NCBI GenBank assembly: GCA_002813895.1
Contig: CP024912.1
Coordinates: 620,001 to 684,000 of the forward strand
Length of the DNA stretch: 64,000 bases
DNA from: Cyanobacterium sp. HL-69
GTDB taxonomy: Bacteria; Cyanobacteriota; Cyanobacteriia; Cyanobacteriales; Cyanobacteriaceae
Direction of reading: 5' to 3'
Positions 1-64,000 of the stretch are shown here, one piece after another. The notes under the pieces are model-generated. The model saw nothing but the letters and a program-made list of their open reading frames with translations, was not told where the DNA came from and made no database searches. The translations under genes and the position numbers were made by a program. The stretch's first letter is position 1. Every line of letters begins with the position of its first letter.

Positions 1-722
1 AATTTTTTATCTGTATCTTCATTATTTATTATTTTTACTAAATATTTAATTATTTCTTCTTGCTGATTTAATGTTTTGTTTAAATAAACATTTTTTTGTA
101 TTAAGTCATCATTTTCTCTTTTTAGTTGTCCAATAGATAACTTAACTTGTTCTATTTCCCATTGATTTTTAGTAAAATTTTCATTGATTTGTTTTTGTAA
201 AATACGATTATTACTCTCAATATTTGCTGTGTTTTTATCTTTTAATTGATTAAAACTATGTTTGATTTCATTAGTAAAATGTATATTGTTATAAAAAATA
301 GATTCTATTTTTGTATAGTTATTTTTGATAGACGTTAATAAATTTTTGTCTTGTTTTGTGAGAGTATCTAATGTATGAAATAAGTTTTTATTGACTTCTC
401 TTTGATCCTTAAAAATATATGATAAACACTTTAATAATAAGCTAGCAAAAGGTTTAAATATTAAACGAGGAAACTTATTAAATGAATTAGGTAAACGGTT
501 TCTTACTTTACTTCTTTCTAGGGCAAGTTTAGTAAAATGTTCAAATTCGTTGACTTGATGTTGAAATTCTTGTTCATTAATAGGTTCGATTTGAATTTGA
601 TTTAATTCAGTGCTTTTTATCTCTATATTATTAAATGTTGATGAAGTTACTTTTTGAGCATTGAGTTTAATTTTCTGGCTAATTTCATTAATGGTAATCT
701 TAGGGGTATGGGTTTCTAACAT
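1..722 (-). CDS. Coiled-coil protein of unknown function, 3' end outside the window
   Basis: An open frame starts at an ATG (complement of 720-722) and runs off the left edge, giving about 240 residues of the N-terminal part. It begins MLETHTPKITINEIS. Around residues 85-110 is a basic and hydrophobic stretch containing the segments RLIFKPFASLLLK and YIFKDQREVN. After that come about 120 residues rich in Asn, Lys, Glu and Gln with heptad-like hydrophobic spacing, likely a coiled coil. From memory, a similar layout precedes the catalytic domain in some bacterial surface-polysaccharide methyltransferases and glycosyltransferases, but no catalytic domain is visible, so the function is open. Codon use is very AT-rich. 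It diverges from tamB across a 241-nt spacer. Confidence 0.6.
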   Translation of the reverse strand, partial: MLETHTPKITINEISQKIKLNAQKVTSSTFNNIEIKSTELNQIQIEPINEQEFQHQVNEFEHFTKLALERSKVRNRLPNSFNKFPRLIFKPFASLLLKCLSYIFKDQREVNKNLFHTLDTLTKQDKNLLTSIKNNYTKIESIFYNNIHFTNEIKHSFNQLKDKNTANIESNNRILQKQINENFTKNQWEIEQVKLSIGQLKRENDDLIQKNVYLNKTLNQQEEIIKYLVKIINNEDTDKK

Positions 723-963
723 AAAATACTAAATAAAAATGAATAAGACAAATTAATTATACAAAAACTGTAGGATTACGAATAACAGGAAAAAATTAAT
801 CTATTATTTTTCCATCATGAGAATAAAGAAAGTGTGGGGTTAGATAAGCAAGAAAAGGCGAAGTTTTAAAAAATAACCATTATCAAGGAAAGAGAAAGTA
901 TGAAGAAAGATGAAAAAAATCGGAAGTTAAGGTAACTTATGATTAGCAACCCTAACGGTGTGA

Positions 964-3900
964 GTGAGGCAAATGACAAATCCACAATCCCCCCAACCCG
1001 AAGACAATTCTAATACTTTTTTCCATAAAGTCAAACGAGTAGTCACTTCCCCACGAACTATTATTATTGTAGTAGTAGGTGGAGGTGCGATCGCCTCGGG
1101 AGCCTATTTAGGTGCAAAATATATTATTACCGAAGTCATACCCACCACCATCGAAGAAGAATTAGAAAAAGCCCTTGAAAGAGAAGTAAATATCGGCGAA
1201 ATAAGCAGTTTTGGCTTCTCTCACCTCACCATCGATGATGTAACTCTTCCCCCCACCAGCGAAGATAACAGCTTTGTAGAAATCAAAAATATTAACGCCC
1301 GATTCAACCCCCTCCATATCCTTTTCCAAAGCCATCTCCCCCTCGATATTACCATCGAAGAAATTACCGCCCTTGGGCAACTAGACACCCTCATAACCGT
1401 TGATGAAGAAGAAGAAACCGAAATCCCCGAGAGTATCGACTTACCAGAATTACCCATCACTGCCGACATCAATCTCACCATCCAACAAGCCACCCTTGCC
1501 ATTACCCCAAACCAATTAACCCAAGCCGTTGACATAGAAAACAAAATCAACCTTAACCTTCTCTATGACAACGACACCAACCCCCTCAGTTACAACATCC
1601 AATCCCAAATCGATGATAGTAATATCAACATTACAGGGAAAACTATCCTCACCACCACCCAAAGCGATAATAGAATCGAGATAGATAACTTTGACTTAAC
1701 CCAAATTAATCCCATTCTCTCCACCCTTCCCCTCAACCTCACCCAAGGATTAGTAAATACCAACCTTGAAATTAATATCCCCTCCTTTGATAATTATCGT
1801 CAAACTCAAAGCAGGGGAAGTATAGCCATTACCGAGGTAGAAGGAGATTATATTTTCATAGGTGAAGATGAAAGTCAAATCATTATCCAACCCCTTCGTA
1901 GTGAAGCCTACATCACCGTTAACGGACAAATTATTAACCTTCAAGAAATTAACGCCAGTCTTGGCAACCTAGCAGGAAACCTCACGGGAAACATAGACTT
2001 AAACGAAGGTTATGACATCCAAGGAAATCTTAGCCCTATCAATGTTAACGATGCCCTTGCCTCCCTTGCCGTGATTTCCCCCGTTATTGTTAACGGTATT
2101 CTTCAAGGAGATTTAGCCGTCACAGGGGAAATTGATAACCCCCAAATTAACACTAATCTTGCCATTGAAAATACCATAGTTGATAAATTAGAATTGGGAC
2201 AAACTGTTGTTTCTTTAGATAGTAATTTAGATGAAATTCGTTTAAACAGACTACAGATAAACCCAATTTCAGGGGGAGAAGTTTTTATCTCAGGTTTAAT
2301 TAATACTAATTTGAAAGAAAAAATAGCTAATGAAGAAGAAATAACTATAAATGATTTGCCCCTACAAATAAATCTTAATGCCGACTTACCTACCCAAGAA
2401 TTAATTAACGTCTATAACCTCTTACCTCCTGATATTAGGGTTAATAGATTACAAGCCACGGGAAACGTTACAGGCAATATTGGTAATCCTACGGCTTCAG
2501 TTAACTTTAATATCCGTGATGATGGTAGCCAAGAATTAGGCAACATTGCTGGTAGAGGAGAATTAACCTATGGTAATAATCAAGTAAAGGTTAATAATAC
2601 CCAATTAATAGTCAATGATGGCACTATAGATATTGATGCCATAACGGATTTAGAGACAAACAATTGGAATGCAGACTTAGCCATTAATGCCATTACCCTT
2701 ACTCCTTTTGTGCGTCAATATTGCTTAACCATGGGTAACTGCCCAGAAAATATAAACACCGCCACCCTCATCAGCGCCAATGAAGGTAATATTCAGGCAA
2801 GGGGTAATTTTAACAATCTTGATTTAGATAACATAGACGCTATCAGCAACTTACAACTAACTTTAGATGGAGGCAGTGTAGAAGTAGATAGCCGTCTGGA
2901 AAACGGTGTTATCCTTGCCAATGCTGATGCCAAGGAAATTAATCTAAATAATTTGATCACCGATTTTGCGGTAGATACTAATATTGTTACCAGTAACTTA
3001 CAGCTAGAAAGTAGTATCCAAGAATTAATTACCTTCGGGCAACAAAACCTTACAACCCTAAATCTCAATCTAAGTAGTGAAGTATTGGTAAACGGAGGGT
3101 TAGTCAATTTATCAGGAAGTCTTAACCCCCAAAATACCGCTTTTCTTGCCACTGCTTCAGGAATTAACTTAAATAATCTCACCTCTCCCATTACCATCGA
3201 AACCAGTAGGGTAAATTTATCCCTCCTTACTGCCGAATTAATTAATAATCAAACTAACTTCACATCCATTGATAATGTCATCGCTTCTTTACCTAGTTTG
3301 ATAGTTAATGCCGATAATCGCCTTCGTGGAGGAGGAGGAATTGTTAACAGTCAGACAAATATTAGTAATGGCTTAGTAAGAGTTAATGCCAATGCCCAAA
3401 ATATTAACGCCCAACAATTAATTGCTGATTTTCCCCTCGATGTCAATCAAGTTAATAGTCAGATAAATATTAATGTATCCCTCCAAGAAGTTATCGCCAC
3501 GGCAATTAATTATCTTGATACTCAAACTCTTTCCCCTCTCAATAGTCTGGTATTAAATGCCAATAGTAACTTTAACCTTGCCCAAGGGGGAGGGGTTGCG
3601 GTGACGAATATTAGTAACAATCAATGGGGTATTAATTTAAATACTGAGGATATAAATATTGATAACTTTGCCCAGCAATTAGACTTAAATTTAGATAATC
3701 AACTACTGGCTAACTCTCCCCTTAATAGTCAAGTGAATTTGAGGGGTAGTCTTGCCCCGTTATTAACTAATAACCCCACTGCCATGGTGGAAGTTACCCA
3801 AGCCTTGGTTAATTTGGGTGACAATAACCTTAATGCTAGGGGAAGATTTGATGTTGTTAATTTATTCTCGAATATCGATATAAATAATCTGGCTTTGGAT

Positions 3901-6900
3901 ATAGAAACCCAAGCAGATTTGGAGACAATTCCTGCCAATGCTATTTTGGCGCAATTTCCTCAAGAAGAGGGCATTCGGTTATTACCTGATGAGGCAAATT
4001 TATCGGGGGTAGGTAATTTTGTAGGTAGGTTTACGGGAAATAATTTGTTAACAAATCCCCTCGGAGAGAATAACTTACGTTTGGTGGGAGATGTGGAGTT
4101 AGCTAATTTAATTTTCAATGATATTCGATTTGAGCCTTTATTGGCTGGTAGTTTAAATGTGAATGGTAGTGAGGGAATTATTCTTGATTTACGGGGTGAG
4201 GAGGATGTTATCTATGCAAGGTTGATACCTAATAATATTACCCCTGTTACTTCTGATAATTATATTGCGTTTATTCCTGATCAAGTGTTAATTTCTCAGG
4301 GGGGAGAAGCTGGTTTTTTGGTGCAAGGGGAAAGAAGAGGAGAAGAGTTTACAGCTACGGTTAATAATTTTGATTTGGCTAGTTTAAGGATTAGCCCTGT
4401 GGCAAATTTTGGTATAGTGGGTAATTTACAGGGTAGGGTAGAGCAACAAACGACGGTTAATCTGAGGGATTTTAGTAGTAGGGGAAATATTCGTTTAAGG
4501 GAGATTGGTATTGGTAATATTATCGCTAATGAAATTAGTGCAGATTTTGTTTTAAGAGATGATATGGCGCAGTTGCAGGATGCTTCTTTACGTTTTGGTG
4601 ATAGTGTCTATGCTTTGCAGGGTAGTTTTAATTTTGCAACTCAGGATATTGAGGGTAGGTTAAATGTGGATGGTGATGTAAGAGATATTTTCACGACTCT
4701 ACAGATTAGTGATGTGGAAACGTTAGCTTCTATTGTGCAACAGATTCAAACTCAGGATGTTTTTGCGTCAGCGGATAGTATTCCTTCTCAATCGGTGGGG
4801 GATGGTAACGATACCATTGGTAATCAGGTTAATTTGTTGGGGAGTATTGATAGGCAAATTCAGGAGATTGCTAGACAAATTCAGGAGGGCGGGATGCCCA
4901 CTAATTTGGATGTAATGGGGGCTTATCAAGGAGAAATTCTCATCGGTGGTAATTTGAGTAATCCCGTTGTCAATGTAGATTTTGAGGGGCGTAGTTGGCA
5001 ATGGTTGCCTCAACCTTCTTATCCTGATATTGTGGATGGTTTGGGTTTAATTATCCAACAAAGTCAACCAGTTATAATTCCTCAAGTAACTTTACAGGCA
5101 GAGTTTCGGGATAATAATTTGGAGATACAACCTTTTGTGTTGGGGATAAATGATAGTGAGGTGGCTTTTGCTGGTAATTTATCTTTGAGTCAGCAGGAAG
5201 GGGATTTTAGGGTTTCTAATTTATCCTTAGATACTTTCAGCGCCTTTATTCCTGATTCTGATTTTGGGGGAATTATGGATATTGAGGGAAGTTTGGCTGG
5301 TAATTTATTAAATCCTGTCATTGAGGGTAATGTTTTGGTGCGTGATAGTAGTTTTGATGGGGCAATTTTAGCCCAAGAAGTCAGGGGTGATTTTTTGTAT
5401 GAAAATTATTTGTTTAATTTTGTTTCTACGGCACCAGAGGAAATTCAGATAACTTCTACTTTACCTTATCATCCTTTATTTGCTACTCCTTTTCCTGCTA
5501 CTTTGAATGTCTCTCTTGCTAAGGAGGCTTTGGAGGTGTTGGGAATTCTAACTCAAGGGCAGTTAGCTTTGACGGGGGGAGATGCCAATGCGGAATTCGA
5601 TGTGGAAATTGCTTCTCTCAATCGTTTTATTGAAAATCCTGATTTGAATCAGGTGCAGGTTAGGGGTAAGGTTAATTTGGATAATGCCCAGTTGGAGTCT
5701 TCTAGTATTGAGGATTCTGTGATTGTGTCTGGGGAAGTAGATATTGATGGCAGGGCGATCGCCCTTAACCAAGTACAAGCTAAAATAAAGAATACTGAGA
5801 TTAATCTGGAAGGTAGTTTACCCCTAACCAATGCCCAACCTGACAACGAAAATCCCCTCATCATTTCTATCCCTAACCAAACCCTTGATTTAACAAACCT
5901 CTACCGAGGGAGAGTCAACGCCGAAATTCGCATCGATGGCACAGTTTTAAACCCCCTTGTCGGCGGATTTTTCCAACTAGCAAGGGGTAGAGTCAGCATA
6001 CCTAACCTCAACAATAACGGGCAACCTCTCACCCCCGAGGAAATCAACATCGCCAGTCAATGGCTAGGGGAAAATGGCCTCACCGCCGAAAGTGTTTTTC
6101 AACCACAAATCAACGACTTTGAAGTTAGTTTAAAAGATTTAGATATTTCCCAATTTGGGGTTTATCGCTTCTTATTTGACGGCGATTTAGTAGTTAACGG
6201 GAGGGGGATAAATCCCGATAATATCACCGCCCAAGGTCAATTAAACCTCCGTAGAGGACGCATTAATATAGGGGCTTCATCGGGGACTGGAATTTTAAGC
6301 AGTAGTATCAATGAACAAAATACCTTCTACCTCTCACGCACCAACGAAAACAGAGTTATTTTTCGACCTGATCAAAGTATATTAAATCCAGAAGTTGATA
6401 TATTAGTAGAAGGGGATGTCGTGGACTATTCCCGCCAGCTTAACGCCACCAGAAATAACGAAATTTTAGATCCCATTGTCCGAGGAGGTAGGGGAGAAGC
6501 TGTTAGGGTAGAATTAGCCATCACAGGAAATTTGCAATCTCTCACCCCTCTAATCACGGGGCAAACTGCTAACAACTCTTGCGATACCTCTTCTTCCGAT
6601 ACCGTCATAGTCGACAAACAACAAGGGGGCTGGACTCAAGAAAAACTGGACTCAGTAGCCAGATGTACTACCATAGCAGGTAGATTTAATCCCGACAATT
6701 CCAATCTCGAAATCCTCAATTCTCCCCTAGTCAGATTAACAAGTATTCCGGGGCGTGGTCAAGGAGAATTAGTTAACTTAATCGTTGGGGGACAGTTTTT
6801 GGGCTTACTCAATCAATTAGAAGGTGCTGGGGAAATTGATTTAATTGAGAGCGGATTATTACAATTTATTGTTGTACCCTTGCTTGGAGATGTCACTTTT

Positions 6901-7068
6901 GGTATCAATGAAAGGGTTAGTAGTTGGGGAAGTCCTTTGGGGATGAGTGATTTAAGGGTTTTTCCTCTTGTTGAAGGGGTTTATCCTCTCGAAAATCGTT
7001 CTAATATTTCTGTATCCTACGACTATATCTTTAACGAATTTAGGGTACGGTATCAAAAAAGATTTTAA
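964..7068 (+). CDS. tamB: Translocation and assembly module protein TamB (DUF490 family)
   Basis: A 2034-residue protein with an N-terminal membrane anchor (about residues 32-50, rich in Ile, Val and Gly) followed by a very long, Asn-rich, repetitive beta-strand region and a C-terminal TamB domain (about 1650-2034) ending VRYQKRF. TamB-family proteins are AsmA-like and span the periplasm, where they are linked to outer-membrane protein assembly and lipid transport. The annotated start is GTG 964; an in-frame ATG at 973 is also possible, and neither has a well-spaced ribosome-binding site. Base composition changes inside the gene: the middle (about 4000-5750) is G/T-rich on the coding strand, while the flanks are C/A-rich, with a sharp change at a HIP1 site near 5756. 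No Omp85 partner gene lies nearby. glpK follows after 33 nt. Confidence 0.87.
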   Translation: MRQMTNPQSPQPEDNSNTFFHKVKRVVTSPRTIIIVVVGGGAIASGAYLGAKYIITEVIPTTIEEELEKALEREVNIGEISSFGFSHLTIDDVTLPPTSEDNSFVEIKNINARFNPLHILFQSHLPLDITIEEITALGQLDTLITVDEEEETEIPESIDLPELPITADINLTIQQATLAITPNQLTQAVDIENKINLNLLYDNDTNPLSYNIQSQIDDSNINITGKTILTTTQSDNRIEIDNFDLTQINPILSTLPLNLTQGLVNTNLEINIPSFDNYRQTQSRGSIAITEVEGDYIFIGEDESQIIIQPLRSEAYITVNGQIINLQEINASLGNLAGNLTGNIDLNEGYDIQGNLSPINVNDALASLAVISPVIVNGILQGDLAVTGEIDNPQINTNLAIENTIVDKLELGQTVVSLDSNLDEIRLNRLQINPISGGEVFISGLINTNLKEKIANEEEITINDLPLQINLNADLPTQELINVYNLLPPDIRVNRLQATGNVTGNIGNPTASVNFNIRDDGSQELGNIAGRGELTYGNNQVKVNNTQLIVNDGTIDIDAITDLETNNWNADLAINAITLTPFVRQYCLTMGNCPENINTATLISANEGNIQARGNFNNLDLDNIDAISNLQLTLDGGSVEVDSRLENGVILANADAKEINLNNLITDFAVDTNIVTSNLQLESSIQELITFGQQNLTTLNLNLSSEVLVNGGLVNLSGSLNPQNTAFLATASGINLNNLTSPITIETSRVNLSLLTAELINNQTNFTSIDNVIASLPSLIVNADNRLRGGGGIVNSQTNISNGLVRVNANAQNINAQQLIADFPLDVNQVNSQININVSLQEVIATAINYLDTQTLSPLNSLVLNANSNFNLAQGGGVAVTNISNNQWGINLNTEDINIDNFAQQLDLNLDNQLLANSPLNSQVNLRGSLAPLLTNNPTAMVEVTQALVNLGDNNLNARGRFDVVNLFSNIDINNLALDIETQADLETIPANAILAQFPQEEGIRLLPDEANLSGVGNFVGRFTGNNLLTNPLGENNLRLVGDVELANLIFNDIRFEPLLAGSLNVNGSEGIILDLRGEEDVIYARLIPNNITPVTSDNYIAFIPDQVLISQGGEAGFLVQGERRGEEFTATVNNFDLASLRISPVANFGIVGNLQGRVEQQTTVNLRDFSSRGNIRLREIGIGNIIANEISADFVLRDDMAQLQDASLRFGDSVYALQGSFNFATQDIEGRLNVDGDVRDIFTTLQISDVETLASIVQQIQTQDVFASADSIPSQSVGDGNDTIGNQVNLLGSIDRQIQEIARQIQEGGMPTNLDVMGAYQGEILIGGNLSNPVVNVDFEGRSWQWLPQPSYPDIVDGLGLIIQQSQPVIIPQVTLQAEFRDNNLEIQPFVLGINDSEVAFAGNLSLSQQEGDFRVSNLSLDTFSAFIPDSDFGGIMDIEGSLAGNLLNPVIEGNVLVRDSSFDGAILAQEVRGDFLYENYLFNFVSTAPEEIQITSTLPYHPLFATPFPATLNVSLAKEALEVLGILTQGQLALTGGDANAEFDVEIASLNRFIENPDLNQVQVRGKVNLDNAQLESSSIEDSVIVSGEVDIDGRAIALNQVQAKIKNTEINLEGSLPLTNAQPDNENPLIISIPNQTLDLTNLYRGRVNAEIRIDGTVLNPLVGGFFQLARGRVSIPNLNNNGQPLTPEEINIASQWLGENGLTAESVFQPQINDFEVSLKDLDISQFGVYRFLFDGDLVVNGRGINPDNITAQGQLNLRRGRINIGASSGTGILSSSINEQNTFYLSRTNENRVIFRPDQSILNPEVDILVEGDVVDYSRQLNATRNNEILDPIVRGGRGEAVRVELAITGNLQSLTPLITGQTANNSCDTSSSDTVIVDKQQGGWTQEKLDSVARCTTIAGRFNPDNSNLEILNSPLVRLTSIPGRGQGELVNLIVGGQFLGLLNQLEGAGEIDLIESGLLQFIVVPLLGDVTFGINERVSSWGSPLGMSDLRVFPLVEGVYPLENRSNISVSYDYIFNEFRVRYQKRF

Positions 7069-7101
7069 CCAAAAAATTTTTAGTAACTATAAAATACATT
7101 C

Positions 7102-8589
7102 ATGAATAAATACATTTTAGCCATAGATCAAGGAACAACAAGCACAAGGGCAATTCTTTTTCAAAAAAACGGTCATGTTTTGGCCACCGCCCAAGAAGAA
7201 TTTACTCAATATTATCCTAACCCAGGGGAGGTAGAACATGATCCTCAAGAAATTTGGCAATCAGTTTTATCAGTGGTAGAAGGAGTATGTAATAAAGCCA
7301 ATATAGAAAAAAAACAAATAGAAGCTATTGGGGTTACCAATCAACGGGAGACTACAGTAGTTTGGAATAAAGAAACAGGAAAACCCATTTATAATGCCAT
7401 TGTCTGGCAAGATAGACGCACCTCCGCCACCATCGATGATTTGAAGGGAAGGGAGTTGCAAAAAGAGGTAAAAAGTAGATCTGGACTTTTGCTCGATGCT
7501 TACTTTTCTGGTAGTAAAGTAGAGTGGATTTTGGACAATGTCAAAGGGGCAAGAAAACTTGCTCATGCAGGAAAACTCGCTTTTGGTACCATTGATAGTT
7601 GGTTAATTTGGAATTTGACTGGGGGAAAAACCCATATTACTGATGTGGGTAATGCTTCTCGCACTCTTTTACTCAATGTTAACAAGGTACAATGGGATGT
7701 GCTTTTGTGTGAATTGTTTGATGTACCCATGAATATGCTTCCAGAGTTGTGCGACTCTAGTGGTATTGTGGCATATACTGATCCTAGCATTTTTGGGGAA
7801 GAAATTGCGATCGCAGGTATCGCAGGAGATCAACAGGCGGCTACTTTCGGACATACGGGCTTTCATCCTGGTATCGCCAAAAATACCTATGGCACGGGAT
7901 GCTTTTTGATTTCTCCCACAGGAAAAGAGTTAGTTCCCTCAGAAAAAAGTCTTTTATCCACCATCTGTTGGAGCCTCAATGGGGAGATTACCTATGGTTT
8001 GGAGGGGAGTATATTGGCGGCAGGATCGGCTATTACGTGGCTTAGAGATGGCTTAGGTTTAATCAAGTCAGCCTCAGAAATTACCGAGTTGGCGGAATCT
8101 GTACCCGATACGGGGGATGTGTTTTTTGTTCCTGCTTTAGCGGGGTTAGGCTCTCCCTATTGGGATCAATATGCCAGAGGTACTATTGTAGGTATTAGCC
8201 GTGCTACTACGAAAGCTCACATCGCAAGGGCTACTTTAGAGGGCATCGCTTTTCAGGTGTATGATGTGGTACGCAGTTTGGAAACAGAATCAAATATCCC
8301 CCTCGAACTGTTGAAGGTTGATGGGGGGGCAGCCCGTAGTGATTTCCTGTTACAATTCCAAGCAGATTTGTTAGGGGTACCTGTGGAGCGCCCTGCGGGG
8401 GTTGAGCTTACAGCTAGGGGTGTAGCCTATTTTGCTGGGTTAGCAACGGGTTATTGGAAGGATTTACAAGAAATTCAACAGTTGGAAACCACTACCACTA
8501 CTTTTAAGCCAAAAATATCCCAATCCCAAAGGGATGCCCTAACCAGTCGTTGGGCTGATGCTGTGGTGCGATCGCACGGTTGGGCTTAA
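7102..8589 (+). CDS. glpK: Glycerol kinase
   Basis: Phosphorylates glycerol to sn-glycerol 3-phosphate with ATP in the cytoplasm. The 495-residue length is normal. The FGGY-kinase N-terminal phosphate loop is present (DQGTTSTRAILF, residues 9-20), as are the substrate-region motif QWQ-like NQRETTVVW near residue 80, the GTGCF segment and the C-terminal adenosine-binding segment DGGAARSDFLLQF. It starts at ATG 7102, 33 nt after tamB, and may be co-transcribed with it. No glpF or glpD is adjacent. It converges with lpxC; a short perfect inverted repeat (AGGTAAT-CA-ATTACCT, 8595-8610) lies at the junction and overlaps the lpxC stop codon. Confidence 0.95.
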   Translation: MNKYILAIDQGTTSTRAILFQKNGHVLATAQEEFTQYYPNPGEVEHDPQEIWQSVLSVVEGVCNKANIEKKQIEAIGVTNQRETTVVWNKETGKPIYNAIVWQDRRTSATIDDLKGRELQKEVKSRSGLLLDAYFSGSKVEWILDNVKGARKLAHAGKLAFGTIDSWLIWNLTGGKTHITDVGNASRTLLLNVNKVQWDVLLCELFDVPMNMLPELCDSSGIVAYTDPSIFGEEIAIAGIAGDQQAATFGHTGFHPGIAKNTYGTGCFLISPTGKELVPSEKSLLSTICWSLNGEITYGLEGSILAAGSAITWLRDGLGLIKSASEITELAESVPDTGDVFFVPALAGLGSPYWDQYARGTIVGISRATTKAHIARATLEGIAFQVYDVVRSLETESNIPLELLKVDGGAARSDFLLQFQADLLGVPVERPAGVELTARGVAYFAGLATGYWKDLQEIQQLETTTTTFKPKISQSQRDALTSRWADAVVRSHGWA

Positions 8590-8604
8590 TTTTTAGGTAA
8601 TCAA

Positions 8605-9408
8605 TTACCTGTTATGGGCTTGAATTTGTCGGGCTAGTTGGGTGTGTAGTTGATGACTTGCTTTGTAGGCGAGATAATGGGCGGTAGGAATAGTGCCTAA
8701 TAAACTCAAGTCACCCACTAAATCAAGGATTTTATGGCGCACTGGCTCATTATCAAACCGTAGGGGAGGGTTTACCCAGCCATCATGGCTACATACCAGG
8801 GCGTTACTGAGGTTACCCCCTTTGATTAATCCTTGACTTTGTAAGTATTCAATTTGTTCGGCAAATCCAAAAGTACGGGCAGGGGCGATCGCACTGGGGA
8901 AAGTTTCTCGCTCAGGATACCATGTAAACCATTGATTTTGAATAGCTTTGTAAGGAAAATCAACACCATAGGTAAACACCATTTTATCCGAAGGTAAGGC
9001 CGCCACAAAAGCATCTTTATGGCGTATCCAAATAGGCTCTTTAATAGTGTATTTACTCTCACTAAAATTGTAATTAGGTTGGTAAAGGCGATCACACCAT
9101 AACTGCCCAGAGCCGTCCATCAGAGGTACTTCCGCCCCATCAATCTCCATACGCACATCATCAATACCACAGGCACACAAACTTGATAGCAAATGCTCCA
9201 CCGTGCGCACCTTAGCCTCTCCCACCGCCAACTCCGTCGATAACAAAGTACTATCCACAGAATCGATAGTTGCAGGAATAGAAGGACTATCAGGCAAATC
9301 TACCCGCACAAAATATCTTCCTTTTCCCTTCTCCTCGGGAAACAGTTTCACCGTACTAACTTTACCTGAATGAAGTCCTACCCCTGTCAACTGAAAAGAT
9401 TTAAACAT
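8605..9408 (-). CDS. lpxC: UDP-3-O-acyl-N-acetylglucosamine deacetylase LpxC
   Basis: Catalyses the first committed step of lipid A synthesis, a Zn-dependent deacetylation in the cytoplasm. Zinc-ligand motifs are visible: VEHLLSSL with His72, and [10 protein letters not shown] with His225 and Asp229. The N-terminal GVGLHSG is typical. At 267 residues it is slightly shorter than proteobacterial LpxC (about 300), as is common in cyanobacteria. The usual neighbours fabZ and lpxA are not in this window. The upstream region (9409-9519) carries 7-bp-period repeats and then tRNA-Thr on the same strand. Confidence 0.93.
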
Positions 9409-9473
9409 AAAAAATAATTGAGAATTGATAATGGATCATTGAATTTTATTGTTTTACCATTGCCTATTCCCCG

Positions 9474-9516
9474 ACAACGTTAATTGTCCATTGTACATTG
9501 TCCATTGTCAATTATT
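9474..9516. repeat. Degenerate heptad repeat (STRR-like) upstream of lpxC
   Basis: Successive near-copies of ATTGTCC (attgtcc, attgtac, attgtcc, attgtca) at 7-bp spacing, preceded by a TTGCCTATTCCCC-type segment. The period matches the heptanucleotide STRR family described in cyanobacteria. Confidence 0.65.
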
Positions 9517-9519
9517 CCA

Positions 9520-9592
9520 AGCTACCTATGGGACTCGAACCCACAACCTAATCATTACGAATGATTCGCTCTACCAATTGAGCCAAGGTAGC
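9520..9592 (-). tRNA. tRNA-Thr (anticodon CGT)
   Basis: On the minus strand the 7-bp acceptor stem GCTACCT (from 9592) pairs with AGGTAGC (to 9521). The anticodon stem AATCA/TGATT encloses loop TTCGTAA, giving anticodon CGT, and the T arm contains GGTTCGAGTCC. The discriminator base is T and no CCA is encoded. The gene is 73 nt. Confidence 0.95.
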
Positions 9593-10002
9593 ACACAAAT
9601 TTACCGATAACAATTATAACAAAACTCCCATAATAAGTCACTACTTGATTCCCAAAATATATTGCTGTGGTACAAAAATTTTAGCTCAAAGGCAATAGGT
9701 AATAAAAAAATGTACTTTGTAACTGTAAAAACGCTATGAGCAAGACAAAATGAATAAAAAAATAGATAGCTAACTTCTAGGAACAATAATGTAGCTTACA
9801 ATTAATTAACTATATCCCTCTTTTGTCCCCAAAACAGGAATAATTAATTACTTGAGCTTGATATTCTGAATCAGAAAAAAGCCTGAAAACACTATTTGAA
9901 AATTAATTATCAATTATCAATTATCAATTATTAACACCTGCCCTGTTTTTGAAAGAAAATGTTAGATTTTGGATAGAGGAAATTAAGTACAGTAATTATT
10001 CG
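9593..10002. other. Intergenic region between tRNA-Thr and the TIGR02652 gene
   Basis: About 410 nt of AT-rich sequence. I see no convincing gene. A 61-codon minus-strand frame (9601-9786) has no family resemblance or ribosome-binding site. The stretch just before the next gene holds the CAATTAT heptad repeat. Confidence 0.6.
9903..9932. repeat. Heptad repeat, ATTATCA units
   Basis: Three perfect tandem ATTATCA units (9906-9926) followed by a variant unit. This is the most regular of the 7-bp-period arrays in the window. Confidence 0.75.
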
Positions 10003-10506
10003 ATGAACCTAAGTTTACAATATCCTGTTTTTGGCCCCCATATTCAATGCCCCCATTGTCGTCAACAGATAGAAGCCTTAACTCTAACTGATAGTTATTT
10101 ATGCTCCCGTCATGGCGCTTTTGAGGCCAATCCTGAAACAAAAGTATTAGTACATTTACAATCAGGGCGCCATTGGCGATTGTGGGAGGAAAAGTGGTAT
10201 CGGCAACATACCCATCCTGATGGCATTCGTTTTGAGATTCATGAAGCCCTTGACAGATTATATACAGAGGGTTATCGGGCTACTAAAGTAATTATTGCTC
10301 AACGGTATTATCGCTTAATTAGCTCTTATCTGGAGAAGGGTAATAATTGGATAGGAGATGGCACAAAGATTTATAAACTTTATGGTTTACCTGTAGAATT
10401 TAGTCCCGATGATGATGATTCCGAGCGCTGGGAAATTATTAATTTTAGCCTTGAAAAAGAAAAGGGAAGCCCCTCCCGTTATCCTTATTTTCGCCTTTTT
10501 GAATAA
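10003..10506 (+). CDS. TIGR02652 family cyanobacterial protein
   Basis: The start is placed at ATG 10003 (MNLSLQYPVFGPHIQCPHC), because family members begin this way; an upstream in-frame start at 9949 would add 18 poorly conserved residues. The 167-residue product has a likely zinc-binding pattern (CPHC near residue 14, then YLCSRHG) and the highly conserved block LVHLQSGRHWRLW, followed by HTHPDGIRFEIHEALDRLY. The family occurs across cyanobacteria and has no established function that I know of. It is flanked by heptad repeats on both sides and appears to be transcribed alone. Confidence 0.85.
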   Translation: MNLSLQYPVFGPHIQCPHCRQQIEALTLTDSYLCSRHGAFEANPETKVLVHLQSGRHWRLWEEKWYRQHTHPDGIRFEIHEALDRLYTEGYRATKVIIAQRYYRLISSYLEKGNNWIGDGTKIYKLYGLPVEFSPDDDDSERWEIINFSLEKEKGSPSRYPYFRLFE

Positions 10507-10536
10507 TAAAATCATTGAGAAATTTGGTTTTTTTAC

Positions 10537-10566
10537 CATTGCCTATTCCCTATTCCCCATTCCCTG
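10537..10566. repeat. Heptad repeat, TATTCCC units
   Basis: Four consecutive 7-bp units (cattgcc, tattccc, tattccc, cattccc) end a few bases before the ATG of the next gene, so the array occupies its leader. Confidence 0.7.
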
Positions 10567-10570
10567 ATTT

Positions 10571-11005
10571 ATGTTACATCACGTATCTATTCGCACTGCT
10601 AATATTTTAAGGGCGATCGCATTTTACCAATTATTAGGATTTTCGGTAAAAGAAAGATTTACCACAGGATATACCCTTGCCTGTTGGATGGAAGGGTTAA
10701 ACAGTCGCATCGAATTAATAGAAATCCCCGAACCAAAACCAGCCCGCGATGCCTTCGGAGATGAACATTATGTAGGTTACTATCATTTATCCTTTGACGT
10801 GGGTAACTATACCGATAGCTTACCCCAATGGTTAAACAACCTCACAGAAACATTTGTAGAAGAAAACAAAGCAAACCCCCAACAAATAAAGCCCCTCAAA
10901 ATTTTGTTACACCCCCAACAACAAATGATAGAAGATAAAGTTTTTGAAGTAGCCTTCATTGCCGACGATGACGGATTACCCATCGAATTATTATGTCAAT
11001 GCTGA
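10571..11005 (+). CDS. VOC (glyoxalase/dioxygenase) family protein
   Basis: A 144-residue single vicinal-oxygen-chelate protein. Candidate metal ligands are at the usual positions: His in LHHVSIRT near the N-terminus, Glu in IELIEIP, His in YYHLSFDV and Glu in LPIELL at the end. Length and ligand order are like glyoxalase I (lactoylglutathione lyase), but members of this superfamily also include fosfomycin and bleomycin resistance proteins, so substrate is undetermined. It converges with dnaJ across a hairpin. Confidence 0.8.
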   Translation: MLHHVSIRTANILRAIAFYQLLGFSVKERFTTGYTLACWMEGLNSRIELIEIPEPKPARDAFGDEHYVGYYHLSFDVGNYTDSLPQWLNNLTETFVEENKANPQQIKPLKILLHPQQQMIEDKVFEVAFIADDDGLPIELLCQC

Positions 11006-11023
11006 TAAAAAAATCACAATTTA

Positions 11024-11048
11024 GTCCCCCCGAATTAACAGGGGGCAA
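11024..11048. terminator. Bidirectional terminator between the VOC gene and dnaJ
   Basis: CCCCC (11026-11030) pairs with GGGGG (11041-11045) across a 10-nt loop. A-rich sequence flanks both sides, so a weak U-tract exists for either direction. The position between convergent genes supports this. Confidence 0.45.
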
Positions 11049-11069
11049 TAAAAGAGTAGATTAACCGAA

Positions 11070-12209
11070 TTATTTCTTATGGAAAATACTTTCCAAGAAA
11101 CCCTCAAAACCTCCCTTAGAAGTATGATCTCCTTTGATTTGAGCTAGTTTTTCTAGTAGATCTCTTTCCTCAGAACTAATTTTTGTCGGAATTTCCACAT
11201 GAACAGTTATTAAATGATCCCCTCTACTCACAGCATTTCCTAACTTTGGTACCCCCTTATCACGGAGAGTGGTCACAGTATCAGGCTGTAAACCAGCGGG
11301 AATGGTAATTTCCTCATGCCCATCGATGGTAGCAACCTTGAGACGGCAACCTAAAATCGCTTGTAAATAACTAATAGTAATCTCTGAGTAAATATTATTA
11401 CCATCGCGTTTAAATTGACTATCAGTTTCCACCGAGAGATAAACATACAAGTCTCCAGCAGGACCTCCACGGGTACCGGCATCCCCTTCCCCTGTCACCC
11501 TAAGACGAGTGCCATTATCTACCCCTGCAGGGATAGTAATTTTTAACTTTTTGTTTTGTTGTTTTCTACCTTGCCCACCGCAAGACTCACATTTTTCCTC
11601 AATAATTTGCCCCTCTCCGTTACAAGTAGGACATACCGTTACCTGAGCAAAACTACCAAAAGGAGTACGAGTAGCACGGCGCACCTGCCCCGCCCCATTA
11701 CAAGTAGGACAGGTTTTTACTCCACTACCTTTTTTCGCCCCCGTGCCGTCACACACCTCACAGGTTTCTAGGTGAGGGATTTTGATTTCTTTTTCACCAC
11801 CAAAAACCGCTTCACGGAATTTTAATCTTAAATCTAACCTGAGATCATCTCCTCTGGCAGGACCACGACGACGAGCGCCCGTAGTCGCACCACCACCGCC
11901 ACCAAAACCACCGCCAAAGAAGGTTTCAAATATATCGGCAAAACCACCCATATCATTAGGATCAAAGCCTGATGCCCCGGCACCAGCCCCACTTACTCCA
12001 GCTTCTCCGAAACGATCATAACGGGCTTTAGTTTCTGGCTCTGAAAGCACTTCATAGGCCTTATTTATCTCTTTAAATTTATCTTCTGCCCCCGGCTCTT
12101 TGTTTACGTCGGGATGATATTTCCGCGCTTGTTGTCGATAAGCTCTTTTTATTTCTTGTTTGGTTGCATCACGGGAGACTCCGAGGATTTGGTAATAATC
12201 GCCTGACAT
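11070..12209 (-). CDS. dnaJ: Molecular chaperone DnaJ (type I Hsp40)
   Basis: Co-chaperone that stimulates Hsp70 (DnaK) ATPase activity and delivers unfolded substrates. The domain order is complete: J domain (residues 1-70) with HPD at about 33-35, a Gly/Phe-rich linker (about 75-115) and four CxxCxGxG zinc-finger repeats ([32 protein letters not shown], about 148-215). The C-terminal substrate-binding domain follows. The 379-residue length is standard. No grpE or dnaK is adjacent. The strand is shared with the upstream tRNA-Leu. Confidence 0.96.
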
Positions 12210-12241
12210 ATTGCTTGGTTCTATTTTCGTGATTGGTCTGC

Positions 12242-12320
12242 TTTTTTTACACTATTGTTTAACATTCTACTAGATTGCCTTAACATTATGTTACTTTAAT
12301 CTAGTTTATGGTGTAAAAAA
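12242..12320. repeat. Nested inverted-repeat element between dnaJ and tRNA-Leu
   Basis: Three inverted repeats sit one inside another. Outer: TTTTTTACAC (to 12252) with GTGTAAAAAA (12311-12320). Middle: ACTAGATT (12269-12276) with AATCTAGT (12298-12305). Inner: TAACAT-T-ATGTTA (12281-12293). The whole could fold into one long AT-rich cruciform. It may be a miniature transposable element, or a tRNA terminator combined with the dnaJ leader. Confidence 0.55.
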
Positions 12321-12322
12321 GA

Positions 12323-12406
12323 TGCGCAAACCGGGACTTGAACCCGGAAGTCCTTAAGAACACTAGAATCTGAATCTAGCGCGTCTACCAATTCCGCCAC
12401 TTGCGC
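12323..12406 (-). tRNA. tRNA-Leu (anticodon CAG)
   Basis: An 84-nt class II tRNA with a long variable arm. Acceptor stem GCGCAAG (from 12406) pairs with TTTGCGC, discriminator A. The anticodon stem CTAGA/TCTAG encloses TTCAGAT, giving anticodon CAG. The T arm contains GGTTCAAGTCC. No encoded CCA. Confidence 0.95.
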
Positions 12407-12490
12407 CTTTAATTTCTAATAATAAAATATCTTACAGTTGTTGATCACTTTTTAGTTATTTTTTTCAGGAGCAAAGTAATTTGGTATTTA

Positions 12491-12985
12491 GAAGCTGTTT
12501 GAAAAGTCTTGGTGTAGAATATTTTGGTTAATAACTGAATGAAAAACATGACAAGATTATCATACGATACTGACCTCACTGATGACCAGTGGAAAATTTT
12601 AGAACCTTTAATTCTTCTGGCTAAAATTGGTGGGAGAAATCGTAGTTTGGACATCAGAGAAGTTCTAAATGGGATCTTTTATCTTGTTACTAACGGAATA
12701 AAATGGAGAGCGATGCCTCATGATTTTCTGAAGTGGCAGAGTGTTTAGAACATATCAAACGTACAGATTCAGACCCCTGTTTTAGTGTAGTTCCCAAAAA
12801 TGGATCGTAAAGAGAACTTATTCTTGGCTTAGTCACTACCGAAGATTGAGTAAAGACTATGAATTTTTGCCCATTACTAGTGAAATGATGATTTTTGCTT
12901 GTATGATTCATTTTATGGTCAGACGATTAGAACCTCAACCTTAAAATATTTAAATCTCTTTATAAGTAACTTTTCAAACAGGTTC
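12491..12985 (+). mobile_element. Decayed IS5-type insertion sequence
   Basis: Bounded by 17-bp inverted repeats, GAAGCTGTTTGAAAAGT (12491-12507) and the complement of GAACCTGTTTGAAAAGT (12969-12985), which differ at one position. The 495-bp interior holds only the two ends of a transposase gene. I see no clear target-site duplication. The right repeat overlaps the 3' end of the convergent radical-SAM gene, which takes its stop codon from inside it. Confidence 0.8.
12539..12944 (+). pseudogene. IS5-type transposase, internally deleted
   Basis: The N-terminal part (12539-12748) matches the helix-turn-helix region of IS5-type transposases (YDTDLTDDQWKILEPLI, then GIKWRAMPHDF). After about 50 nt the C-terminal end resumes in another frame (about 12805-12944), with [20 protein letters not shown]. 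The central part with the first catalytic aspartates is missing. In the C-terminal piece the usual V-E-R-T reads V-K-R-T, so the expected catalytic Glu is also lost. Not functional as it stands, although its ends could still be mobilised in trans. Confidence 0.85.
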
Positions 12986-14296
12986 TGAAACTACTTCCAT
13001 TAATTCCTTAATACCATTGACAGGAATTACTTTAACATGAAGTTTTTCTTCCAACTCTGCGATGGTGACGTCATCTAAAAATTTCGCCTCATCATGTTTT
13101 AACATTACCGAAGGCAAAAGAATCTTTTTCGTTAGTTTTTTTTCTGGTAATTTAGCCAATAAATCTTGCCCTGTAATTAAACCTGTTACTGTAATTTCTT
13201 GCCCCCAATAGTCACTATTTAAAGCCACTAAATTAACATTCAAATTCTCTACTTGGTTTAACTTCGCCACGAGGGGTTGAAAAGCCGTTTCCACTGCATT
13301 ACCCACAATCCAAGTATATTCCTGTGGCTGGGCAATTTTGGCAGGTAAATTTTCGTTAGCGATGGTTTCAAACTCCTTTAAAAATTGTCTAATTGAGCCT
13401 ACACCATTTCCAATTTGAGGATAGTCTTCGTAGTGGGATTCTGGGGGTAAATCTTCTTGGGCAATTAAAAACCATTCATCGGCCAACCAAGCAAAAGTAG
13501 AGCCACATTTTTCCCTAAATTTATCCTGTAAGGCTTGGACTTGTTTAATAACTTCTTTGGCTTTTTCTCGGCTAACGGGAATCAATTCATCTTCTTGGGG
13601 GCGAAATTTGGTTAAACCCACTGGCACAACAGCGGCACTAATTACCGCAGGAATTTCCCCTTGATGGAAGGAAAATAAATCGTTGAGGGTGGTTTCTAGG
13701 TGCTTACCGTCATTAATATTGGGGCATACGACCACTTGGGCATGGACTTGTAAACGTTTTTCTTGAAACCATGCTAAATTTTGCTTGATTTCCCCTGCCC
13801 GTTGATTTTTTAGTAGTCTAATTCTAATATCTGGCTCGGTGGCATGGACGGAAACATAAAGGGGAGAGAGGCGCATTTGTTCGATGCGATTCCATTCTCT
13901 GGTGGTTAAGTTTGTTAGGGTGAGATAACTACCATAAAGAAAACTGAGGCGATAATCATCGTCTTTGAGGTAGAGACTTTCTCTTTTCCCGTCAGGTTGT
14001 TGATCGATGAAGCAAAAGGGGCATTTATTGTTACACTGGATTAGCCCATCAAAGAGGGCATCTTCAAATTCTAAACCTAAGTTTTCGTCGTAGTCTTTTT
14101 CGATTTCTAGTAGGTGATTTTTGCCGTATTTATCGATAACTTCTAGTTCGAGATATTCATCGCTACAGAGAAATTGATAATCGATTAAGTCTCTTGGTTG
14201 CATTCCGTTGATGCTAACGATGGAGTCTCCTATTTCAAAGCCTATTTCTTCGGCAATGGATTGGGCAAGTATCTTACTAATACGGGCAGGTTTCAT
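12974..14296 (-). CDS. TIGR03279 family radical SAM protein (DUF512, PDZ-like N-terminus)
   Basis: A 440-residue protein. Residues 1-65 form a PDZ-like domain (IGDSIVSINGMQPRDLIDY). A CxxxCxxC iron-sulfur motif follows at Cys88, Cys92 and Cys95 (CNNKCPFC), as in radical SAM enzymes, and the C-terminal part is DUF512. This cyanobacterial family has been described as a putative Fe-S oxidoreductase; its reaction is unknown to me. The last codons (E-P-V-stop) lie within the inverted repeat of the neighbouring dead insertion sequence, so the native C-terminus may have been slightly altered. Start ATG 14296 opens into a spacer with heptad repeats. Confidence 0.85.
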   Translation of the reverse strand: MKPARISKILAQSIAEEIGFEIGDSIVSINGMQPRDLIDYQFLCSDEYLELEVIDKYGKNHLLEIEKDYDENLGLEFEDALFDGLIQCNNKCPFCFIDQQPDGKRESLYLKDDDYRLSFLYGSYLTLTNLTTREWNRIEQMRLSPLYVSVHATEPDIRIRLLKNQRAGEIKQNLAWFQEKRLQVHAQVVVCPNINDGKHLETTLNDLFSFHQGEIPAVISAAVVPVGLTKFRPQEDELIPVSREKAKEVIKQVQALQDKFREKCGSTFAWLADEWFLIAQEDLPPESHYEDYPQIGNGVGSIRQFLKEFETIANENLPAKIAQPQEYTWIVGNAVETAFQPLVAKLNQVENLNVNLVALNSDYWGQEITVTGLITGQDLLAKLPEKKLTKKILLPSVMLKHDEAKFLDDVTIAELEEKLHVKVIPVNGIKELMEVVSEPV

Positions 14297-14712
14297 ATTA
14301 ATTGATAATGGGTAATTGATAGTTAATAATGGAAGATTTATCAGTAAAAAACCGAGGGAAACTTAATTAACTCCTAATCGTCTATTGTACATTGTTTCAT
14401 TCTTGTCTTGGTTCACCCTCATCTTAATCCCCATGAAAAAAGGGGTTTTATCTATGGCTTTGTTGCATGAATGAGTAAGAAAAAAGGTTAGTTATATATA
14501 AAATGAAAAACTGTTTAATTTACCAGGAAGACAAACACAGGGAGGGAGTATCTCATTTAGGCAAAAACAAACAACAGTAATCCAAAACCCGTTCAAAAAT
14601 TTTTTATTGTTGAGGGTTATTTTGCTGTCAATAATTTGAAATTGACATATATGTTAGATTCAAAGAAGAAACCTTAAAAGTTTTCACAACATTTAGTGAG
14701 TAAAAAGCATTT
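14297..14712. other. Intergenic region upstream of the D27-like gene
   Basis: About 415 nt. It begins with degenerate heptad repeats (14300-14334). A short hairpin follows, CCCC (14429-14432) with GGGG (14442-14445) and a T run. The stretch GGCTTTGTTGCATGA (from about 14456) resembles insertion-sequence ends, but I find no partner repeat. No gene is visible. Confidence 0.5.
14300..14334. repeat. Heptad repeat, AATTGAT/AATGGGT units
   Basis: Five 7-bp units (aattgat, aatgggt, aattgat, agttaat, aatggaa) directly upstream of the radical-SAM gene start. Confidence 0.6.
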
Positions 14713-15396
14713 ATGAACCTAGGGGAAAAAAGCACTACTGCTAAAACCGTTTACCATGATAATTTTATTGATCGTTTATTTATCGCCTTCTTTTGCCGTA
14801 AAATGGCGATCGCACTGGGGACAACAACAACCCTAAAAGGCTATGATGCCTTTGTGGATTTATCTCAAAAAATGGTTCAAGGGCGAAATCCTCAAGAGCA
14901 ACAAGACTTAGTCGAAATAGTTCTAAAATCCTTGATACCATCTCCCATACTATACCTTACCCGTACTTTTGTTCCTGCCAATAAATGGGTATGTGAAGCC
15001 AATGCCAAGTTTGCCAAAATTTTATTTCCATGGTTAGTAGGGGTTTGTGAGTTACGAGAAGTAGAAATTGAAGACCAAAATAACCAAAAAATAGTACAAA
15101 ATAGTGGAGTACATATCAAAAAATGTCGCTATCTCGAACAAAGTGGCTGTGCAGCCATGTGTATTAATATGTGCAAGTTACCCACTCAAAAGTTTTTTAC
15201 CGAGTCTTTCGGCATTCCTGTCACCCTAACTCCCAATTTTGAAGACTTTAGTTGTGAAATGGTATTTGGACAAAATCCCCCTCCTTTCCATGAAGAAGAT
15301 GCGTCTCGTCAACCCTGTCTCAAAGAGGTATGTGATACTGCCGTAACTTCCTCCTTCAGTAAAAATATCTCCCCTTGCCCTAAAATAGCCAAGTAA
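14713..15396 (+). CDS. Beta-carotene isomerase D27-like protein (DUF4033)
   Basis: A 227-residue soluble protein resembling the DWARF27 family, iron-containing carotenoid cis-trans isomerases that in plants convert all-trans to 9-cis beta-carotene for strigolactone synthesis. The C-terminal DUF4033 region holds the Cys-rich block KCRYLEQSGCAAMCINMCK (about residues 136-154) and a second set CEMVFG...PCLKEVC near the end. Cyanobacteria do not make strigolactones as far as is established, so the role is probably in carotenoid isomer balance (inference). The gene stands alone, with the interrupted glycosyltransferase next on the same strand. Confidence 0.8.
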   Translation: MNLGEKSTTAKTVYHDNFIDRLFIAFFCRKMAIALGTTTTLKGYDAFVDLSQKMVQGRNPQEQQDLVEIVLKSLIPSPILYLTRTFVPANKWVCEANAKFAKILFPWLVGVCELREVEIEDQNNQKIVQNSGVHIKKCRYLEQSGCAAMCINMCKLPTQKFFTESFGIPVTLTPNFEDFSCEMVFGQNPPPFHEEDASRQPCLKEVCDTAVTSSFSKNISPCPKIAK

Positions 15397-15831
15397 CTCC
15401 TAGGGAATTATCCATTAATTTTATGGTCACAACTCATTTACCCATTTTCTCTGATAATCAAGAATGGCTGTCTTAATTTGACCAATAAGGGGGATAATTG
15501 TTAGTTAACGTTTATAAAGTATAGTAAAAGTTAACATTTAATTGAATGCACATTGCTTGGCTAGGGAAAAAAACACCTTTCTGTGGAAACGTGACATACA
15601 GCAGAGAAATTACTAATGCTTTGATGTCTAGGGGCTACAAGGTTAGTTTTCTCCATTTTGGTCAAGAAAATGATGATTCTATAGATGACCCTTACAATGC
15701 AGAGGTTAATTTACCTTTTATTTATAAATCTCAAATATATACCATTCCCACTCCTAAATCTAGTCAAATTTTATTACGATCGCTTCAGGAATTGCAACCC
15801 GATTTAGTCCATGCCTCCCTAGGGCGTGTCA

Positions 15832-16270
15832 TCAATTAAGCCATATAACGACTGCGGCTAGATAAATAGCACCAAGAAAATTTATTTTTCGTTTATCATA
15901 CCTAGTGGCTATGGCTCTATATTGTTTTAATCGGGCAAAAAAGTTCTCAATCAAATGTCTTGCTTGATATAAATACTTATCATATTCTCGTTGTTCTTTT
16001 CTATTTCTTTTTGGTGGAATAACCGCTATTTTATCCTGCTTCTTTAGCTTTTCCAGAACTCTTTCATCCGCATCATAACCTTTGTCCCCTAACAAAATAT
16101 CTGCCTTTATTTCTTTTAGTAAAACATCTGCACCGTCCAAATCACATTTTTGTCCTCCGGTGAGGAAAAAACCTGTAGGATTACCTAATGCGTCAACCGT
16201 AGTATGAATTTTTGTACTTAAACCTCCTTTACTTCGACCTATTGCTTCCTCGTTTTTATCCCCCCTTTTG
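15832..16270 (-). CDS. IS5-family transposase, downstream frame (OrfB, read by -1 frameshift)
   Basis: From the slippery run the -1 frame reads AKGGDKNEEAIGRSKGGLSTKIH and continues through ILLGDKGYDADE (second Asp of the DDE triad) to RHLIENFFARLKQYRAIATRYDK (catalytic Glu with the Y-R-E-K-like signature). An independent ATG at 16140 would only give 102 C-terminal residues, too few for a working enzyme. Both halves look intact, so the element is probably competent. Confidence 0.82.
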
Positions 16271-16598
16271 CACCAGCACTATGCTGGTGTGCTCTTACTA
16301 TGGTTGAATCAATCATGGCATATTCATCGTCACTATCTCCTGCCAAAATTTGAAAAACCTTTTCCCAGACACCTTTTTTATTCCAACGACTAAAACGAGT
16401 ATGAACCACTCGAAAATCACCAAATCGACTAGGTAAATCTCGCCAAGGAATACCAGCTCGATACCTGTACAATACCGCTTCGACAAAAAGTCGATTATCT
16501 TTGGCGGTGACTCCCACTGTACCAAATCGACCCGGTAATAAATCTTTAATTTTTTCCCATTGATCGTCTCTCAAACCATACCTGCGCATCTCTACCAT
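16239..16598 (-). CDS. IS5-family transposase, upstream frame (OrfA)
   Basis: Encodes 119 residues beginning MVEMRRYGLRDDQWEKI. It has the DUF4096-type helix-turn-helix region (about residues 5-85, with YRYRAGIPWRDLP) and the first catalytic segment, MIDSTIVRAHQHSAG, containing the first Asp of the DDE triad. The frame ends shortly after AAAAGGGGGG. A -1 slip there would continue into the downstream frame to give a full transposase of about 255 residues. Confidence 0.85.
   Translation of the reverse strand: MVEMRRYGLRDDQWEKIKDLLPGRFGTVGVTAKDNRLFVEAVLYRYRAGIPWRDLPSRFGDFRVVHTRFSRWNKKGVWEKVFQILAGDSDDEYAMIDSTIVRAHQHSAGAKGGIKTRKQ
16260..16286 (-). promoter_or_regulatory. Candidate programmed -1 frameshift site with adjacent hairpin
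   Basis: On the minus strand AAAAGGGGGG (16269-16260) lies where the two transposase frames join. Six bases or fewer upstream is a perfect stem, CCAGCA-TAG-TGCTGG (16286-16272). Slippage on A/G runs is known for IS5/IS427-type elements. The hairpin here is 5' of the slip site rather than the usual 3' position. Confidence 0.6.
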
Positions 16599-17759
16599 AT
16601 CCTCACTTTTGTCACAATTACTATCATCCTTATTTTATCTGTTATTCTCTTCTATTTGATGACACGCCCTAACCCTTTCTCCCCTAGATTTTAAGCTACC
16701 CGAAATTTGTCAACAACTCAATATTCCCCTCGTTGCTACCTTTCATCCCCCCTTCGATAGCCATTGGCGCAACATCAAATCTAGTACCCAATATCTAACC
16801 TATCAACTATACGCCCCCACTTTAGCTCGTTATGATAAGACCATTGTCTTTTCTCAATTACAACGGGATTTATTAATTAAGTTAGGAGTTGCTCCACAAA
16901 AACTGGCTATTATTCCCAATGGAGTCGATACGGACAAATATAAACCAGGACAGTCTTATTTTAAACAACAATTTCCAGACCATCATCTTTATGTGTATCA
17001 AGGTAGGGTAGCCGTAGAAAAAAATGTAGAATCTCTTTTGAAGGCTTGGAAATTATCTTCTCTCAAAAATGATAGTCGTTTATTAATCGTTGGTGATGGA
17101 CACCTTACCCCCAATCTTAAAGGTAATTATAACCAAGATGATGGCATTATATGGTTAGGAGCGATCGCCGATGAAACTAAACGTATCGATATACTAAGGG
17201 GAGCAGACGTATTTATCTTACCATCCTTAGTAGAAGGATTATCCCTTTCACTCCTAGAGGCCATGGCCTGTGGTTTAGCCTGTGTCGCCACCGATGCAGG
17301 TGCCGACGGAGAAGTATTAGCCAATGCAGGTATTATTCTTAGTACCCAAGGAGTCACCACCCAACTAAAAACCGTACTACCCATGTTTTCTCACCATCCA
17401 GAATTATCCTCCTTGTTAGGGAAAAAAGCCAGAGCAAGAATTTTAGAAAAATACACCCTTCACGATAACGTCACCAAATTAGAAAAACTCTATCTTAGTT
17501 TACACAATAGAATTCTCATATAAGACAAAAATTTCCAGCATTGCTTAGTCATGTTATGAAATATGATTGAATGACGCTAGAAATTGAGACATCAAAATAT
17601 TATCAGCATTGCCTGTTCTCTGCGGAGGTTTACTCCACAATTTTAATCAGCAAATAAAAACATTTTAATTCCTTATTCTTTATGCGATCGCCTGATTATT
17701 TATTTATATAAAATAAAAGATAATACTAAATCCCGTTTCAATAATATACTAATTAGGGC

Positions 17760-17801
17760 GGGGAACAGGGAACGGATAGTAATTGTTTATTGTCAATTGT
17801 T
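17760..17801. repeat. Heptad repeat, mixed GGGGAAC/AATTGTT units
   Basis: Six consecutive 7-bp units: ggggaac, agggaac, ggatagt, aattgtt, tattgtc, aattgtt. Two different unit types are joined in phase. Confidence 0.6.
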
Positions 17802-17896
17802 ACACGGTGAATAATAGTAAACTCTACTAATCGGATTTGGTATAAGTAGGTTGGCGAAATTAATTATAGCTGTTATTTTATTAAGACTCTTATAAA

Positions 17897-17916
17897 CAAG
17901 GGGTTTAAACCCCTTG
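17897..17916. repeat. 20-bp perfect palindrome
   Basis: CAAGGGGTTTAAACCCCTTG is fully self-complementary. It lies between convergent genes and could act as a terminator or be a REP-like dispersed palindrome. I see no second copy in this window. Confidence 0.6.
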
Positions 17917-18095
17917 CCTAAATCCATTTAATTATGCCTACTTACTTAACTAAAAATTGAGAAAAATAAATTGTAGTATATGTAAGTTTTGAATTCTCAA
18001 GAGTTATGTAATCAATTAATAGTAAGTAAAAATGGAAAGTGAAAAAAGAGGGTTAAGTAACCTGAGTTAGTTGATTGACTCTCTTGAATTTAGGC

Positions 18096-20138
18096 TCAGT
18101 AAGGGACAGAAATATTTAATTGTCCATTATCTATTATTTCTAGTAATTGAAAAATTACTCCCGTTGCCCATGCTTGGGGTAAACAAGCCACTGGGTATTT
18201 TACGGGGGTATGATTTTCTTGGCGGGAAAAGCCACAGAATAGCTCTGAGGGGCGATTATTCGGTTGTAGGCTAATCATGGCAATTAATCCTTCTGTCACT
18301 ATTAGGGCTTGATCTACCATACCGATGTGATGTAATCCTTGGGCAATGATGGCACTGTCATGGGGCCACACAGAGCCTAGATGATAGCCCATGGGGTTAT
18401 AGGCAGGGGATAGACTGCTAAGGGTACGAATGCCCCAACCACTAAACAAATCGGGCTTACAGAGACGATCGCCCACAGCCCTAGCTTTTTCATGGGTAAA
18501 AATATCCCATAGTAAACAGTGACCAGGATTAGAAGTAATACTATCGATGGGATTGCCCGTTTCATCTAAGCCCAAAGCACAATAATTTTCCGACTCTAGC
18601 CAAAAATCACGGTTGAACCTTTCTTTTAGTTCCTCCGCTTCAATTTTCCATTTTTGAGCAAGAGATAAATCTCCTATGATTGATGCAATTTCGCTCATCC
18701 TGATTTTTGCCCCATATACATAACCCTGTACCTCGCAAAGGGCGATCGCACCTTCTACCAATTCTCCCCGACTGTTAACAATACAATCACCCGAATCCTT
18801 CCAACCCTGATTCTGAATACCCCTGGAGGAGCGACATAAATAGGTTAGATAGCCTGTTTTTTTTGATTGGTCATCAATCCAGTTCATAGCGGCGATCGCA
18901 TTTGACCATAACTTATCAAGAATATCTCGATCTCCAGTGCGATGAAAATAATCCGCCAACAAAATCAACCATAGGGGAGTAGCATCCACCGAACCATAGT
19001 AGGGGGTATGGGGAATCTCATCACACCTTGCCAACTCTCCTAACCTTAACTCATGGAGAATTTTCCCAGGGGATTCATCTCGCCAATCGTTATTCTCCGA
19101 ACCTTGAAAATGTGCCAACGTCAGAAGAGTATCCCTAGCAATGCGAGAATCAAACGTTAAAGTTTGTCTTGCCGCAATCAAAGAATCCCGTCCAAACAAA
19201 GTCGAAAACCAAGGAATCCCCGCCACTAAAACCTTACCAAATCCAAAAGATTGTAGTAATAAATAAATATCCTCCTGAGCTTGTTCAATAATATTATTTA
19301 TCACCGTGGAATCAGTACGAATTTTAGTAATTCCCTGATACCATTCCTCCTCCTCCCTTTTTGCCTCCTTGATTGCCCCTTGATAACTTTCAGGTAATGC
19401 AACATAGGAGCTAGGTTGATCATTCATTTTCGTCTGTAAATAGTAACCGAACTGAAAAACCTCTTGACTGTCAATCTTTACGTGCCAGACGACTGTATTA
19501 CCCTTAATATAATCGGGCGGATGATGACAAAAATTAATTAAAGACTCTGCCAAAGAATTATCTAAACCTTGATAAGCAAAACTCAAATAATTATCTTCTA
19601 TCGATAACTGTTTTAAATGTTGTCCTCTGTGATTGCGGCGATCATAATTTCTAATTTTAAATAAATCTTTAAAATCAGCCTGAAAACTTAAACTTACCTC
19701 AAACTCCAAAGGTGACGTACTATAGTTGCGCAGCTCGATTTCTTCCCACAAAGCACCGCGTAAGGCAATTTTCCTTTTGATACCCACTGCTCCCGGTTTT
19801 AAAACTCCCTTAATGGTAGGATTCGTACTATCAACAATGATAGAGTAACCTGTTTCGGCACAACTACCCAACAACACAGGGGAAACCCCTTCTATCTGTA
19901 ACTCTGAACGACTCAAAAAACGGGTATCCTGACAAAATAACCCTGTCACGGTGTACTTTTGAGTATCAGCATAGGCAACTGTGTTTCCCAATGTATCTGT
20001 AATCAGAAATAAGTCATTGTCTTTAATAACGAGAGTGGGTTGACTTTGAAAATCTACGGCATAGGGTAGCTCTGATAATTCATTATCTAAAGCGGGTAAA
20101 AAGTTTTTACCATATAACTGATATGTTTTTTGAGCCAT
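18096..20138 (-). CDS. Amylo-alpha-1,6-glucosidase-type glycoside hydrolase
   Basis: A 680-residue protein with the N-terminal beta-sandwich typical of bacterial glycogen-debranching-like proteins (about residues 30-230, containing DTRFLSRSELQI) and an (alpha/alpha)6-barrel C-terminal domain (about 290-670). Conserved segments include WFSTLFGRDSLIAARQ, VDATPLWLILLADY and GYHLGSVWPHDSAIIAQG. The likely role is hydrolysis of alpha-glucosidic bonds in glycogen-like or compatible-solute glucans. The adjacent GT4 gene on the same strand upstream suggests a shared carbohydrate pathway. The last codons (about NGQLNIS) are encoded by heptad-repeat sequence (18117-18137), so the C-terminus may have been extended by repeat sequence. 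Confidence 0.82.
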   Translation of the reverse strand: MAQKTYQLYGKNFLPALDNELSELPYAVDFQSQPTLVIKDNDLFLITDTLGNTVAYADTQKYTVTGLFCQDTRFLSRSELQIEGVSPVLLGSCAETGYSIIVDSTNPTIKGVLKPGAVGIKRKIALRGALWEEIELRNYSTSPLEFEVSLSFQADFKDLFKIRNYDRRNHRGQHLKQLSIEDNYLSFAYQGLDNSLAESLINFCHHPPDYIKGNTVVWHVKIDSQEVFQFGYYLQTKMNDQPSSYVALPESYQGAIKEAKREEEEWYQGITKIRTDSTVINNIIEQAQEDIYLLLQSFGFGKVLVAGIPWFSTLFGRDSLIAARQTLTFDSRIARDTLLTLAHFQGSENNDWRDESPGKILHELRLGELARCDEIPHTPYYGSVDATPLWLILLADYFHRTGDRDILDKLWSNAIAAMNWIDDQSKKTGYLTYLCRSSRGIQNQGWKDSGDCIVNSRGELVEGAIALCEVQGYVYGAKIRMSEIASIIGDLSLAQKWKIEAEELKERFNRDFWLESENYCALGLDETGNPIDSITSNPGHCLLWDIFTHEKARAVGDRLCKPDLFSGWGIRTLSSLSPAYNPMGYHLGSVWPHDSAIIAQGLHHIGMVDQALIVTEGLIAMISLQPNNRPSELFCGFSRQENHTPVKYPVACLPQAWATGVIFQLLEIIDNGQLNISVPY

Positions 20139-20149
20139 AGTTATTTAAT

Positions 20150-20184
20150 AGACAATTAATAGTTGAGAATTGAGAATTAAACTT
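20150..20184. repeat. Heptad repeat, TGAGAAT units
   Basis: Five 7-bp units (agacaat, taatagt, tgagaat, tgagaat, taaactt) between the glucosidase start and the upstream glycosyltransferase. Confidence 0.55.
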
Positions 20185-20222
20185 GATTCAATTTTGTTTT
20201 TTATAATACCAACGGGAAATAG

Positions 20223-20239
20223 GGTGGGCATTGCCCACC
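20223..20239. repeat. REP-like palindrome, copy 1
   Basis: GGTGGGCATTGCCCACC, two 8-bp arms around one base, lies 10 nt past the stop of the glycosyltransferase gene. Another copy lies after dnaN (27230-27246). The flanks match in inverted orientation, so this is a dispersed repeat and not chance. Confidence 0.75.
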
Positions 20240-20248
20240 ATTCTCAGG

Positions 20249-21331
20249 TTAACTAACTTTGGGTAAAATAACTCCTTTGGGACGACCATTGATAGAAGCA
20301 AAGCGTTGTTCTATTAGTTTCGTGTAAACTTCCTCGTAACCTTCGGTCATGTGTCTTGCACTAAATTTTTGCACCACATGATCTCGACAGGCAAGGCGAT
20401 TTATATTACCTATTTTATCTATGGCACTAATCATCTCATCTAGGTTTTGGCATAGAAAACCTGTTTTTCCATGGGCGATAACTTCAGGGGCGGCCCCCAT
20501 GGCGATCGCAATTACGGGAGTACCTGTTGCCATGGACTCTGTCATCACTAACCCAAAAGGTTCGCGCCAATTAATGGGGAATAAAGTGGCGATCGCACCT
20601 CCTATCAATTCACTTTTTTCTTTAGAACTAATTTCTCCCATCAACTGGATTTGTTTACCATCCACATGAACTAGAATTTCCCTTTCAAAAAATTCTCGAT
20701 CAACTTCATCCACCTTACAGGCCATTTTTAATTTATAACCCGTACGCTTAGCTATTTCTATGGCACGGTGCGCACCTTTTTCAGGAGATACCCGCCCTAA
20801 AAAAGCTAAATATGGTTCTTTATCTGGGTGACTATGAAACTGATAAGCATCGATATTGATGCCATTATAGACATTCCCTACATAGTTTAAGTCGGGTAAA
20901 GGTTCCCGTTGAGAATAGGAAATACTCACATAATTTTGACGTTTACATTGACCAAACAAAAATCTATTTTCTGCGGATAAAGGGCCATGTAAAGTGTGAA
21001 CAGTAGGTGTTTTCGTAAAATTAGCATAGGGTAGTGCTGCATAATCCACATGGGAATGAATTATGTCAAACTCATCAGCACGTTTATATACTTCTTGTAA
21101 TTCCAAATTGAGATAAACATTGTAATCTTTCACTGTACTATCAGTACGGATAGCACGGGGATAAACAGAGTTTAGTTTGGCTAAGGTGCCAGAATCTCCC
21201 GAAGCGAACAAGGTAACTTCATGACCTCGTTTTACCAGTTCATCAGTCAACAAAGCTACCACTAATTCAATTCCGCCGTAGCCTGTGGGAGGAACTGTTT
21301 CCCACAATGGCGCAACTTGAGCGATACGCAT
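20249..21331 (-). CDS. GT4-family glycosyltransferase
   Basis: A 360-residue GT-B enzyme. The N-terminal domain opens MRIAQVAPLWETVPPTGYGG, with the acceptor-side Gly-rich turn. The C-terminal donor-binding domain starts near FLGRVSPEKGAHRAIEIA and holds the E-x7-E motif in EPFGLVMTESMATGTPV. Such enzymes transfer sugars from nucleotide donors to lipids, glycans or small acceptors; the specific donor cannot be read from sequence. It lies 110 nt upstream of the glucosidase gene on the same strand and is probably co-expressed. Confidence 0.88.
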   Translation of the reverse strand: MRIAQVAPLWETVPPTGYGGIELVVALLTDELVKRGHEVTLFASGDSGTLAKLNSVYPRAIRTDSTVKDYNVYLNLELQEVYKRADEFDIIHSHVDYAALPYANFTKTPTVHTLHGPLSAENRFLFGQCKRQNYVSISYSQREPLPDLNYVGNVYNGINIDAYQFHSHPDKEPYLAFLGRVSPEKGAHRAIEIAKRTGYKLKMACKVDEVDREFFEREILVHVDGKQIQLMGEISSKEKSELIGGAIATLFPINWREPFGLVMTESMATGTPVIAIAMGAAPEVIAHGKTGFLCQNLDEMISAIDKIGNINRLACRDHVVQKFSARHMTEGYEEVYTKLIEQRFASINGRPKGVILPKVS

Positions 21332-21639
21332 ATGTAACCTCCTTTATTATTTTGAGATTAAAATATTAAAAATATTGTAATTATGAATTGATTAAATATA
21401 CTTAAGTAAAGTGATCATTCATACGTAAGTATTTGTCTCTTAATCCTAGTTAATAAACTATCCTTGTTGTCTGTAGTAGTTACCGTACTTAATGTTCGGA
21501 TATTTCTACGAATTTTTGTGTGCTTTTATTGAATTTTATGTTAAGTATTAACTTACTTGACTAAGATTAAAGTTTTGAGTTTTTGTTCGTTAAAAATACT
21601 TTCCTTATTGTCACTTCAAGAAAAAATATAATTGGTCAC
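21332..21639. other. Intergenic region upstream of the glycosyltransferase, up to the TnpB relic
   Basis: About 300 nt of AT-rich sequence between divergently placed features. No gene or clear structure is visible. It should hold the promoter for the glycosyltransferase-glucosidase pair. Confidence 0.5.
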
Positions 21640-22828
21640 AATATTAAGTGCGGAAGGTTGGCTTAATTATCTATCTTAAAATGTCGTTCGGTCTGGAATT
21701 TTGCACTGAGGGAGAGGATGGATTGGTCAAATTCCAGAAAATCAAGGATAAACGCCTGTTCAATTCAACAGGAGTATATTATATCTGCGGATGCTCCCTA
21801 CCCCAATTACCATGTTCAAGCGAAGGCACTAACTAAAGCTAGAAAGGAAAACCCCAGACTAGCTTCTGTAAATGCACAAGTACAGCAACAAGTCTTAAGG
21901 ACTCTGGAGAGAGCTTTTTTAGACCGTGAACGTAAAGGATTAGGGTATCCTCGTTTCAAAAAACATAGTCGGATGCGGTCATTCGTTTTTCCTCAAATGC
22001 TTAAAAATTGCATTAAAGGTAATCGAATCAAATTACCGCAATTAGGTTGGGTTAAATTTAGACAATCTCGTCCACTTCCCGATGGTTTCTTGGTAAAACA
22101 AGCTCGGATAGTGAGAAAAGCTACAGGATATTTTGTCATATTGTCCTTGCACTCAGATGTGGATATTCCCCAACCAATCCCTCATGGTCATCCTAAAGGT
22201 TTGGACATCGGCTTTATCTCAGCTGTGGTAACATCCGATAATGAACCCATCCCTAGACCTAGGTTCTTAAATAAGTATTCACGGGAGTTGAAAAGACTAC
22301 AACGAATGCTGAAAAAGAAACAGAAAGGGTCTTGTGGATGGAAAAAGTTACAAAAGCGTATCGCTCGTTTACATTTTAAGACTACTCTCCCATCGTAAAG
22401 ATTACCATTTCAAACTTTCCCATCATTTAGTGAAGGATGCAGGGATGATATTTGTCGAGGATATAAATTTCCGAATGTGGCAACGGTCATTCTTGTCAAA
22501 ATCTAGTGCCGATTTTGGTTTTGGACAGTTCATTGATATTTTGGAATGGGTGTCTTTCCGAACAGATACTTACTTCTCCAAAGTAGATCACCGTTACACA
22601 AGTCAGGAGTGTCCTGAATGTGGGGCTAGAACAGGGAAGAAGGACTTAAAGGAACGAGTACACGAATGTCCAGAGTGTGCTTACACCACTGGGCGAGATC
22701 ATGCTTCTGCTTTAGTAATCAGGAATCGTGGTTTAGATTTAGTGGCGGTCGGGCAGCCCGTCCAAGAAAAAGCGAGTGGAGATGGTCGCAGCGGGGGCGA
22801 GTTTACTCGTCTAGCCACGAATCTGTGA
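21640..22828 (+). pseudogene. tnpB: RNA-guided nuclease TnpB, frameshifted
   Basis: The protein can be followed across three frames: GWLNYLS (about 21650), then KCRSVWNFALRERMDW to ARLHFK (about 21666-22375), then HRKDYHFKLSHHL to the stop (about 22390-22828). At least two frameshifts separate them, near 21665 and 22380. The RuvC-like residues remain: Asp in KGLDIGF, Glu in IFVEDIN and Asp in GRDHASA. The zinc-ribbon Cys pairs (CPECG and CPEC) also remain. The gene is therefore only lightly decayed. In intact relatives the 3' end and right end specify the guide RNA. Confidence 0.85.
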
Positions 22829-22876
22829 AGCTAGAATCCCCCGACATAATCTTTGATTTGTCGGTGGGAGTGTCAA
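21640..22876 (+). mobile_element. Degraded IS200/IS605-type element (tnpB only)
   Basis: A broken tnpB followed by a typical right end. After the stop codon an imperfect hairpin (TCCCCCGACA at about 22838-22846 with TGTCGGTGGGA at about 22858-22868) precedes GTGTCAA, as in cyanobacterial IS200/IS605 right ends. No Y1 tyrosine transposase (tnpA) is present. The left boundary is not clear. Confidence 0.75.
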
Positions 22877-22952
22877 ATTTTTATATGTATAAGTTTTCGT
22901 TACAATAACCATAGGTAAATATTTATGTATCAATTAGGTAAAGCAAAAGAAC

Positions 22953-23222
22953 ATGGCGAGTGGTAAAAACCCCGACAATAATAGTTTATCCCAGAGAGAA
23001 TTAGAAATTTTGGAGCTGGTAGCTACTGGCTTAACCAATAATGATATTGCGGAAAAATTGGAAATCAGCAAAAGAACAGTAGATAACCATATTAGTAATA
23101 TCTTAACTAAAACGAAGACTGATAATAGAGTCGAGTTAGTTCGTTGGGCTTTGCAGTGGGGCAAAATTTGTCTTGATGAAGTTAATTGTTGTACGTTACC
23201 TGAGCATCTACCTTCAGAATAA
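22953..23222 (+). CDS. pedR: LuxR-type small regulator, PedR-like
   Basis: An 89-residue protein made of a LuxR-type helix-turn-helix (about residues 11-70: LSQRELEILELVATGLTNND, then SKRTVDNHISNIL) and a conserved tail with WALQWGKICLDEVNCC. There is no receiver domain. Size, the single HTH and the Cys pair in the tail fit PedR (Ssl0564 of Synechocystis), a redox-responsive regulator tied to photosynthetic electron transport; the assignment is from remembered similarity. It lies between the TnpB relic and the exonuclease-ATPase gene. Confidence 0.75.
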   Translation: MASGKNPDNNSLSQRELEILELVATGLTNNDIAEKLEISKRTVDNHISNILTKTKTDNRVELVRWALQWGKICLDEVNCCTLPEHLPSE

Positions 23223-23412
23223 ACAATTAATCCTCTATTTTGATCATTAATTTCTTTTTAAAATATTTTATTTTTTAAATAGGTTTAATTAAAACAAACA
23301 TTTAAGATGATAGTTACTCATACGAATACTTAACATAAAAGTTTTAAAAATATTTATATAGTATAGTAAAATATTATCATAAGTAATAAATCTAATTGTT
23401 TTTATTTGTCCT

Positions 23413-25935
23413 TTGAACTCTACTAATAATTCTGATAAAATTCAGTCTTCATTGTATTTTAACCCGCTTAAAAATGACCATGATTATATAGTTGTTGATA
23501 CTGAAGGGCAAGATATTCTTAGGGAAATTGCTATTATCGATAATCAGGGAAAATTAGTCTATGAAGCCTTTGTAGAAGGGCATTATAATAATGGTTCACA
23601 AAAAATTAAATGTAAATCTTTAATACAAATTATTGATGATTTAGATAATTTATTACAGGGAAAAAATATTATATGTCATTCCGCAACCCATGATAAAAAG
23701 ATATTAAAAAATAGTTTTCAAGCTACTACAAAAAAGTTTCCTGTTTGTAAATTTGTTTGTACTTTTCAACTTGCAAAAAGGTATTATCCTCACTATCCTA
23801 ACTATTCTCTTGGGTATCTTAGTAAACAACTGAGACTTAAGGTTAAAAATCGCTTTTTTAATGATAATTTAGCCCATAGTGCGGTATATGATGCAAAATT
23901 TACCCATCAATTGTATTTACATTTACTTAGTATAAAAACTATGAATAAAACAATTATTTCTAAGTCAGAATTAAGTCAGTATCCTAACCCTTTTACTAGC
24001 AGCAGAGTAGATAATCCTTTTCAAACACACCTAGATTTTCAGCAAGTTTATCAGATAGAATATGAAAGTTTAAAGTCGATTTTAAAGGCTGTTAAAGTAG
24101 ATGATAATAATCAGAGTAAGGGTGCTGTAGTTATTGGAGAGGCAGGAACAGGTAAAACTCATTTAATTATGAGAATTGCTAAGGAATTATTAGTAAGAAA
24201 TCGTGTTTTATTTATCAGACAACCTAATAATCCAGACTATATTTTTTATCATATTTATAGTCGTATTTTAGAGTCTTTTAATGAGTCTGTAGAGGGAACA
24301 AATAGAACTCAATTAGAGCTTTTGATTGCCCATAGTTTTGTAAGTATTTTATCGAAAATTGATAAAGTTTATAATAGTCCTCAAGGAAAAAAAGTTATTG
24401 ATAATTTTCGTGATGATAGTTTAAATATATATGAAGTGCTAGGTAAGGAAGACAGTAAAAAATATCAAGATAATTGGAATTTTATTGAACGTAATATTAT
24501 TAATTGGTGGTCAGAAAATTTTTCTATTGGCGGTTATGGGTTAGAAATTTTAAAAGGGATGATCAAATTTTGTCGTTATAGTCGCTCTGACTTTAAAGAT
24601 ATAATTAGACGTTGGTTATCTGGGAAAGAATTAAGTGATGAGGAAGCGAATAAAATAGGTTTAAAAAACTGGAATGATGACCTAAGTAGAGAAGAATTTG
24701 CCCTGGATGCGATCGCCGTTTTCGGTAAATTATCAATGCTAGATGAACCATTAATTATGGTATTTGATCAACTAGAAGGACTAGGATTAAAACAAAATCA
24801 ACATATATTGGAAAACTTTGGTTTAGCTATTAAAGAGATATTAACCCATGTACATAATAGTCTCGTTATTTTAAATCTTTTTCCTGACCGTTGGCAACAG
24901 TTTAAAGACTATTTTGATAGTTCGGTAGTTGATAGACTATCTCAAAATTGTATCACTTTATCTCCTCCAAAACCTCAACAAATTCGAGAAATTTTAAATC
25001 TAAAAACCCAAGCCGTTGGTTTGTCAATTACGGACTTTTGCACGGAAGCAGAATTAACAGATATTTTATCTCAATCATCTGTCAGAAGTATTATTAATCG
25101 AGCATCAGACTATTACCGTTATAAGGCTGAAAATGTTCCTCTTCCCGAAACAAAAACTAGCGTTAATTATAATTCCAGTAACTTAGAAAAAAGAGTTCAA
25201 GAGTTAGAAAATATTCTGCAACAGATAGCAAAATTAACTAATAATTTTCTTATAGAAAAAGATAATGATGAGGATGGTATTTCTTTATCTACCCTTTTTC
25301 TTGATGTACCATCACTCAAAAAAGAAGATACTAACAGTAAACAGGATGAGCTTTTTAAAGATAAATTAATAGAATCATTAAGACAGTTAAAAAATAATAT
25401 TATTCAAGAATACCATCTCCCACAAATCATCACCGATTCTGATGATATTGGAAAACTGATTACTATTACGGAAACCATAGCTATTTATTATCAGAATGTA
25501 GAAATAAATCAGTTAAGATTAGGCAATAAAAGATTACCTGAACATATTGTCATTAATACTCAAAAAGAAGAATTTATTATAGGATTTCTTAATATAAGTA
25601 GTTCTAGTTTTAGTAGCAGATTACGTAATATTAACGAGTTAGTAAGTGCTAATTCTAAAAGTAAATTTTTGTTATGTAGGGATGAAAGAGAGCCTCAGAT
25701 AAAAGGTAAAGTTGGCAAGTTAGAAATAGAAAAATTAAATAATACAAAAAACGGTCAATTTATTATTCTCGATGAAACTAGCCGTATTAACTTCGAGTTG
25801 GTTTATCAATTAATTATTCAGATTCAAGAGAAAGATTTAGAATTAGATTTAGCAAAATCTTTTTCTTTATTACCTGAAATCTTGGACGAAGATTCTTTGA
25901 TAACCTTATTACTCAAAAAAATCATTAAAAATTAA
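23413..25935 (+). CDS. DEDDh 3'-5' exonuclease fused to a P-loop ATPase; function unknown
   Basis: An 840-residue protein. Residues 22-175 form an RNase T/DnaQ-like exonuclease domain with all five catalytic positions: Asp29 and Glu31 (VVDTEG), Asp94 (HSATHDKKI) and His155 with Asp160 (AHSAVYDAK). A P-loop ATPase follows, with Walker A GEAGTGKT (242-249) and Walker B IMVFDQLE (Asp452, Glu455). After it come a short coiled coil (about 595-615) and an unassigned C-terminal domain containing FLLCRDEREPQIKG. The start is TTG 23413, because there is no ATG before the exonuclease domain and no obvious ribosome-binding site. The gene is more AT-rich than dnaN, which follows by 100 nt. I do not recognise a named family. 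Nuclease plus ATPase suggests DNA repair or anti-phage defence (inference). Confidence 0.8.
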   Translation: MNSTNNSDKIQSSLYFNPLKNDHDYIVVDTEGQDILREIAIIDNQGKLVYEAFVEGHYNNGSQKIKCKSLIQIIDDLDNLLQGKNIICHSATHDKKILKNSFQATTKKFPVCKFVCTFQLAKRYYPHYPNYSLGYLSKQLRLKVKNRFFNDNLAHSAVYDAKFTHQLYLHLLSIKTMNKTIISKSELSQYPNPFTSSRVDNPFQTHLDFQQVYQIEYESLKSILKAVKVDDNNQSKGAVVIGEAGTGKTHLIMRIAKELLVRNRVLFIRQPNNPDYIFYHIYSRILESFNESVEGTNRTQLELLIAHSFVSILSKIDKVYNSPQGKKVIDNFRDDSLNIYEVLGKEDSKKYQDNWNFIERNIINWWSENFSIGGYGLEILKGMIKFCRYSRSDFKDIIRRWLSGKELSDEEANKIGLKNWNDDLSREEFALDAIAVFGKLSMLDEPLIMVFDQLEGLGLKQNQHILENFGLAIKEILTHVHNSLVILNLFPDRWQQFKDYFDSSVVDRLSQNCITLSPPKPQQIREILNLKTQAVGLSITDFCTEAELTDILSQSSVRSIINRASDYYRYKAENVPLPETKTSVNYNSSNLEKRVQELENILQQIAKLTNNFLIEKDNDEDGISLSTLFLDVPSLKKEDTNSKQDELFKDKLIESLRQLKNNIIQEYHLPQIITDSDDIGKLITITETIAIYYQNVEINQLRLGNKRLPEHIVINTQKEEFIIGFLNISSSSFSSRLRNINELVSANSKSKFLLCRDEREPQIKGKVGKLEIEKLNNTKNGQFIILDETSRINFELVYQLIIQIQEKDLELDLAKSFSLLPEILDEDSLITLLLKKIIKN

Positions 25936-26035
25936 AATCAGATTCTGAGTTAAAATATTGAGTCTGTGCAAAACTAACCATCTCCAGCGTTAGTTACTAA
26001 TTCAGTATATTTATTTATATTCAACATAAAAAACC

Positions 26036-27217
26036 GTGAAGATTATCTGTTCTCAAAGTGAGCTAAAAAATAACTTATCCTTAGTAAGTCGTGCCGTACC
26101 AGGGCGTCCTACCCATCCTATCTTAGCTAATGTGTTATTGGTGGCGGATAGTGAAAAAAATACTGTTACCCTCACTGGGTTTGATTTAAGTTTGGGAATG
26201 CGTACCAGTTTTGCGGCGGAAGTTGAGGAAGAAGGTAGTATTACCATCCCTGCTAAATTATTTAATGATATAGTCAGTCGTTTACCTGAAGGGGAAATTA
26301 CCGTTAGTTTTGATTCTGATGATGTTGATGATAATCCATTAGTTGCGATCGCATCTATGTATGGTAAATTTCAACTTAGGGGAGTATCAGCGGACGAATT
26401 TCCAGAATTACCAGCCGTAGAAAAGGAAGAAGCCTTAATGTTGCCCGTAACAGCATTGAGTGAAGGTTTAAAAGGCTCTTTATTTGCCGCTAGTGGTGAC
26501 GAAGCCAAACAAATTTTAACAGGAATACACCTTACCCGTAACCTCGACACCCTCGAATTTGCCGCCACCGATGGACACCGTTTGGCAGTGGTAAAAACTA
26601 CCGATGATAAAGAAGTATCGGAGGATGGAGAAGAAACCACCGATGAGGATATTTCCATCAGCGAAGAGCAAAATTTCACCATGACAATTCCAGCCCGGGC
26701 TTTACGGGAATTAGAGAGAATTTTAACCATGGCAAAAGAAGAAGATAACGTTGCCCTCTATGTGGATGATGGACAGGTGGTTTTTGAGTTGGGGGCGCAA
26801 AATTTAACCAGTCGCAAACTAGATGGCGCTTATCCTAATTATAACCAGTTAATTCCCACTTCTTTTGATCGCACCATGGTAGTAGAAAGAAAAAGAATTA
26901 TTGAGAGTTTAGAGAGGGTATCAGTATTATTAGACCAAAAAAATAACATGGTTAAATTCACCCTTGATGGCAAAAATGACCAACTATTTTTATCCGTAGA
27001 AGCCAACGAATTAGGCAATGCAAAAGAAAGTATTGTCGCCGAAATTACAGGGGATGATTTCGAGATTGGTTTTAATATTCGTTATTTAATGGATGGTTTA
27101 AAAGCATTATCTTCTAACGAGATTACCTTCCATTTTAACGGGGCAATTCAACCAGTAATTGTTACTCCCCTTAGTGGTTTACAAATGAAATATTTAATCA
27201 TGCCTGTTAAGCTATAG
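26036..27217 (+). CDS. dnaN: DNA polymerase III beta subunit (sliding clamp)
   Basis: Encodes the ring-shaped clamp that tethers the replicative polymerase to DNA. The 393-residue length is slightly above the usual 365-380. Start is GTG 26036 (MKIICSQSELKNNL). The three-fold clamp domain pattern is clear, and the C-terminus ends in MPVKL, typical of DnaN (MPMRL). An acidic insertion of about 20 residues (near 193-215, EVSEDGEETTDEDISISEEQ) accounts for the extra length. dnaA is not in the window and I see no DnaA-box cluster upstream. Confidence 0.96.
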   Translation: MKIICSQSELKNNLSLVSRAVPGRPTHPILANVLLVADSEKNTVTLTGFDLSLGMRTSFAAEVEEEGSITIPAKLFNDIVSRLPEGEITVSFDSDDVDDNPLVAIASMYGKFQLRGVSADEFPELPAVEKEEALMLPVTALSEGLKGSLFAASGDEAKQILTGIHLTRNLDTLEFAATDGHRLAVVKTTDDKEVSEDGEETTDEDISISEEQNFTMTIPARALRELERILTMAKEEDNVALYVDDGQVVFELGAQNLTSRKLDGAYPNYNQLIPTSFDRTMVVERKRIIESLERVSVLLDQKNNMVKFTLDGKNDQLFLSVEANELGNAKESIVAEITGDDFEIGFNIRYLMDGLKALSSNEITFHFNGAIQPVIVTPLSGLQMKYLIMPVKL

Positions 27218-27229
27218 TTTTTTGTCGAT

Positions 27230-27246
27230 GGTGGGCATTGCCCACC
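27230..27246. repeat. REP-like palindrome, copy 2
   Basis: Same 17-bp palindrome as at 20223-20239, here 13 nt after the dnaN stop. Relative to copy 1 the flanks match in inverted orientation. It could serve as the dnaN terminator. Confidence 0.75.
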
Positions 27247-27338
27247 CTAATTTATTTCCTATCAAGATGTTTTTATGATCCCAAAAATAGCTATCATAAA
27301 ACAAGGTTTATCACGTCAAATCCGTGGGGAAAATCCTG

Positions 27339-28790
27339 ATGGGCAAAATAATTAATGGTAGATATGAAATAGTAGATAACCTTGCCAAAGGAGACATAAG
27401 GGAAACATTTCTCGCCAAAGATACTCAAATGCCCTCCGAAAAATTGGTGGTTATCAAAACACTAAAACCCCTTGATAGTCAAAACAATAACCTCGAATTA
27501 GTCCAAAATTTATTTGCTAAACAAGCTCAAATATTAGAACAAATAGGGCAAAACTCTACTCAAATCCCTACCCTTTACGACTATTTTACAGAAGATGAGC
27601 AGTTTTATCTCATTCAAGAATATATCGAAGGAAAAACCCTTGCAGACATAGGTATTATCAATTTTGCACGGTGTGAAGTCATCCTCTCATCCCTCCTCAA
27701 TACCCTCAAATATATCCATAGTCAAAATATTATTCACCGTGACATTAAGCCAGAAAATATAATTATTCGTCAAAAGGATGGTTTACCCGTATTAACCGAC
27801 TTTGGGGCAATCAAAGAAACCATGGGGGCGGTTGATAATCTTTCCGCAGAAAGCCCTAAAATAAATGCTACCACAGGTTTTATCGCTCCAGGGCAAAGCG
27901 CAGGAAGAATTATATTTAGTAGTGATTTATATGCCCTTGGGTTAACCATGATTTATGCCCTCACAGGGAAATATCCCCTCGAATTTGCCAATAATCCCCT
28001 CACGGGAGAATTAGATTGGGATAACTCATTGCCCAATATTCCAGCGCCCCTTAAAACCACCTTACAAAAAGCCATCAAAATAGAAGCGGGGCAAAGATAC
28101 CATACAGCCCAAGAGATGTATTTAGCCCTCCATCAAAGTCAACCCCAAACCATCACCCAAGATACCGTGTTAGTCGCCCCCAATAATCCAAGGGAAATGA
28201 ATACTTCTAGTTATAATCCCACCGTGGTAGTATCCCCTTCAGGACAAAAATTTACCCAAGGAAATTATCCCCATCCTGTCACTGGTGTCAATTATAGCTA
28301 AGGTTATTATCAACCGTCCAATCAAGGTAATAACAATAATAACATTATCATAATTTTGTTAACGGCTATCCTTGTCGCCATAGGGGTTTATGGGGGCTTT
28401 TTTATTGCCCAAACCATGAGAAATTCTCAAGGTGAATTTACCGCTACCCAAGGAGAAAGGGAAGAAGAAATTTTGCAGGAATTCATAGAAGAAACGGAAA
28501 CCCCAGTGGAGGTTAACGAGGTGCAAACTCCTGCACCAAATCCTCCTGTAAACAACTCCCCTCCCCCTTCCGTAAATGTTCCTACAAATGCCCGTATTGG
28601 AGGCTCTATGGGAGTTAAAAATATTCGTTCGGGACCGGGTACGGCTTATGGAGTGGTGGGTAGTGGAGTGACAGGAGAGGGCATCGATATTTTAGATAGT
28701 GGTTATGATTCGGGAGGTTATTTGTGGTATCGGGTATATCATCCTGCTTCGGGGGTGACGGGATGGATGGCGGCACAGTTGGTTAATTAA
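27339..28790 (+). pseudogene. Ser/Thr protein kinase 1 (SH3b-type C-terminus), with in-frame TAA
   Basis: ATG 27339 follows GGGGAAAA; an upstream GTG at 27324 is possible. The frame stops at TAA 28299-28301 but continues unbroken to 28790. Aligned with the kinase at 29886, the stop replaces a CAA Gln codon. The kinase domain also looks degenerate: the glycine loop reads LAKGDIRETF instead of LGKGGFGETF, and APE reads APG. The VVIK lysine, HRDIKPEN and DFG are kept. Past the stop are a membrane segment (about 28341-28400) and a bacterial SH3 domain (about 28590-28785, GVKNIRSGPGTAYGVVG). The upstream product would be an unanchored, probably inactive kinase. Confidence 0.82.
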
Positions 28791-28805
28791 TTTGGGGTTG
28801 ATTTT

Positions 28806-29666
28806 ATGATGAAATTTTTTCGCTCTTTATTTTCTAATGTTCAATTTATTAATTTTTTCATCGCTTCTTTGGTAGTAGTGTTACTTTTTGGCTGGATTCA
28901 TTTATCTAGTGATTCGGTAGATGATGGAGTGGTGAGAAATAATTCGGAGATTGTTATGGAAGAAATACCCACGGATGAAACTCAACCTATGGAAAATATC
29001 ATTTCTCCCCCTTCTTCTGATGATGGGGATAATTCGCCCGAGTCTGAGTCGCAGGAGTTTAGTATTACTCCTGATTTACCGCCCCCTCTACCATCCTCAA
29101 CTTCTCAACTACCCTCTGAAAATATGACTAATTCTTTGTTATCGGTGGCAAGTTTTGGGCATTTTCCCTATGCAGAAACTCCCCCAGAGCGATTGGTAAA
29201 TATGGGTAAATACTATCACCGTACAGAATATTTGGACCAAGAAGAGGCGATCGCATTTAATGCTATGAAGGAGGGGGCTAAGGTTGAGGGGGTAGATTTA
29301 GTATTGATTTCAGGCTTTCGCTCAGTGCCTTCTCAAACGACTCTTTTTAATAATCAGGTGAGTAAAAGAGGTTCAGCGGAAGCAGCGGCAAGACTGAGCG
29401 CGCCCCCTGGTTATAGTGAACATAACACAGGATATGCGGTGGACATTGGGGATGGTAAATAACCAAATTTTGATTTTAAACCAGGGTTTGAATCTAGCAA
29501 CGCTGGAAGGTGGCTTTTGATGAATGCTTCTCGCTATGGTTTTGAGTTGTCCTTTCCTCGTAATAATCGTCAGGGGGTTACTTATGAGCCATGGCACTGG
29601 CGTTTTGTGGGTTCACCCCGTGCTAATGAAATTTTTAATGTGGCTCGTCAATTTGCCCAAAATTAG
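28806..29666 (+). pseudogene. VanY-type D,D-carboxypeptidase with in-frame TAA
   Basis: A membrane-anchored peptidoglycan peptidase: N-terminal transmembrane segment (residues 15-32), a Ser/Pro/Glu-rich linker, then a VanY (peptidase M15B) domain. The Zn-ligand motif SEHNTGYAVDIGDG is encoded before a TAA at 29460-29462. The frame then continues without interruption for 68 codons, including the second motif EPWHWRF, and ends at TAG 29664. With the stop read through it would be 286 residues and complete. With the stop obeyed the catalytic Glu and third Zn ligand are lost. A CAA-to-TAA change is the simplest explanation. It starts 15 nt after kinase 1. Confidence 0.83.
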
Positions 29667-29885
29667 TTTTTTTATTAATACTAATAATCTTTTAATAGTG
29701 TTATTTTAAAAGCAAAAAAAGGGTATCCTTATAGTAGTGTGAAAATATTTTTTTTACCCTAATTTAAACATAAAAAAAGTTAAGGGCGCTCACGAAGTGG
29801 CAGCCTACGGCTGATCATGAAATGGCACTGTGCGATCGCCTTTATACCCCAAAATTTAAAATATACCCTCAATCGAGCAAATGTC

Positions 29886-31532
29886 ATGGCAGAAATAATT
29901 AACGGTCGCTACGAGATAATAGACACCCTTGGCAAAGGAGGCTTTGGAGAAACATTCATCGCCAAAGATACCCAGATGCCCTCAGCCAAATTAGTAGTTA
30001 TCAAAAAACTAAAACCCCTCGATAGTCAAAATACCAACCTCGAATTGGTTCAAAACCTATTCGCCAAAGAGGCCCAAGTATTAGAACAACTAGGGCAAAA
30101 TTGTACCCAAATCCCCACCCTTTACGCCTACCTCATCGAAGATGGGGAATTTTACCTCATCCAAGAACATATCGAAGGAGAAAGCCTTGCAGATATAGGT
30201 ATCATTAACTTTGCTCGGTGTGAAGCCATTCTCTCATCCCTGCTCAATACCCTCAAATATATCCATAGTCAGAATATTATCCACCGTGACATTAAACCCG
30301 AAAATATCATCATCCGCAAAAGCGACGGTTTACCAGTATTAATAGACTTTGGTGCAGTAAAAGAAACCATGGGCGCCATGACAAGGAGTAATAGCTCAAC
30401 GGTAAGCTCTGTAGTGGTGGGTACAAGGGGCTTTATGGCACCCGAACAAAGTGCAGGAAGAACCCTATTTAGTAGTGATTTGTATGCCCTAGGGTTAACT
30501 ATGATTTATGGACTCACAGGCAAATATCCCATCGAATTTGCTAATAACCCCCTCACAGGAGAACTAGATTGGGATAGCTCATTACCCAATATTCCAGCAC
30601 CCCTTAAAACCACCTTACAAAAAGCCATCAAAATGGAAGTAGGGCAAAGATACAGCACCGCCCAAGATATGTATTTAGCCCTCCATCAAAGCCAAACCCA
30701 AAGTACAACCCAAGATACTGTTTTAGTTGCCCCTGCCAATAATACAGGGGGAATGAATTCTTCTAGTTATAATCCCACCGTGGTGGCATCTCCTTCAGGA
30801 CAAAATTTTAGTCAAGGCAGTGCGCCCCATCCCGTCAGTGGTGCCAATTATAGTCAAGGTTATTATCAACCCCCCAATCAAGGAAACAATAACAATATTA
30901 TCGTAATTTTGTTAACCGCTATTCTTGTCGCAATTGGTGTTTCTGGGGGCTTTTTTGCCATGGAACAAATGAGAGCCAATCAAGCCGAGTTAGAGCGTAT
31001 TGAGCAAGAAAAGGCGGAAGCAGAACAAAAACTAATTGAGGAACAAAAAAGAAGAGAAGAAGAGGAGGCAAAACGATTGGATTCGGAAAGATTGGCCTCA
31101 GAAGCTAACGACGCTAGGCTGAGGGCAGAAGAGGATAAGAGAAGGGCTGAACAAGAAGCCAGAAACAGAGTTATCCCAGTAAATAATCAACCTACCTCAA
31201 TAAATAATCCTGATGTCAACACTGTAGATATTTCCGACGCTACTGTTTATATTCATTATCAGTCAAACGAATCAGGCGCTCGTTCTTTACAAGATCATTT
31301 GTTTTCGAGGGGAGTAAACATTGCGGATGAGATAGATCAAATAAATGGTATAAGAAAAAATGACATACGTTATTCAAATTCTTCAGCTCTACCTTTAGCA
31401 AGGGCAGTAAAAAATGAAATAGAATCATTTTATAGAAGTAGAGGTATTAATAAAAATCTCGAAATGATTGATTTATCAGCAAGAGGTTTTCAAACTCCTA
31501 CGAATCAAATGGAAATATGGATTAATGAGTAG
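29886..31532 (+). CDS. Ser/Thr protein kinase 2, membrane-anchored (intact copy)
   Basis: Start is placed at ATG 29886 (MAEIINGRYEIIDTLGKGGFGE), where the paralogues align; an ATG at 29817 would add 23 unlikely residues. The 548-residue protein has a complete Hanks-type kinase domain (about 8-275): glycine loop G16-K-G-G-F-G21, Lys40, HRDIKPEN near 132, DFG and APEQ. A Ser/Thr-rich linker and a membrane segment (about 335-358) follow, then a charged coiled coil (about 360-425, repeats of EEQKRREEEEAKR) and a C-terminal domain of about 100 residues that I do not recognise. The C-terminal part is presumably extracytoplasmic and sensory. It is the only one of three tandem copies that looks functional. 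Confidence 0.88.
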   Translation: MAEIINGRYEIIDTLGKGGFGETFIAKDTQMPSAKLVVIKKLKPLDSQNTNLELVQNLFAKEAQVLEQLGQNCTQIPTLYAYLIEDGEFYLIQEHIEGESLADIGIINFARCEAILSSLLNTLKYIHSQNIIHRDIKPENIIIRKSDGLPVLIDFGAVKETMGAMTRSNSSTVSSVVVGTRGFMAPEQSAGRTLFSSDLYALGLTMIYGLTGKYPIEFANNPLTGELDWDSSLPNIPAPLKTTLQKAIKMEVGQRYSTAQDMYLALHQSQTQSTTQDTVLVAPANNTGGMNSSSYNPTVVASPSGQNFSQGSAPHPVSGANYSQGYYQPPNQGNNNNIIVILLTAILVAIGVSGGFFAMEQMRANQAELERIEQEKAEAEQKLIEEQKRREEEEAKRLDSERLASEANDARLRAEEDKRRAEQEARNRVIPVNNQPTSINNPDVNTVDISDATVYIHYQSNESGARSLQDHLFSRGVNIADEIDQINGIRKNDIRYSNSSALPLARAVKNEIESFYRSRGINKNLEMIDLSARGFQTPTNQMEIWINE

Positions 31533-31571
31533 GCTACCGTAAAATGATTGAATCAACTAAATAAAGGCATA

Positions 31572-32277
31572 ATGAATAGTCTTTTAATTAACCGTTATGA
31601 AGTAATTGACACCCTCGGCAAAGGAGGATTTGGAGAAACATTTCTCGCCAAAGATACCCAGATGCCCTCGAAGAAATTTGTTGTTATCAAAAAATTGAAA
31701 CCGCTACATGATCAAACTGATAACCTCGATTTTTTACAAAAATTATTTCAAAAAGAAGCCCAAGTATTAGAACAGTTAGGGCAAAATTGCACCCAAATCC
31801 CCACCCTCTACGCCTCTTTTACAGAAGATGGTCAGTTTTACCTAATTCAAGAACATATCGAAGGAGAAAGCCTTGCAGATATAGGCATCATTAATTTTGC
31901 TCGGTGTGAAGCCATTCTCTCATCCCTGCTCAATACCCTCAAATATATCCATAGTCAAAATATTATCCACCGTGACATTAAACCCGAAAATATCATCATC
32001 CGTAAAAGCGACGGTTTACCAGTATTAATCGACTTTGGTGCAGTAAAAGAAACCATGGGTGCCATGACAAGAAGTAATGGCTCAACGGTAAGCTCTATGG
32101 TTATTGGTACGAGAGGCTTTATGGCACCCGAACAAAGTGCAGGAAGAAGCCTATTTAGTAGTGATTTGTATGCCCTAGGGTTAACTAGGAGTATTTCGTA
32201 TTCGTCAGAATGCAATACAAGCAGAACAAACTTTGATTAATGTTGGTTTTAATCCAATTCTGATACCTCAAAATTAA
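31572..32277 (+). pseudogene. Ser/Thr protein kinase 3, truncated by internal deletion
   Basis: Start ATG 31572 has AAAGG just upstream. The kinase domain is nearly identical in DNA to kinase 2 from about 31855 to 32187, then stops abruptly after SSDLYALGLT. The open frame runs on to 32240 with unrelated residues. A shifted frame instead reads GVFRIRQNAIQAEQTLINVG, then FNPILIPQN and a stop at 32277, which resembles the end of a SPOR-like domain. The simplest reading is a deletion that removed the C-lobe, membrane segment and most of the C-terminal domain. The C-lobe helices are absent, so activity is unlikely. Confidence 0.78.
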
Positions 32278-32331
32278 AAGTAACAGAGTTGCTTATTATA
32301 TATATTGTTTGCGTTTACTTTTATTATTCAT

Positions 32332-33033
32332 CTAATACGCACCATTACTTTTAGTAAAAAACATGACGACAATAGTTTTAAGAATAATCCAAACATCAAA
32401 GAAAAAACTATTATTAATGACATAATAAACATCCATTAATACTCTACGGTGGTAGGGAATATCATTTCTGCCTGATACCTGCCATAATCCAGTGATACCT
32501 GGTTTGATGGTCAACACCTTATCAATTTTGTTGCCATACATATAAAGCTCATCAGGAACAAGGGGGCGAGGCCCTACGATACTCATGTCACCCTTTAAAA
32601 CATTCCAAAATTGGGGAAACTCATCTAAGCTACTAGCCCTTAAAAATTTACCAATCCAAGTAATACGAGGATCTTTTTTTAGTTTAAAGTTATGTTCAAA
32701 TTCTGCTCTTTTTTCGGGACATTCTGCTAAAATCTGATCTAAAATTCGGTCAGCATTTTTGACCATTGTTCTAAATTTTATACATTTAAAAGTTTTAAAG
32801 TTTTTTCCTACCCTTTCTTGATAATAAAAAATAGGTCCAGGAGAGCTAATTAAAATCAGTAAGGCGATGGTAAAGTACAAGGGAAAACAAACGATTAACA
32901 CCGTAGCGGAAAAAATAATATCAAATGTTCTTTTATAACGATAGCTGTCCGAAATGTTTTGTCTTGCGATCGCACTGGGATTTGCTACGCGAGACGAACG
33001 TTTGCGAGACACAAATTGGGTATTGATGGTCAT
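32332..33033 (-). CDS. Undecaprenyl-phosphate sugar-1-phosphate transferase (exopolysaccharide)
   Basis: Initiating transferase of exopolysaccharide or O-antigen repeat units, moving a sugar phosphate onto the lipid carrier at the inner membrane. The 233-residue protein has one hydrophobic segment (about residues 38-62), the basic KRTFDIIFS start of the catalytic domain, and the family motifs KFRTMVKNAD, LRASSLDEFPQFWNVLKGDMS and GPRPLVPDE. The start is ATG 33033, not the upstream GTG 33051, because AGAGGAG lies five bases before this ATG. Its C-terminus is close to the end of kinase 3 (convergent). The glycosyltransferase upstream is on the same strand. Confidence 0.9.
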   Translation of the reverse strand: MTINTQFVSRKRSSRVANPSAIARQNISDSYRYKRTFDIIFSATVLIVCFPLYFTIALLILISSPGPIFYYQERVGKNFKTFKCIKFRTMVKNADRILDQILAECPEKRAEFEHNFKLKKDPRITWIGKFLRASSLDEFPQFWNVLKGDMSIVGPRPLVPDELYMYGNKIDKVLTIKPGITGLWQVSGRNDIPYHRRVLMDVYYVINNSFFFDVWIILKTIVVMFFTKSNGAY

Positions 33034-33038
33034 TGTTA

Positions 33039-33045
33039 CTCCTCT
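33039..33045 (-). promoter_or_regulatory. Strong ribosome-binding site fixing the sugar transferase start
   Basis: AGAGGAG on the minus strand, five bases upstream of ATG 33033. It lies inside the longer GTG-started frame and so decides between the two starts. Confidence 0.75.
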
Positions 33046-33164
33046 AGTCACACCTGATTAGTTATCATCGAGAATAAAATGCTTTATATCCCGATAATTG
33101 AGGGAAAATAGTTAATTTATTAAGTTGATTTTATTATTACTCAAAATTGTTATCAATGAATGGT

Positions 33165-34289
33165 TTATTTTGAACTAAATCGATTTAAACATTGATCCAC
33201 AAATCCTTGGTAAGAGTCTTGGAATATTTTGAGACTAAATTTTTGAGCATTGATAAGACAATTTTCCGCCCTGAAGTGAGGGGCTAAATTTTCAAAGGTG
33301 TTGACGGCTTTTATTAATGAATCTATGGTTTGAGACGGAAAAAATACCCCTGTACCTGTGTCGGGGTTCGTTTCCATGTCGATGACGGTTTCTAATGCAC
33401 CTCCTCCTTTATAGGCTATTACGGGAGTGCCACAGGCCTGAGCTTCGACGATCGCAATGCCAAAATCTTCACAAGCACCGTATATAAAAGCTTTAGCGGA
33501 TGATAAATATTTTTTGAGAGTTATATCATCCACCGACCCTAAAAGGGTAATATTGGGCTTGGCAATGGCTTCTATGGACTTAAATTCTGGTCCATCCCCA
33601 ATAACTACGAGGGGTTTTCCCAATTTGTTAAAGGCTTCCACAATGAGAGAGACTTTTTTATAATTGACTAAACGAGATACTATTACATAAAAATCGGATT
33701 TTTGAGCTTCAAAGGGAAATTCATCTACTTGGACGGGGGGATAAATCACTTTGGCTTCCCGACGATAACAACGCCATATCCTTCGGGCTGTGTGGTGAGA
33801 GTTGGCGATAAAATAATCGACTCGGTTAGCAGAAATTACATCCCATTGCCTGAGTTGGTGCAAGATATAACGGGCAAAAAATCCTTTTAGGGCTGAAGTG
33901 CGATCGAGATAATCAAAAGTTAAATCCCACGCATAACGCATGGGAGTATGGCAGTAACATATATGTAGTTGATCTGGTCTGGTGATAATGCCTTTTGCCA
34001 CGGCATGGGAAGAGGACAACACCAAGTCATATTCCGTCAGATTAAGTTGCTCGATGGCGATGGGTAATAAGGGTAAATACTTTTGTACTCCATTTTTGCT
34101 GAGGGGAAAATGTTGGAGAAAAGAAGTACCTATTTTTCGTCCATAAAGGTAACTTTGGGGGTTGGAAGACTCGAAATCGATCAAAGCGTATAGTTGAGCG
34201 TCTATTAGCTCTAAAATCTCTTTGACCACTAGCTCAGAGCCTCCCGTTGCCTTGGGGGTTAACCATTCATGGACTAACGCTGTTTTCAT
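33165..34289 (-). CDS. GT4-family glycosyltransferase (mannosyltransferase-like)
   Basis: A 374-residue GT-B enzyme. The N-terminal domain starts MKTALVHEWLTPKATGGSE and contains the CYCHTPMRYAWDL block seen in WbaZ-like mannosyltransferases. The donor domain has VIVSRLVNYKKVSLIVEAF, VVIGDGPE and the E-x7-E motif in EDFGIAIVEAQACGTPV. Probably adds a sugar during exopolysaccharide assembly, downstream of the sugar-1-phosphate transferase next to it (inference). It begins 6 nt after the ssb stop codon, so it may be co-transcribed with ssb despite unrelated function. Confidence 0.87.
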   Translation of the reverse strand: MKTALVHEWLTPKATGGSELVVKEILELIDAQLYALIDFESSNPQSYLYGRKIGTSFLQHFPLSKNGVQKYLPLLPIAIEQLNLTEYDLVLSSSHAVAKGIITRPDQLHICYCHTPMRYAWDLTFDYLDRTSALKGFFARYILHQLRQWDVISANRVDYFIANSHHTARRIWRCYRREAKVIYPPVQVDEFPFEAQKSDFYVIVSRLVNYKKVSLIVEAFNKLGKPLVVIGDGPEFKSIEAIAKPNITLLGSVDDITLKKYLSSAKAFIYGACEDFGIAIVEAQACGTPVIAYKGGGALETVIDMETNPDTGTGVFFPSQTIDSLIKAVNTFENLAPHFRAENCLINAQKFSLKIFQDSYQGFVDQCLNRFSSK

Positions 34290-34295
34290 GAAAAC

Positions 34296-34652
34296 TTAAA
34301 ATTCATCATTATCGGAATTGTAGCTTTCATTATCCCGTTTTGAGCCTAATAAATCAAGGCGATCTACTCTTACCACAGGTTTTGAACGATTTACTCCTGT
34401 GTTGCGATCGCTCCAGGTATCAATTTTGAGGGATCCTTGAATACCTATCAAACTACCTTTTTTCGTATAATTAGCGGCGATTTCAGCGGTTTTTCCCCAA
34501 ATTTCCAACTCAAACCAATCAGGCCCTTCATCTCTTTTACCACGACGATTTACCGCTAGGGTAAGACGACATTTGACACTCCCAGAATCAAAGTAACGAA
34601 TTTCTGGATCTGCGCCGGTACGACCTACTAAATTAACCATGTTTAGACTCAT
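34296..34652 (-). CDS. ssb: Single-stranded DNA-binding protein
   Basis: A 118-residue OB-fold protein, MSLNMVNLVGRTGADPEIRY, with the conserved LTLAVNRR and WFELEIWGKTAE blocks, ending in an acidic tail (NSDNDEF). The start is placed at ATG 34652 because cyanobacterial SSBs begin MSLN; a longer frame to 34940 adds about 96 residues translated from intergenic repeats and rnhA sequence. The tail is short and lacks the long Gly/Pro linker of proteobacterial SSB. It ends 6 nt before the glycosyltransferase start. Confidence 0.9.
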   Translation of the reverse strand: MSLNMVNLVGRTGADPEIRYFDSGSVKCRLTLAVNRRGKRDEGPDWFELEIWGKTAEIAANYTKKGSLIGIQGSLKIDTWSDRNTGVNRSKPVVRVDRLDLLGSKRDNESYNSDNDEF

Positions 34653-34740
34653 GTTTTTGCCTATGCTCCGATACTGTACTAATATCTTACTATAATTTTG
34701 GGAGTTGGTGATATTAGATATGATTTCTAGTTGATTAGGG

Positions 34741-34768
34741 AACAGGCAACAGGCAATGGGCAATGGTG
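34741..34768. repeat. Heptad repeat, AACAGGC/AATGGGC units
   Basis: Four 7-bp units (aacaggc, aacaggc, aatgggc, aatggtg) between rnhA and ssb. Confidence 0.7.
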
Positions 34769-34848
34769 ATAATATTTTGAGATTTAAATTTCTAATATCA
34801 TTTAATTCTATTTCGTACAATAATTGAGCAACGCCCAATTTTTCTTTG

Positions 34849-35325
34849 TTAATTATAATTTTCATCGGGGGGCAAATCATCCCCATGGGCGGCCTCGAAG
34901 GCAAGGCGATCGCACCTTTCATTTTCTCTATTTCCTGCATGACCTTTCACCCAAATAAATTCTATGTCATGCTGCCGACACAGAGCCAACAAATCTGCCC
35001 ACAAATCAGGGTTTTTCGCCTTTTCTTTGGCATTACGTTTCCAGCCATTTTTCTCCCACTTTTGCGCCCATCCTTTTGTGATGGCATTTACCACATATTG
35101 GGAGTCTGTATATAGTTTTACCTGACACCTTTTTTTTAATGTGCGCAAACCTGCGATCGCTGCAAACATTTCCATACGGTTATTAGTGGTTAAACTAAAT
35201 CCCCCTGACAACTCCTTGCGATGGTCGCCATACAACAATACTACCCCGTAACCCCCCGCCCCCGGGTTGTGCAGACAAGAGCCATCAGTATAAATTTCTA
35301 CCTGTTGTAATTCCTGTTTACTCAT
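34849..35325 (-). CDS. rnhA: Ribonuclease HI
   Basis: Degrades the RNA strand of RNA-DNA hybrids in the cytoplasm. The 158-residue length is standard. Catalytic residues are visible: Asp in IYTDGSC, Glu in NNRMEMFAAI, Asp in LYTDSQYV and the C-terminal His/Asp region VKGHAGNRENERCDRLA. Its start codon overlaps the end of a small membrane-protein gene by 8 nt, suggesting translational coupling. Confidence 0.95.
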   Translation of the reverse strand: MSKQELQQVEIYTDGSCLHNPGAGGYGVVLLYGDHRKELSGGFSLTTNNRMEMFAAIAGLRTLKKRCQVKLYTDSQYVVNAITKGWAQKWEKNGWKRNAKEKAKNPDLWADLLALCRQHDIEFIWVKGHAGNRENERCDRLAFEAAHGDDLPPDENYN

Positions 35326-35524
35326 GGCTATTCCCTTTAAATATTCTATTCATCTGACTATTAATAAAATCCGTGATTGCTTTTTCATAATTAGAGGCGA
35401 TCGCCAATAAAATCCCCCCAAAAATATACCACGGCAAAGGAGCAATAAAATTTTTTACCCACAACCCAAACTGAGCCAAAACAAACAACAAAACAAATAA
35501 AACTAACCAAGCCTTCATTATCAA
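35318..35524 (-). CDS. Small membrane protein upstream of rnhA
   Basis: A 68-residue protein (MIMKAWLVLFVLLFVLAQFG) with two likely membrane segments (about 4-24 and 29-46) and a hydrophilic basic tail. A start at the second Met (residue 3) is equally possible. It overlaps the rnhA start by 8 nt in another frame. I do not recognise a named family; the overlap and the clear hydrophobic pattern support a real gene. Confidence 0.65.
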   Translation of the reverse strand: MIMKAWLVLFVLLFVLAQFGLWVKNFIAPLPWYIFGGILLAIASNYEKAITDFINSQMNRIFKGNSHE

Positions 35525-35647
35525 TTAACTCCTCACAACTGCCCACAATGTACCATGATACCTCGTAGATTTAAGAAAAAATCTTCCCTCTCCACAGAGG
35601 AGAAAGAAGAAAGACTGAGTATCATTTTTTAATAAATTTACAAAAAA

Positions 35648-36454
35648 TTAAGTTTCCGACGCGGACTGCTGATTGAGTAAAGGAGAAAAATATGCCACCA
35701 AAGCCCCTAAAATAAAACCAATTACATTACGGAATAAAGGTAACCATTCACTCGTCCGAGTTACCACAGGGCCCATCCCAAAAGCAAAGAATAGAATTCC
35801 CCACAAAGGAGAAATAATTAATACCCACTGCCAAGCAAAAACTTGCCCCTCCTTACGAGGTAAAGCAGCCAAACCAAAAATAACTCCCCCCACCACAGAA
35901 GTAATCAAAGTTAAAATCCATTGCTCTTGAGGTAAACCAGGCACCACCAAACAACCCCCATCCTTTAAACAAGTTTCCACAGTGTCCATGGCTGTAACAA
36001 TAGAATTATTCTCCCCGTTTTCACGGACATAATACATATTACCGAAGCGAGTTTGTAACTCAATCCAAAAAGTACGGGGCAATAAAGGGTAAACATCATC
36101 TCCTACACTAAAAGCAAGTAAATTTCCACCCCTGCCGTCAGCTACCAATAAAATACTCTGCTCATCCAAATTCCAAAACTTAATTACCGCTCTTCCAGGA
36201 GATTGATCATACTGAGTCAATATTCTTAACTTCCATCCCGTCTCCTGTTCAAATTTGTCAAACTCTTCAATCAAATTTTGTTCCTGCAAATCTGGCAAAT
36301 AATTCGCCAAATCTAGTACGGGGGTAACTTCACTGGGTAACAATTGTGGATTGTTTACCGCTTGGGCCGGTTGAGGAGTAAATAACCATGTTGTTAATGT
36401 TAAGAGACAAACGGTTAAGGATAAAAAGATTTTAGTAAGAAGACGACTGTGCAT
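35648..36454 (-). CDS. TPM-domain membrane protein (Psb32/TLP18.3-like)
   Basis: A 268-residue protein with a signal peptide (about 1-32, ending AQA), a TPM domain (about 45-185, with DLANYLPDLQEQNLIEEFDK and ILLVADGRGG) and three hydrophobic segments near the C-terminus (about 180-260). In cyanobacteria and plants, TPM proteins such as Psb32 and TLP18.3 act at the thylakoid membrane in photosystem II repair. Extra C-terminal membrane segments distinguish it somewhat, so orthology to Psb32 is likely but not certain. Confidence 0.78.
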   Translation of the reverse strand: MHSRLLTKIFLSLTVCLLTLTTWLFTPQPAQAVNNPQLLPSEVTPVLDLANYLPDLQEQNLIEEFDKFEQETGWKLRILTQYDQSPGRAVIKFWNLDEQSILLVADGRGGNLLAFSVGDDVYPLLPRTFWIELQTRFGNMYYVRENGENNSIVTAMDTVETCLKDGGCLVVPGLPQEQWILTLITSVVGGVIFGLAALPRKEGQVFAWQWVLIISPLWGILFFAFGMGPVVTRTSEWLPLFRNVIGFILGALVAYFSPLLNQQSASET

Positions 36455-36665
36455 AGTTTCTAACGAAAGATTACTTTTTGATAAGGGTTTTTAAGGTTTG
36501 TTACAAATATTAACCTTTATTCTAACTTACCTTTGGAATGGAAACACAGAATCAGGAAAAAAAACAACACACCAATAGATTTAAAATACTTTTTCTCATT
36601 TTGTAAGCCATCAAAAAGGTTCATTTTCAGGTAAACTTCATAAAGTCTATTTCAATCTACCAATC

Positions 36666-38402
36666 TTGGAAAAAAAAGCAAAATCGATTTATTGGCAACT
36701 AACCCCCTATGTTCGCCCTCAGCTAAAAACTATTGTGGGAGCATTCCTCTGCACCATTGGATTTACTATTTTCTGGCCTATATTGGCTTGGTTAGCAGGA
36801 GAAATGGCAGAATATGTTGGGCAGGGTGATTTAGCTTCTATTGTTTCCTTGGCAGGGTTCGCGGCCATAATATTTTTCATTCGGGGCATCGTACAATACG
36901 GGCAAGATACCCTTATGGCAAAGGCTGCGTTATACATTGCCCTCGATGTACGCAAATTGGTTTATGGACATTTACAAAAATTAAGTCTTAGTTATTTTGA
37001 GTCTGCAAAAACTGGGGATTTATCCTATCGTTTAACGGAAGATGTGGACAAAATAGGAGAGGTAATTAATAAAATATTTCAGCAATTTCTACCTAGTATT
37101 TTGCAATTAATTGCGGTTTTAGGGTACATGATTTATGTCAATTGGCAGCTAACTATTTCTACTTTAATTATTGCTCCTTTGATGGCTGTATTAATTGGAG
37201 CTTTTGGTTCAAGGTTGTTGGATTTGACTAGAAAAAGCCAAAATCGTATCTCTAATTTATCAGCATTGATTACGGAGGTTTTTGGTGGTATTAGATTAGT
37301 ACAGGCTTTTGCGGCGGAAGAATATGAAATAAATCGCTTTGGTATTGAGGCAGAAAGTAATAGAAGAAGCAAGTTTGCCGCGGAAAGAATTAAGGCTCTG
37401 CAATTTGTGGTAGTGGGCTTTCTTGAGGCCATGAGTGTAATTTTGCTATTTTTCCTTGGAGGTTGGCAAATTTCTCAGGGTAATATGACGGGTACTGATT
37501 TTGTGAGCTACATTGCAGCGGTGGCTTTGTTAATTGATCCTATTTCTATTACTACGAATAATTATAATGAGTTTAAGCAGGGGGAGGCTTCGGTAGAGCG
37601 TGTTTTTGAGTTGTTAAGTTTACAACCTTTGGTAGTAGAAAAAACAGAACCTATTATTCTTGAAAAAGCTAGTGGTTTGGTAGAATATCGTAATGTTAGT
37701 TTTGCTTATAATGAAGAGAAATATGTTTTAAATAATATTGATTTATCAGTAAAAAAAGGAGAAACGATCGCCCTTGTGGGTACTTCTGGAGCGGGAAAAA
37801 GTACCATGGTGAACCTGTTACCTCGTTTCTATGATGTAACCGCAGGAGAGATTTTAATTGATGGTATTAATATCAAAGATTTAACCATTAAAAGCCTGAG
37901 AAAACAGATCGGAATTGTACCCCAAGAAACTAATTTATTTTCAGGAACTATTGCGGATAATATTGCTTTTGGTCAAACAGATTTTGATATTCAATTAGTA
38001 GAAAGAGCGGCTATAATTGCCAATGCAGATCATTTTGTGAAGGATTTAACCCAAGGTTACTATAGTTATGTAGGGGAAAGGGGTGTTAGTCTTTCTGGTG
38101 GACAAAGACAGCGCATTGCGATCGCACGGGCGATGTTTTTAGATCCCCCCATTCTCATCCTTGACGAAGCCACCTCGGCCCTCGACTCAGAGTCCGAAGC
38201 CCTGGTACAAGAGGCTCTCGAAAGGATTATGCAAGAGCGTACCGTATTCGTCATTGCCCACCGTCTAGCCACCGTCAGAAGGGCTGACCGCATCTTGGTA
38301 TTGGATAAAGGTAAAATTATAGAGTCAGGTAATCATGAGCAATTATTAGAACAAAATGGACGTTATGCCCGTTTTCACGCTCAGCAATTCTATGATAATT
38401 AA
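36666..38402 (+). CDS. ABC exporter, fused permease and ATPase (MsbA/lipid A type)
   Basis: A 578-residue half-transporter: six membrane helices in residues 1-310, then an ATP-binding domain with Walker A GTSGAGKST, signature LSGGQRQR and Walker B ILILDEATSALD. The start is TTG 36666, since the next Met lies inside the second membrane segment. Probably works as a homodimer exporting lipids or hydrophobic compounds; substrate unknown. Composition shifts to C-rich after a HIP1 site near 38116, at the start of the most conserved ATPase motifs. Confidence 0.9.
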   Translation: MEKKAKSIYWQLTPYVRPQLKTIVGAFLCTIGFTIFWPILAWLAGEMAEYVGQGDLASIVSLAGFAAIIFFIRGIVQYGQDTLMAKAALYIALDVRKLVYGHLQKLSLSYFESAKTGDLSYRLTEDVDKIGEVINKIFQQFLPSILQLIAVLGYMIYVNWQLTISTLIIAPLMAVLIGAFGSRLLDLTRKSQNRISNLSALITEVFGGIRLVQAFAAEEYEINRFGIEAESNRRSKFAAERIKALQFVVVGFLEAMSVILLFFLGGWQISQGNMTGTDFVSYIAAVALLIDPISITTNNYNEFKQGEASVERVFELLSLQPLVVEKTEPIILEKASGLVEYRNVSFAYNEEKYVLNNIDLSVKKGETIALVGTSGAGKSTMVNLLPRFYDVTAGEILIDGINIKDLTIKSLRKQIGIVPQETNLFSGTIADNIAFGQTDFDIQLVERAAIIANADHFVKDLTQGYYSYVGERGVSLSGGQRQRIAIARAMFLDPPILILDEATSALDSESEALVQEALERIMQERTVFVIAHRLATVRRADRILVLDKGKIIESGNHEQLLEQNGRYARFHAQQFYDN

Positions 38403-38428
38403 TAGTTTAAACCTCCATTGCCCTATCG

Positions 38429-38857
38429 TTAAGCCATAGACACAAGGGCTAACTGTTGCATCTTTTTAAAAATATTGAGAAAACCATTGGCACGGGAAGG
38501 AGTCAAACTAGCTTGTAAACCAGTTTCCTCGATAAAATCAGGTTCAATGGTAACAATTTCTTGGGGGGTTAAACCATTCAGAGAATCAATTAAAAAAGCC
38601 ACTAATCCTTTTACCAATTGAGCATCAGAATCTCCCTGATAAAAAATTTGACCATCTTCTATATTTGAAATAATATAAACCTGGGATACACAACCAGAAA
38701 CCTTATTTTCTGAAGTTTTAGCAGTTTCGGGTAATGTTTCTAACTTTTTGGCATACCATAGCAACTGCTCATATTTTTGCTTAGGATTTTCCCTACGTTT
38801 AAATTTCTGAACAATCTTATCTAATTTTTCAGGTCTTGTGGTGGAATTAGAAGTCAT
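38429..38857 (-). CDS. sufE: SufE family Fe-S cluster assembly protein
   Basis: A 142-residue sulfur acceptor that partners the cysteine desulfurase SufS. The sulfur-accepting Cys56 lies in the conserved segment KVSGCVSQVYI. The length fits. It is convergent with the ABC exporter, with a 26-nt spacer. No other suf gene is nearby. Confidence 0.92.
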   Translation of the reverse strand: MTSNSTTRPEKLDKIVQKFKRRENPKQKYEQLLWYAKKLETLPETAKTSENKVSGCVSQVYIISNIEDGQIFYQGDSDAQLVKGLVAFLIDSLNGLTPQEIVTIEPDFIEETGLQASLTPSRANGFLNIFKKMQQLALVSMA

Positions 38858-38940
38858 TTTATCGAATTGTAAATATGGAGAACATTTAACTGTACTTTCT
38901 AGTCTAGGATAGAAAACGGGAAAAAAAAGGCGAACTTAAA

Positions 38941-39384
38941 ATGAATCACACAATTTTTCTATTTATCTCTAGGTGTAAGAAAGGTAATTTTGTTACTTTA
39001 CAGGCTGTTTCAATTTTACTCTTTTTAGGTTCTTTTCTCGCTCCTCTTGCTATGGCACAGGGTTTGAGTAGGGAAATTAATGGCAATATGGGGGGAAGTG
39101 TAAATAGTGGCGATTGTGGTTATATTGGTGCTAATCCCCATCATGTTATCAACCTCAGTGAGCAAAATTTTTCCCTTCATCTTCGGGTAGAAGCTAGTCA
39201 AGGGCAACCTACTTTATTAATTATAGGACCAAATAAGGGCGATCGCACCTGTATCTTAGGAGATACGGGGGCTGGAAAATTACCGCAAATGGGTGGAGTT
39301 TGGGCCCCAGGGCAGTACTCTATTTATGTAGGAGAAACAAGGGGTAGTCAACATCCCTTTACCCTCAAAATTGTTAATAGATAA
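38941..39384 (+). CDS. Secreted protein of unknown function
   Basis: A 147-residue protein with a hydrophobic segment and AMA-Q cleavage-like site (about residues 20-41), so exported. The mature part of about 107 residues is Gly-rich and beta-like, with two cysteines (GDCGYIG and RTCILGD) that could form a disulfide. Conserved-looking blocks are PTLLIIGPNKGDRTCILG and WAPGQYSIYVGE. No named domain recognised. Confidence 0.7.
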   Translation: MNHTIFLFISRCKKGNFVTLQAVSILLFLGSFLAPLAMAQGLSREINGNMGGSVNSGDCGYIGANPHHVINLSEQNFSLHLRVEASQGQPTLLIIGPNKGDRTCILGDTGAGKLPQMGGVWAPGQYSIYVGETRGSQHPFTLKIVNR

Positions 39385-39394
39385 AAAATAATTG

Positions 39395-40162
39395 CTAATT
39401 TCTGCTAGAAGAATATTGTATTTGTCTGATAGTGTTAAGGTTATTTGTTGTAATCGAGTTTATCCCTATTTTTATAAATTTTTCAGCTATTTTTTTATTA
39501 TCAACAGTCCATAAATGATATTCATATCCTCTGGCAATAAACTGATAAATATAATTTTTATTAAGAAATTGAGATACAGATGTACTGATACCATCTGCAT
39601 CAATATCATCTAGTTTTTTTAATAATTTATGAGCTGATAAACTTGAGAGTTTAATGCTATTAAAAGTTTTTAGACTTAATAATAATAATGTTTTTAACTC
39701 TGGCATTTGCTGTTTTACATTTTTCAAAGTTTTACTATTAAAAGAGATAATTACCAACTGATTTAAATTGATTCTATTATTTTTTAGGATACGCAATAAG
39801 TAGGGGACAATCTCAGGATCTGATTTTATTTCTAAAAACAGCTTTGTCTCTGAAGGTAATATTGCTAAAACTTCCTCTAGGGTAGGAATTTTTTCATTTT
39901 TAAAAGCAGAATTAAACCAATATCCGACATCTAATTTTTGTAATTCTGCCAAGGTCGAATCCTTAACAATTAACTTTTTATTAGCAACTCTAGCCGTGTG
40001 TGAGTCGTGAATACAAACAATCCGTTTATCTTTGGTTAAGTGAAAATCTCCTTCTATGCCATCAGCCCCTTGGGCTATAGCCAATCGAAAAGCTGCAAGG
40101 GTGTTTTCAGGGCTTTCTTTTGGTAAACCTCGATGCGCTATTATCATTGGCTGTATTGCCAT
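39395..40162 (-). CDS. Glycerophosphodiester phosphodiesterase
   Basis: A 255-residue GDPD-fold protein that hydrolyses glycerophosphodiesters to glycerol 3-phosphate and an alcohol. The active-site motifs are at the N-terminus: AHRGLPKESPENT with catalytic His9, then IEGDFHLTKDKRIVCIHD with metal-binding Glu/Asp and His. No signal peptide, so cytoplasmic. The C-terminal WTVDNKKIAEKF matches the family. It converges with the secreted-protein gene 10 nt away. Confidence 0.9.
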   Translation of the reverse strand: MAIQPMIIAHRGLPKESPENTLAAFRLAIAQGADGIEGDFHLTKDKRIVCIHDSHTARVANKKLIVKDSTLAELQKLDVGYWFNSAFKNEKIPTLEEVLAILPSETKLFLEIKSDPEIVPYLLRILKNNRINLNQLVIISFNSKTLKNVKQQMPELKTLLLLSLKTFNSIKLSSLSAHKLLKKLDDIDADGISTSVSQFLNKNYIYQFIARGYEYHLWTVDNKKIAEKFIKIGINSITTNNLNTIRQIQYSSSRN

Positions 40163-40594
40163 TATTCCTCCTCGTCAATAAAGTTGTGTAAGTTGTTAGT
40201 CGATTATAAATAGAGCAAAAAAACTCTCATCTCCCTATGGCTATATAATTTTGGAGATATTTGCTTATAATTTTACAACCCATATTATCAATGGGAAATA
40301 TTTTATGAGAAATCGTGGTAAGACAACTATTTTTTTATTTCACTCAATCGACAAATTTATTTAGAAATAATAATCTTAATAATTTTCCATAAAATTTAAG
40401 ATATAACAACAAAAATCAATGGTCAAATATATGAATTAAAAAAATAAGAATTAAGTTACAAATGTTCAAACAAAAGATTTAATTCTACACAAAAGGTAGA
40501 TTTATTTTTTACCTTATTGATATTGAAAAGATTAGTTACTTCTTGAGAGACTAAGTGGATTTTATTACGATAGTGAGATATGTTTAAATAAAGT
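40163..40594. other. AT-rich intergenic region
   Basis: About 430 nt between two minus-strand genes. I see no open frame of note, no tRNA and no strong hairpin. It should hold the GDPD promoter. Confidence 0.55.
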
Positions 40595-41506
40595 TTAAAG
40601 TAGCTCAATATATTTACGAATAAGACTAATGGTAACGGCGGGAAGTTCGAGATGGGGAGTTAATCCTACTTCTTCGATGACTTGGAAATATTTAATCGCA
40701 TTGGGGTTCATCTCGGCAAGGCGTTTGCCTATTTCGGGGCTAGTAAATTGAGATTCTCTACCCCAGACTATGGCAGTGGGGATGGTTAGTTGCTCGATAT
40801 GTTTGGATAAGTCAAAACATAAGTCTCCTCTGACAAAGGATAGGGCCGCATATTCGCCATTGGGTTGGGAGGCACTTTTGAGGTAGGAGGCGACTAATTC
40901 GGGGAAAATTCGTTGAGGATTGGCAAATTGTCTTTTTTCTAAAAAACTTTTAATGCCTGATTCACTGGCAACGCCGACATTATAAAAGAATTTATCTACT
41001 ATGGGGGTACTGATTATTTGAGCAAATAGGCTTTTGGTGTAGTTTTCTTCAAAGTCTGATAATCCTGCGGGGGTGAAGAGAATTAGTTGTTTGAAAAGGT
41101 AAGGCTGTGCGATCGCCACTTGCACTAAAAAGGCGGCGGTAAGGGAGGAGGCGACAACGGTGGTAGGCTCTTGACATACCTGCTCTAAAAATTCTGTAAT
41201 GGTAGTGAGGTAATCTTCTATGGTGTATTCTTTTTCGGGGTGAGCCGATTTTCCCCAACCAATTAAATCAGGGGCAATGATGCGATATTCCCCCGCAAAA
41301 GCAGGATAAACCTGTGACCACTCGTAAGCGGATGAACCTCCGCCAAAACCATGTAAAAACACTAAATTAGGTTTTTTTTCTTCTGATGAGGAAGATTGAC
41401 CTAAATTTTGTACCGATTGCCAAAAAAAACTGTCGGAGGAGTAATAAACCATATCTCCTAGGCTAGTATTGACAATATTTTCGATGAATCCAAGAGATTT
41501 AAACAT
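40595..41506 (-). CDS. Alpha/beta-fold hydrolase
   Basis: A 303-residue alpha/beta hydrolase. The oxyanion region is FLHGFGGGSSAYEW. The nucleophile elbow reads VVASSLTAAFL, so the usual G-x-S-x-G is A-S-S-L-T; the Ser in this turn is still present. The catalytic His is likely in LTPHLELP near the C-terminus. Cyanobacterial and plastid hydrolases with a similar elbow exist, some tied to chlorophyll or lipid metabolism, but the substrate is unknown. Confidence 0.83.
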   Translation of the reverse strand: MFKSLGFIENIVNTSLGDMVYYSSDSFFWQSVQNLGQSSSSEEKKPNLVFLHGFGGGSSAYEWSQVYPAFAGEYRIIAPDLIGWGKSAHPEKEYTIEDYLTTITEFLEQVCQEPTTVVASSLTAAFLVQVAIAQPYLFKQLILFTPAGLSDFEENYTKSLFAQIISTPIVDKFFYNVGVASESGIKSFLEKRQFANPQRIFPELVASYLKSASQPNGEYAALSFVRGDLCFDLSKHIEQLTIPTAIVWGRESQFTSPEIGKRLAEMNPNAIKYFQVIEEVGLTPHLELPAVTISLIRKYIELL

Positions 41507-41716
41507 AAAAGAAACAGGAAATATTTTTGTATTTTGATATTAATTATTATGTTAATCCAATTCCCATCATAATCATTTATTCCTTAACTTATAATTTATC
41601 GGTTATTACTTCTTGTCTTTAACTTCTTTTTCTTCTATTTTTCTGGAGAGGATTCTTGTGTATCACAATCAATTTGTATGTCAAGATGATTATAAAGAAA
41701 TTATAAAATTAATCCT

Positions 41717-43615
41717 ATGACACCATCGAAAATAGCTAGTTACGGTGAATGGCGATCGCCCGTAACCTCCGATTTAATCGTCTCAGGGAGCATTGGTTTA
41801 AGTTCCGTCAAATTTGACCAAAAAGACGTTTATTGGCTCGAAAATCGCCCCTCAGAAGGGGGTAGAGCCGTTATAGTTCGCTATACCAACGGAAAAAAAG
41901 AAGATGTCACCCCTGCTCCTTTTAACGTCCGTAGCCGAGTCCATGAGTATGGAGGGGGAGCTTTTTTGATTGATAACGGTACCATTTATTTTAGTAACTA
42001 TACAGATCAAAGGGTATATGTGCAGAAAATTGGACAACAACCCCACCCTCTCACCGCCGAATCAAAAGTACGATATACCGATTTTTGTCTTGATAAAAAC
42101 CGTCATCGTTTAATTTGTGTTGCCGAAGATCATAGTAACCCAGAAAAAGAACCAGAAAATAAACTTGTCACCATCGATTTAAACACAGGGAAAGTAGAGA
42201 ATTTGGTGCAAGGGGCAGACTTTTACACCTCCCCCCGCCTAAGCCCCGATAAATCGCAGTTGGCTTGGCTTTGTTGGCATCATCCCTATATGCCTTGGGA
42301 AAGTACCTTTTTACATCTAGGCACCTTTGATGAGGAAGGGAAAATCAGGAATGATGAAACCGTAGCAGGAAGCGACACCGAATCTATCTGTCAACCTGAA
42401 TTTAGTCCTAACGGTCTTTTATATTTTAGTAGCGATCGCACCGATTGGTGGAACTTATATCGTCGTAACCAAGATGGCAAAATCGAATCGGTATATCCCC
42501 TTAACGCAGAATTTGGTTATCCCCATTGGGTATTTGGGGAATCTGTTTACGGTTTTGCCAATGAAAACACCATCGTTTGTACCTATACCCAAAACGGAAT
42601 TTGGCATTTAGCTAGTTTAGACACCGAGAGAAAAAACCTTACTAATCTCAATATTGCCTATACCAATATTGCCTATTTACAGGTAAACGGCAGCCAAATT
42701 TTATTCACCGCTGGTTCTCCTAGTCAGCCCACCGCCGTGGTTTTGGGAGATACCATCAGCCAAGAAACTGACATATTACAACAGGCTAGTAACCTTGACT
42801 TAGACGTAGGTTATCTTACTCAACCCGAACAAATCGAATTTCCTACCAGTAACGGTAATACCGCCTATGCTTGGTATTATCCCCCCCAAAACAAAGACTA
42901 TCAAGCCCCAGAAGGGGAATTACCTCCTTTGTTGGTAAAAAGCCACGGTGGCCCCACTGCCATGACTACCGCTGGTTATAATCTGCGTATTCAATACTGG
43001 ACAAGTCGAGGTTTTGCCTTTGTGGATGTGAATTATGGTGGTAGTACGGGATATGGTCGAGAATATCGCCAAAGGTTAACTAAAAACTGGGGCATCGTTG
43101 ATGTGGAGGATTGTATTAATGTTGCTAAATACCTGGTAGAAGCCAAAAAAGTTAATCAAGAAAAATTAGCAATTTCGGGGGGGAGTGCAGGGGGTTATAC
43201 TACCTTAGCCGCTCTTACTTTCCATGATGTATTTAAGGCAGGGGCGAGTTATTATGGCATCGGAGATTTAGAAGTATTAGCCACCGACACCCATAAGTTT
43301 GAATCCCGTTATCTTGATAACCTCATCGGTAAATATCCCGAAGAAAAAGAAGTTTATAAAGTGCGATCGCCTTTATATCATATAGAAAAGCTATCCTGCC
43401 CCGTTGCCTTCTTCCAAGGATTAGAAGATAAAGTAGTACCTCCCAACCAAGCAGAGATGATGGTTAACGCCCTCACAGAAAAAGGAATTACCACCACCTA
43501 CGTTACCTTTGCCGATGAAGGACACGGTTTTCGGAAAGCAGAAAATATCAAAAAAGCCCTCGATGGAGAGTTCAACTTTTACGCAAAAATTTTCGGATTT
43601 TCTTGCCAAAATTAA
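41717..43615 (+). CDS. S9 family (prolyl oligopeptidase-type) serine peptidase
   Basis: A 632-residue enzyme with an N-terminal beta-propeller (about 1-370) and a C-terminal alpha/beta-hydrolase domain. The triad is visible: Ser in ISGGSAGGYTTLA, Asp in GLEDKVVPPNQ and His in DEGHGFRK. Family members are dipeptidyl or acylaminoacyl peptidases cleaving short peptides. No signal peptide, so probably cytoplasmic. A strong terminator follows. Confidence 0.9.
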   Translation: MTPSKIASYGEWRSPVTSDLIVSGSIGLSSVKFDQKDVYWLENRPSEGGRAVIVRYTNGKKEDVTPAPFNVRSRVHEYGGGAFLIDNGTIYFSNYTDQRVYVQKIGQQPHPLTAESKVRYTDFCLDKNRHRLICVAEDHSNPEKEPENKLVTIDLNTGKVENLVQGADFYTSPRLSPDKSQLAWLCWHHPYMPWESTFLHLGTFDEEGKIRNDETVAGSDTESICQPEFSPNGLLYFSSDRTDWWNLYRRNQDGKIESVYPLNAEFGYPHWVFGESVYGFANENTIVCTYTQNGIWHLASLDTERKNLTNLNIAYTNIAYLQVNGSQILFTAGSPSQPTAVVLGDTISQETDILQQASNLDLDVGYLTQPEQIEFPTSNGNTAYAWYYPPQNKDYQAPEGELPPLLVKSHGGPTAMTTAGYNLRIQYWTSRGFAFVDVNYGGSTGYGREYRQRLTKNWGIVDVEDCINVAKYLVEAKKVNQEKLAISGGSAGGYTTLAALTFHDVFKAGASYYGIGDLEVLATDTHKFESRYLDNLIGKYPEEKEVYKVRSPLYHIEKLSCPVAFFQGLEDKVVPPNQAEMMVNALTEKGITTTYVTFADEGHGFRKAENIKKALDGEFNFYAKIFGFSCQN

Positions 43616-43663
43616 AACCCTTCAGTTATAATGTAACTACCTAACACTTAAACCACACCTAAT

Positions 43664-43700
43664 AGCCAGAGCGAAACCCCTTTGCTCTGGCTCCCCTTTT
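43664..43700 (+). terminator. Rho-independent terminator after the S9 peptidase
   Basis: AGCCAGAGC (43664-43672) pairs perfectly with GCTCTGGCT (43684-43692) across an 11-nt loop and is followed by CCCC and a T run. Confidence 0.85.
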
Positions 43701-43734
43701 TGTATAAAAGAGTTGGGTGTGAAATTGTTCGATT

Positions 43735-43804
43735 AGGGGAATGGGGAATAGGCAATATTTTTATTCAAAAAACCTTCATTATCCATTCTCAATTATCCAT
43801 TACT
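43735..43804. repeat. Heptad repeats, two blocks
   Basis: Block one (43735-43755): aggggaa, tggggaa, taggcaa. Block two (43777-43804): cattatc, cattctc, aattatc, cattact. The last unit overlaps the stop codon of the Fur-family gene. Confidence 0.65.
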
Positions 43805-44309
43805 TATGGTGCCCCTCAGCGATCGCACGACTGCAACACCACTCACTAGGTAAAGTAGAAGGCCAACCCATTTCCAAGGCTTCCTGACAAATAGTCATCA
43901 CAGTCAATTGACAGTCAATTAGCTGAAAATCTTCCTTCTGACACTGTTTTAAACTGTGCTTGAGAATAGAATCGTCTTGAAATTCAATGGTTTTATTACA
44001 CTGAATGCAGACAATATGATGATGGTGATGGGGATAGGGATGGTTTAACTCATAATGTTTATGACCCTCTGCCAATTCTAGCTCCCGTAACACCCTCATT
44101 TTAGTCATCAATTTAACACTACGATAAATAGTCGATAAACTAATGTTTTCCCCTTGCTCATCCAAGAGATTGTGTAACTCCTCAGCACTCAAATGATTTC
44201 CTTGGGGAAGGTTATAAAAAACATCCAAGATTTTCTCCCTTTGGGGAGTCATACGCCATCCCCTAGAGTTGAGCTTTTTTTTGATTGATGCGGTGGTGTC
44301 TAAAGCCAT
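43800..44309 (-). CDS. Fur-family metal or peroxide regulator
   Basis: The start is placed at ATG 44309 (MALDTTASIKKKLNSRGWRMT); an upstream Met would add five residues. The 169-residue protein has a winged-helix DNA-binding domain (MTPQREKILDVF, then LSTIYRSVKLM) and a dimerisation domain with the HPYPHHHHHIVC metal-binding block and CIQCN. The tail (CCSRAIAEGHHK) is unusual and rich in Cys and His. Resembles cyanobacterial Fur/PerR types more than Zur; I cannot choose between FurA and PerR from sequence alone. Confidence 0.82.
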   Translation of the reverse strand: MALDTTASIKKKLNSRGWRMTPQREKILDVFYNLPQGNHLSAEELHNLLDEQGENISLSTIYRSVKLMTKMRVLRELELAEGHKHYELNHPYPHHHHHIVCIQCNKTIEFQDDSILKHSLKQCQKEDFQLIDCQLTVMTICQEALEMGWPSTLPSEWCCSRAIAEGHHK

Positions 44310-44382
44310 AAAGATTCCTGACAATTCTTTCTTTATTAATAATACTTCTCTTTGATGGCTATTTGCAACTACTTGGCTCTAA

Positions 44383-44399
44383 TTGAGAATAAACCTCAA
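44383..44399. promoter_or_regulatory. Possible operator of the Fur-family gene
   Basis: TTGAG-N7-CTCAA inverted repeat in the spacer upstream of the Fur-family gene. Position fits autoregulation, but it does not match a classical Fur box well. Confidence 0.25.
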
Positions 44400-44444
44400 A
44401 TATCTGTACAGATATAATTGATAATAATAGTTAATAATTAGGCT

Positions 44445-45506
44445 TTATCGTTTTGGTGCAATAAACATGGCATCGCCAAAGGAATAAAAACGATATTTTT
44501 CCTCGATCGCCCTTTGATATATACTAAGTAATCTTTCCCTACCAATGAGCGCTCCCACAAGCATCAACAGACTAGACTTTGGTAAATGAAAATTAGTAAT
44601 TAATCCATCAATAACCTTAAATTCATAACCAGGGTAGATAAAAAGATTGGTTTTGCCACGGTAAGGCATCAGGGCATTATGATGGGCAAAAGTCCCCTCC
44701 AAAGCCCTAACTACCGTCGTACCGACACTTATTACTCTCCCCCCACGGCTTTTGGTTTCCTTAATTTTATGGATGGTTTCCTCATTTACTTCAATCCATT
44801 CTTGGTGCATGTCATGGTTAAGAATATCCTCAGTTTCCACAGGGCGAAATGTGCCGATACCCACATGGAGGGTGATATGGGCGATCGCTACTTGTTTCTG
44901 GGCTAAATTATTAAATACATCCTCCGTAAAATGTAGTCCTGCTGTTGGCGCTGCGATCGCCCCTTGCTTTTGGGCGTAAATAGTTTGATACTGGGATGGT
45001 AGTGCCTCGGAATCCGTCACATAGGGAGGAAATGGAATATTACCCAACTTATCCAAAACATCCCAAAAAGAAGCTCCATTACCCACCGTAAACTCTAAAA
45101 TCCGTCCCCCGGTAGCCTCATCCTTATCAACCACCGTTGCCTTCAAATAAGCCCCCGTAGCTTCATCCTCAAAAACAATTTCCGCCCCCATACTAAATCG
45201 TTTTCCCGGTTTCACCAAAGCCAACCAACAAAGGGGAGACTTTTCCTCCACCAGCAACACCTCCACCATGGCACCCGTGGACTTTTTGCCATATAAACGA
45301 GCAGGAATTACACGGGTATTATTCAATACCAACAAATCCCCTGGTAAGAGTAAATCGGGAAGGCTAGAAAAAATTTTGTGGTCAATTCCTTCCTCTGGTT
45401 TTACCACCAACAGCCGAGATGAATCCCGAGGGATAACAGGATTCTGGGCAATTAATTCTTGGGGTAAAAAATAATCGTAACTAGATAACTTTAAATTTGG
45501 ATCCAT
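44445..45506 (-). CDS. queA: S-adenosylmethionine:tRNA ribosyltransferase-isomerase QueA
   Basis: Builds epoxyqueuosine in tRNA from preQ1 by transferring the ribosyl part of SAM. The 353-residue length is standard. Family blocks are clear: YDYFLPQELIAQNP, LLVLNNTRVIPARLYG, GAIAAPTAGLHFT and NFHLPKSSLLMLV. It starts 9 nt after sdhB on the same strand, so the two are probably one transcript. Confidence 0.95.
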   Translation of the reverse strand: MDPNLKLSSYDYFLPQELIAQNPVIPRDSSRLLVVKPEEGIDHKIFSSLPDLLLPGDLLVLNNTRVIPARLYGKKSTGAMVEVLLVEEKSPLCWLALVKPGKRFSMGAEIVFEDEATGAYLKATVVDKDEATGGRILEFTVGNGASFWDVLDKLGNIPFPPYVTDSEALPSQYQTIYAQKQGAIAAPTAGLHFTEDVFNNLAQKQVAIAHITLHVGIGTFRPVETEDILNHDMHQEWIEVNEETIHKIKETKSRGGRVISVGTTVVRALEGTFAHHNALMPYRGKTNLFIYPGYEFKVIDGLITNFHLPKSSLLMLVGALIGRERLLSIYQRAIEEKYRFYSFGDAMFIAPKR

Positions 45507-45515
45507 TTATTTATA

Positions 45516-46532
45516 TTATTTGTTAATATCTGTTTGTAAGGGAACATTATCTTTTGTAGCAGATTGAACAGCATTTATGAGCGATCGCACTTCCAAAACT
45601 CCCTCAGAAGCCTCAAAAGAAAAAGGTAACTTTCCAGCCGCCAACACCTTCAAACCTACAGGGGCAAGACTCAACAATCCTCGTAAATCTCGAAAATAAT
45701 TTCCCACCACCATCACCGCAAACTTACGCTCATCCACCCAACCCCCATCCTTCACCAAATCTACTAATACCTTACGATGACGAACAGGAGTACTACTTTT
45801 GCGAGACTCACGATCCAAAATTTTACCCTTTATCTTCGTAATTTGGTCTAAAGGTGCCACATCCATGGGGCATACCTCATTACACATATAGCAACGAGTA
45901 CAACCCCAAGCCCCCGACTCAATATTATTATATTTAGTCAACCTATCATCCCCAAAATCATCCCTCGAATCATCCACCATTCGATAGGCTTTTGCCAAAG
46001 CATGGGGGCCGACAAAACTATCATTAACCTCCTTTGCATTACACTCAGAGTAACAAGCACCACAAAGAATACAATTTCCCGTTTGTTCTAATAATTTTCT
46101 TTCTTCTGGACTTTGTAAAAACTCTTTTTCTGGAATATTTCGGGCGTTGCTACTTACGTAGGGTTCAACTTTTTCTAAATCATTCCAAAAGTTCCCCATA
46201 TCAACCACTAAGTCCTTCAATACGGGCATATTTCCTAAAGGAGAAATAATTATTTCAGGATTTTTTTCTTTTTCCCCAAAAGAAATTTTACTTAATTCTT
46301 CTCCCACATTTTCTTTACAAGCTAACGCCGAACGACCATTAATTTTCATGCCGCAACTACCGCAAATTGTGTTGCGACAATTTTTCCGAAAGGCAAGGCT
46401 ACCATCGATTTCCCACTTAATTCGATTTAAACATTCAAGAATAGTATTCTTGGGATTTACCTCTAGGGTATAGTCTTGAAAATGGGGAGATAAATTATTG
46501 TTTTGACGGAGAATTTTAAAAGTAACTTTCAT
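45516..46532 (-). CDS. sdhB: Succinate dehydrogenase/fumarate reductase iron-sulfur subunit
   Basis: Carries electrons from the flavoprotein subunit towards quinone at the membrane. At 338 residues it is longer than the usual 230-260. The N-terminal 2Fe-2S domain has CRNTICGSCG and a later Cys in SALAC; the C-terminal part has CILCGACYSEC and CTRCYMCNEVCP for the remaining clusters. The C-terminal extension of about 90 residues is a feature of cyanobacterial-type SdhB. sdhA is not adjacent, as is common in cyanobacteria. The downstream neighbour is queA. Confidence 0.9.
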   Translation of the reverse strand: MKVTFKILRQNNNLSPHFQDYTLEVNPKNTILECLNRIKWEIDGSLAFRKNCRNTICGSCGMKINGRSALACKENVGEELSKISFGEKEKNPEIIISPLGNMPVLKDLVVDMGNFWNDLEKVEPYVSSNARNIPEKEFLQSPEERKLLEQTGNCILCGACYSECNAKEVNDSFVGPHALAKAYRMVDDSRDDFGDDRLTKYNNIESGAWGCTRCYMCNEVCPMDVAPLDQITKIKGKILDRESRKSSTPVRHRKVLVDLVKDGGWVDERKFAVMVVGNYFRDLRGLLSLAPVGLKVLAAGKLPFSFEASEGVLEVRSLINAVQSATKDNVPLQTDINK

Positions 46533-46846
46533 TTTTGCCTATAATTATTAGTATCACTATTTATATTCTCCGATCTTATTTTATAACCTACAAGGGAAAT
46601 GATCTTAATTTTTGTTAAAAGTTCAATAATTATCCATATTTTTTTATTTTACTTCTTTAGATAATCTAAAAGCCACAAAGAAGAATTAATAAGTATTTTA
46701 GCCTTAGCTTACCTCAAGAAAAACGGAACTTAGGCAGAGAAAATATTAATAAGTCCATAAAAAAAGAGTAAATAATAGTGATTTAATGACATATTTTTGT
46801 TATGATAAATAGTGTAAAGAACAAATAACAAATGAGGAAAAAATAT
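46533..46846. other. Divergent promoter region of sdhB and the cyAbrB gene
   Basis: About 310 nt of AT-rich sequence with no gene. A -10-like TATGAT lies at 46801-46806, about 40 nt before the cyAbrB start; no good -35 is visible. Confidence 0.5.
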
Positions 46847-47245
46847 ATGACAGAAGTAGCAACTACACCTTTGTCAGGGAAAGAGCTGTTACAAAAAGTA
46901 AAAGAATTATCTGATGTTCCCCGCCGTGAAAGGGCAAGACGTTGTGGCTACTATACCGAATCAAAAAACGGTAAAGTTAGGGTAAATTTAACTGATTTTT
47001 ATGATGCTGTTTTATCTGCAAAAGGCGTTCCTTTAGATCCAGAAAGAACTAAAGATGGAAGAGGAAGAGAAGCAACTTTCCGTGTCAGTGTTCACAAAAA
47101 CGGTCAAATCGTTATTGGTTCTAGCTACACTAAAAAAATGGGTTTACAATCAGGTGATGAATTTGAAATTAAGCTAGGTTACAAACATATTCACCTTAAA
47201 CAAGTGGGAGAAGGAGACGATTTTGATATGGATGATGATGAATAA
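46847..47245 (+). CDS. AbrB-like transcriptional regulator (cyAbrB family)
   Basis: The start is ATG 46847 (MTEVATTPLSGKELLQKVKE), supported by AGGA eight bases upstream; an ATG at 46832 would add five residues. The 132-residue protein belongs to the cyAbrB family, global regulators of carbon and nitrogen balance in cyanobacteria, with the AbrB-type DNA-binding fold in the C-terminal half (RVSVHKNGQIVIGSSYTKKM, then GDEFEIKLGYKHIHLKQ) and an acidic tail. Whether it is cyAbrB1 or cyAbrB2 I cannot tell. Confidence 0.9.
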   Translation: MTEVATTPLSGKELLQKVKELSDVPRRERARRCGYYTESKNGKVRVNLTDFYDAVLSAKGVPLDPERTKDGRGREATFRVSVHKNGQIVIGSSYTKKMGLQSGDEFEIKLGYKHIHLKQVGEGDDFDMDDDE

Positions 47246-47325
47246 ATTATCCTTAAATCTACCGAGATTTTATCGTTTAAAAAAAAATCTAATAATTTCC
47301 TTTTATTGAACCTTGTAAATAAATA

Positions 47326-48159
47326 ATGATTGACTGGGAAAGCAATTTCATAACCTCAACCCTAATCAATGGCAATGGCATTATCAAAGTTATTTTGTTC
47401 TTGATAATATGGGGGGTTGTTTGGTTGCCAATTGCATTTCCCCTTACAAGGTTAATTAACTGGCACCCCGCCACCCCAATTTCAAACTCTCAAAAGCTAA
47501 CACTAATCGTATCTCTTTATCTCATTGCTCCCTTATTGGCATGGGGAGTAATGAGCATAGATTTGCATAAAATAAGTTTGACTTTCAGTCTTAGCAACTT
47601 CAATTGTATCTTATGGGGTTATGTAATAGGAATTGTTACTATCATATTTACAAATCTGATGACATTTGCGTTCGGGTGGGCGGTATGGAAAAAACCTTCC
47701 CAGTTTTTAATGTCTGTGGTTAAAACTTTACCCCTATTATTATTGGTTAGTCTCCTCATCGCTTCGGTGGAAGAATTGATTTTTCGGGGGGTATTCAAGG
47801 ATTTTTTGAGCCAAGACTATAATATTTGGCTAACAGCAATCATTTCTAGTGCTATATTTGCGGTGCTTCATCTTATTTGGGAGAGAAAAAACACTATTCC
47901 TCAGTTACCCGGATTATTTTTAATGGGAATGGTCTTGTTTTATTGTGTATATCTTCTCAACGGTAATTTATCTATGGCCATAGGCATCCATGGGGGATGG
48001 GTAGTAACCCTTGCTACCCTCGATACCCTTGATTTGTACGAATATAATACCGATGCTAATCCTTGGCTATGGGGATGTAAGGAAAGACCTTTGGGCAGTG
48101 TGGCAGGGATGTTTATATTATTGTTAACGTTATCAATTGTTCAATATTTTTTGGCTTAA
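47326..48159 (+). CDS. CPBP-family intramembrane glutamic protease
   Basis: A 277-residue protein with about seven hydrophobic segments. The CPBP/Abi motifs are present: EELIFRG (about residue 149), then VLHLIW and GIHGGW. In other bacteria such proteins process prenylated peptides or bacteriocin-immunity factors; in cyanobacteria and plastids some anchor proteins at thylakoids. The substrate is unknown. It lies 80 nt after the cyAbrB gene. Confidence 0.85.
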   Translation: MIDWESNFITSTLINGNGIIKVILFLIIWGVVWLPIAFPLTRLINWHPATPISNSQKLTLIVSLYLIAPLLAWGVMSIDLHKISLTFSLSNFNCILWGYVIGIVTIIFTNLMTFAFGWAVWKKPSQFLMSVVKTLPLLLLVSLLIASVEELIFRGVFKDFLSQDYNIWLTAIISSAIFAVLHLIWERKNTIPQLPGLFLMGMVLFYCVYLLNGNLSMAIGIHGGWVVTLATLDTLDLYEYNTDANPWLWGCKERPLGSVAGMFILLLTLSIVQYFLA

Positions 48160-48164
48160 ATTTT

Positions 48165-48473
48165 TTAAACAATCCATTCCGAGGCGCGATCGCCCAAATC
48201 CAAGAAAATACTAACCGCTTTACCCAAACGAGGACGGTTTTTAGCTTCCAGAATGCCCACTTGTACTTGATTTACCACTCCCCAACCACTAAGATAGGTG
48301 GCAATTTGTTCTAAATGGGCATCATATTCTTCTATGGACAGGGGGAAAGAGCTTTGTTCTAAATATTTCCACATTACCTGAAAATATATACGATCCTTGA
48401 TCCGTAAAATTTGTACATCATAGGAACAACCCCATTTATTGAAAATTAATGCTTGTAATTCTTTTCCTGTCAT
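48165..48473 (-). CDS. DUF3067 family protein
   Basis: A 102-residue protein (MTGKELQALIFNKWGCSYDV) with the family blocks IYFQVMWKYLEQSSFPLS and RPRLGKAVSIFLDLGDRAS. The family is conserved in cyanobacteria and plastid-bearing eukaryotes; I know of no settled function. It is divergent from petC. Confidence 0.85.
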   Translation of the reverse strand: MTGKELQALIFNKWGCSYDVQILRIKDRIYFQVMWKYLEQSSFPLSIEEYDAHLEQIATYLSGWGVVNQVQVGILEAKNRPRLGKAVSIFLDLGDRASEWIV

Positions 48474-48766
48474 AGTTACACTGTTTTATCCTGGACATTT
48501 TAAGGTAAATCATGCTCATTTATTGAATTTGCTTATAGCAAAAATCAGAAAAAATGATATGTAGTTTATAATAATTCATAGAAGGGTTTGATCCTTAACA
48601 CCGTAAATTAAGGTTTTTCCCCAGAAAACAGGGAATAACAATACTCAAAAAGGTTCATTTTTTGTAATAATTAAATAATAACTTGGATTTACCTCCCAAA
48701 AAAAGCCTATTTGCATTATTATTGGTCAAACCAAAGTTAAACATAATAAATTAGATAAATTTAAAT
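48474..48766. promoter_or_regulatory. Leader and promoter region of petC
   Basis: About 290 nt between divergent DUF3067 and petC. A short hairpin CCTTAA (48593-48598) with TTAAGG (48608-48613), followed by a T run, could be a weak terminator or leader structure about 150 nt before petC. No promoter elements assigned. Confidence 0.35.
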
Positions 48767-49306
48767 ATGACACAGATTCCTGCTAACTCTGATGTACCTG
48801 ATATGGGGCGCCGTCAGTTCATGAATTTACTGACCTTTGGAACAATTACTGGTATTGCTGCGGGTGCTTTATACCCCGTAGTTAGTTATTTTATCCCTAA
48901 ATCTGCTGGGGGTGCTGGTGGTGGTATCACGGCAAAGGATAAACTAGGGAATGATCTTTCTGCTAGTAAGTTCACTGCTAACCGTCAACCAGGCGATCGC
49001 AGTTTAGCCCAAGGATTGAAAGGAGATCCCACATATCTTATTGTGAGTGAAGATCAACAAATTGCATCCTATGGATTAAACGCCGTATGTACTCACCTTG
49101 GTTGTGTAGTACCTTGGAATGCCTCAGAAAATAAATTTATCTGTCCTTGTCACGGCTCCCAGTATAACAACGAAGGAAAAATGGTTCGTGGACCTGCTCC
49201 CCTTTCCCTTGCCCTTGTCCATGCCGACGTTAACGATGACAAAGTTATCTTAACCGATTGGGAAGAAACTGATTTCCGTGATGGCTCCAAACCTTGGTGG
49301 GCTTAG
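48767..49306 (+). CDS. petC: Cytochrome b6f Rieske iron-sulfur protein
   Basis: A 179-residue thylakoid protein with an N-terminal transmembrane anchor (about 20-45, starting after the twin-Arg-like [11 protein letters not shown]) and the 2Fe-2S ligands CTHLGC and CPCHGSQYN. Transfers electrons from plastoquinol to cytochrome f. petA follows after 66 nt, the standard cyanobacterial petCA operon. Confidence 0.97.
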
Positions 49307-49372
49307 TCAATTTTCCTTATAAACCTTTAACGGTAAACAATTTAACAAAAATTAAGTAATTGTAAAATATCG

Positions 49373-50353
49373 ATGAGAAATCATTTTCCTTTAGACAGTA
49401 TAGTCAAAAATATTAGTAGGTTGTTGTTAGTGGCGATCGCCTCTACTTGCTTCTTCCTCGTCAACGACATCTTCCTACCCCAAGCAGCCAATGCTTACCC
49501 CTTCTGGGCTCAAGAAACCGCTCCTATGACCCCCAGAGAAGCCACTGGTCGCATTGTATGTGCCAACTGTCATCTCGCTGCCAAACCTGCCGAAGTGGAA
49601 ATTCCCCAAGCAGTACTACCCGATACCGTATTTGAAGCAGTGGTCAAAATTCCCTATGATCATTCCCAACAACAGGTATTAGGAGATGGCTCTAAAGGTG
49701 GATTAAATGTCGGTGCCGTATTAATGCTACCCGATGGCTTCCAAATCGCTCCTGATGACCGCATTCCCGAAGAAATGAAGGAAAAAATCGGTGGAGTTTA
49801 TTACCAATCTTACCGTGAAGGTCAAGAAAACTGGGTATTAGTCGGACCCATGCCTGGAGATGAATATGAAGAAATCGTCTTCCCTGTACTATCTCCTGAC
49901 CCTGCCACCAATCCTAACATTCATTTTGGTAAATATTCCGTTCACTTGGGCGCCAACAGAGGTAGAGGACAATTATATCCTACTGGTCAATTAAGTAATA
50001 ACAACGCTTTCAAAGCTCCCGTTGCTGGGGTAGTTAGCGACATTACCGAAGAAGAAGCGGGTGGATATTTGGTAACTATCACCACCGCTGAAGGTGATAC
50101 CAATACCGTTAATATTCCTGTAGGCCCTGAATTAATCGTTAGTAATGGTCAAGAGGTTGCCACTGGAGAGTTGTTAACCAATGATCCTAATGTGGGTGGT
50201 TTTGGACAAAAAGATACGGAAGTAGTATTACAAAGCCCCGCTCGTATTGCTTGGTTACTCTTGTTTATTGGCGGTATTATGTTAGCTCAAATTCTTCTTG
50301 TATTGAAGAAGAAACAAATCGAAAAAGTACAAGAAGCAGGGATGTATTTCTAA
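49373..50353 (+). CDS. petA: Cytochrome f (apocytochrome)
   Basis: A 326-residue protein with a signal peptide cleaved before Tyr42 (ANA-YPFWAQ), whose N-terminal amine is the sixth haem ligand. The haem motif CANCH spans residues 63-67. A C-terminal transmembrane anchor follows (near 290-310), ending QEAGMYF. Works with PetC in the b6f complex. A clear terminator follows. Confidence 0.97.
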   Translation: MRNHFPLDSIVKNISRLLLVAIASTCFFLVNDIFLPQAANAYPFWAQETAPMTPREATGRIVCANCHLAAKPAEVEIPQAVLPDTVFEAVVKIPYDHSQQQVLGDGSKGGLNVGAVLMLPDGFQIAPDDRIPEEMKEKIGGVYYQSYREGQENWVLVGPMPGDEYEEIVFPVLSPDPATNPNIHFGKYSVHLGANRGRGQLYPTGQLSNNNAFKAPVAGVVSDITEEEAGGYLVTITTAEGDTNTVNIPVGPELIVSNGQEVATGELLTNDPNVGGFGQKDTEVVLQSPARIAWLLLFIGGIMLAQILLVLKKKQIEKVQEAGMYF

Positions 50354-50939
50354 TCAAAATATCATTTTTCTCTGATTTACTTTTAAGGGGCATTAGCCCC
50401 TTTTTTTTGTTTATTAATATGCTAAAAAAGCATAAGGGCGATCGCCTTTATAAAACCATCAATAATATATATTCCTAAGACTATCAAAGTTTCTCAAGAT
50501 GAGAAAAAGTTGATTAGGATTAAGTACCACTGATTAATTTTCAACATATTGAATTCTATCAAAATTAATTTTAGATTTTCTTTATATTTAATCGTTATAA
50601 GTTATAATCATAACTAACAAGAATAAAGTAAAATTGTAGTAGCACTTTTGAGTAATTTAGTAAAAAAGTAACCTTAAAAAAGTAAAGTAAATGGGTGAAA
50701 ACCTTTGTTTACGAATAGGATCAAGATTTTTTACTATTTTAAAAAAAATTACAAATTGCATGACAGCGTTATATTTCCTAAAAAACGGTATCACAAAATA
50801 CAAAAAAGTTAGTGAGCAGAGCAAATTTAGCAAACTTAATTTTAAAAGATGTTTTTTATGGAAATAAACTATTTTAGAAAATTTCTTCGATAAAAAATTC
50901 ATTATTAAAATGGGGCAAATAATGAAAGGTGATATAGCG
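50354..50939. other. AT-rich intergenic region after petA
   Basis: About 585 nt with the petA terminator at its start and one HIP1 site (near 50440). A minus-strand 81-codon frame (50657-50902) has no support. No RNA gene is recognised. Confidence 0.55.
50385..50409 (+). terminator. Terminator of the petCA operon
   Basis: AAGGGGC-ATTA-GCCCCTT stem-loop followed by a run of T. Confidence 0.88.
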
Positions 50940-51623
50940 ATGAAAGAAAATATTAATACTTCTGAAAAAAAACTAATAGGAGAAATACTGTTAGAGGCTG
51001 GATTAATAACTCCATCTCAATTAGAAGTAGCATTGGCAGATCAAAGTCAGTTTTTTAAATTAAAAATAGGGGAAATTTTAGCCCTTAGAGGCTGGTTAAA
51101 ATCGCAAACCGCTGATTTTTTAGTGGAAATAGAAAATAAGAAATCGGCAAAAGTTTATAAAAAAGAATATCCTATCGGATACTATTTTAAAAAAGCTGGT
51201 TTACTATCCCATGAACAAATTGATAATATTCTTGTGGAGCAAAAAAAACTAGGCATAAAATTTTGTGAGACAGCGATACTCAAAGGCTACTTAAAACAGC
51301 AAACTGCGGAATTTTTTCTCGATTTTCTCTCCAAAGATGGACAAGATTATCATAATAATGATGATGATGATATAGATTGCGATGATACTATTTTACGAAC
51401 TGAAGAAAAAGATATTACCAATGGTAAAAATATTAAGGTGACAAGAATAATGAAGGATACTAATGGGGATGATTTTCATAGTGCCGAGACACACATAGCA
51501 CCTATCACAGAAGAAGAGGATATAATAATTACTCCCCAAGAAATAATTATTATCTCTAATACAGAAGCGAAATGTTTTTATTATGGTGGTGTTGCCTACA
51601 GTCCTATTTCTATTGACAATTGA
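50940..51623 (+). CDS. Protein with two GspE-N/MshEN-like repeats, unknown role
   Basis: The start is probably ATG 50940 (MKENINTSEKKLIGEILLEA), with AAAGGTGA upstream; in-frame ATGs at 50910 and 50922 are alternatives. The 227-residue protein carries two similar 50-60-residue repeats, GEILLEAGLITPSQLEVALA (about 14-60) and GYYFKKAGLLSHEQIDNILV (about 75-125), each followed by an L(R/K)GxLKxQTA(D/E)F segment. The repeats resemble the N-terminal domain of type II/IV pilus ATPases, some of which bind cyclic di-GMP. The C-terminal 90 residues are acidic and low-complexity. It has no ATPase domain. A link to pili or cyclic di-GMP is inference. Confidence 0.65.
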   Translation: MKENINTSEKKLIGEILLEAGLITPSQLEVALADQSQFFKLKIGEILALRGWLKSQTADFLVEIENKKSAKVYKKEYPIGYYFKKAGLLSHEQIDNILVEQKKLGIKFCETAILKGYLKQQTAEFFLDFLSKDGQDYHNNDDDDIDCDDTILRTEEKDITNGKNIKVTRIMKDTNGDDFHSAETHIAPITEEEDIIITPQEIIIISNTEAKCFYYGGVAYSPISIDN

Positions 51624-51707
51624 GACTTACACCATATCAAATCAAAGATTGTGATGGGGGTGATTCTTGGTTCACAGACACTTAACTAACTTTATCAAAA
51701 CCTCATA

Positions 51708-52835
51708 TTACAAGACAACTGGACTTAAATCTGGATAAAGATTAGCTATACCCTCAGCACTAGCAGGGCATACACCCCTATCGGTAATTAAACCAGTAAT
51801 TAGACGGGCGGGGGTTACATCAAAACCATAGTTAACCGCAGGGCTATTTTCGGGAGTTAATAATACTTCGGTAATTTCCCCATCTTTTAATCCTTTAATA
51901 TATTTTACTTCCGTAGCGTCTCGTTGCTCAATGGGAATTTGTTTCACACCGTCGCTAATTGTCCAATCAAAGGCTGAATAGGTGAGGGCAACGTAAAAGG
52001 GGATGTTGTTATCCTTGGCTGCCAATGCCTTAAGATAGGTGCCGATTTTATTAGCTACATCTCCAGTATAGCTGGTGCGATCGCTCCCTACTATAACTAT
52101 ATCCACCATACCATGTTGCATGAGATGACCACCCACATTATCAGGGATGACGGTATGGGGTACGCCCTGTTGCCCTAACTCCCAAGCTGTCAACCTTGCC
52201 CCTTGGTTACGGGGGCGAGTTTCATCCACCCACACATGGACTTTTAATCCTTTGCGATGGGCTTCATAAATGGGGGAGGTTGCGGTGCCATTATCCACAC
52301 AACCAAGCCATCCTGCATTACAGTGGGTAAGAATGTTTACGGTGTCACCCTGTTTTTTGTTGCTAAGGGCTTGTATCAACTCGAAGCCGTGTTCCCCGAT
52401 ACTCTTACATAATTGTATATCCTCAAGGGCGATCGCCCCTGCCACTTCCAAAGTTTTTTTAATGATTGCCTCGATGTCATTCCCCAAGGGTGCAACGGCT
52501 TCCAATTGACGATTTACCGCCCACTCTAAATTAACTGCGGTTGGTCTAGTAGCACACAGTTTCGCCCCCATTGCCATCAAAAACCCTTGCACCTCAAATT
52601 TTTCTTGAGCCTTAGCTTCAAGGGAAGCTAGGTACATTCCATACCCCGCAGAAGCACCGATTACCCCTGCACCCCTCACGTGCATTTCCTTAAGGGCGAT
52701 CGCCACGTCTTGCACCGTCCTTAAATCCTCAATCACAAACCGATGGGGCAAATGCCGTTGATCAATTATCTGTATTACCGTAGGCTCATCAGCCTTTAAC
52801 CAAATAGTACGAAAAGGCTTCCCATTAACATCCAT
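51708..52835 (-). CDS. mtnA: S-methyl-5-thioribose-1-phosphate isomerase
   Basis: Isomerises methylthioribose 1-phosphate to the ribulose form in methionine salvage. The 375-residue protein belongs to the eIF2B-like fold. Conserved blocks: RGAGVIGASAGYGM, NILTHCNAGWLGCVD, VDETRPRNQGARLTA and VGSDRTSYTGDVANKIGTY, with the expected Cys and Asp active-site positions. It is slightly longer than the usual 345-360. It stands alone on the minus strand. Confidence 0.88.
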   Translation of the reverse strand: MDVNGKPFRTIWLKADEPTVIQIIDQRHLPHRFVIEDLRTVQDVAIALKEMHVRGAGVIGASAGYGMYLASLEAKAQEKFEVQGFLMAMGAKLCATRPTAVNLEWAVNRQLEAVAPLGNDIEAIIKKTLEVAGAIALEDIQLCKSIGEHGFELIQALSNKKQGDTVNILTHCNAGWLGCVDNGTATSPIYEAHRKGLKVHVWVDETRPRNQGARLTAWELGQQGVPHTVIPDNVGGHLMQHGMVDIVIVGSDRTSYTGDVANKIGTYLKALAAKDNNIPFYVALTYSAFDWTISDGVKQIPIEQRDATEVKYIKGLKDGEITEVLLTPENSPAVNYGFDVTPARLITGLITDRGVCPASAEGIANLYPDLSPVVL

Positions 52836-53000
52836 ATAACAACTTCCCCGTGATTCTCAAAGAGGAAAATCATATCACAATAAGAAACCATTAACATCGA
52901 AAATGTTAAATAATGCAGTGTATCATAAGCAGATTCCTTTCAAAACAGTTTTGATGGATAGTTAGTATGCAACAAAGAATAAGGGGGAATTTTGATGATT

Positions 53001-53876
53001 CTACTTTGCTATGAGAGGGAATCCCAGACTTTCCCTTTGGGCTAGGTATTGATGGGCGACTTCACGGGCTAAATTCCTGATTCTACCTATATAACGGGTT
53101 CTTTCTGCCACAGCAATTACCCCTCTAGCATCGAGGAGATTGAAACAGTGGGAGCATTTGAGGACATAATCAAGGGAGGGTAAGACTAGATTCTTGTCAA
53201 TGAGTTGTTTTGCCTCTTCTTCGTACAAATTAAAAAGTTTGAAGAGTAAGTCGGGGTTAGATGCTTCAAAGTTGTAGGTACATTGTTCAATTTCCCCTTG
53301 CAAAAATATATCTCCGTATTTAAGTTTGTCATTCCATTGGATGTCGTAAATGCTGTCAACGTCTTGGAGATACATAGCCAAACGCTCTAAACCGTAGGTA
53401 ATTTCGATCGCCACGGGCTTACAATCAATACCGCCACACTGTTGAAAATAAGTAAACTGAGTAATTTCCATACCATCTAACCATACTTCCCAACCCACAC
53501 CCCAAGCACCGAGGGTGGGAGATTCCCAGTTATCTTCTACAAAACGAATATCATGATCTTCTGGATGAATACCAAGGGCTTTGAGGGATTCAAGGTAAAT
53601 TTCTTGGATATTGTCGGGGGAGGGTTTGATAATTACTTGGTATTGATAATAGTGTTGTACTCGGTTAGGATTTTCCCCATAACGACCATCGGTGGGGCGC
53701 CGACAAGGCTCTACATAAGCCACCGACCAAGGTTCAGGGCCGATCGCCCTTAGAAAGGTATGATGATTCATGGTACCAGCACCTTTTTCTGTATCGTAGG
53801 ATTGAGCTATCATACAGCCCCTTACACTCCAAAAATCATTTAAACTAGCGATAATATTTTGAAAGTTAATAGTCAT
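53001..53876 (-). CDS. glyQ: Glycine-tRNA ligase alpha subunit
   Basis: A 291-residue catalytic subunit of the alpha2-beta2 glycyl-tRNA synthetase. Family blocks: [36 protein letters not shown] and [19 protein letters not shown]. glyS (beta subunit) is not adjacent. It is divergent from the response-regulator gene across a short spacer. Confidence 0.96.
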
Positions 53877-53997
53877 GAATTACAATAATAATTATTAAAA
53901 TAAAAATTTCTTAATTTACTAAACTGAATCAACAAGTATGAGACTATACTTAGAAATCAGTTAAATTTTGCTCAAGCATACATATAATTTATCACTA

Positions 53998-55176
53998 ATG
54001 GATACGCCCCCAACTGAAAACTACAGTGTCCCCATCAAGGAGTTTGTAGCTTCAAAGCAAACTTATTTATTCAATACCCTGAAAAAACATCAATTCACAG
54101 GAGAGTTAACCCTGAGTTATCCGGGTAATACTGAATGGAAGTTTTATTTAAATTTGGGCAGAATCGTGTACGGCACTGGGGGAGAGCATTCCGTAAGGCG
54201 ATGGCGCCGTAATTTGACCGCTTATTTACCAGAAATCGCCACTGACCAAAGTTTTTTGGAAAAGGAGTTACAGTGGATTGCGGAGCAAAAGGAAATAAAA
54301 ATTTGTTGGGATTATGATTTATTAAAGCGCTGGTTATCTTTGGGAAAAATTTCTCGTAATCAAGTATTAGAGATGATTAATGCGATGTTGATGGAGATAT
54401 TTTTTGACCTTAATCAAGTCCCTGAAATTATTTTTCGTCTTGATTCTGATTTTGAAATTCCTTTATCTGAACAAATCTTTTTGATTGATAGTAATAAGAT
54501 TATTACCCCCGCTTGGAAGGCTTGGCAACAGTGGTTGGGGGCAAAAATGGCAGATCGTTCTCCCAATAAGGCTTTGGGCATTAAATATTCCGAGGAATTA
54601 AAGTTAAAATGTCCTCCCAAGGTATATCAAGTTTTTACTAAATTAATCAACGGGCGCAATACCATTCGGGATTTGGCATGGCAACTAAAAAGGGAGTTGT
54701 ACCAAGTGGGCAAGTTACTTTTGCCTTACATTGAGGAGGGTTATATTAGTCTTAATTCCATTGCTGATTTGCCTCCCCCAGTTTCTGCTACTACCATTGT
54801 TCAAGAGGAGAGAAATATTTTGGTGGCTTGTATTGATGATAGTCCAGCTATCTGTCAAACTCTCCAAAGTATTGTTAAACCTGCGGGTTATCGTTTTCTA
54901 GCTATTACTGACCCCATAAAGGCGATCGCCACTATTCTAGCATCAAAACCAGACATAATATTCCTTGATTTGGTAATGCCCAATGCCAATGGTTATGAAA
55001 TCTGTGCCAGTATTCGTAAACTTTCTTTTTTCCGCAATACTCCCATTGTTATCCTCACTTCTAATGATGGCATGGTGGAAAGGGTACGCACAAAAATAGT
55101 CGGTGCCACTGATTTTCTCTCGAAACCCATACAGCCCGATGAGGTTTTAAATATGATTAGTAAACATCGACCGTAA
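53998..55176 (+). CDS. PatA-type response regulator
   Basis: The start is placed at ATG 53998 (MDTPPTENYSVPIKEFVASK) rather than the in-frame TTG at 53968. The 392-residue protein has a PATAN/DUF4388-like N-terminal domain (about 10-110, FTGELTLSYPGNTEWKFYLN, GRIVYGTGG), a middle helical region and a C-terminal receiver domain (about 275-390) with acidic pocket CIDDS, phosphoacceptor Asp324 (FLDLVMPN) and Lys in LSKPI. Relatives include PatA, PixG and TaxP1, used in heterocyst pattern and phototaxis signalling. No chemotaxis-type partner genes are beside it. Confidence 0.85.
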   Translation: MDTPPTENYSVPIKEFVASKQTYLFNTLKKHQFTGELTLSYPGNTEWKFYLNLGRIVYGTGGEHSVRRWRRNLTAYLPEIATDQSFLEKELQWIAEQKEIKICWDYDLLKRWLSLGKISRNQVLEMINAMLMEIFFDLNQVPEIIFRLDSDFEIPLSEQIFLIDSNKIITPAWKAWQQWLGAKMADRSPNKALGIKYSEELKLKCPPKVYQVFTKLINGRNTIRDLAWQLKRELYQVGKLLLPYIEEGYISLNSIADLPPPVSATTIVQEERNILVACIDDSPAICQTLQSIVKPAGYRFLAITDPIKAIATILASKPDIIFLDLVMPNANGYEICASIRKLSFFRNTPIVILTSNDGMVERVRTKIVGATDFLSKPIQPDEVLNMISKHRP

Positions 55177-55178
55177 AA

Positions 55179-55213
55179 CAATTGACAATGGACGATGGAC
55201 AATGGACAATTAC
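55179..55213. repeat. Heptad repeat, CAATGGA units
   Basis: Five 7-bp units (caattga, caatgga, cgatgga, caatgga, caattac), starting two bases after the response-regulator stop codon and ending before polA. Confidence 0.75.
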
Positions 55214-55259
55214 GGTAAGCTAAAATCTTCTGATTCATACCATACAAACATCATTCTTC

Positions 55260-58094
55260 ATGGATTCATTATTTCTCCTCATTGATGGACATTCCCTCGC
55301 TTACCGTGCTTACTATGCCTTTGCTAAGGCAAAAAAAGGACCGTTGCGCACCTCTACGGGTATTCCTACCAGCGTTTGTTATGGCTTCCTAAATTCCTTG
55401 TTTCAGTTGATTGACAGTTATCAACCACAGCTAATGGCGATCGCATTTGACCTCAGAGAAGCAACTTTCCGCCATACTGCTGACGCTAATTATAAGGCAG
55501 ATCGCAAGGAAACCCCCGATGATTTTATAGAAGATTTATATAACCTTCAGCAACTATTACAAGCCCTTAATATCAGCATTGTCACCGCCTCTGGTTACGA
55601 AGCCGATGACGTTTTAGGTACTCTTGCTCTTCAAGCATCCCAAGAAAATTACGCCGTAAAAATAGTAAGTGGCGATCGGGATTTATTTCAATTGGTAGAT
55701 GATGAGGGAAAAATTAGCGTTCTTTATCCCGACAAAAACTTTGGTAAATACAACGAATTTACCGAAAAGGAAGTTTTTGACAAAATGCAGGTAAAAACCA
55801 AGCAAATAGTCGATTTTAAAGCCCTCTGCGGAGACAAATCAGATAGCATACCAGGGGTGTTAGGTATCGGAGAAAAAACCGCCGTTAAATTATTAGAAGA
55901 ATACGATAATTTAGCTAATGTTTACACTAATATTAACCAGATAAAAGGGGCAACTCAAAAGAAACTAATAAATGGGGAAAAAGATGCCCTTCATTCTCAA
56001 TATTTAGCTCAAATAATTACTGATATAGCATTAGAAAATGATTTAAATGATTATCAATTAACAGGGATAAATCAAGAACAAGTAATAACTTTATTAGAAC
56101 AATTAGAATTAAAAAGTTTTATAACTCAGATCAACAAAATTCAAGGGAAGTTAGGAGGAGAAGAATTTAAACTCACATCTCCCAATGAAGCCCAAGAAAG
56201 TGAACAATTATCTTTATTTAATACTCCTAGTAAACAGGCAACTATCAATCCTATTATTGTTGATACTGAGGAAAAATTAGCCGATTTAATTACTAAGTTA
56301 AAACAACAAACTGATAGTAAAAAACCAACCGCATGGGATACCGAAACCAACTCCCTAGATACCCAAGAAGCCGATTTGCTAGGGATAGGTTGTTGTTGGG
56401 GTGACACAGAAAAAGAAAGTGCTTATATTCCCCTCAAACATACCCAAGGGCAACAGTTGGCCTCAGATATGGTGTTAGAAAAATTAAAACCTATTCTTGA
56501 AAGTGAAGAATATCCTAAAACCTTGCAAAATGCTAAATTTGATCGTTTAGTTTTTGCCCATCAAGGTATGGAATTAAAAGGGGTTGTCTTTGATACCATG
56601 TTATCTAGTTATGTGTTGCAACCCGAACAAAGTCATAAGTTAAGTAGTCTTTGTTTGCAATACTTAACCGATACTGTATCCCAAGATTATGATGATTTGG
56701 GGTTAAAAAAAGGAGAAACCATTGCTAATTTATCCATTGAAACCGCTGCTTCTTACTGTGCCTTAGATGCGATCGCTACTTATAAATTAACGATAATCTT
56801 AGAAAAAGAATTAAATAAAATTCCCGAATTACAAAAAGTATTTAACCTTGAAGTAAAACTAGAGCCAATTTTGGCACAAATGGAAAAGGATGGCATCGCC
56901 GTGGATAAAGAATATTTAGAGCCATTATCCCAACAAATCGGTCAAGATTTAGAACAAATTGAACAAAAAGCCTATGAATTAGCAGGGGAAAAACTTAACC
57001 TAGCTTCTCCCAAACAATTAAGCGAATTACTGTTTGAAAAACTAGGACTTGATACCCGCAAAACCAAGAAAACTAAAACAGGATATTCCACCAATCAAGT
57101 AATATTAGAAAAACTAGAAAAAGACCATCCCATCATTCCCGAAATCCTACAACATCGCACCCTTTCTAAACTAAAATCCACCTATGTAGATAGTTTACCA
57201 ACCTTAATTAATTCCCATACCCAAAGAATCCACACCCACTACAATCAAACCGTCACCGCCACAGGCAGACTCTCATCATCCAATCCTAACTTACAAAATA
57301 TCCCCATTCGCTCCGAATTTTCTAAGCAAATTAGAAGAGCATTTATTCCCCAAGAACATTGGTTATTTTTAGGGGCAGACTATTCACAAATTGAACTGAG
57401 AATTTTAGCTCATCTTAGCCAAGAACCTATTTTAATTGAAGCCTACCAAAATAATCAAGATATTCATACCGTCACCGCTCAATTATTGTTAGATAAAACA
57501 GAGATAGATTCCTATGAAAGAAACCTCGGAAAAACTATTAATTTTGGCGTAATTTATGGCATGGGAGCGCAGAAATTTGCCCGTAAAACAGGGGTAAGTG
57601 TAAAAGAAGCTCAACAATTTATCCAGATTTATCAAGAAAAATATGCAGGTATTTTTAATTACCTAGAAAGAATGAAAAGAGAGGCTCTTGGCAATGGTTT
57701 TGTCACCACCATTTTAGGACGTAGAAGATACTTTAATTTTGGAAATAGTGCCTTAGCTTCATTACGAGGAAAAGCACCAAAGTCTATTGATTTAGATAAA
57801 TTAAAACTAAATAATTATGATGCCCAAGCCTTGAGGGCGGCGGCTAATGCACCCATTCAGGGTTCTAGTGCCGATATTATAAAGATGGCTATGGTAAAAA
57901 TTAATCAATTATTATCATCCTATGAAAGTAAGTTATTATTACAAGTTCATGACGAATTAGTTTTTGAAATACCCCCCTATGAAGTAGAAGAATTAACTAT
58001 TAAAATTAAAGATATTATGGAAAATGTGGTTAGTTTATCTATCCCTTTAATTGTGGATATTCGCACAGGAAAAAACTGGATGGAAACAAAGTAA
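55260..58094 (+). CDS. polA: DNA polymerase I
   Basis: A 944-residue three-domain enzyme: 5'-3' nuclease (about 1-290, DGHSLAYRAYYAF, SGDRDLFQLV), 3'-5' exonuclease (about 330-520, with AWDTETNSL, NAKFDRL and YCALDAIATY, so the DEDDy site looks complete) and polymerase (about 560-944, FLGADYSQIELRILAH and LLQVHDELVFE). Functions in repair and Okazaki-fragment processing. It follows the heptad repeat downstream of the response regulator and appears to have its own promoter. Confidence 0.97.
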   Translation: MDSLFLLIDGHSLAYRAYYAFAKAKKGPLRTSTGIPTSVCYGFLNSLFQLIDSYQPQLMAIAFDLREATFRHTADANYKADRKETPDDFIEDLYNLQQLLQALNISIVTASGYEADDVLGTLALQASQENYAVKIVSGDRDLFQLVDDEGKISVLYPDKNFGKYNEFTEKEVFDKMQVKTKQIVDFKALCGDKSDSIPGVLGIGEKTAVKLLEEYDNLANVYTNINQIKGATQKKLINGEKDALHSQYLAQIITDIALENDLNDYQLTGINQEQVITLLEQLELKSFITQINKIQGKLGGEEFKLTSPNEAQESEQLSLFNTPSKQATINPIIVDTEEKLADLITKLKQQTDSKKPTAWDTETNSLDTQEADLLGIGCCWGDTEKESAYIPLKHTQGQQLASDMVLEKLKPILESEEYPKTLQNAKFDRLVFAHQGMELKGVVFDTMLSSYVLQPEQSHKLSSLCLQYLTDTVSQDYDDLGLKKGETIANLSIETAASYCALDAIATYKLTIILEKELNKIPELQKVFNLEVKLEPILAQMEKDGIAVDKEYLEPLSQQIGQDLEQIEQKAYELAGEKLNLASPKQLSELLFEKLGLDTRKTKKTKTGYSTNQVILEKLEKDHPIIPEILQHRTLSKLKSTYVDSLPTLINSHTQRIHTHYNQTVTATGRLSSSNPNLQNIPIRSEFSKQIRRAFIPQEHWLFLGADYSQIELRILAHLSQEPILIEAYQNNQDIHTVTAQLLLDKTEIDSYERNLGKTINFGVIYGMGAQKFARKTGVSVKEAQQFIQIYQEKYAGIFNYLERMKREALGNGFVTTILGRRRYFNFGNSALASLRGKAPKSIDLDKLKLNNYDAQALRAAANAPIQGSSADIIKMAMVKINQLLSSYESKLLLQVHDELVFEIPPYEVEELTIKIKDIMENVVSLSIPLIVDIRTGKNWMETK

Positions 58095-58265
58095 GTAAAT
58101 TAATGAAGAGTTAATAATAAAAAATTGATTTTTTGTTTTTCATTGTTTTCCTAACTCCACTTTTTCATGAAACCCTTAATAATATTTTCATAAAAAAAAT
58201 CAACACCATGGGAATTGTTCGTTAAAATAAGGGATTATTAAAATTAGTCTAAAACAACTTAATTT

Positions 58266-59189
58266 ATGAGCAATTTGACAGGAAGAGACTTATTAAATAT
58301 CACAGACTTAAACGCAACAGAAATAAAAACCATTCTTGACTTAGCCATTGACTTAAAAAATGGCAAAAAAGAGTTTAACTGTAATAAAACTCTTGGGCTA
58401 TTGTTTTACAAGGCTTCCACCCGTACCCGTGTATCTTTCAGCGTTGCCATGTATCAATTGGGGGGCAATGTTATTGATTTAAACCCCAGTCGTACCCAAG
58501 TGGGTAGAGGAGAGCCAATCCAAGACACAGCAAGGGTATTAAATCGTTATTTAGACATACTTGCCATTCGTACTTTTGCCCAAGAAGACATAAAAACTTT
58601 TGCGGATTACTGTGATATTCCTATTATTAATGCTCTTACTGATTTAGAACATCCCTGTCAAATTCTGGCGGATTTACAAACTATCCAAGAAAAATTTGGA
58701 ACATTAAATGGTTTAACCATGACTTACCTCGGAGATGGTAACAATGTGGCCAATTCTTTGCTTTTAGGTGGTGTGCTGATGGGGATGAATGTCCGTTTGG
58801 CTTGTCCAGAAGGTTATCTTCCTTCCCCTAACATTGTGGCACAAGCCCAAGCCTTCGCCACTAAACCAGAGCAAGTAGTTATTACCCAAGATATTCAGGG
58901 GGCGGTAGAAAATGCCCATGTTTTATATACGGATGTATGGGCAAGTATGGGGCAGGAGGAGGAAACTGAGCAACGAATTCCCATTTTTATGCCCTATCAA
59001 ATTAACAAAGAATTACTTAATATCGCTGATAAAGATGCCATTGTATTACATTGTCTTCCTGCTTATCGAGAAAAAGAAATTACTAATGAAGTGATGGAAG
59101 GCTCTCAATCTCGTATTTGGGATCAAGCGGAGAATAGGATGCACGCCCAAAAGGCTTTGATGGCTTGTTTATTGGGGTTAAATAACTGA
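58266..59189 (+). CDS. argF: Ornithine carbamoyltransferase
   Basis: Makes citrulline from ornithine and carbamoyl phosphate in arginine synthesis. The 307-residue length is normal. Motifs: STRTRVSF (carbamoyl-phosphate binding), HPCQ, and HCLPAYRE with the catalytic Cys. It is the only arg gene visible here. A hairpin terminator lies about 175 nt downstream. Confidence 0.96.
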   Translation: MSNLTGRDLLNITDLNATEIKTILDLAIDLKNGKKEFNCNKTLGLLFYKASTRTRVSFSVAMYQLGGNVIDLNPSRTQVGRGEPIQDTARVLNRYLDILAIRTFAQEDIKTFADYCDIPIINALTDLEHPCQILADLQTIQEKFGTLNGLTMTYLGDGNNVANSLLLGGVLMGMNVRLACPEGYLPSPNIVAQAQAFATKPEQVVITQDIQGAVENAHVLYTDVWASMGQEEETEQRIPIFMPYQINKELLNIADKDAIVLHCLPAYREKEITNEVMEGSQSRIWDQAENRMHAQKALMACLLGLNN

Positions 59190-59224
59190 TGTTACGCAAA
59201 AAAGATAATTAGTTCTTGGTTTGA

Positions 59225-59252
59225 GGTGTCAGGTATCGGGTATCAGGTTCAA
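59225..59252. repeat. Heptad repeat, GGTATCA units
   Basis: Four 7-bp units: ggtgtca, ggtatcg, ggtatca, ggttcaa. Confidence 0.65.
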
Positions 59253-59361
59253 AAATTTAGAAAAATTCTATGTTAATTAATGGTCTGATTTTCACTTTCT
59301 CAATAACCTAATAAAAACTTTTCGTATTTTTAACGTAAGAAGATACAATCTATCTATAAAA

Positions 59362-59396
59362 AAAGCCCCTCTCCATGGGAAAGGGGACAAAAACTA
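59362..59396 (+). terminator. Terminator-like hairpin downstream of argF
   Basis: GCCCCTCTCC (from about 59366) pairs imperfectly with GGGAAAGGGG (to about 59388) around ATG, flanked by A and T runs. Confidence 0.5.
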
Positions 59397-59559
59397 GATT
59401 ATTATTTATTGCTTTTTGACGGGCAGGGGTCATTCAAAGTAGGAATAAAAAACCCTTAAACTCTTATCAATACTAGAATACGGCGTTTGGGAAAATTCAA
59501 AATTAAGAAGTAGTTAAAAATGTTTTGATTATTAATTTATAACCATAAACCATTGAAAA

Positions 59560-59594
59560 CTATTGCCTATTGCCCATTGCCTATTCCCTGCCCC
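59560..59594. repeat. Heptad repeat, CTATTGC units
   Basis: Five 7-bp units (ctattgc, ctattgc, ccattgc, ctattcc, ctgcccc) just downstream of the DUF4912 gene stop. Confidence 0.75.
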
Positions 59595-59616
59595 GATGAA
59601 AAGATTTTAGAATGAA

Positions 59617-61005
59617 TTACCCCTGCTTTTTGACGGGGGGAAACCATTCAAGGGTGGCTTCTTCTTTGGTGTTGGTATTACGGGAAGGGGTTTCACGGGT
59701 AAATTCCATGTGAATGGAGCGGGTTTGCTCACCATCGGCAGCTACGGCAATGATGGGATAGTCAATTAGACCGTCTTGGAAGGACATCTGGAAGCGGAAA
59801 GTGCCATCAGGGTTGAGTTTGATAGGTCTTCCACCAATGGTGACGGTGGCATCAGGTTCGGTAGCACCATAAACGATTAATTCAGCGTCAGCTACCAACC
59901 AGAATTTGCGAGGTTGGGCGGTAATGCCTAATCCAGCCCCTGAGCCACTAGCCAATAATCCGGCACCAGAGCCACTGGCCATCATGCCAACCCCTGAGCC
60001 TCCTGCGTAGCCCACCATGCCCATTCCCGCACCAGAGGCGGTGGGTACAGCCCACATACCGATCCCTGAAGGAAATACATAAGAACTAAGGGCATTTTCG
60101 GGGATCATGGAGCTAGGGGCTTGTTGCATACTGCCATACAGTGAACCTGCTACCCTCTGGGCTTCGGTACCTTGTGCCATGCCAAATATTTCGTCGTAGA
60201 TTTCGCTGTTTTGTTTGGTGGCTTCTTGGGCTTGTTGAGCATGAGCAGCGGCGATCGCAGCTTTTTTGGCAGGAGGGGTTAATTGATGAACAGTTTTACC
60301 GTTCAAGTCTTCTTCCCAATTAACAGTAATAAATACATCTTCTACCCAATCGCTAGGATAAACGGGGGGAACACGTACGGGGGCAGAACGAGCCAACACT
60401 AACCAACGTCCATCCACACAACGATAACCGATGTCGATCAAATAATCGCGATCGCTCACAGGAATAGGTAAATACCACTCTCTGGCTAATTCATCACAAA
60501 GATACTCTTGGATATTGTGGGGGCTTTGATATTCAATGTTAATGTCAGTAACATCATATAATCGTAGGGCTAACTGTTGCCCCCCTTGCATTCTAAAAGT
60601 TTCTTTTTGTTCGTGAGGTACATCCCAATAAGCATAAGCCCATTGAGGATCCCGGGGTAATAATACAATTCTACTTTCTCCATAACCTCCAGGAAGCTCT
60701 CCGATGCTATCATCAACGGAGGCTAGGGTTGCCATGGAAAGATCTTCTTGCCCTTGTCCGACATCAAATTTTGACACTTCCATTTTCGGTTCTCTCTGAT
60801 TATTAACTGGACTAGATTTTGATAAATTATTGGTATTAACAGTATTTATTGCGTTGGTGGGTGTGAGTTCTTTTTGCTTGACTTGGATCGCATTTAGTAA
60901 TTGTGCTTTCCTCATGCGACTATAGCGAGGAATATTAAGCTCACTCGCTACCTTGCGCAGTTGCCTTAAAGTCATTTCCTCAATAGGTGGTCGTGATTTT
61001 GACAT
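59617..61005 (-). CDS. DUF4912 domain protein with SAP/Rho-N-like N-terminus
   Basis: A 462-residue protein. Residues 8-48 (MTLRQLRKVASELNIPRYSR, MRKAQLL) look like a SAP or Rho N-terminal nucleic-acid-binding motif. A DUF4912 domain follows (about 105-235, IVLLPRDPQWAYAYWDVPHE). The middle holds a Gly/Ala/Met-rich low-complexity tract (about 315-370, repeats of GSGAG and GMM) and the C-terminal part is a second beta-rich segment (ELIVYGATEPDATVTIGG). No enzymatic motif. The N-terminal motif suggests DNA or RNA contact; function unknown. Confidence 0.8.
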   Translation of the reverse strand: MSKSRPPIEEMTLRQLRKVASELNIPRYSRMRKAQLLNAIQVKQKELTPTNAINTVNTNNLSKSSPVNNQREPKMEVSKFDVGQGQEDLSMATLASVDDSIGELPGGYGESRIVLLPRDPQWAYAYWDVPHEQKETFRMQGGQQLALRLYDVTDINIEYQSPHNIQEYLCDELAREWYLPIPVSDRDYLIDIGYRCVDGRWLVLARSAPVRVPPVYPSDWVEDVFITVNWEEDLNGKTVHQLTPPAKKAAIAAAHAQQAQEATKQNSEIYDEIFGMAQGTEAQRVAGSLYGSMQQAPSSMIPENALSSYVFPSGIGMWAVPTASGAGMGMVGYAGGSGVGMMASGSGAGLLASGSGAGLGITAQPRKFWLVADAELIVYGATEPDATVTIGGRPIKLNPDGTFRFQMSFQDGLIDYPIIAVAADGEQTRSIHMEFTRETPSRNTNTKEEATLEWFPPVKKQG

Positions 61006-61289
61006 GAGATCAAATCTCCGTGGGATTGGTAAGTTAATATGTTTTTGGCCATATTAGAACCTGTTTTTAAGCGATATATTTAGTGATTTTCTCTCTTTTA
61101 ACAAGATCGGGGATCACTTATTTAGCCCTATCTAACACAATAAATCCTTTATTTGTCAAGGGCTTTAGGGATTAGTTTTCTTTTCATGACGAAATATTAA
61201 GGGTTTGGGGATCATTATTGTTAAATTTTCATGACATTATATTTTAAGGTTATGTTTTCCTAGCAAAATTTTTGTAAAATAATGCCATC
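61006..61289. promoter_or_regulatory. Divergent promoter region
   Basis: About 285 nt between the DUF4912 gene and the secreted-protein gene. No clear promoter or operator could be assigned. Confidence 0.35.
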
Positions 61290-61670
61290 ATGATAAAAAT
61301 TAAACTTAAATGGATCATCGCCCTGGGTACTTTTATCTCGCCGTTATTTTTTACGAGTACCCATAGTCATGCCTCCCACTGGTTGGAATGTAATTTTGAG
61401 GTGAAAATTAACCAAGTTTCCGCCACCCATGTGCGCATTAGCCCAAAGCGTTTTAGGGGAGGAGATGGCTCGATAGAAATGGATAGACGCTCTTGTCTTC
61501 GAGCCATTGGTAATAGTGACGTGCCCATGTCACAGGTGAACCAAGGAAAAAATTTATTACATCCTGGGGCCATTTTACATGGACGCTGGGCAGAATATGG
61601 TGCCATGACTCCCAACGGTGCCATATCTTCCCGTGGTTGGTCGTTTACGCCCCTCCCAAAGGATGATTAA
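61290..61670 (+). CDS. Secreted protein of unknown function
   Basis: A 126-residue protein with a signal peptide (about 1-29, ending HSHA-S). The mature part has two cysteines (LECNFEV and RRSCLRAIG), compatible with one disulfide. It ends overlapping the tadA start by 8 nt, so the two genes are likely translationally coupled. No named domain recognised. Confidence 0.7.
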   Translation: MIKIKLKWIIALGTFISPLFFTSTHSHASHWLECNFEVKINQVSATHVRISPKRFRGGDGSIEMDRRSCLRAIGNSDVPMSQVNQGKNLLHPGAILHGRWAEYGAMTPNGAISSRGWSFTPLPKDD

Positions 61671-62136
61671 TTCCACCTATCAAACCCATTTAAAATGGAT
61701 GAATGAGGCCTACAAACAAGCCCAAGAAGCAGGAAAAGAGGGAGAAATCCCCGTGGGGGCTGTCATTGTCGATGAAAATGAGCAGTTAATTGCGATCGCC
61801 CATAACCGAAAAGAAAGAGATTTTGATGCCACCGCCCACGCCGAAATCCTTGCCATCCGTCAAGCATCACACATCAAAAAAAATTGGCGATTGGATGGGT
61901 GTACCCTATACGTCACCCTTGAGCCATGCCCCATGTGTACAGGAGCAATAATTCATAGTCGCATATCTACCCTCGTATATGGAGTCGATGACTACAAAAC
62001 AGGCACCGTGCGCACCGTCATGAATTTGCCCGATAGTTACTGCTCCAACCATTCCTTAGAAGTGATAGCAGGAATCAAAGAAAAAGACTGTAAAATATTA
62101 TTACAACAATGGTTCAAAACTAAAAGAAACCTGTAG
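61663..62136 (+). CDS. tadA: tRNA-specific adenosine deaminase
   Basis: Converts adenosine 34 to inosine in tRNA-Arg(ACG). The start is ATG 61663 (MINSTYQTHLKWMNEAY), which overlaps the previous gene's stop; an upstream ATG at 61618 is in frame but adds sequence from inside the previous gene. The 157-residue protein has zinc motifs HAEILAI and PCPMC, with the catalytic Glu next to the His. The usual tRNA substrate is not encoded in this window. Confidence 0.93.
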   Translation: MINSTYQTHLKWMNEAYKQAQEAGKEGEIPVGAVIVDENEQLIAIAHNRKERDFDATAHAEILAIRQASHIKKNWRLDGCTLYVTLEPCPMCTGAIIHSRISTLVYGVDDYKTGTVRTVMNLPDSYCSNHSLEVIAGIKEKDCKILLQQWFKTKRNL

Positions 62137-62244
62137 AGTTTGCAGTTTGGGGTAAATATTTGTTAAGGTGAAAAAGGTAAGTAGCTAATTGTAAGCTATA
62201 CACCATAAGAAATAGCAATAATTTACTAGGAGAATAATACATAT

Positions 62245-62730
62245 ATGGGAACCCATTTATATAGTACCCGTTTAGACTTAAACGAAGAAGTCCGTGACAA
62301 AGTCGCAACCTTATTAAACCAAACCTTAGCCACCACCCTAGATCTCAAAACCCACACAAAACAAGCCCATTGGAACGTAAAAGGTAAAGACTTTTACCAA
62401 CTTCATAACTTTTTCGATGAAATGGCAGGAGAATTAGAAGGGTATGTGGACATGGTAGCCGAAAGGGTAACAGCCTTAGCATCTGTGGCTCTTGGTACTG
62501 CAAAAGTAGCCGCCACCAATTCTGTCTTAGAAGAATATCCTCTAACCGCAGTGACAGGAGAAGAACATTTAAAGGCTTTAGCCGATAGATATGCCGCCTA
62601 TGGCGCCCACTTAAGAAAAGCCATTGACATAACCGATGGATTAGGGGATGCTGATACTGCCGACTTATACACCGAAATTTCTCGTACCATCGATATGCGT
62701 CTTTGGTTTATCGAAGCCCATTTACACTAA
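62245..62730 (+). CDS. dps: Dps-type ferritin (DNA starvation/iron storage protein)
   Basis: A 161-residue dodecameric mini-ferritin that oxidises and stores iron and protects DNA from peroxide. The ferroxidase residues are in KTHTKQAHWNVKGKDFYQLH and FFDEMAGELEGYVDMVAERV. An AGGAG lies about 12 nt before ATG 62245. It is convergent with the binding-protein gene. Confidence 0.93.
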   Translation: MGTHLYSTRLDLNEEVRDKVATLLNQTLATTLDLKTHTKQAHWNVKGKDFYQLHNFFDEMAGELEGYVDMVAERVTALASVALGTAKVAATNSVLEEYPLTAVTGEEHLKALADRYAAYGAHLRKAIDITDGLGDADTADLYTEISRTIDMRLWFIEAHLH

Positions 62731-62762
62731 GGTTAGTGATGAGGGTTGTGGTCAATAATTAA

Positions 62763-64000
62763 TTATTTACGATGGATGGTTTTAAATTCAAACTTATAAC
62801 CATTTTCACTCAACCCCTCAAAGTCTGGAACTATTTGCACTAGGGGGATTTGTAACAAACTATCTTTTTCTTTTCCATAGTCCGATAGTTTAATGCCCTC
62901 TTGTAATAGTTTATTTAAATTTCCTCGATGGGGATTAAGAGTCATAGCACTGACAACTTCTTGAAAAATATTATAAACTAACTCCTCATTCCATCCCTCC
63001 ATCATCTGCCCATGGACAACAACATCAGAAGAAAATCCCCAAGGTAAAGCCATAACCATTTGATCCACCGCCTCGGCTCCTTCGGTTAGGGTGTTATCAT
63101 TAAATAAATTTTCGCTACTTAAAATCGGTAAAAAATAATTGTTTTCCTTGGCAATGTTGATGGCTTCAGAAAGTCGATTTTGCCCCAATGCCATCACTAT
63201 CGTATTCGCTCCCGTAACGGTTTTTAATGTTTCTTCGGGGGTAGAATTTTGACTCACATCTACTTCTACTATTACATTACCCTGCCACAGAGGTAAGTTT
63301 TCGATGATGGCTGACTTAAACTTGATACTATCATCATCCTGAGAGTCGTAAAATATAATCCCGTTAGGAGGAGAATTGAGACTGTTACCATAATTCAATA
63401 AAGCCTGAGTTGCCATGGTTAAGTAAATATCCTGCCGATTTTCTGGCTCAATGATTTGTAACTCTTCTTCTTGTTGCTTCCATTGAATATTCATGGGAGA
63501 AATGACTCCCAAACCCTGCTCTTGATAGATCGATAAAGCTAAATAACTATTCGCATCCAGACGATAATCTATTATTCCTAGAATGTTATTAGCATTGAGG
63601 ATATTTTGGCTCAAGGTTTCTATGTCTGCACCCTGATAATTAACTATTACCACTTCTAATAATCTTTGGTCATCATTACTGGGTTGTTGGTTAAACTCTT
63701 TTTGATAACGGGCGACCCCAGAGAGTAAATTTATATCTTTTTCCATGTTGCCTGTAATAGTAATGGCGAAGGTGAGGGGATTTCCACGACTATGGGCGAT
63801 CGCATTTTGCTGGTATATTTGAGCCTCATAATCATCCCCATTATCCTCTATATATTCCCCATAAAGGGCGATCGCCCTTTGCCAATGCCCCCGCCCAAAA
63901 GCATCAGCGCCCGAACGTTTGAGAGGATTAACCTCAAAAAAAATTTTTTCCCCCTGACTAATAAAATTATTTCCATCTTTAGAAACCAAACCCACAGATA
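62763..64000 (-). CDS. Periplasmic-binding-protein-like sensor or ligand domain, 5' end outside the window
   Basis: An open frame continues through the right edge; the GTG at 63995 is probably an internal Val and not the true start. The visible 410 residues begin with a TPR-like piece (GADAFGRGHWQRAIALYGEY, about 30-50) and then a type-1 periplasmic binding fold like that of branched-chain amino-acid receptors (LTFAITITGNMEKDINLLSG, VVIVNYQGADIETL, NTIVMALGQNRLSEAI). Such domains are found at the C-terminus of cyanobacterial Ser/Thr kinases and as stand-alone ABC receptors. The missing part decides which. Confidence 0.65.
   Translation of the reverse strand, partial: SVGLVSKDGNNFISQGEKIFFEVNPLKRSGADAFGRGHWQRAIALYGEYIEDNGDDYEAQIYQQNAIAHSRGNPLTFAITITGNMEKDINLLSGVARYQKEFNQQPSNDDQRLLEVVIVNYQGADIETLSQNILNANNILGIIDYRLDANSYLALSIYQEQGLGVISPMNIQWKQQEEELQIIEPENRQDIYLTMATQALLNYGNSLNSPPNGIIFYDSQDDDSIKFKSAIIENLPLWQGNVIVEVDVSQNSTPEETLKTVTGANTIVMALGQNRLSEAINIAKENNYFLPILSSENLFNDNTLTEGAEAVDQMVMALPWGFSSDVVVHGQMMEGWNEELVYNIFQEVVSAMTLNPHRGNLNKLLQEGIKLSDYGKEKDSLLQIPLVQIVPDFEGLSENGYKFEFKTIHRK

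Follow-up and report, generated by a model that had tools for sequence, protein, structure and literature searches.

We analyzed a 64,000-nucleotide stretch of the genome of Cyanobacterium sp. HL-69 (contig CP024912.1, positions 620,001 to 684,000; hereafter the window). Unless otherwise indicated, the positions given below are those of the window. The HL-69 genome comprises a chromosome of 3,155,247 bases and two plasmids (86,432 and 55,266), for a total of 3,296,945 (PMC5805888). It was assembled from PacBio RS II reads, with correction by metagenome assemblies that had been made from Illumina data on the enrichment culture, and the closest named sister of HL-69 is IPPAS B-1200, with 95.8% ANI (PMC5805888). 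The locus examined here contains tandem copies of a Ser/Thr kinase gene and a gene for a VanY-family carboxypeptidase, with the following features.

27339..28790, + strand: kinase 1, an SpkD-type Ser/Thr kinase followed by a transmembrane (TM) helix and an SH3b domain, read here as a very probable nonsense pseudogene.
27384..27401, + strand: degenerate Gly-rich loop of kinase 1 (G16A, G19D, F20I and G21R compared with the close set of kinases).
27825..27893, + strand: activation loop and APE motif of kinase 1, both degenerate (G177A, E185G and others).
28299..28301, + strand: in-frame TAA in kinase 1 (codon 321), CAA in kinase 2 and in the kinase 2 orthologue of the congener G003.
28356..28790, + strand: open frame of kinase 1 after the stop, with a TTG start, 144 aa, containing the TM helix and SH3b.
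28620..28784, + strand: SH3_3 domain (Pfam) of kinase 1, conserved past the stop.
28806..29666, + strand: VanY-family carboxypeptidase, nonsense-interrupted, neighbour of the SpkD-type kinases.
29460..29462, + strand: in-frame TAA in VanY (codon 219); CAA in four, CAG in one and AGG in two of seven close relatives.
29886..31532, + strand: kinase 2, a tandem paralogue that is intact but differs in its periplasmic C-terminus; its orthologue in G003 is also intact.
31572..32240, + strand: kinase 3, the last of the three tandem copies, cut off within its kinase domain.

The frame of kinase 1 starts at ATG 27339, runs for 320 codons to the TAA at 28299-28301 and is then open until TAA 28788-28790. 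The frame of VanY starts at ATG 28806, runs for 218 codons to the TAA at 29460-29462 and is then open until TAG 29664-29666. When the two translations were searched against Pfam with X in place of each stop, kinase 1 matched Pkinase at 15-229 and SH3_3 at 428-482, and VanY matched a single VanY domain at 141-269 that spans the stop at 219. The coordinates, the open frames and the Pfam matches agree with the original prediction that each of the two genes carries an in-frame TAA with a recognisable domain beyond it. Further, the DNA of VanY encodes both SxHxxGxxxD and EPWHW, which we take to be the motifs of the zinc site. The TAA sits between these motifs, and they are consequently not joined in one translated chain as they are in an M15 carboxypeptidase. 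Literature searches on HL-69, spkD/sll0776, sll0777, UAA-Gln read-through, and premature stops and pseudogenes showed no mention of these two stops among the entries listed.

To identify the ancestral codon at each stop, we compared the aligned positions in paralogues and relatives. At the position of the kinase 1 stop, CAA was present not only in the paralogue kinase 2, as had been pointed out, but also in the G003 orthologue; the kinase rows of SpkD pairs showed a gap at this linker codon. At the position of the VanY stop, the codon was CAA in L010-L013, CAG in L014 and AGG in L015-L016, and therefore encoded Gln in five of the seven close relatives. All 29 aligned relatives had a sense codon there, in an alignment for which open frames were chosen. 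In an independent VanY search, no internal stop was present among the matches listed, except in the HL-69 VanY. Among the matches listed in the kinase search, the only internal stop besides that of kinase 1 was a TAG in one distant kinase of G034. Thus, in both genes the stop occupies a position at which intact relatives have a sense codon, and the Gln codons in five of seven VanY relatives, in kinase 2 and in G003 indicate that the proposal of a Gln ancestor was right. With transitions given double weight, the share of CAA-to-TAA among all one-step routes to a nonsense codon was 25% for kinase 1 and 13% for VanY. That both mutations were CAA-to-TAA is a mild coincidence, which we counted against simple decay.

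Kinase 1 carries heavy damage in its catalytic motifs, which the original prediction did not mention. Of 56 positions that are otherwise invariant across the family, it was changed at 6 (G19D, F20I, E62Q, I153T, G177A and E185G), compared with 0-3 for each of 30 other kinases; this comparison leaves out the truncated kinase 3. Within a close set of eight kinases, kinase 1 differed at 15 of 131 sites. L043 (G021), a more distant member of this set, differed at 22 of 138 sites, none of which was in the catalytic motifs. The Gly-rich loop, the alpha-C Glu and the APE Glu have functional roles in kinases. All three are damaged in kinase 1, which accordingly does not have the features of an active SpkD-type enzyme.

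We polarised the substitutions in kinases 1 and 2 with the G003 orthologue and compared the counts using the Fisher test. The ratio of non-synonymous to synonymous substitutions in the kinase domain was 43:19 for kinase 1 and 10:45 for kinase 2 (p 3e-8), and the difference persisted when the damaged motifs were removed (23:13 versus 9:37, p 8e-5). There was no excess in the linker of kinase 1 (3:5 versus 4:5 in kinase 2, p 1.0), and the difference after the stop was not significant (29:6 versus 8:5, p 0.14). The comparison was also not significant when kinase 3 served as the third sequence instead of G003 (36:42 versus 9:19, p 0.27). The branches leading to kinase 1, kinase 2 and the truncated kinase 3 had lengths of 0.21, 0.038 and 0.26, respectively, in a tree that did not resolve their order. 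Between kinases 1 and 2, pairwise dN/dS amounted to 0.12 for codons 1-205 and to 0.46 past the stop. In kinase 1 the SH3b part was well kept, with 4 of 42 clade-invariant sites changed (0-4 in other rows) and a pairwise dN/dS of 0.14-0.20. Judged from the invariant sites lost and from the G003-polarised ratio in its kinase domain, kinase 1 is under relaxed selection and appears to evolve almost neutrally. The well-kept SH3b part, the linker, the contrasts that were not significant and the pairwise dN/dS of 0.12 count against decay. Because this near-neutral ratio is accompanied by damage to the Gly-rich loop, the alpha-C Glu and the APE Glu, the view that kinase 1 has been decaying for long is well supported by the comparisons. 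In addition, dS between kinase 1 (27339-28238) and kinase 2 (29886-30800) was uneven, at 0.95 in codons 1-205 and 0.41 in codons 206-300, which suggests gene conversion.

As predicted, VanY showed little damage other than its stop. Ahead of the stop, H207N was the single change among 18 family-invariant sites, and beyond it all 16 such sites were retained. VanY was, narrowly, the most changed row of the close clade, with changes at 6 of 75 clade-invariant sites (4 of 46 before the stop and 2 of 29 after it) compared with 0-4 in the other rows, and its branch in the tree was long (0.54). Twelve comparisons of substitution ratios with intact relatives, in which synonymous sites were near saturation, all gave Fisher p > 0.2. 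The small amount of extra damage suggests that the stop in VanY is probably recent, although read-through would leave the same pattern. The proposed recent paired decay was therefore supported in part: the genes do appear to decay and the VanY stop seems recent, but kinase 1 has probably long been decaying, and the pair does not appear to have been hit in one recent event.

We constructed a VanY tree from both HL-69 copies and 14 of the 29 aligned loci, the other 15 being left out of the grouping. The sequences formed two groups with support of 100/100 each; seven relatives grouped with the broken VanY and seven with an intact HL-69 paralogue. HL-69 therefore keeps an intact VanY of the second group, and it has 17 further Pkinase matches over the cut-off beyond this cluster. 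In the near-complete congeners G002, G003 and G004, the search yielded a single VanY match per genome, in each case from the second group. Since these three genomes show only the other VanY group, the pair appears to be dispensable in the genus. G003 has one intact kinase of this cluster, with the same right-hand neighbours as in HL-69. In the kinase 3 region (31572-32274), a different frame is open past the break, over 32188-32274, and possibly represents a C-terminal piece; it had one weak match elsewhere (L107, E 0.25). A distant plasmid search yielded just short matches, in four records.

The order kinase, TM helix (judged by eye) and SH3b, with VanY downstream, is the SpkD-type architecture. 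An intact kinase-SH3b gene lies directly upstream of VanY in four of the seven close relatives (G007, G010, G014 and G021). The VanY of G001 is on a 6.7 kb contig without a kinase, and no kinase or SH3b match adjoins VanY in G006 or G009 (G006 was also checked via L072). Further, L020 (G017) has a kinase near VanY, without an SH3b match. Among the 80 named loci listed, which were retained from a larger number, 11 have a kinase and SH3b before VanY and 4 have SH3b without a kinase. In three of these four, at L074:4973-5656, L086:4435-5592 and L087:3526-5586, an SpkD-like SH3b precedes VanY on different N-terminal parts without a kinase. This arrangement suggests a conserved SH3b-VanY cell-wall module whose partners may be exchangeable.

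The same arrangement, in which a kinase-TM-SH3b gene is directly followed by a VanY gene, is that of SpkD (Sll0776) and Sll0777 of Synechocystis. SpkD of Synechocystis PCC 6803 (Sll0776) is listed with SH3b (PMC2176072), Sll0777 is listed as a putative carboxypeptidase beside spkD, and both Sll0776 and Sll0777 are raised in a lexA mutant (PMC4759255). It has further been reported that spkD of Synechocystis PCC 6803 shares no operon with its neighbours (PMC7860145) and that SpkD, once reported as possibly essential in Synechocystis, was later deleted (PMC11863333). Our comparison with Synechocystis SpkD was made through L071 of Synechocystis salina, which stands in for Sll0776 and whose arrangement matches that of kinase 1 and VanY in HL-69. 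In contrast to Synechocystis SpkD, kinase 1 has a damaged Gly-rich loop, alpha-C Glu and APE Glu as well as the stop, and it does not have the long periplasmic coiled stretch (by eye). In the tree, the kinase 1 domain fell together with its two HL-69 paralogues, kinases 2 and 3, and with the kinase of G003, and not directly with the Synechocystis copy.

In some genetic codes, such as those of ciliates, UAA encodes Gln, and the presence of TAA in HL-69 at positions where relatives have CAA resembles such codes. A general reading of UAA as Gln, with a UAA-reading tRNA and frequent UAA inside genes, was accordingly considered. ARAGORN typing assigned a stop-reading anticodon, including TTA, to none of the 44 tRNA matches of HL-69, and one tRNA-Gln (TTG) was present among them. 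Scoring in this search covered 150 of the 236 first-look candidates, and one of the 44 was typed only within the window. The number 44 is that given in the HL-69 genome paper (PMC5805888). Stop usage was determined in a sample of 864 kb consisting of the window and 40 stretches of the HL-69 genome, in which the 328 ORFs of at least 300 codons ended in TAA (231), TAG (67) or TGA (30). Thus, unlike in codes with UAA as Gln, TAA is the main terminator in HL-69 and all 44 tRNAs are ordinary.

We surveyed the same sample for further in-frame stops, as had been proposed. Among 436 same-frame ORF pairs, 32 had coding-potential scores printed as at least 0.04 both before and after the stop, and 8 of these 32 lacked any start within 15 codons. 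In three of the eight pairs, namely the two reported TAA and one TGA, the entire segment behind the stop scored 0.22; in the other five it scored 0.05 or less. The open frames behind the two reported stops thus exceed what chance would give. Pfam searches covered 27 of the 32 rows plus two lower-scoring rows; the rows without Pfam were window 34298, window 28788, L204:3479 and two more copies of the L206 repeat. Five rows were read as interrupted genes, comprising the two reported TAA and three TGA. In the 13 other TAA rows tested, no Pfam family extended across the stop, except for one weak AhpC-TSA_2 match in L205, which we rejected as spurious-looking because strong separate families lie on each side. 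The remaining rows were mostly two ordinary adjacent genes or had no Pfam family. The coding-like score is not complete, as the no-start filter missed one TGA transposase and scored the other low, and the survey misses frameshift-broken genes, short tails and families absent from Pfam. Within this scope, Pfam recognised no further interrupting ochre in the 864 kb. We therefore rejected a reassigned code on the basis of the tRNA set, the stop usage and the sample survey.

One of the TGA-interrupted genes encodes a Cache-HAMP sensor (L232:18546-20000; chromosome about 1,843,500-1,845,000). Its TGA at L232:19341 (chromosome about 1,844,341) falls between the Cache and HAMP domains, and the gene, which also has at least one frame change, is a multi-lesion pseudogene. 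The other two encode DDE_3 transposases with TGA inside the domain (L232:11750-12832, TGA 11944, minus strand; L234:6520-7137, TGA 6784). Three TGA-interrupted frames in the sample indicate that broken genes are normal in the HL-69 genome. Separately, a short ORF pair around a TGA was found with equal scores and lengths in three stretches (L206:622, L222:8597 and L240:16263) and is probably a repeated element; the L206 copy contained no Pfam family. In the window, an IS605-type OrfB (TnpB-like) transposase extends over two overlapping frames at 21718-22828. The match to the OrfB_IS605 profile is interrupted between positions 83 and 86, its second part is weak, and the split looks like a frameshift.

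We consider it very probable that the two interrupted genes are nonsense pseudogenes of the ordinary kind, within an SpkD-VanY cluster that is decaying. They resemble other bacterial nonsense pseudogenes in having a single in-frame stop, a recognisable frame and relatives with a sense codon. Kinase 1 is further similar in its relaxed selection, and no VanY orthologous to the broken copy was found in the near-complete congeners. In contrast to typical old pseudogenes, VanY shows few visible lesions apart from its stop. Because both stops lie in one decaying cluster that contains a third broken copy, they do not count as independent draws, and their spacing of 1.2 kb therefore needs no special mechanism.

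A different explanation, to which we give very little credence, is that TAA is read through via a near-cognate tRNA-Gln(UUG), yielding some full-length protein of at least VanY. Such read-through would agree with the VanY frame beyond the stop, which is about as conserved as that before it (none of 16 family-invariant sites lost and no ratio excess), and with Gln at the stop position in five of the seven close relatives. The bases following the stops also fit it, TAAG and TAAC being the two least frequent TAA contexts (16 and 27 of 164 in the first sample). However, kinase 1 evolves almost neutrally, the 44 tRNAs include no suppressor, and the conserved tail of VanY would be explained equally well by a recent mutation. 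We found no positive sign of programmed read-through: the RNA over the 120 bases that follow each stop was not unusually structured (z -1.09 and +0.98), and the aligned relatives have sense codons. Neither a stop conserved together with its extension nor a stimulatory element was found. It is likewise most improbable that the single tRNA-Gln (UUG) decodes the UAA of VanY sufficiently to supply some periplasmic carboxypeptidase and that the frame thereby stays under selection. If true, read-through of VanY would be an unusual case of cellular ochre read-through in a cyanobacterium.

We regard it as similarly improbable that the T in the two codons arose as an error of assembly or consensus, or as a mixed-culture variant introduced by metagenome correction. 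Raw PacBio errors are mainly indels, and both events here are clean base substitutions. Further, the cluster decays regardless of the two bases, given that kinase 1 is degenerate at many other sites and that kinase 3 is broken. These observations outweigh the little other damage in VanY and the use of enrichment-culture metagenome data to resolve gaps and errors (PMC5805888), both of which might be expected of such errors. Finally, it is extremely improbable that kinase 1 is a functional split system of a soluble pseudokinase and a separately started TM-SH3b protein (TTG 28356): the SH3b domain is conserved, the TTG-started open frame covers the TM helix and SH3b, and L074, L086 and L087 carry this SH3b next to VanY on kinase-less proteins, but the kinase domain is near-neutral even beyond its motifs (23:13), no Shine-Dalgarno-like run was seen by eye ahead of the TTG, and the stop in VanY would be left without explanation.

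Under ordinary decay by nonsense mutation, the ancestral unit would have consisted of an SpkD-type membrane Ser/Thr kinase, with a cytoplasmic kinase domain, one TM helix and a periplasmic SH3b domain, followed by a VanY-family periplasmic zinc D-Ala-D-Ala carboxypeptidase. The kinase would have been duplicated in the HL-69 lineage to give kinases 1-3. Kinase 1 would then have lost purifying selection and several catalytic motifs, and kinase 1 and VanY would each have acquired one Gln-to-ochre mutation. The stop in kinase 1 would produce a soluble protein without a membrane anchor or SH3b, in which the kinase motifs were already gone, and the stop in VanY would remove the EPWHW part of the zinc site and leave no active enzyme. 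The loss of protein function, this order of events and the recent origin of the VanY stop are inferred from sequence comparison.

The SpkD-VanY pair would thus be naturally knocked out in HL-69, a free-living cyanobacterium, which is a finding of modest importance. The decay of kinase 1 and VanY, together with the missing orthologous VanY in three congeners, supports the dispensability of this pair outside the laboratory.
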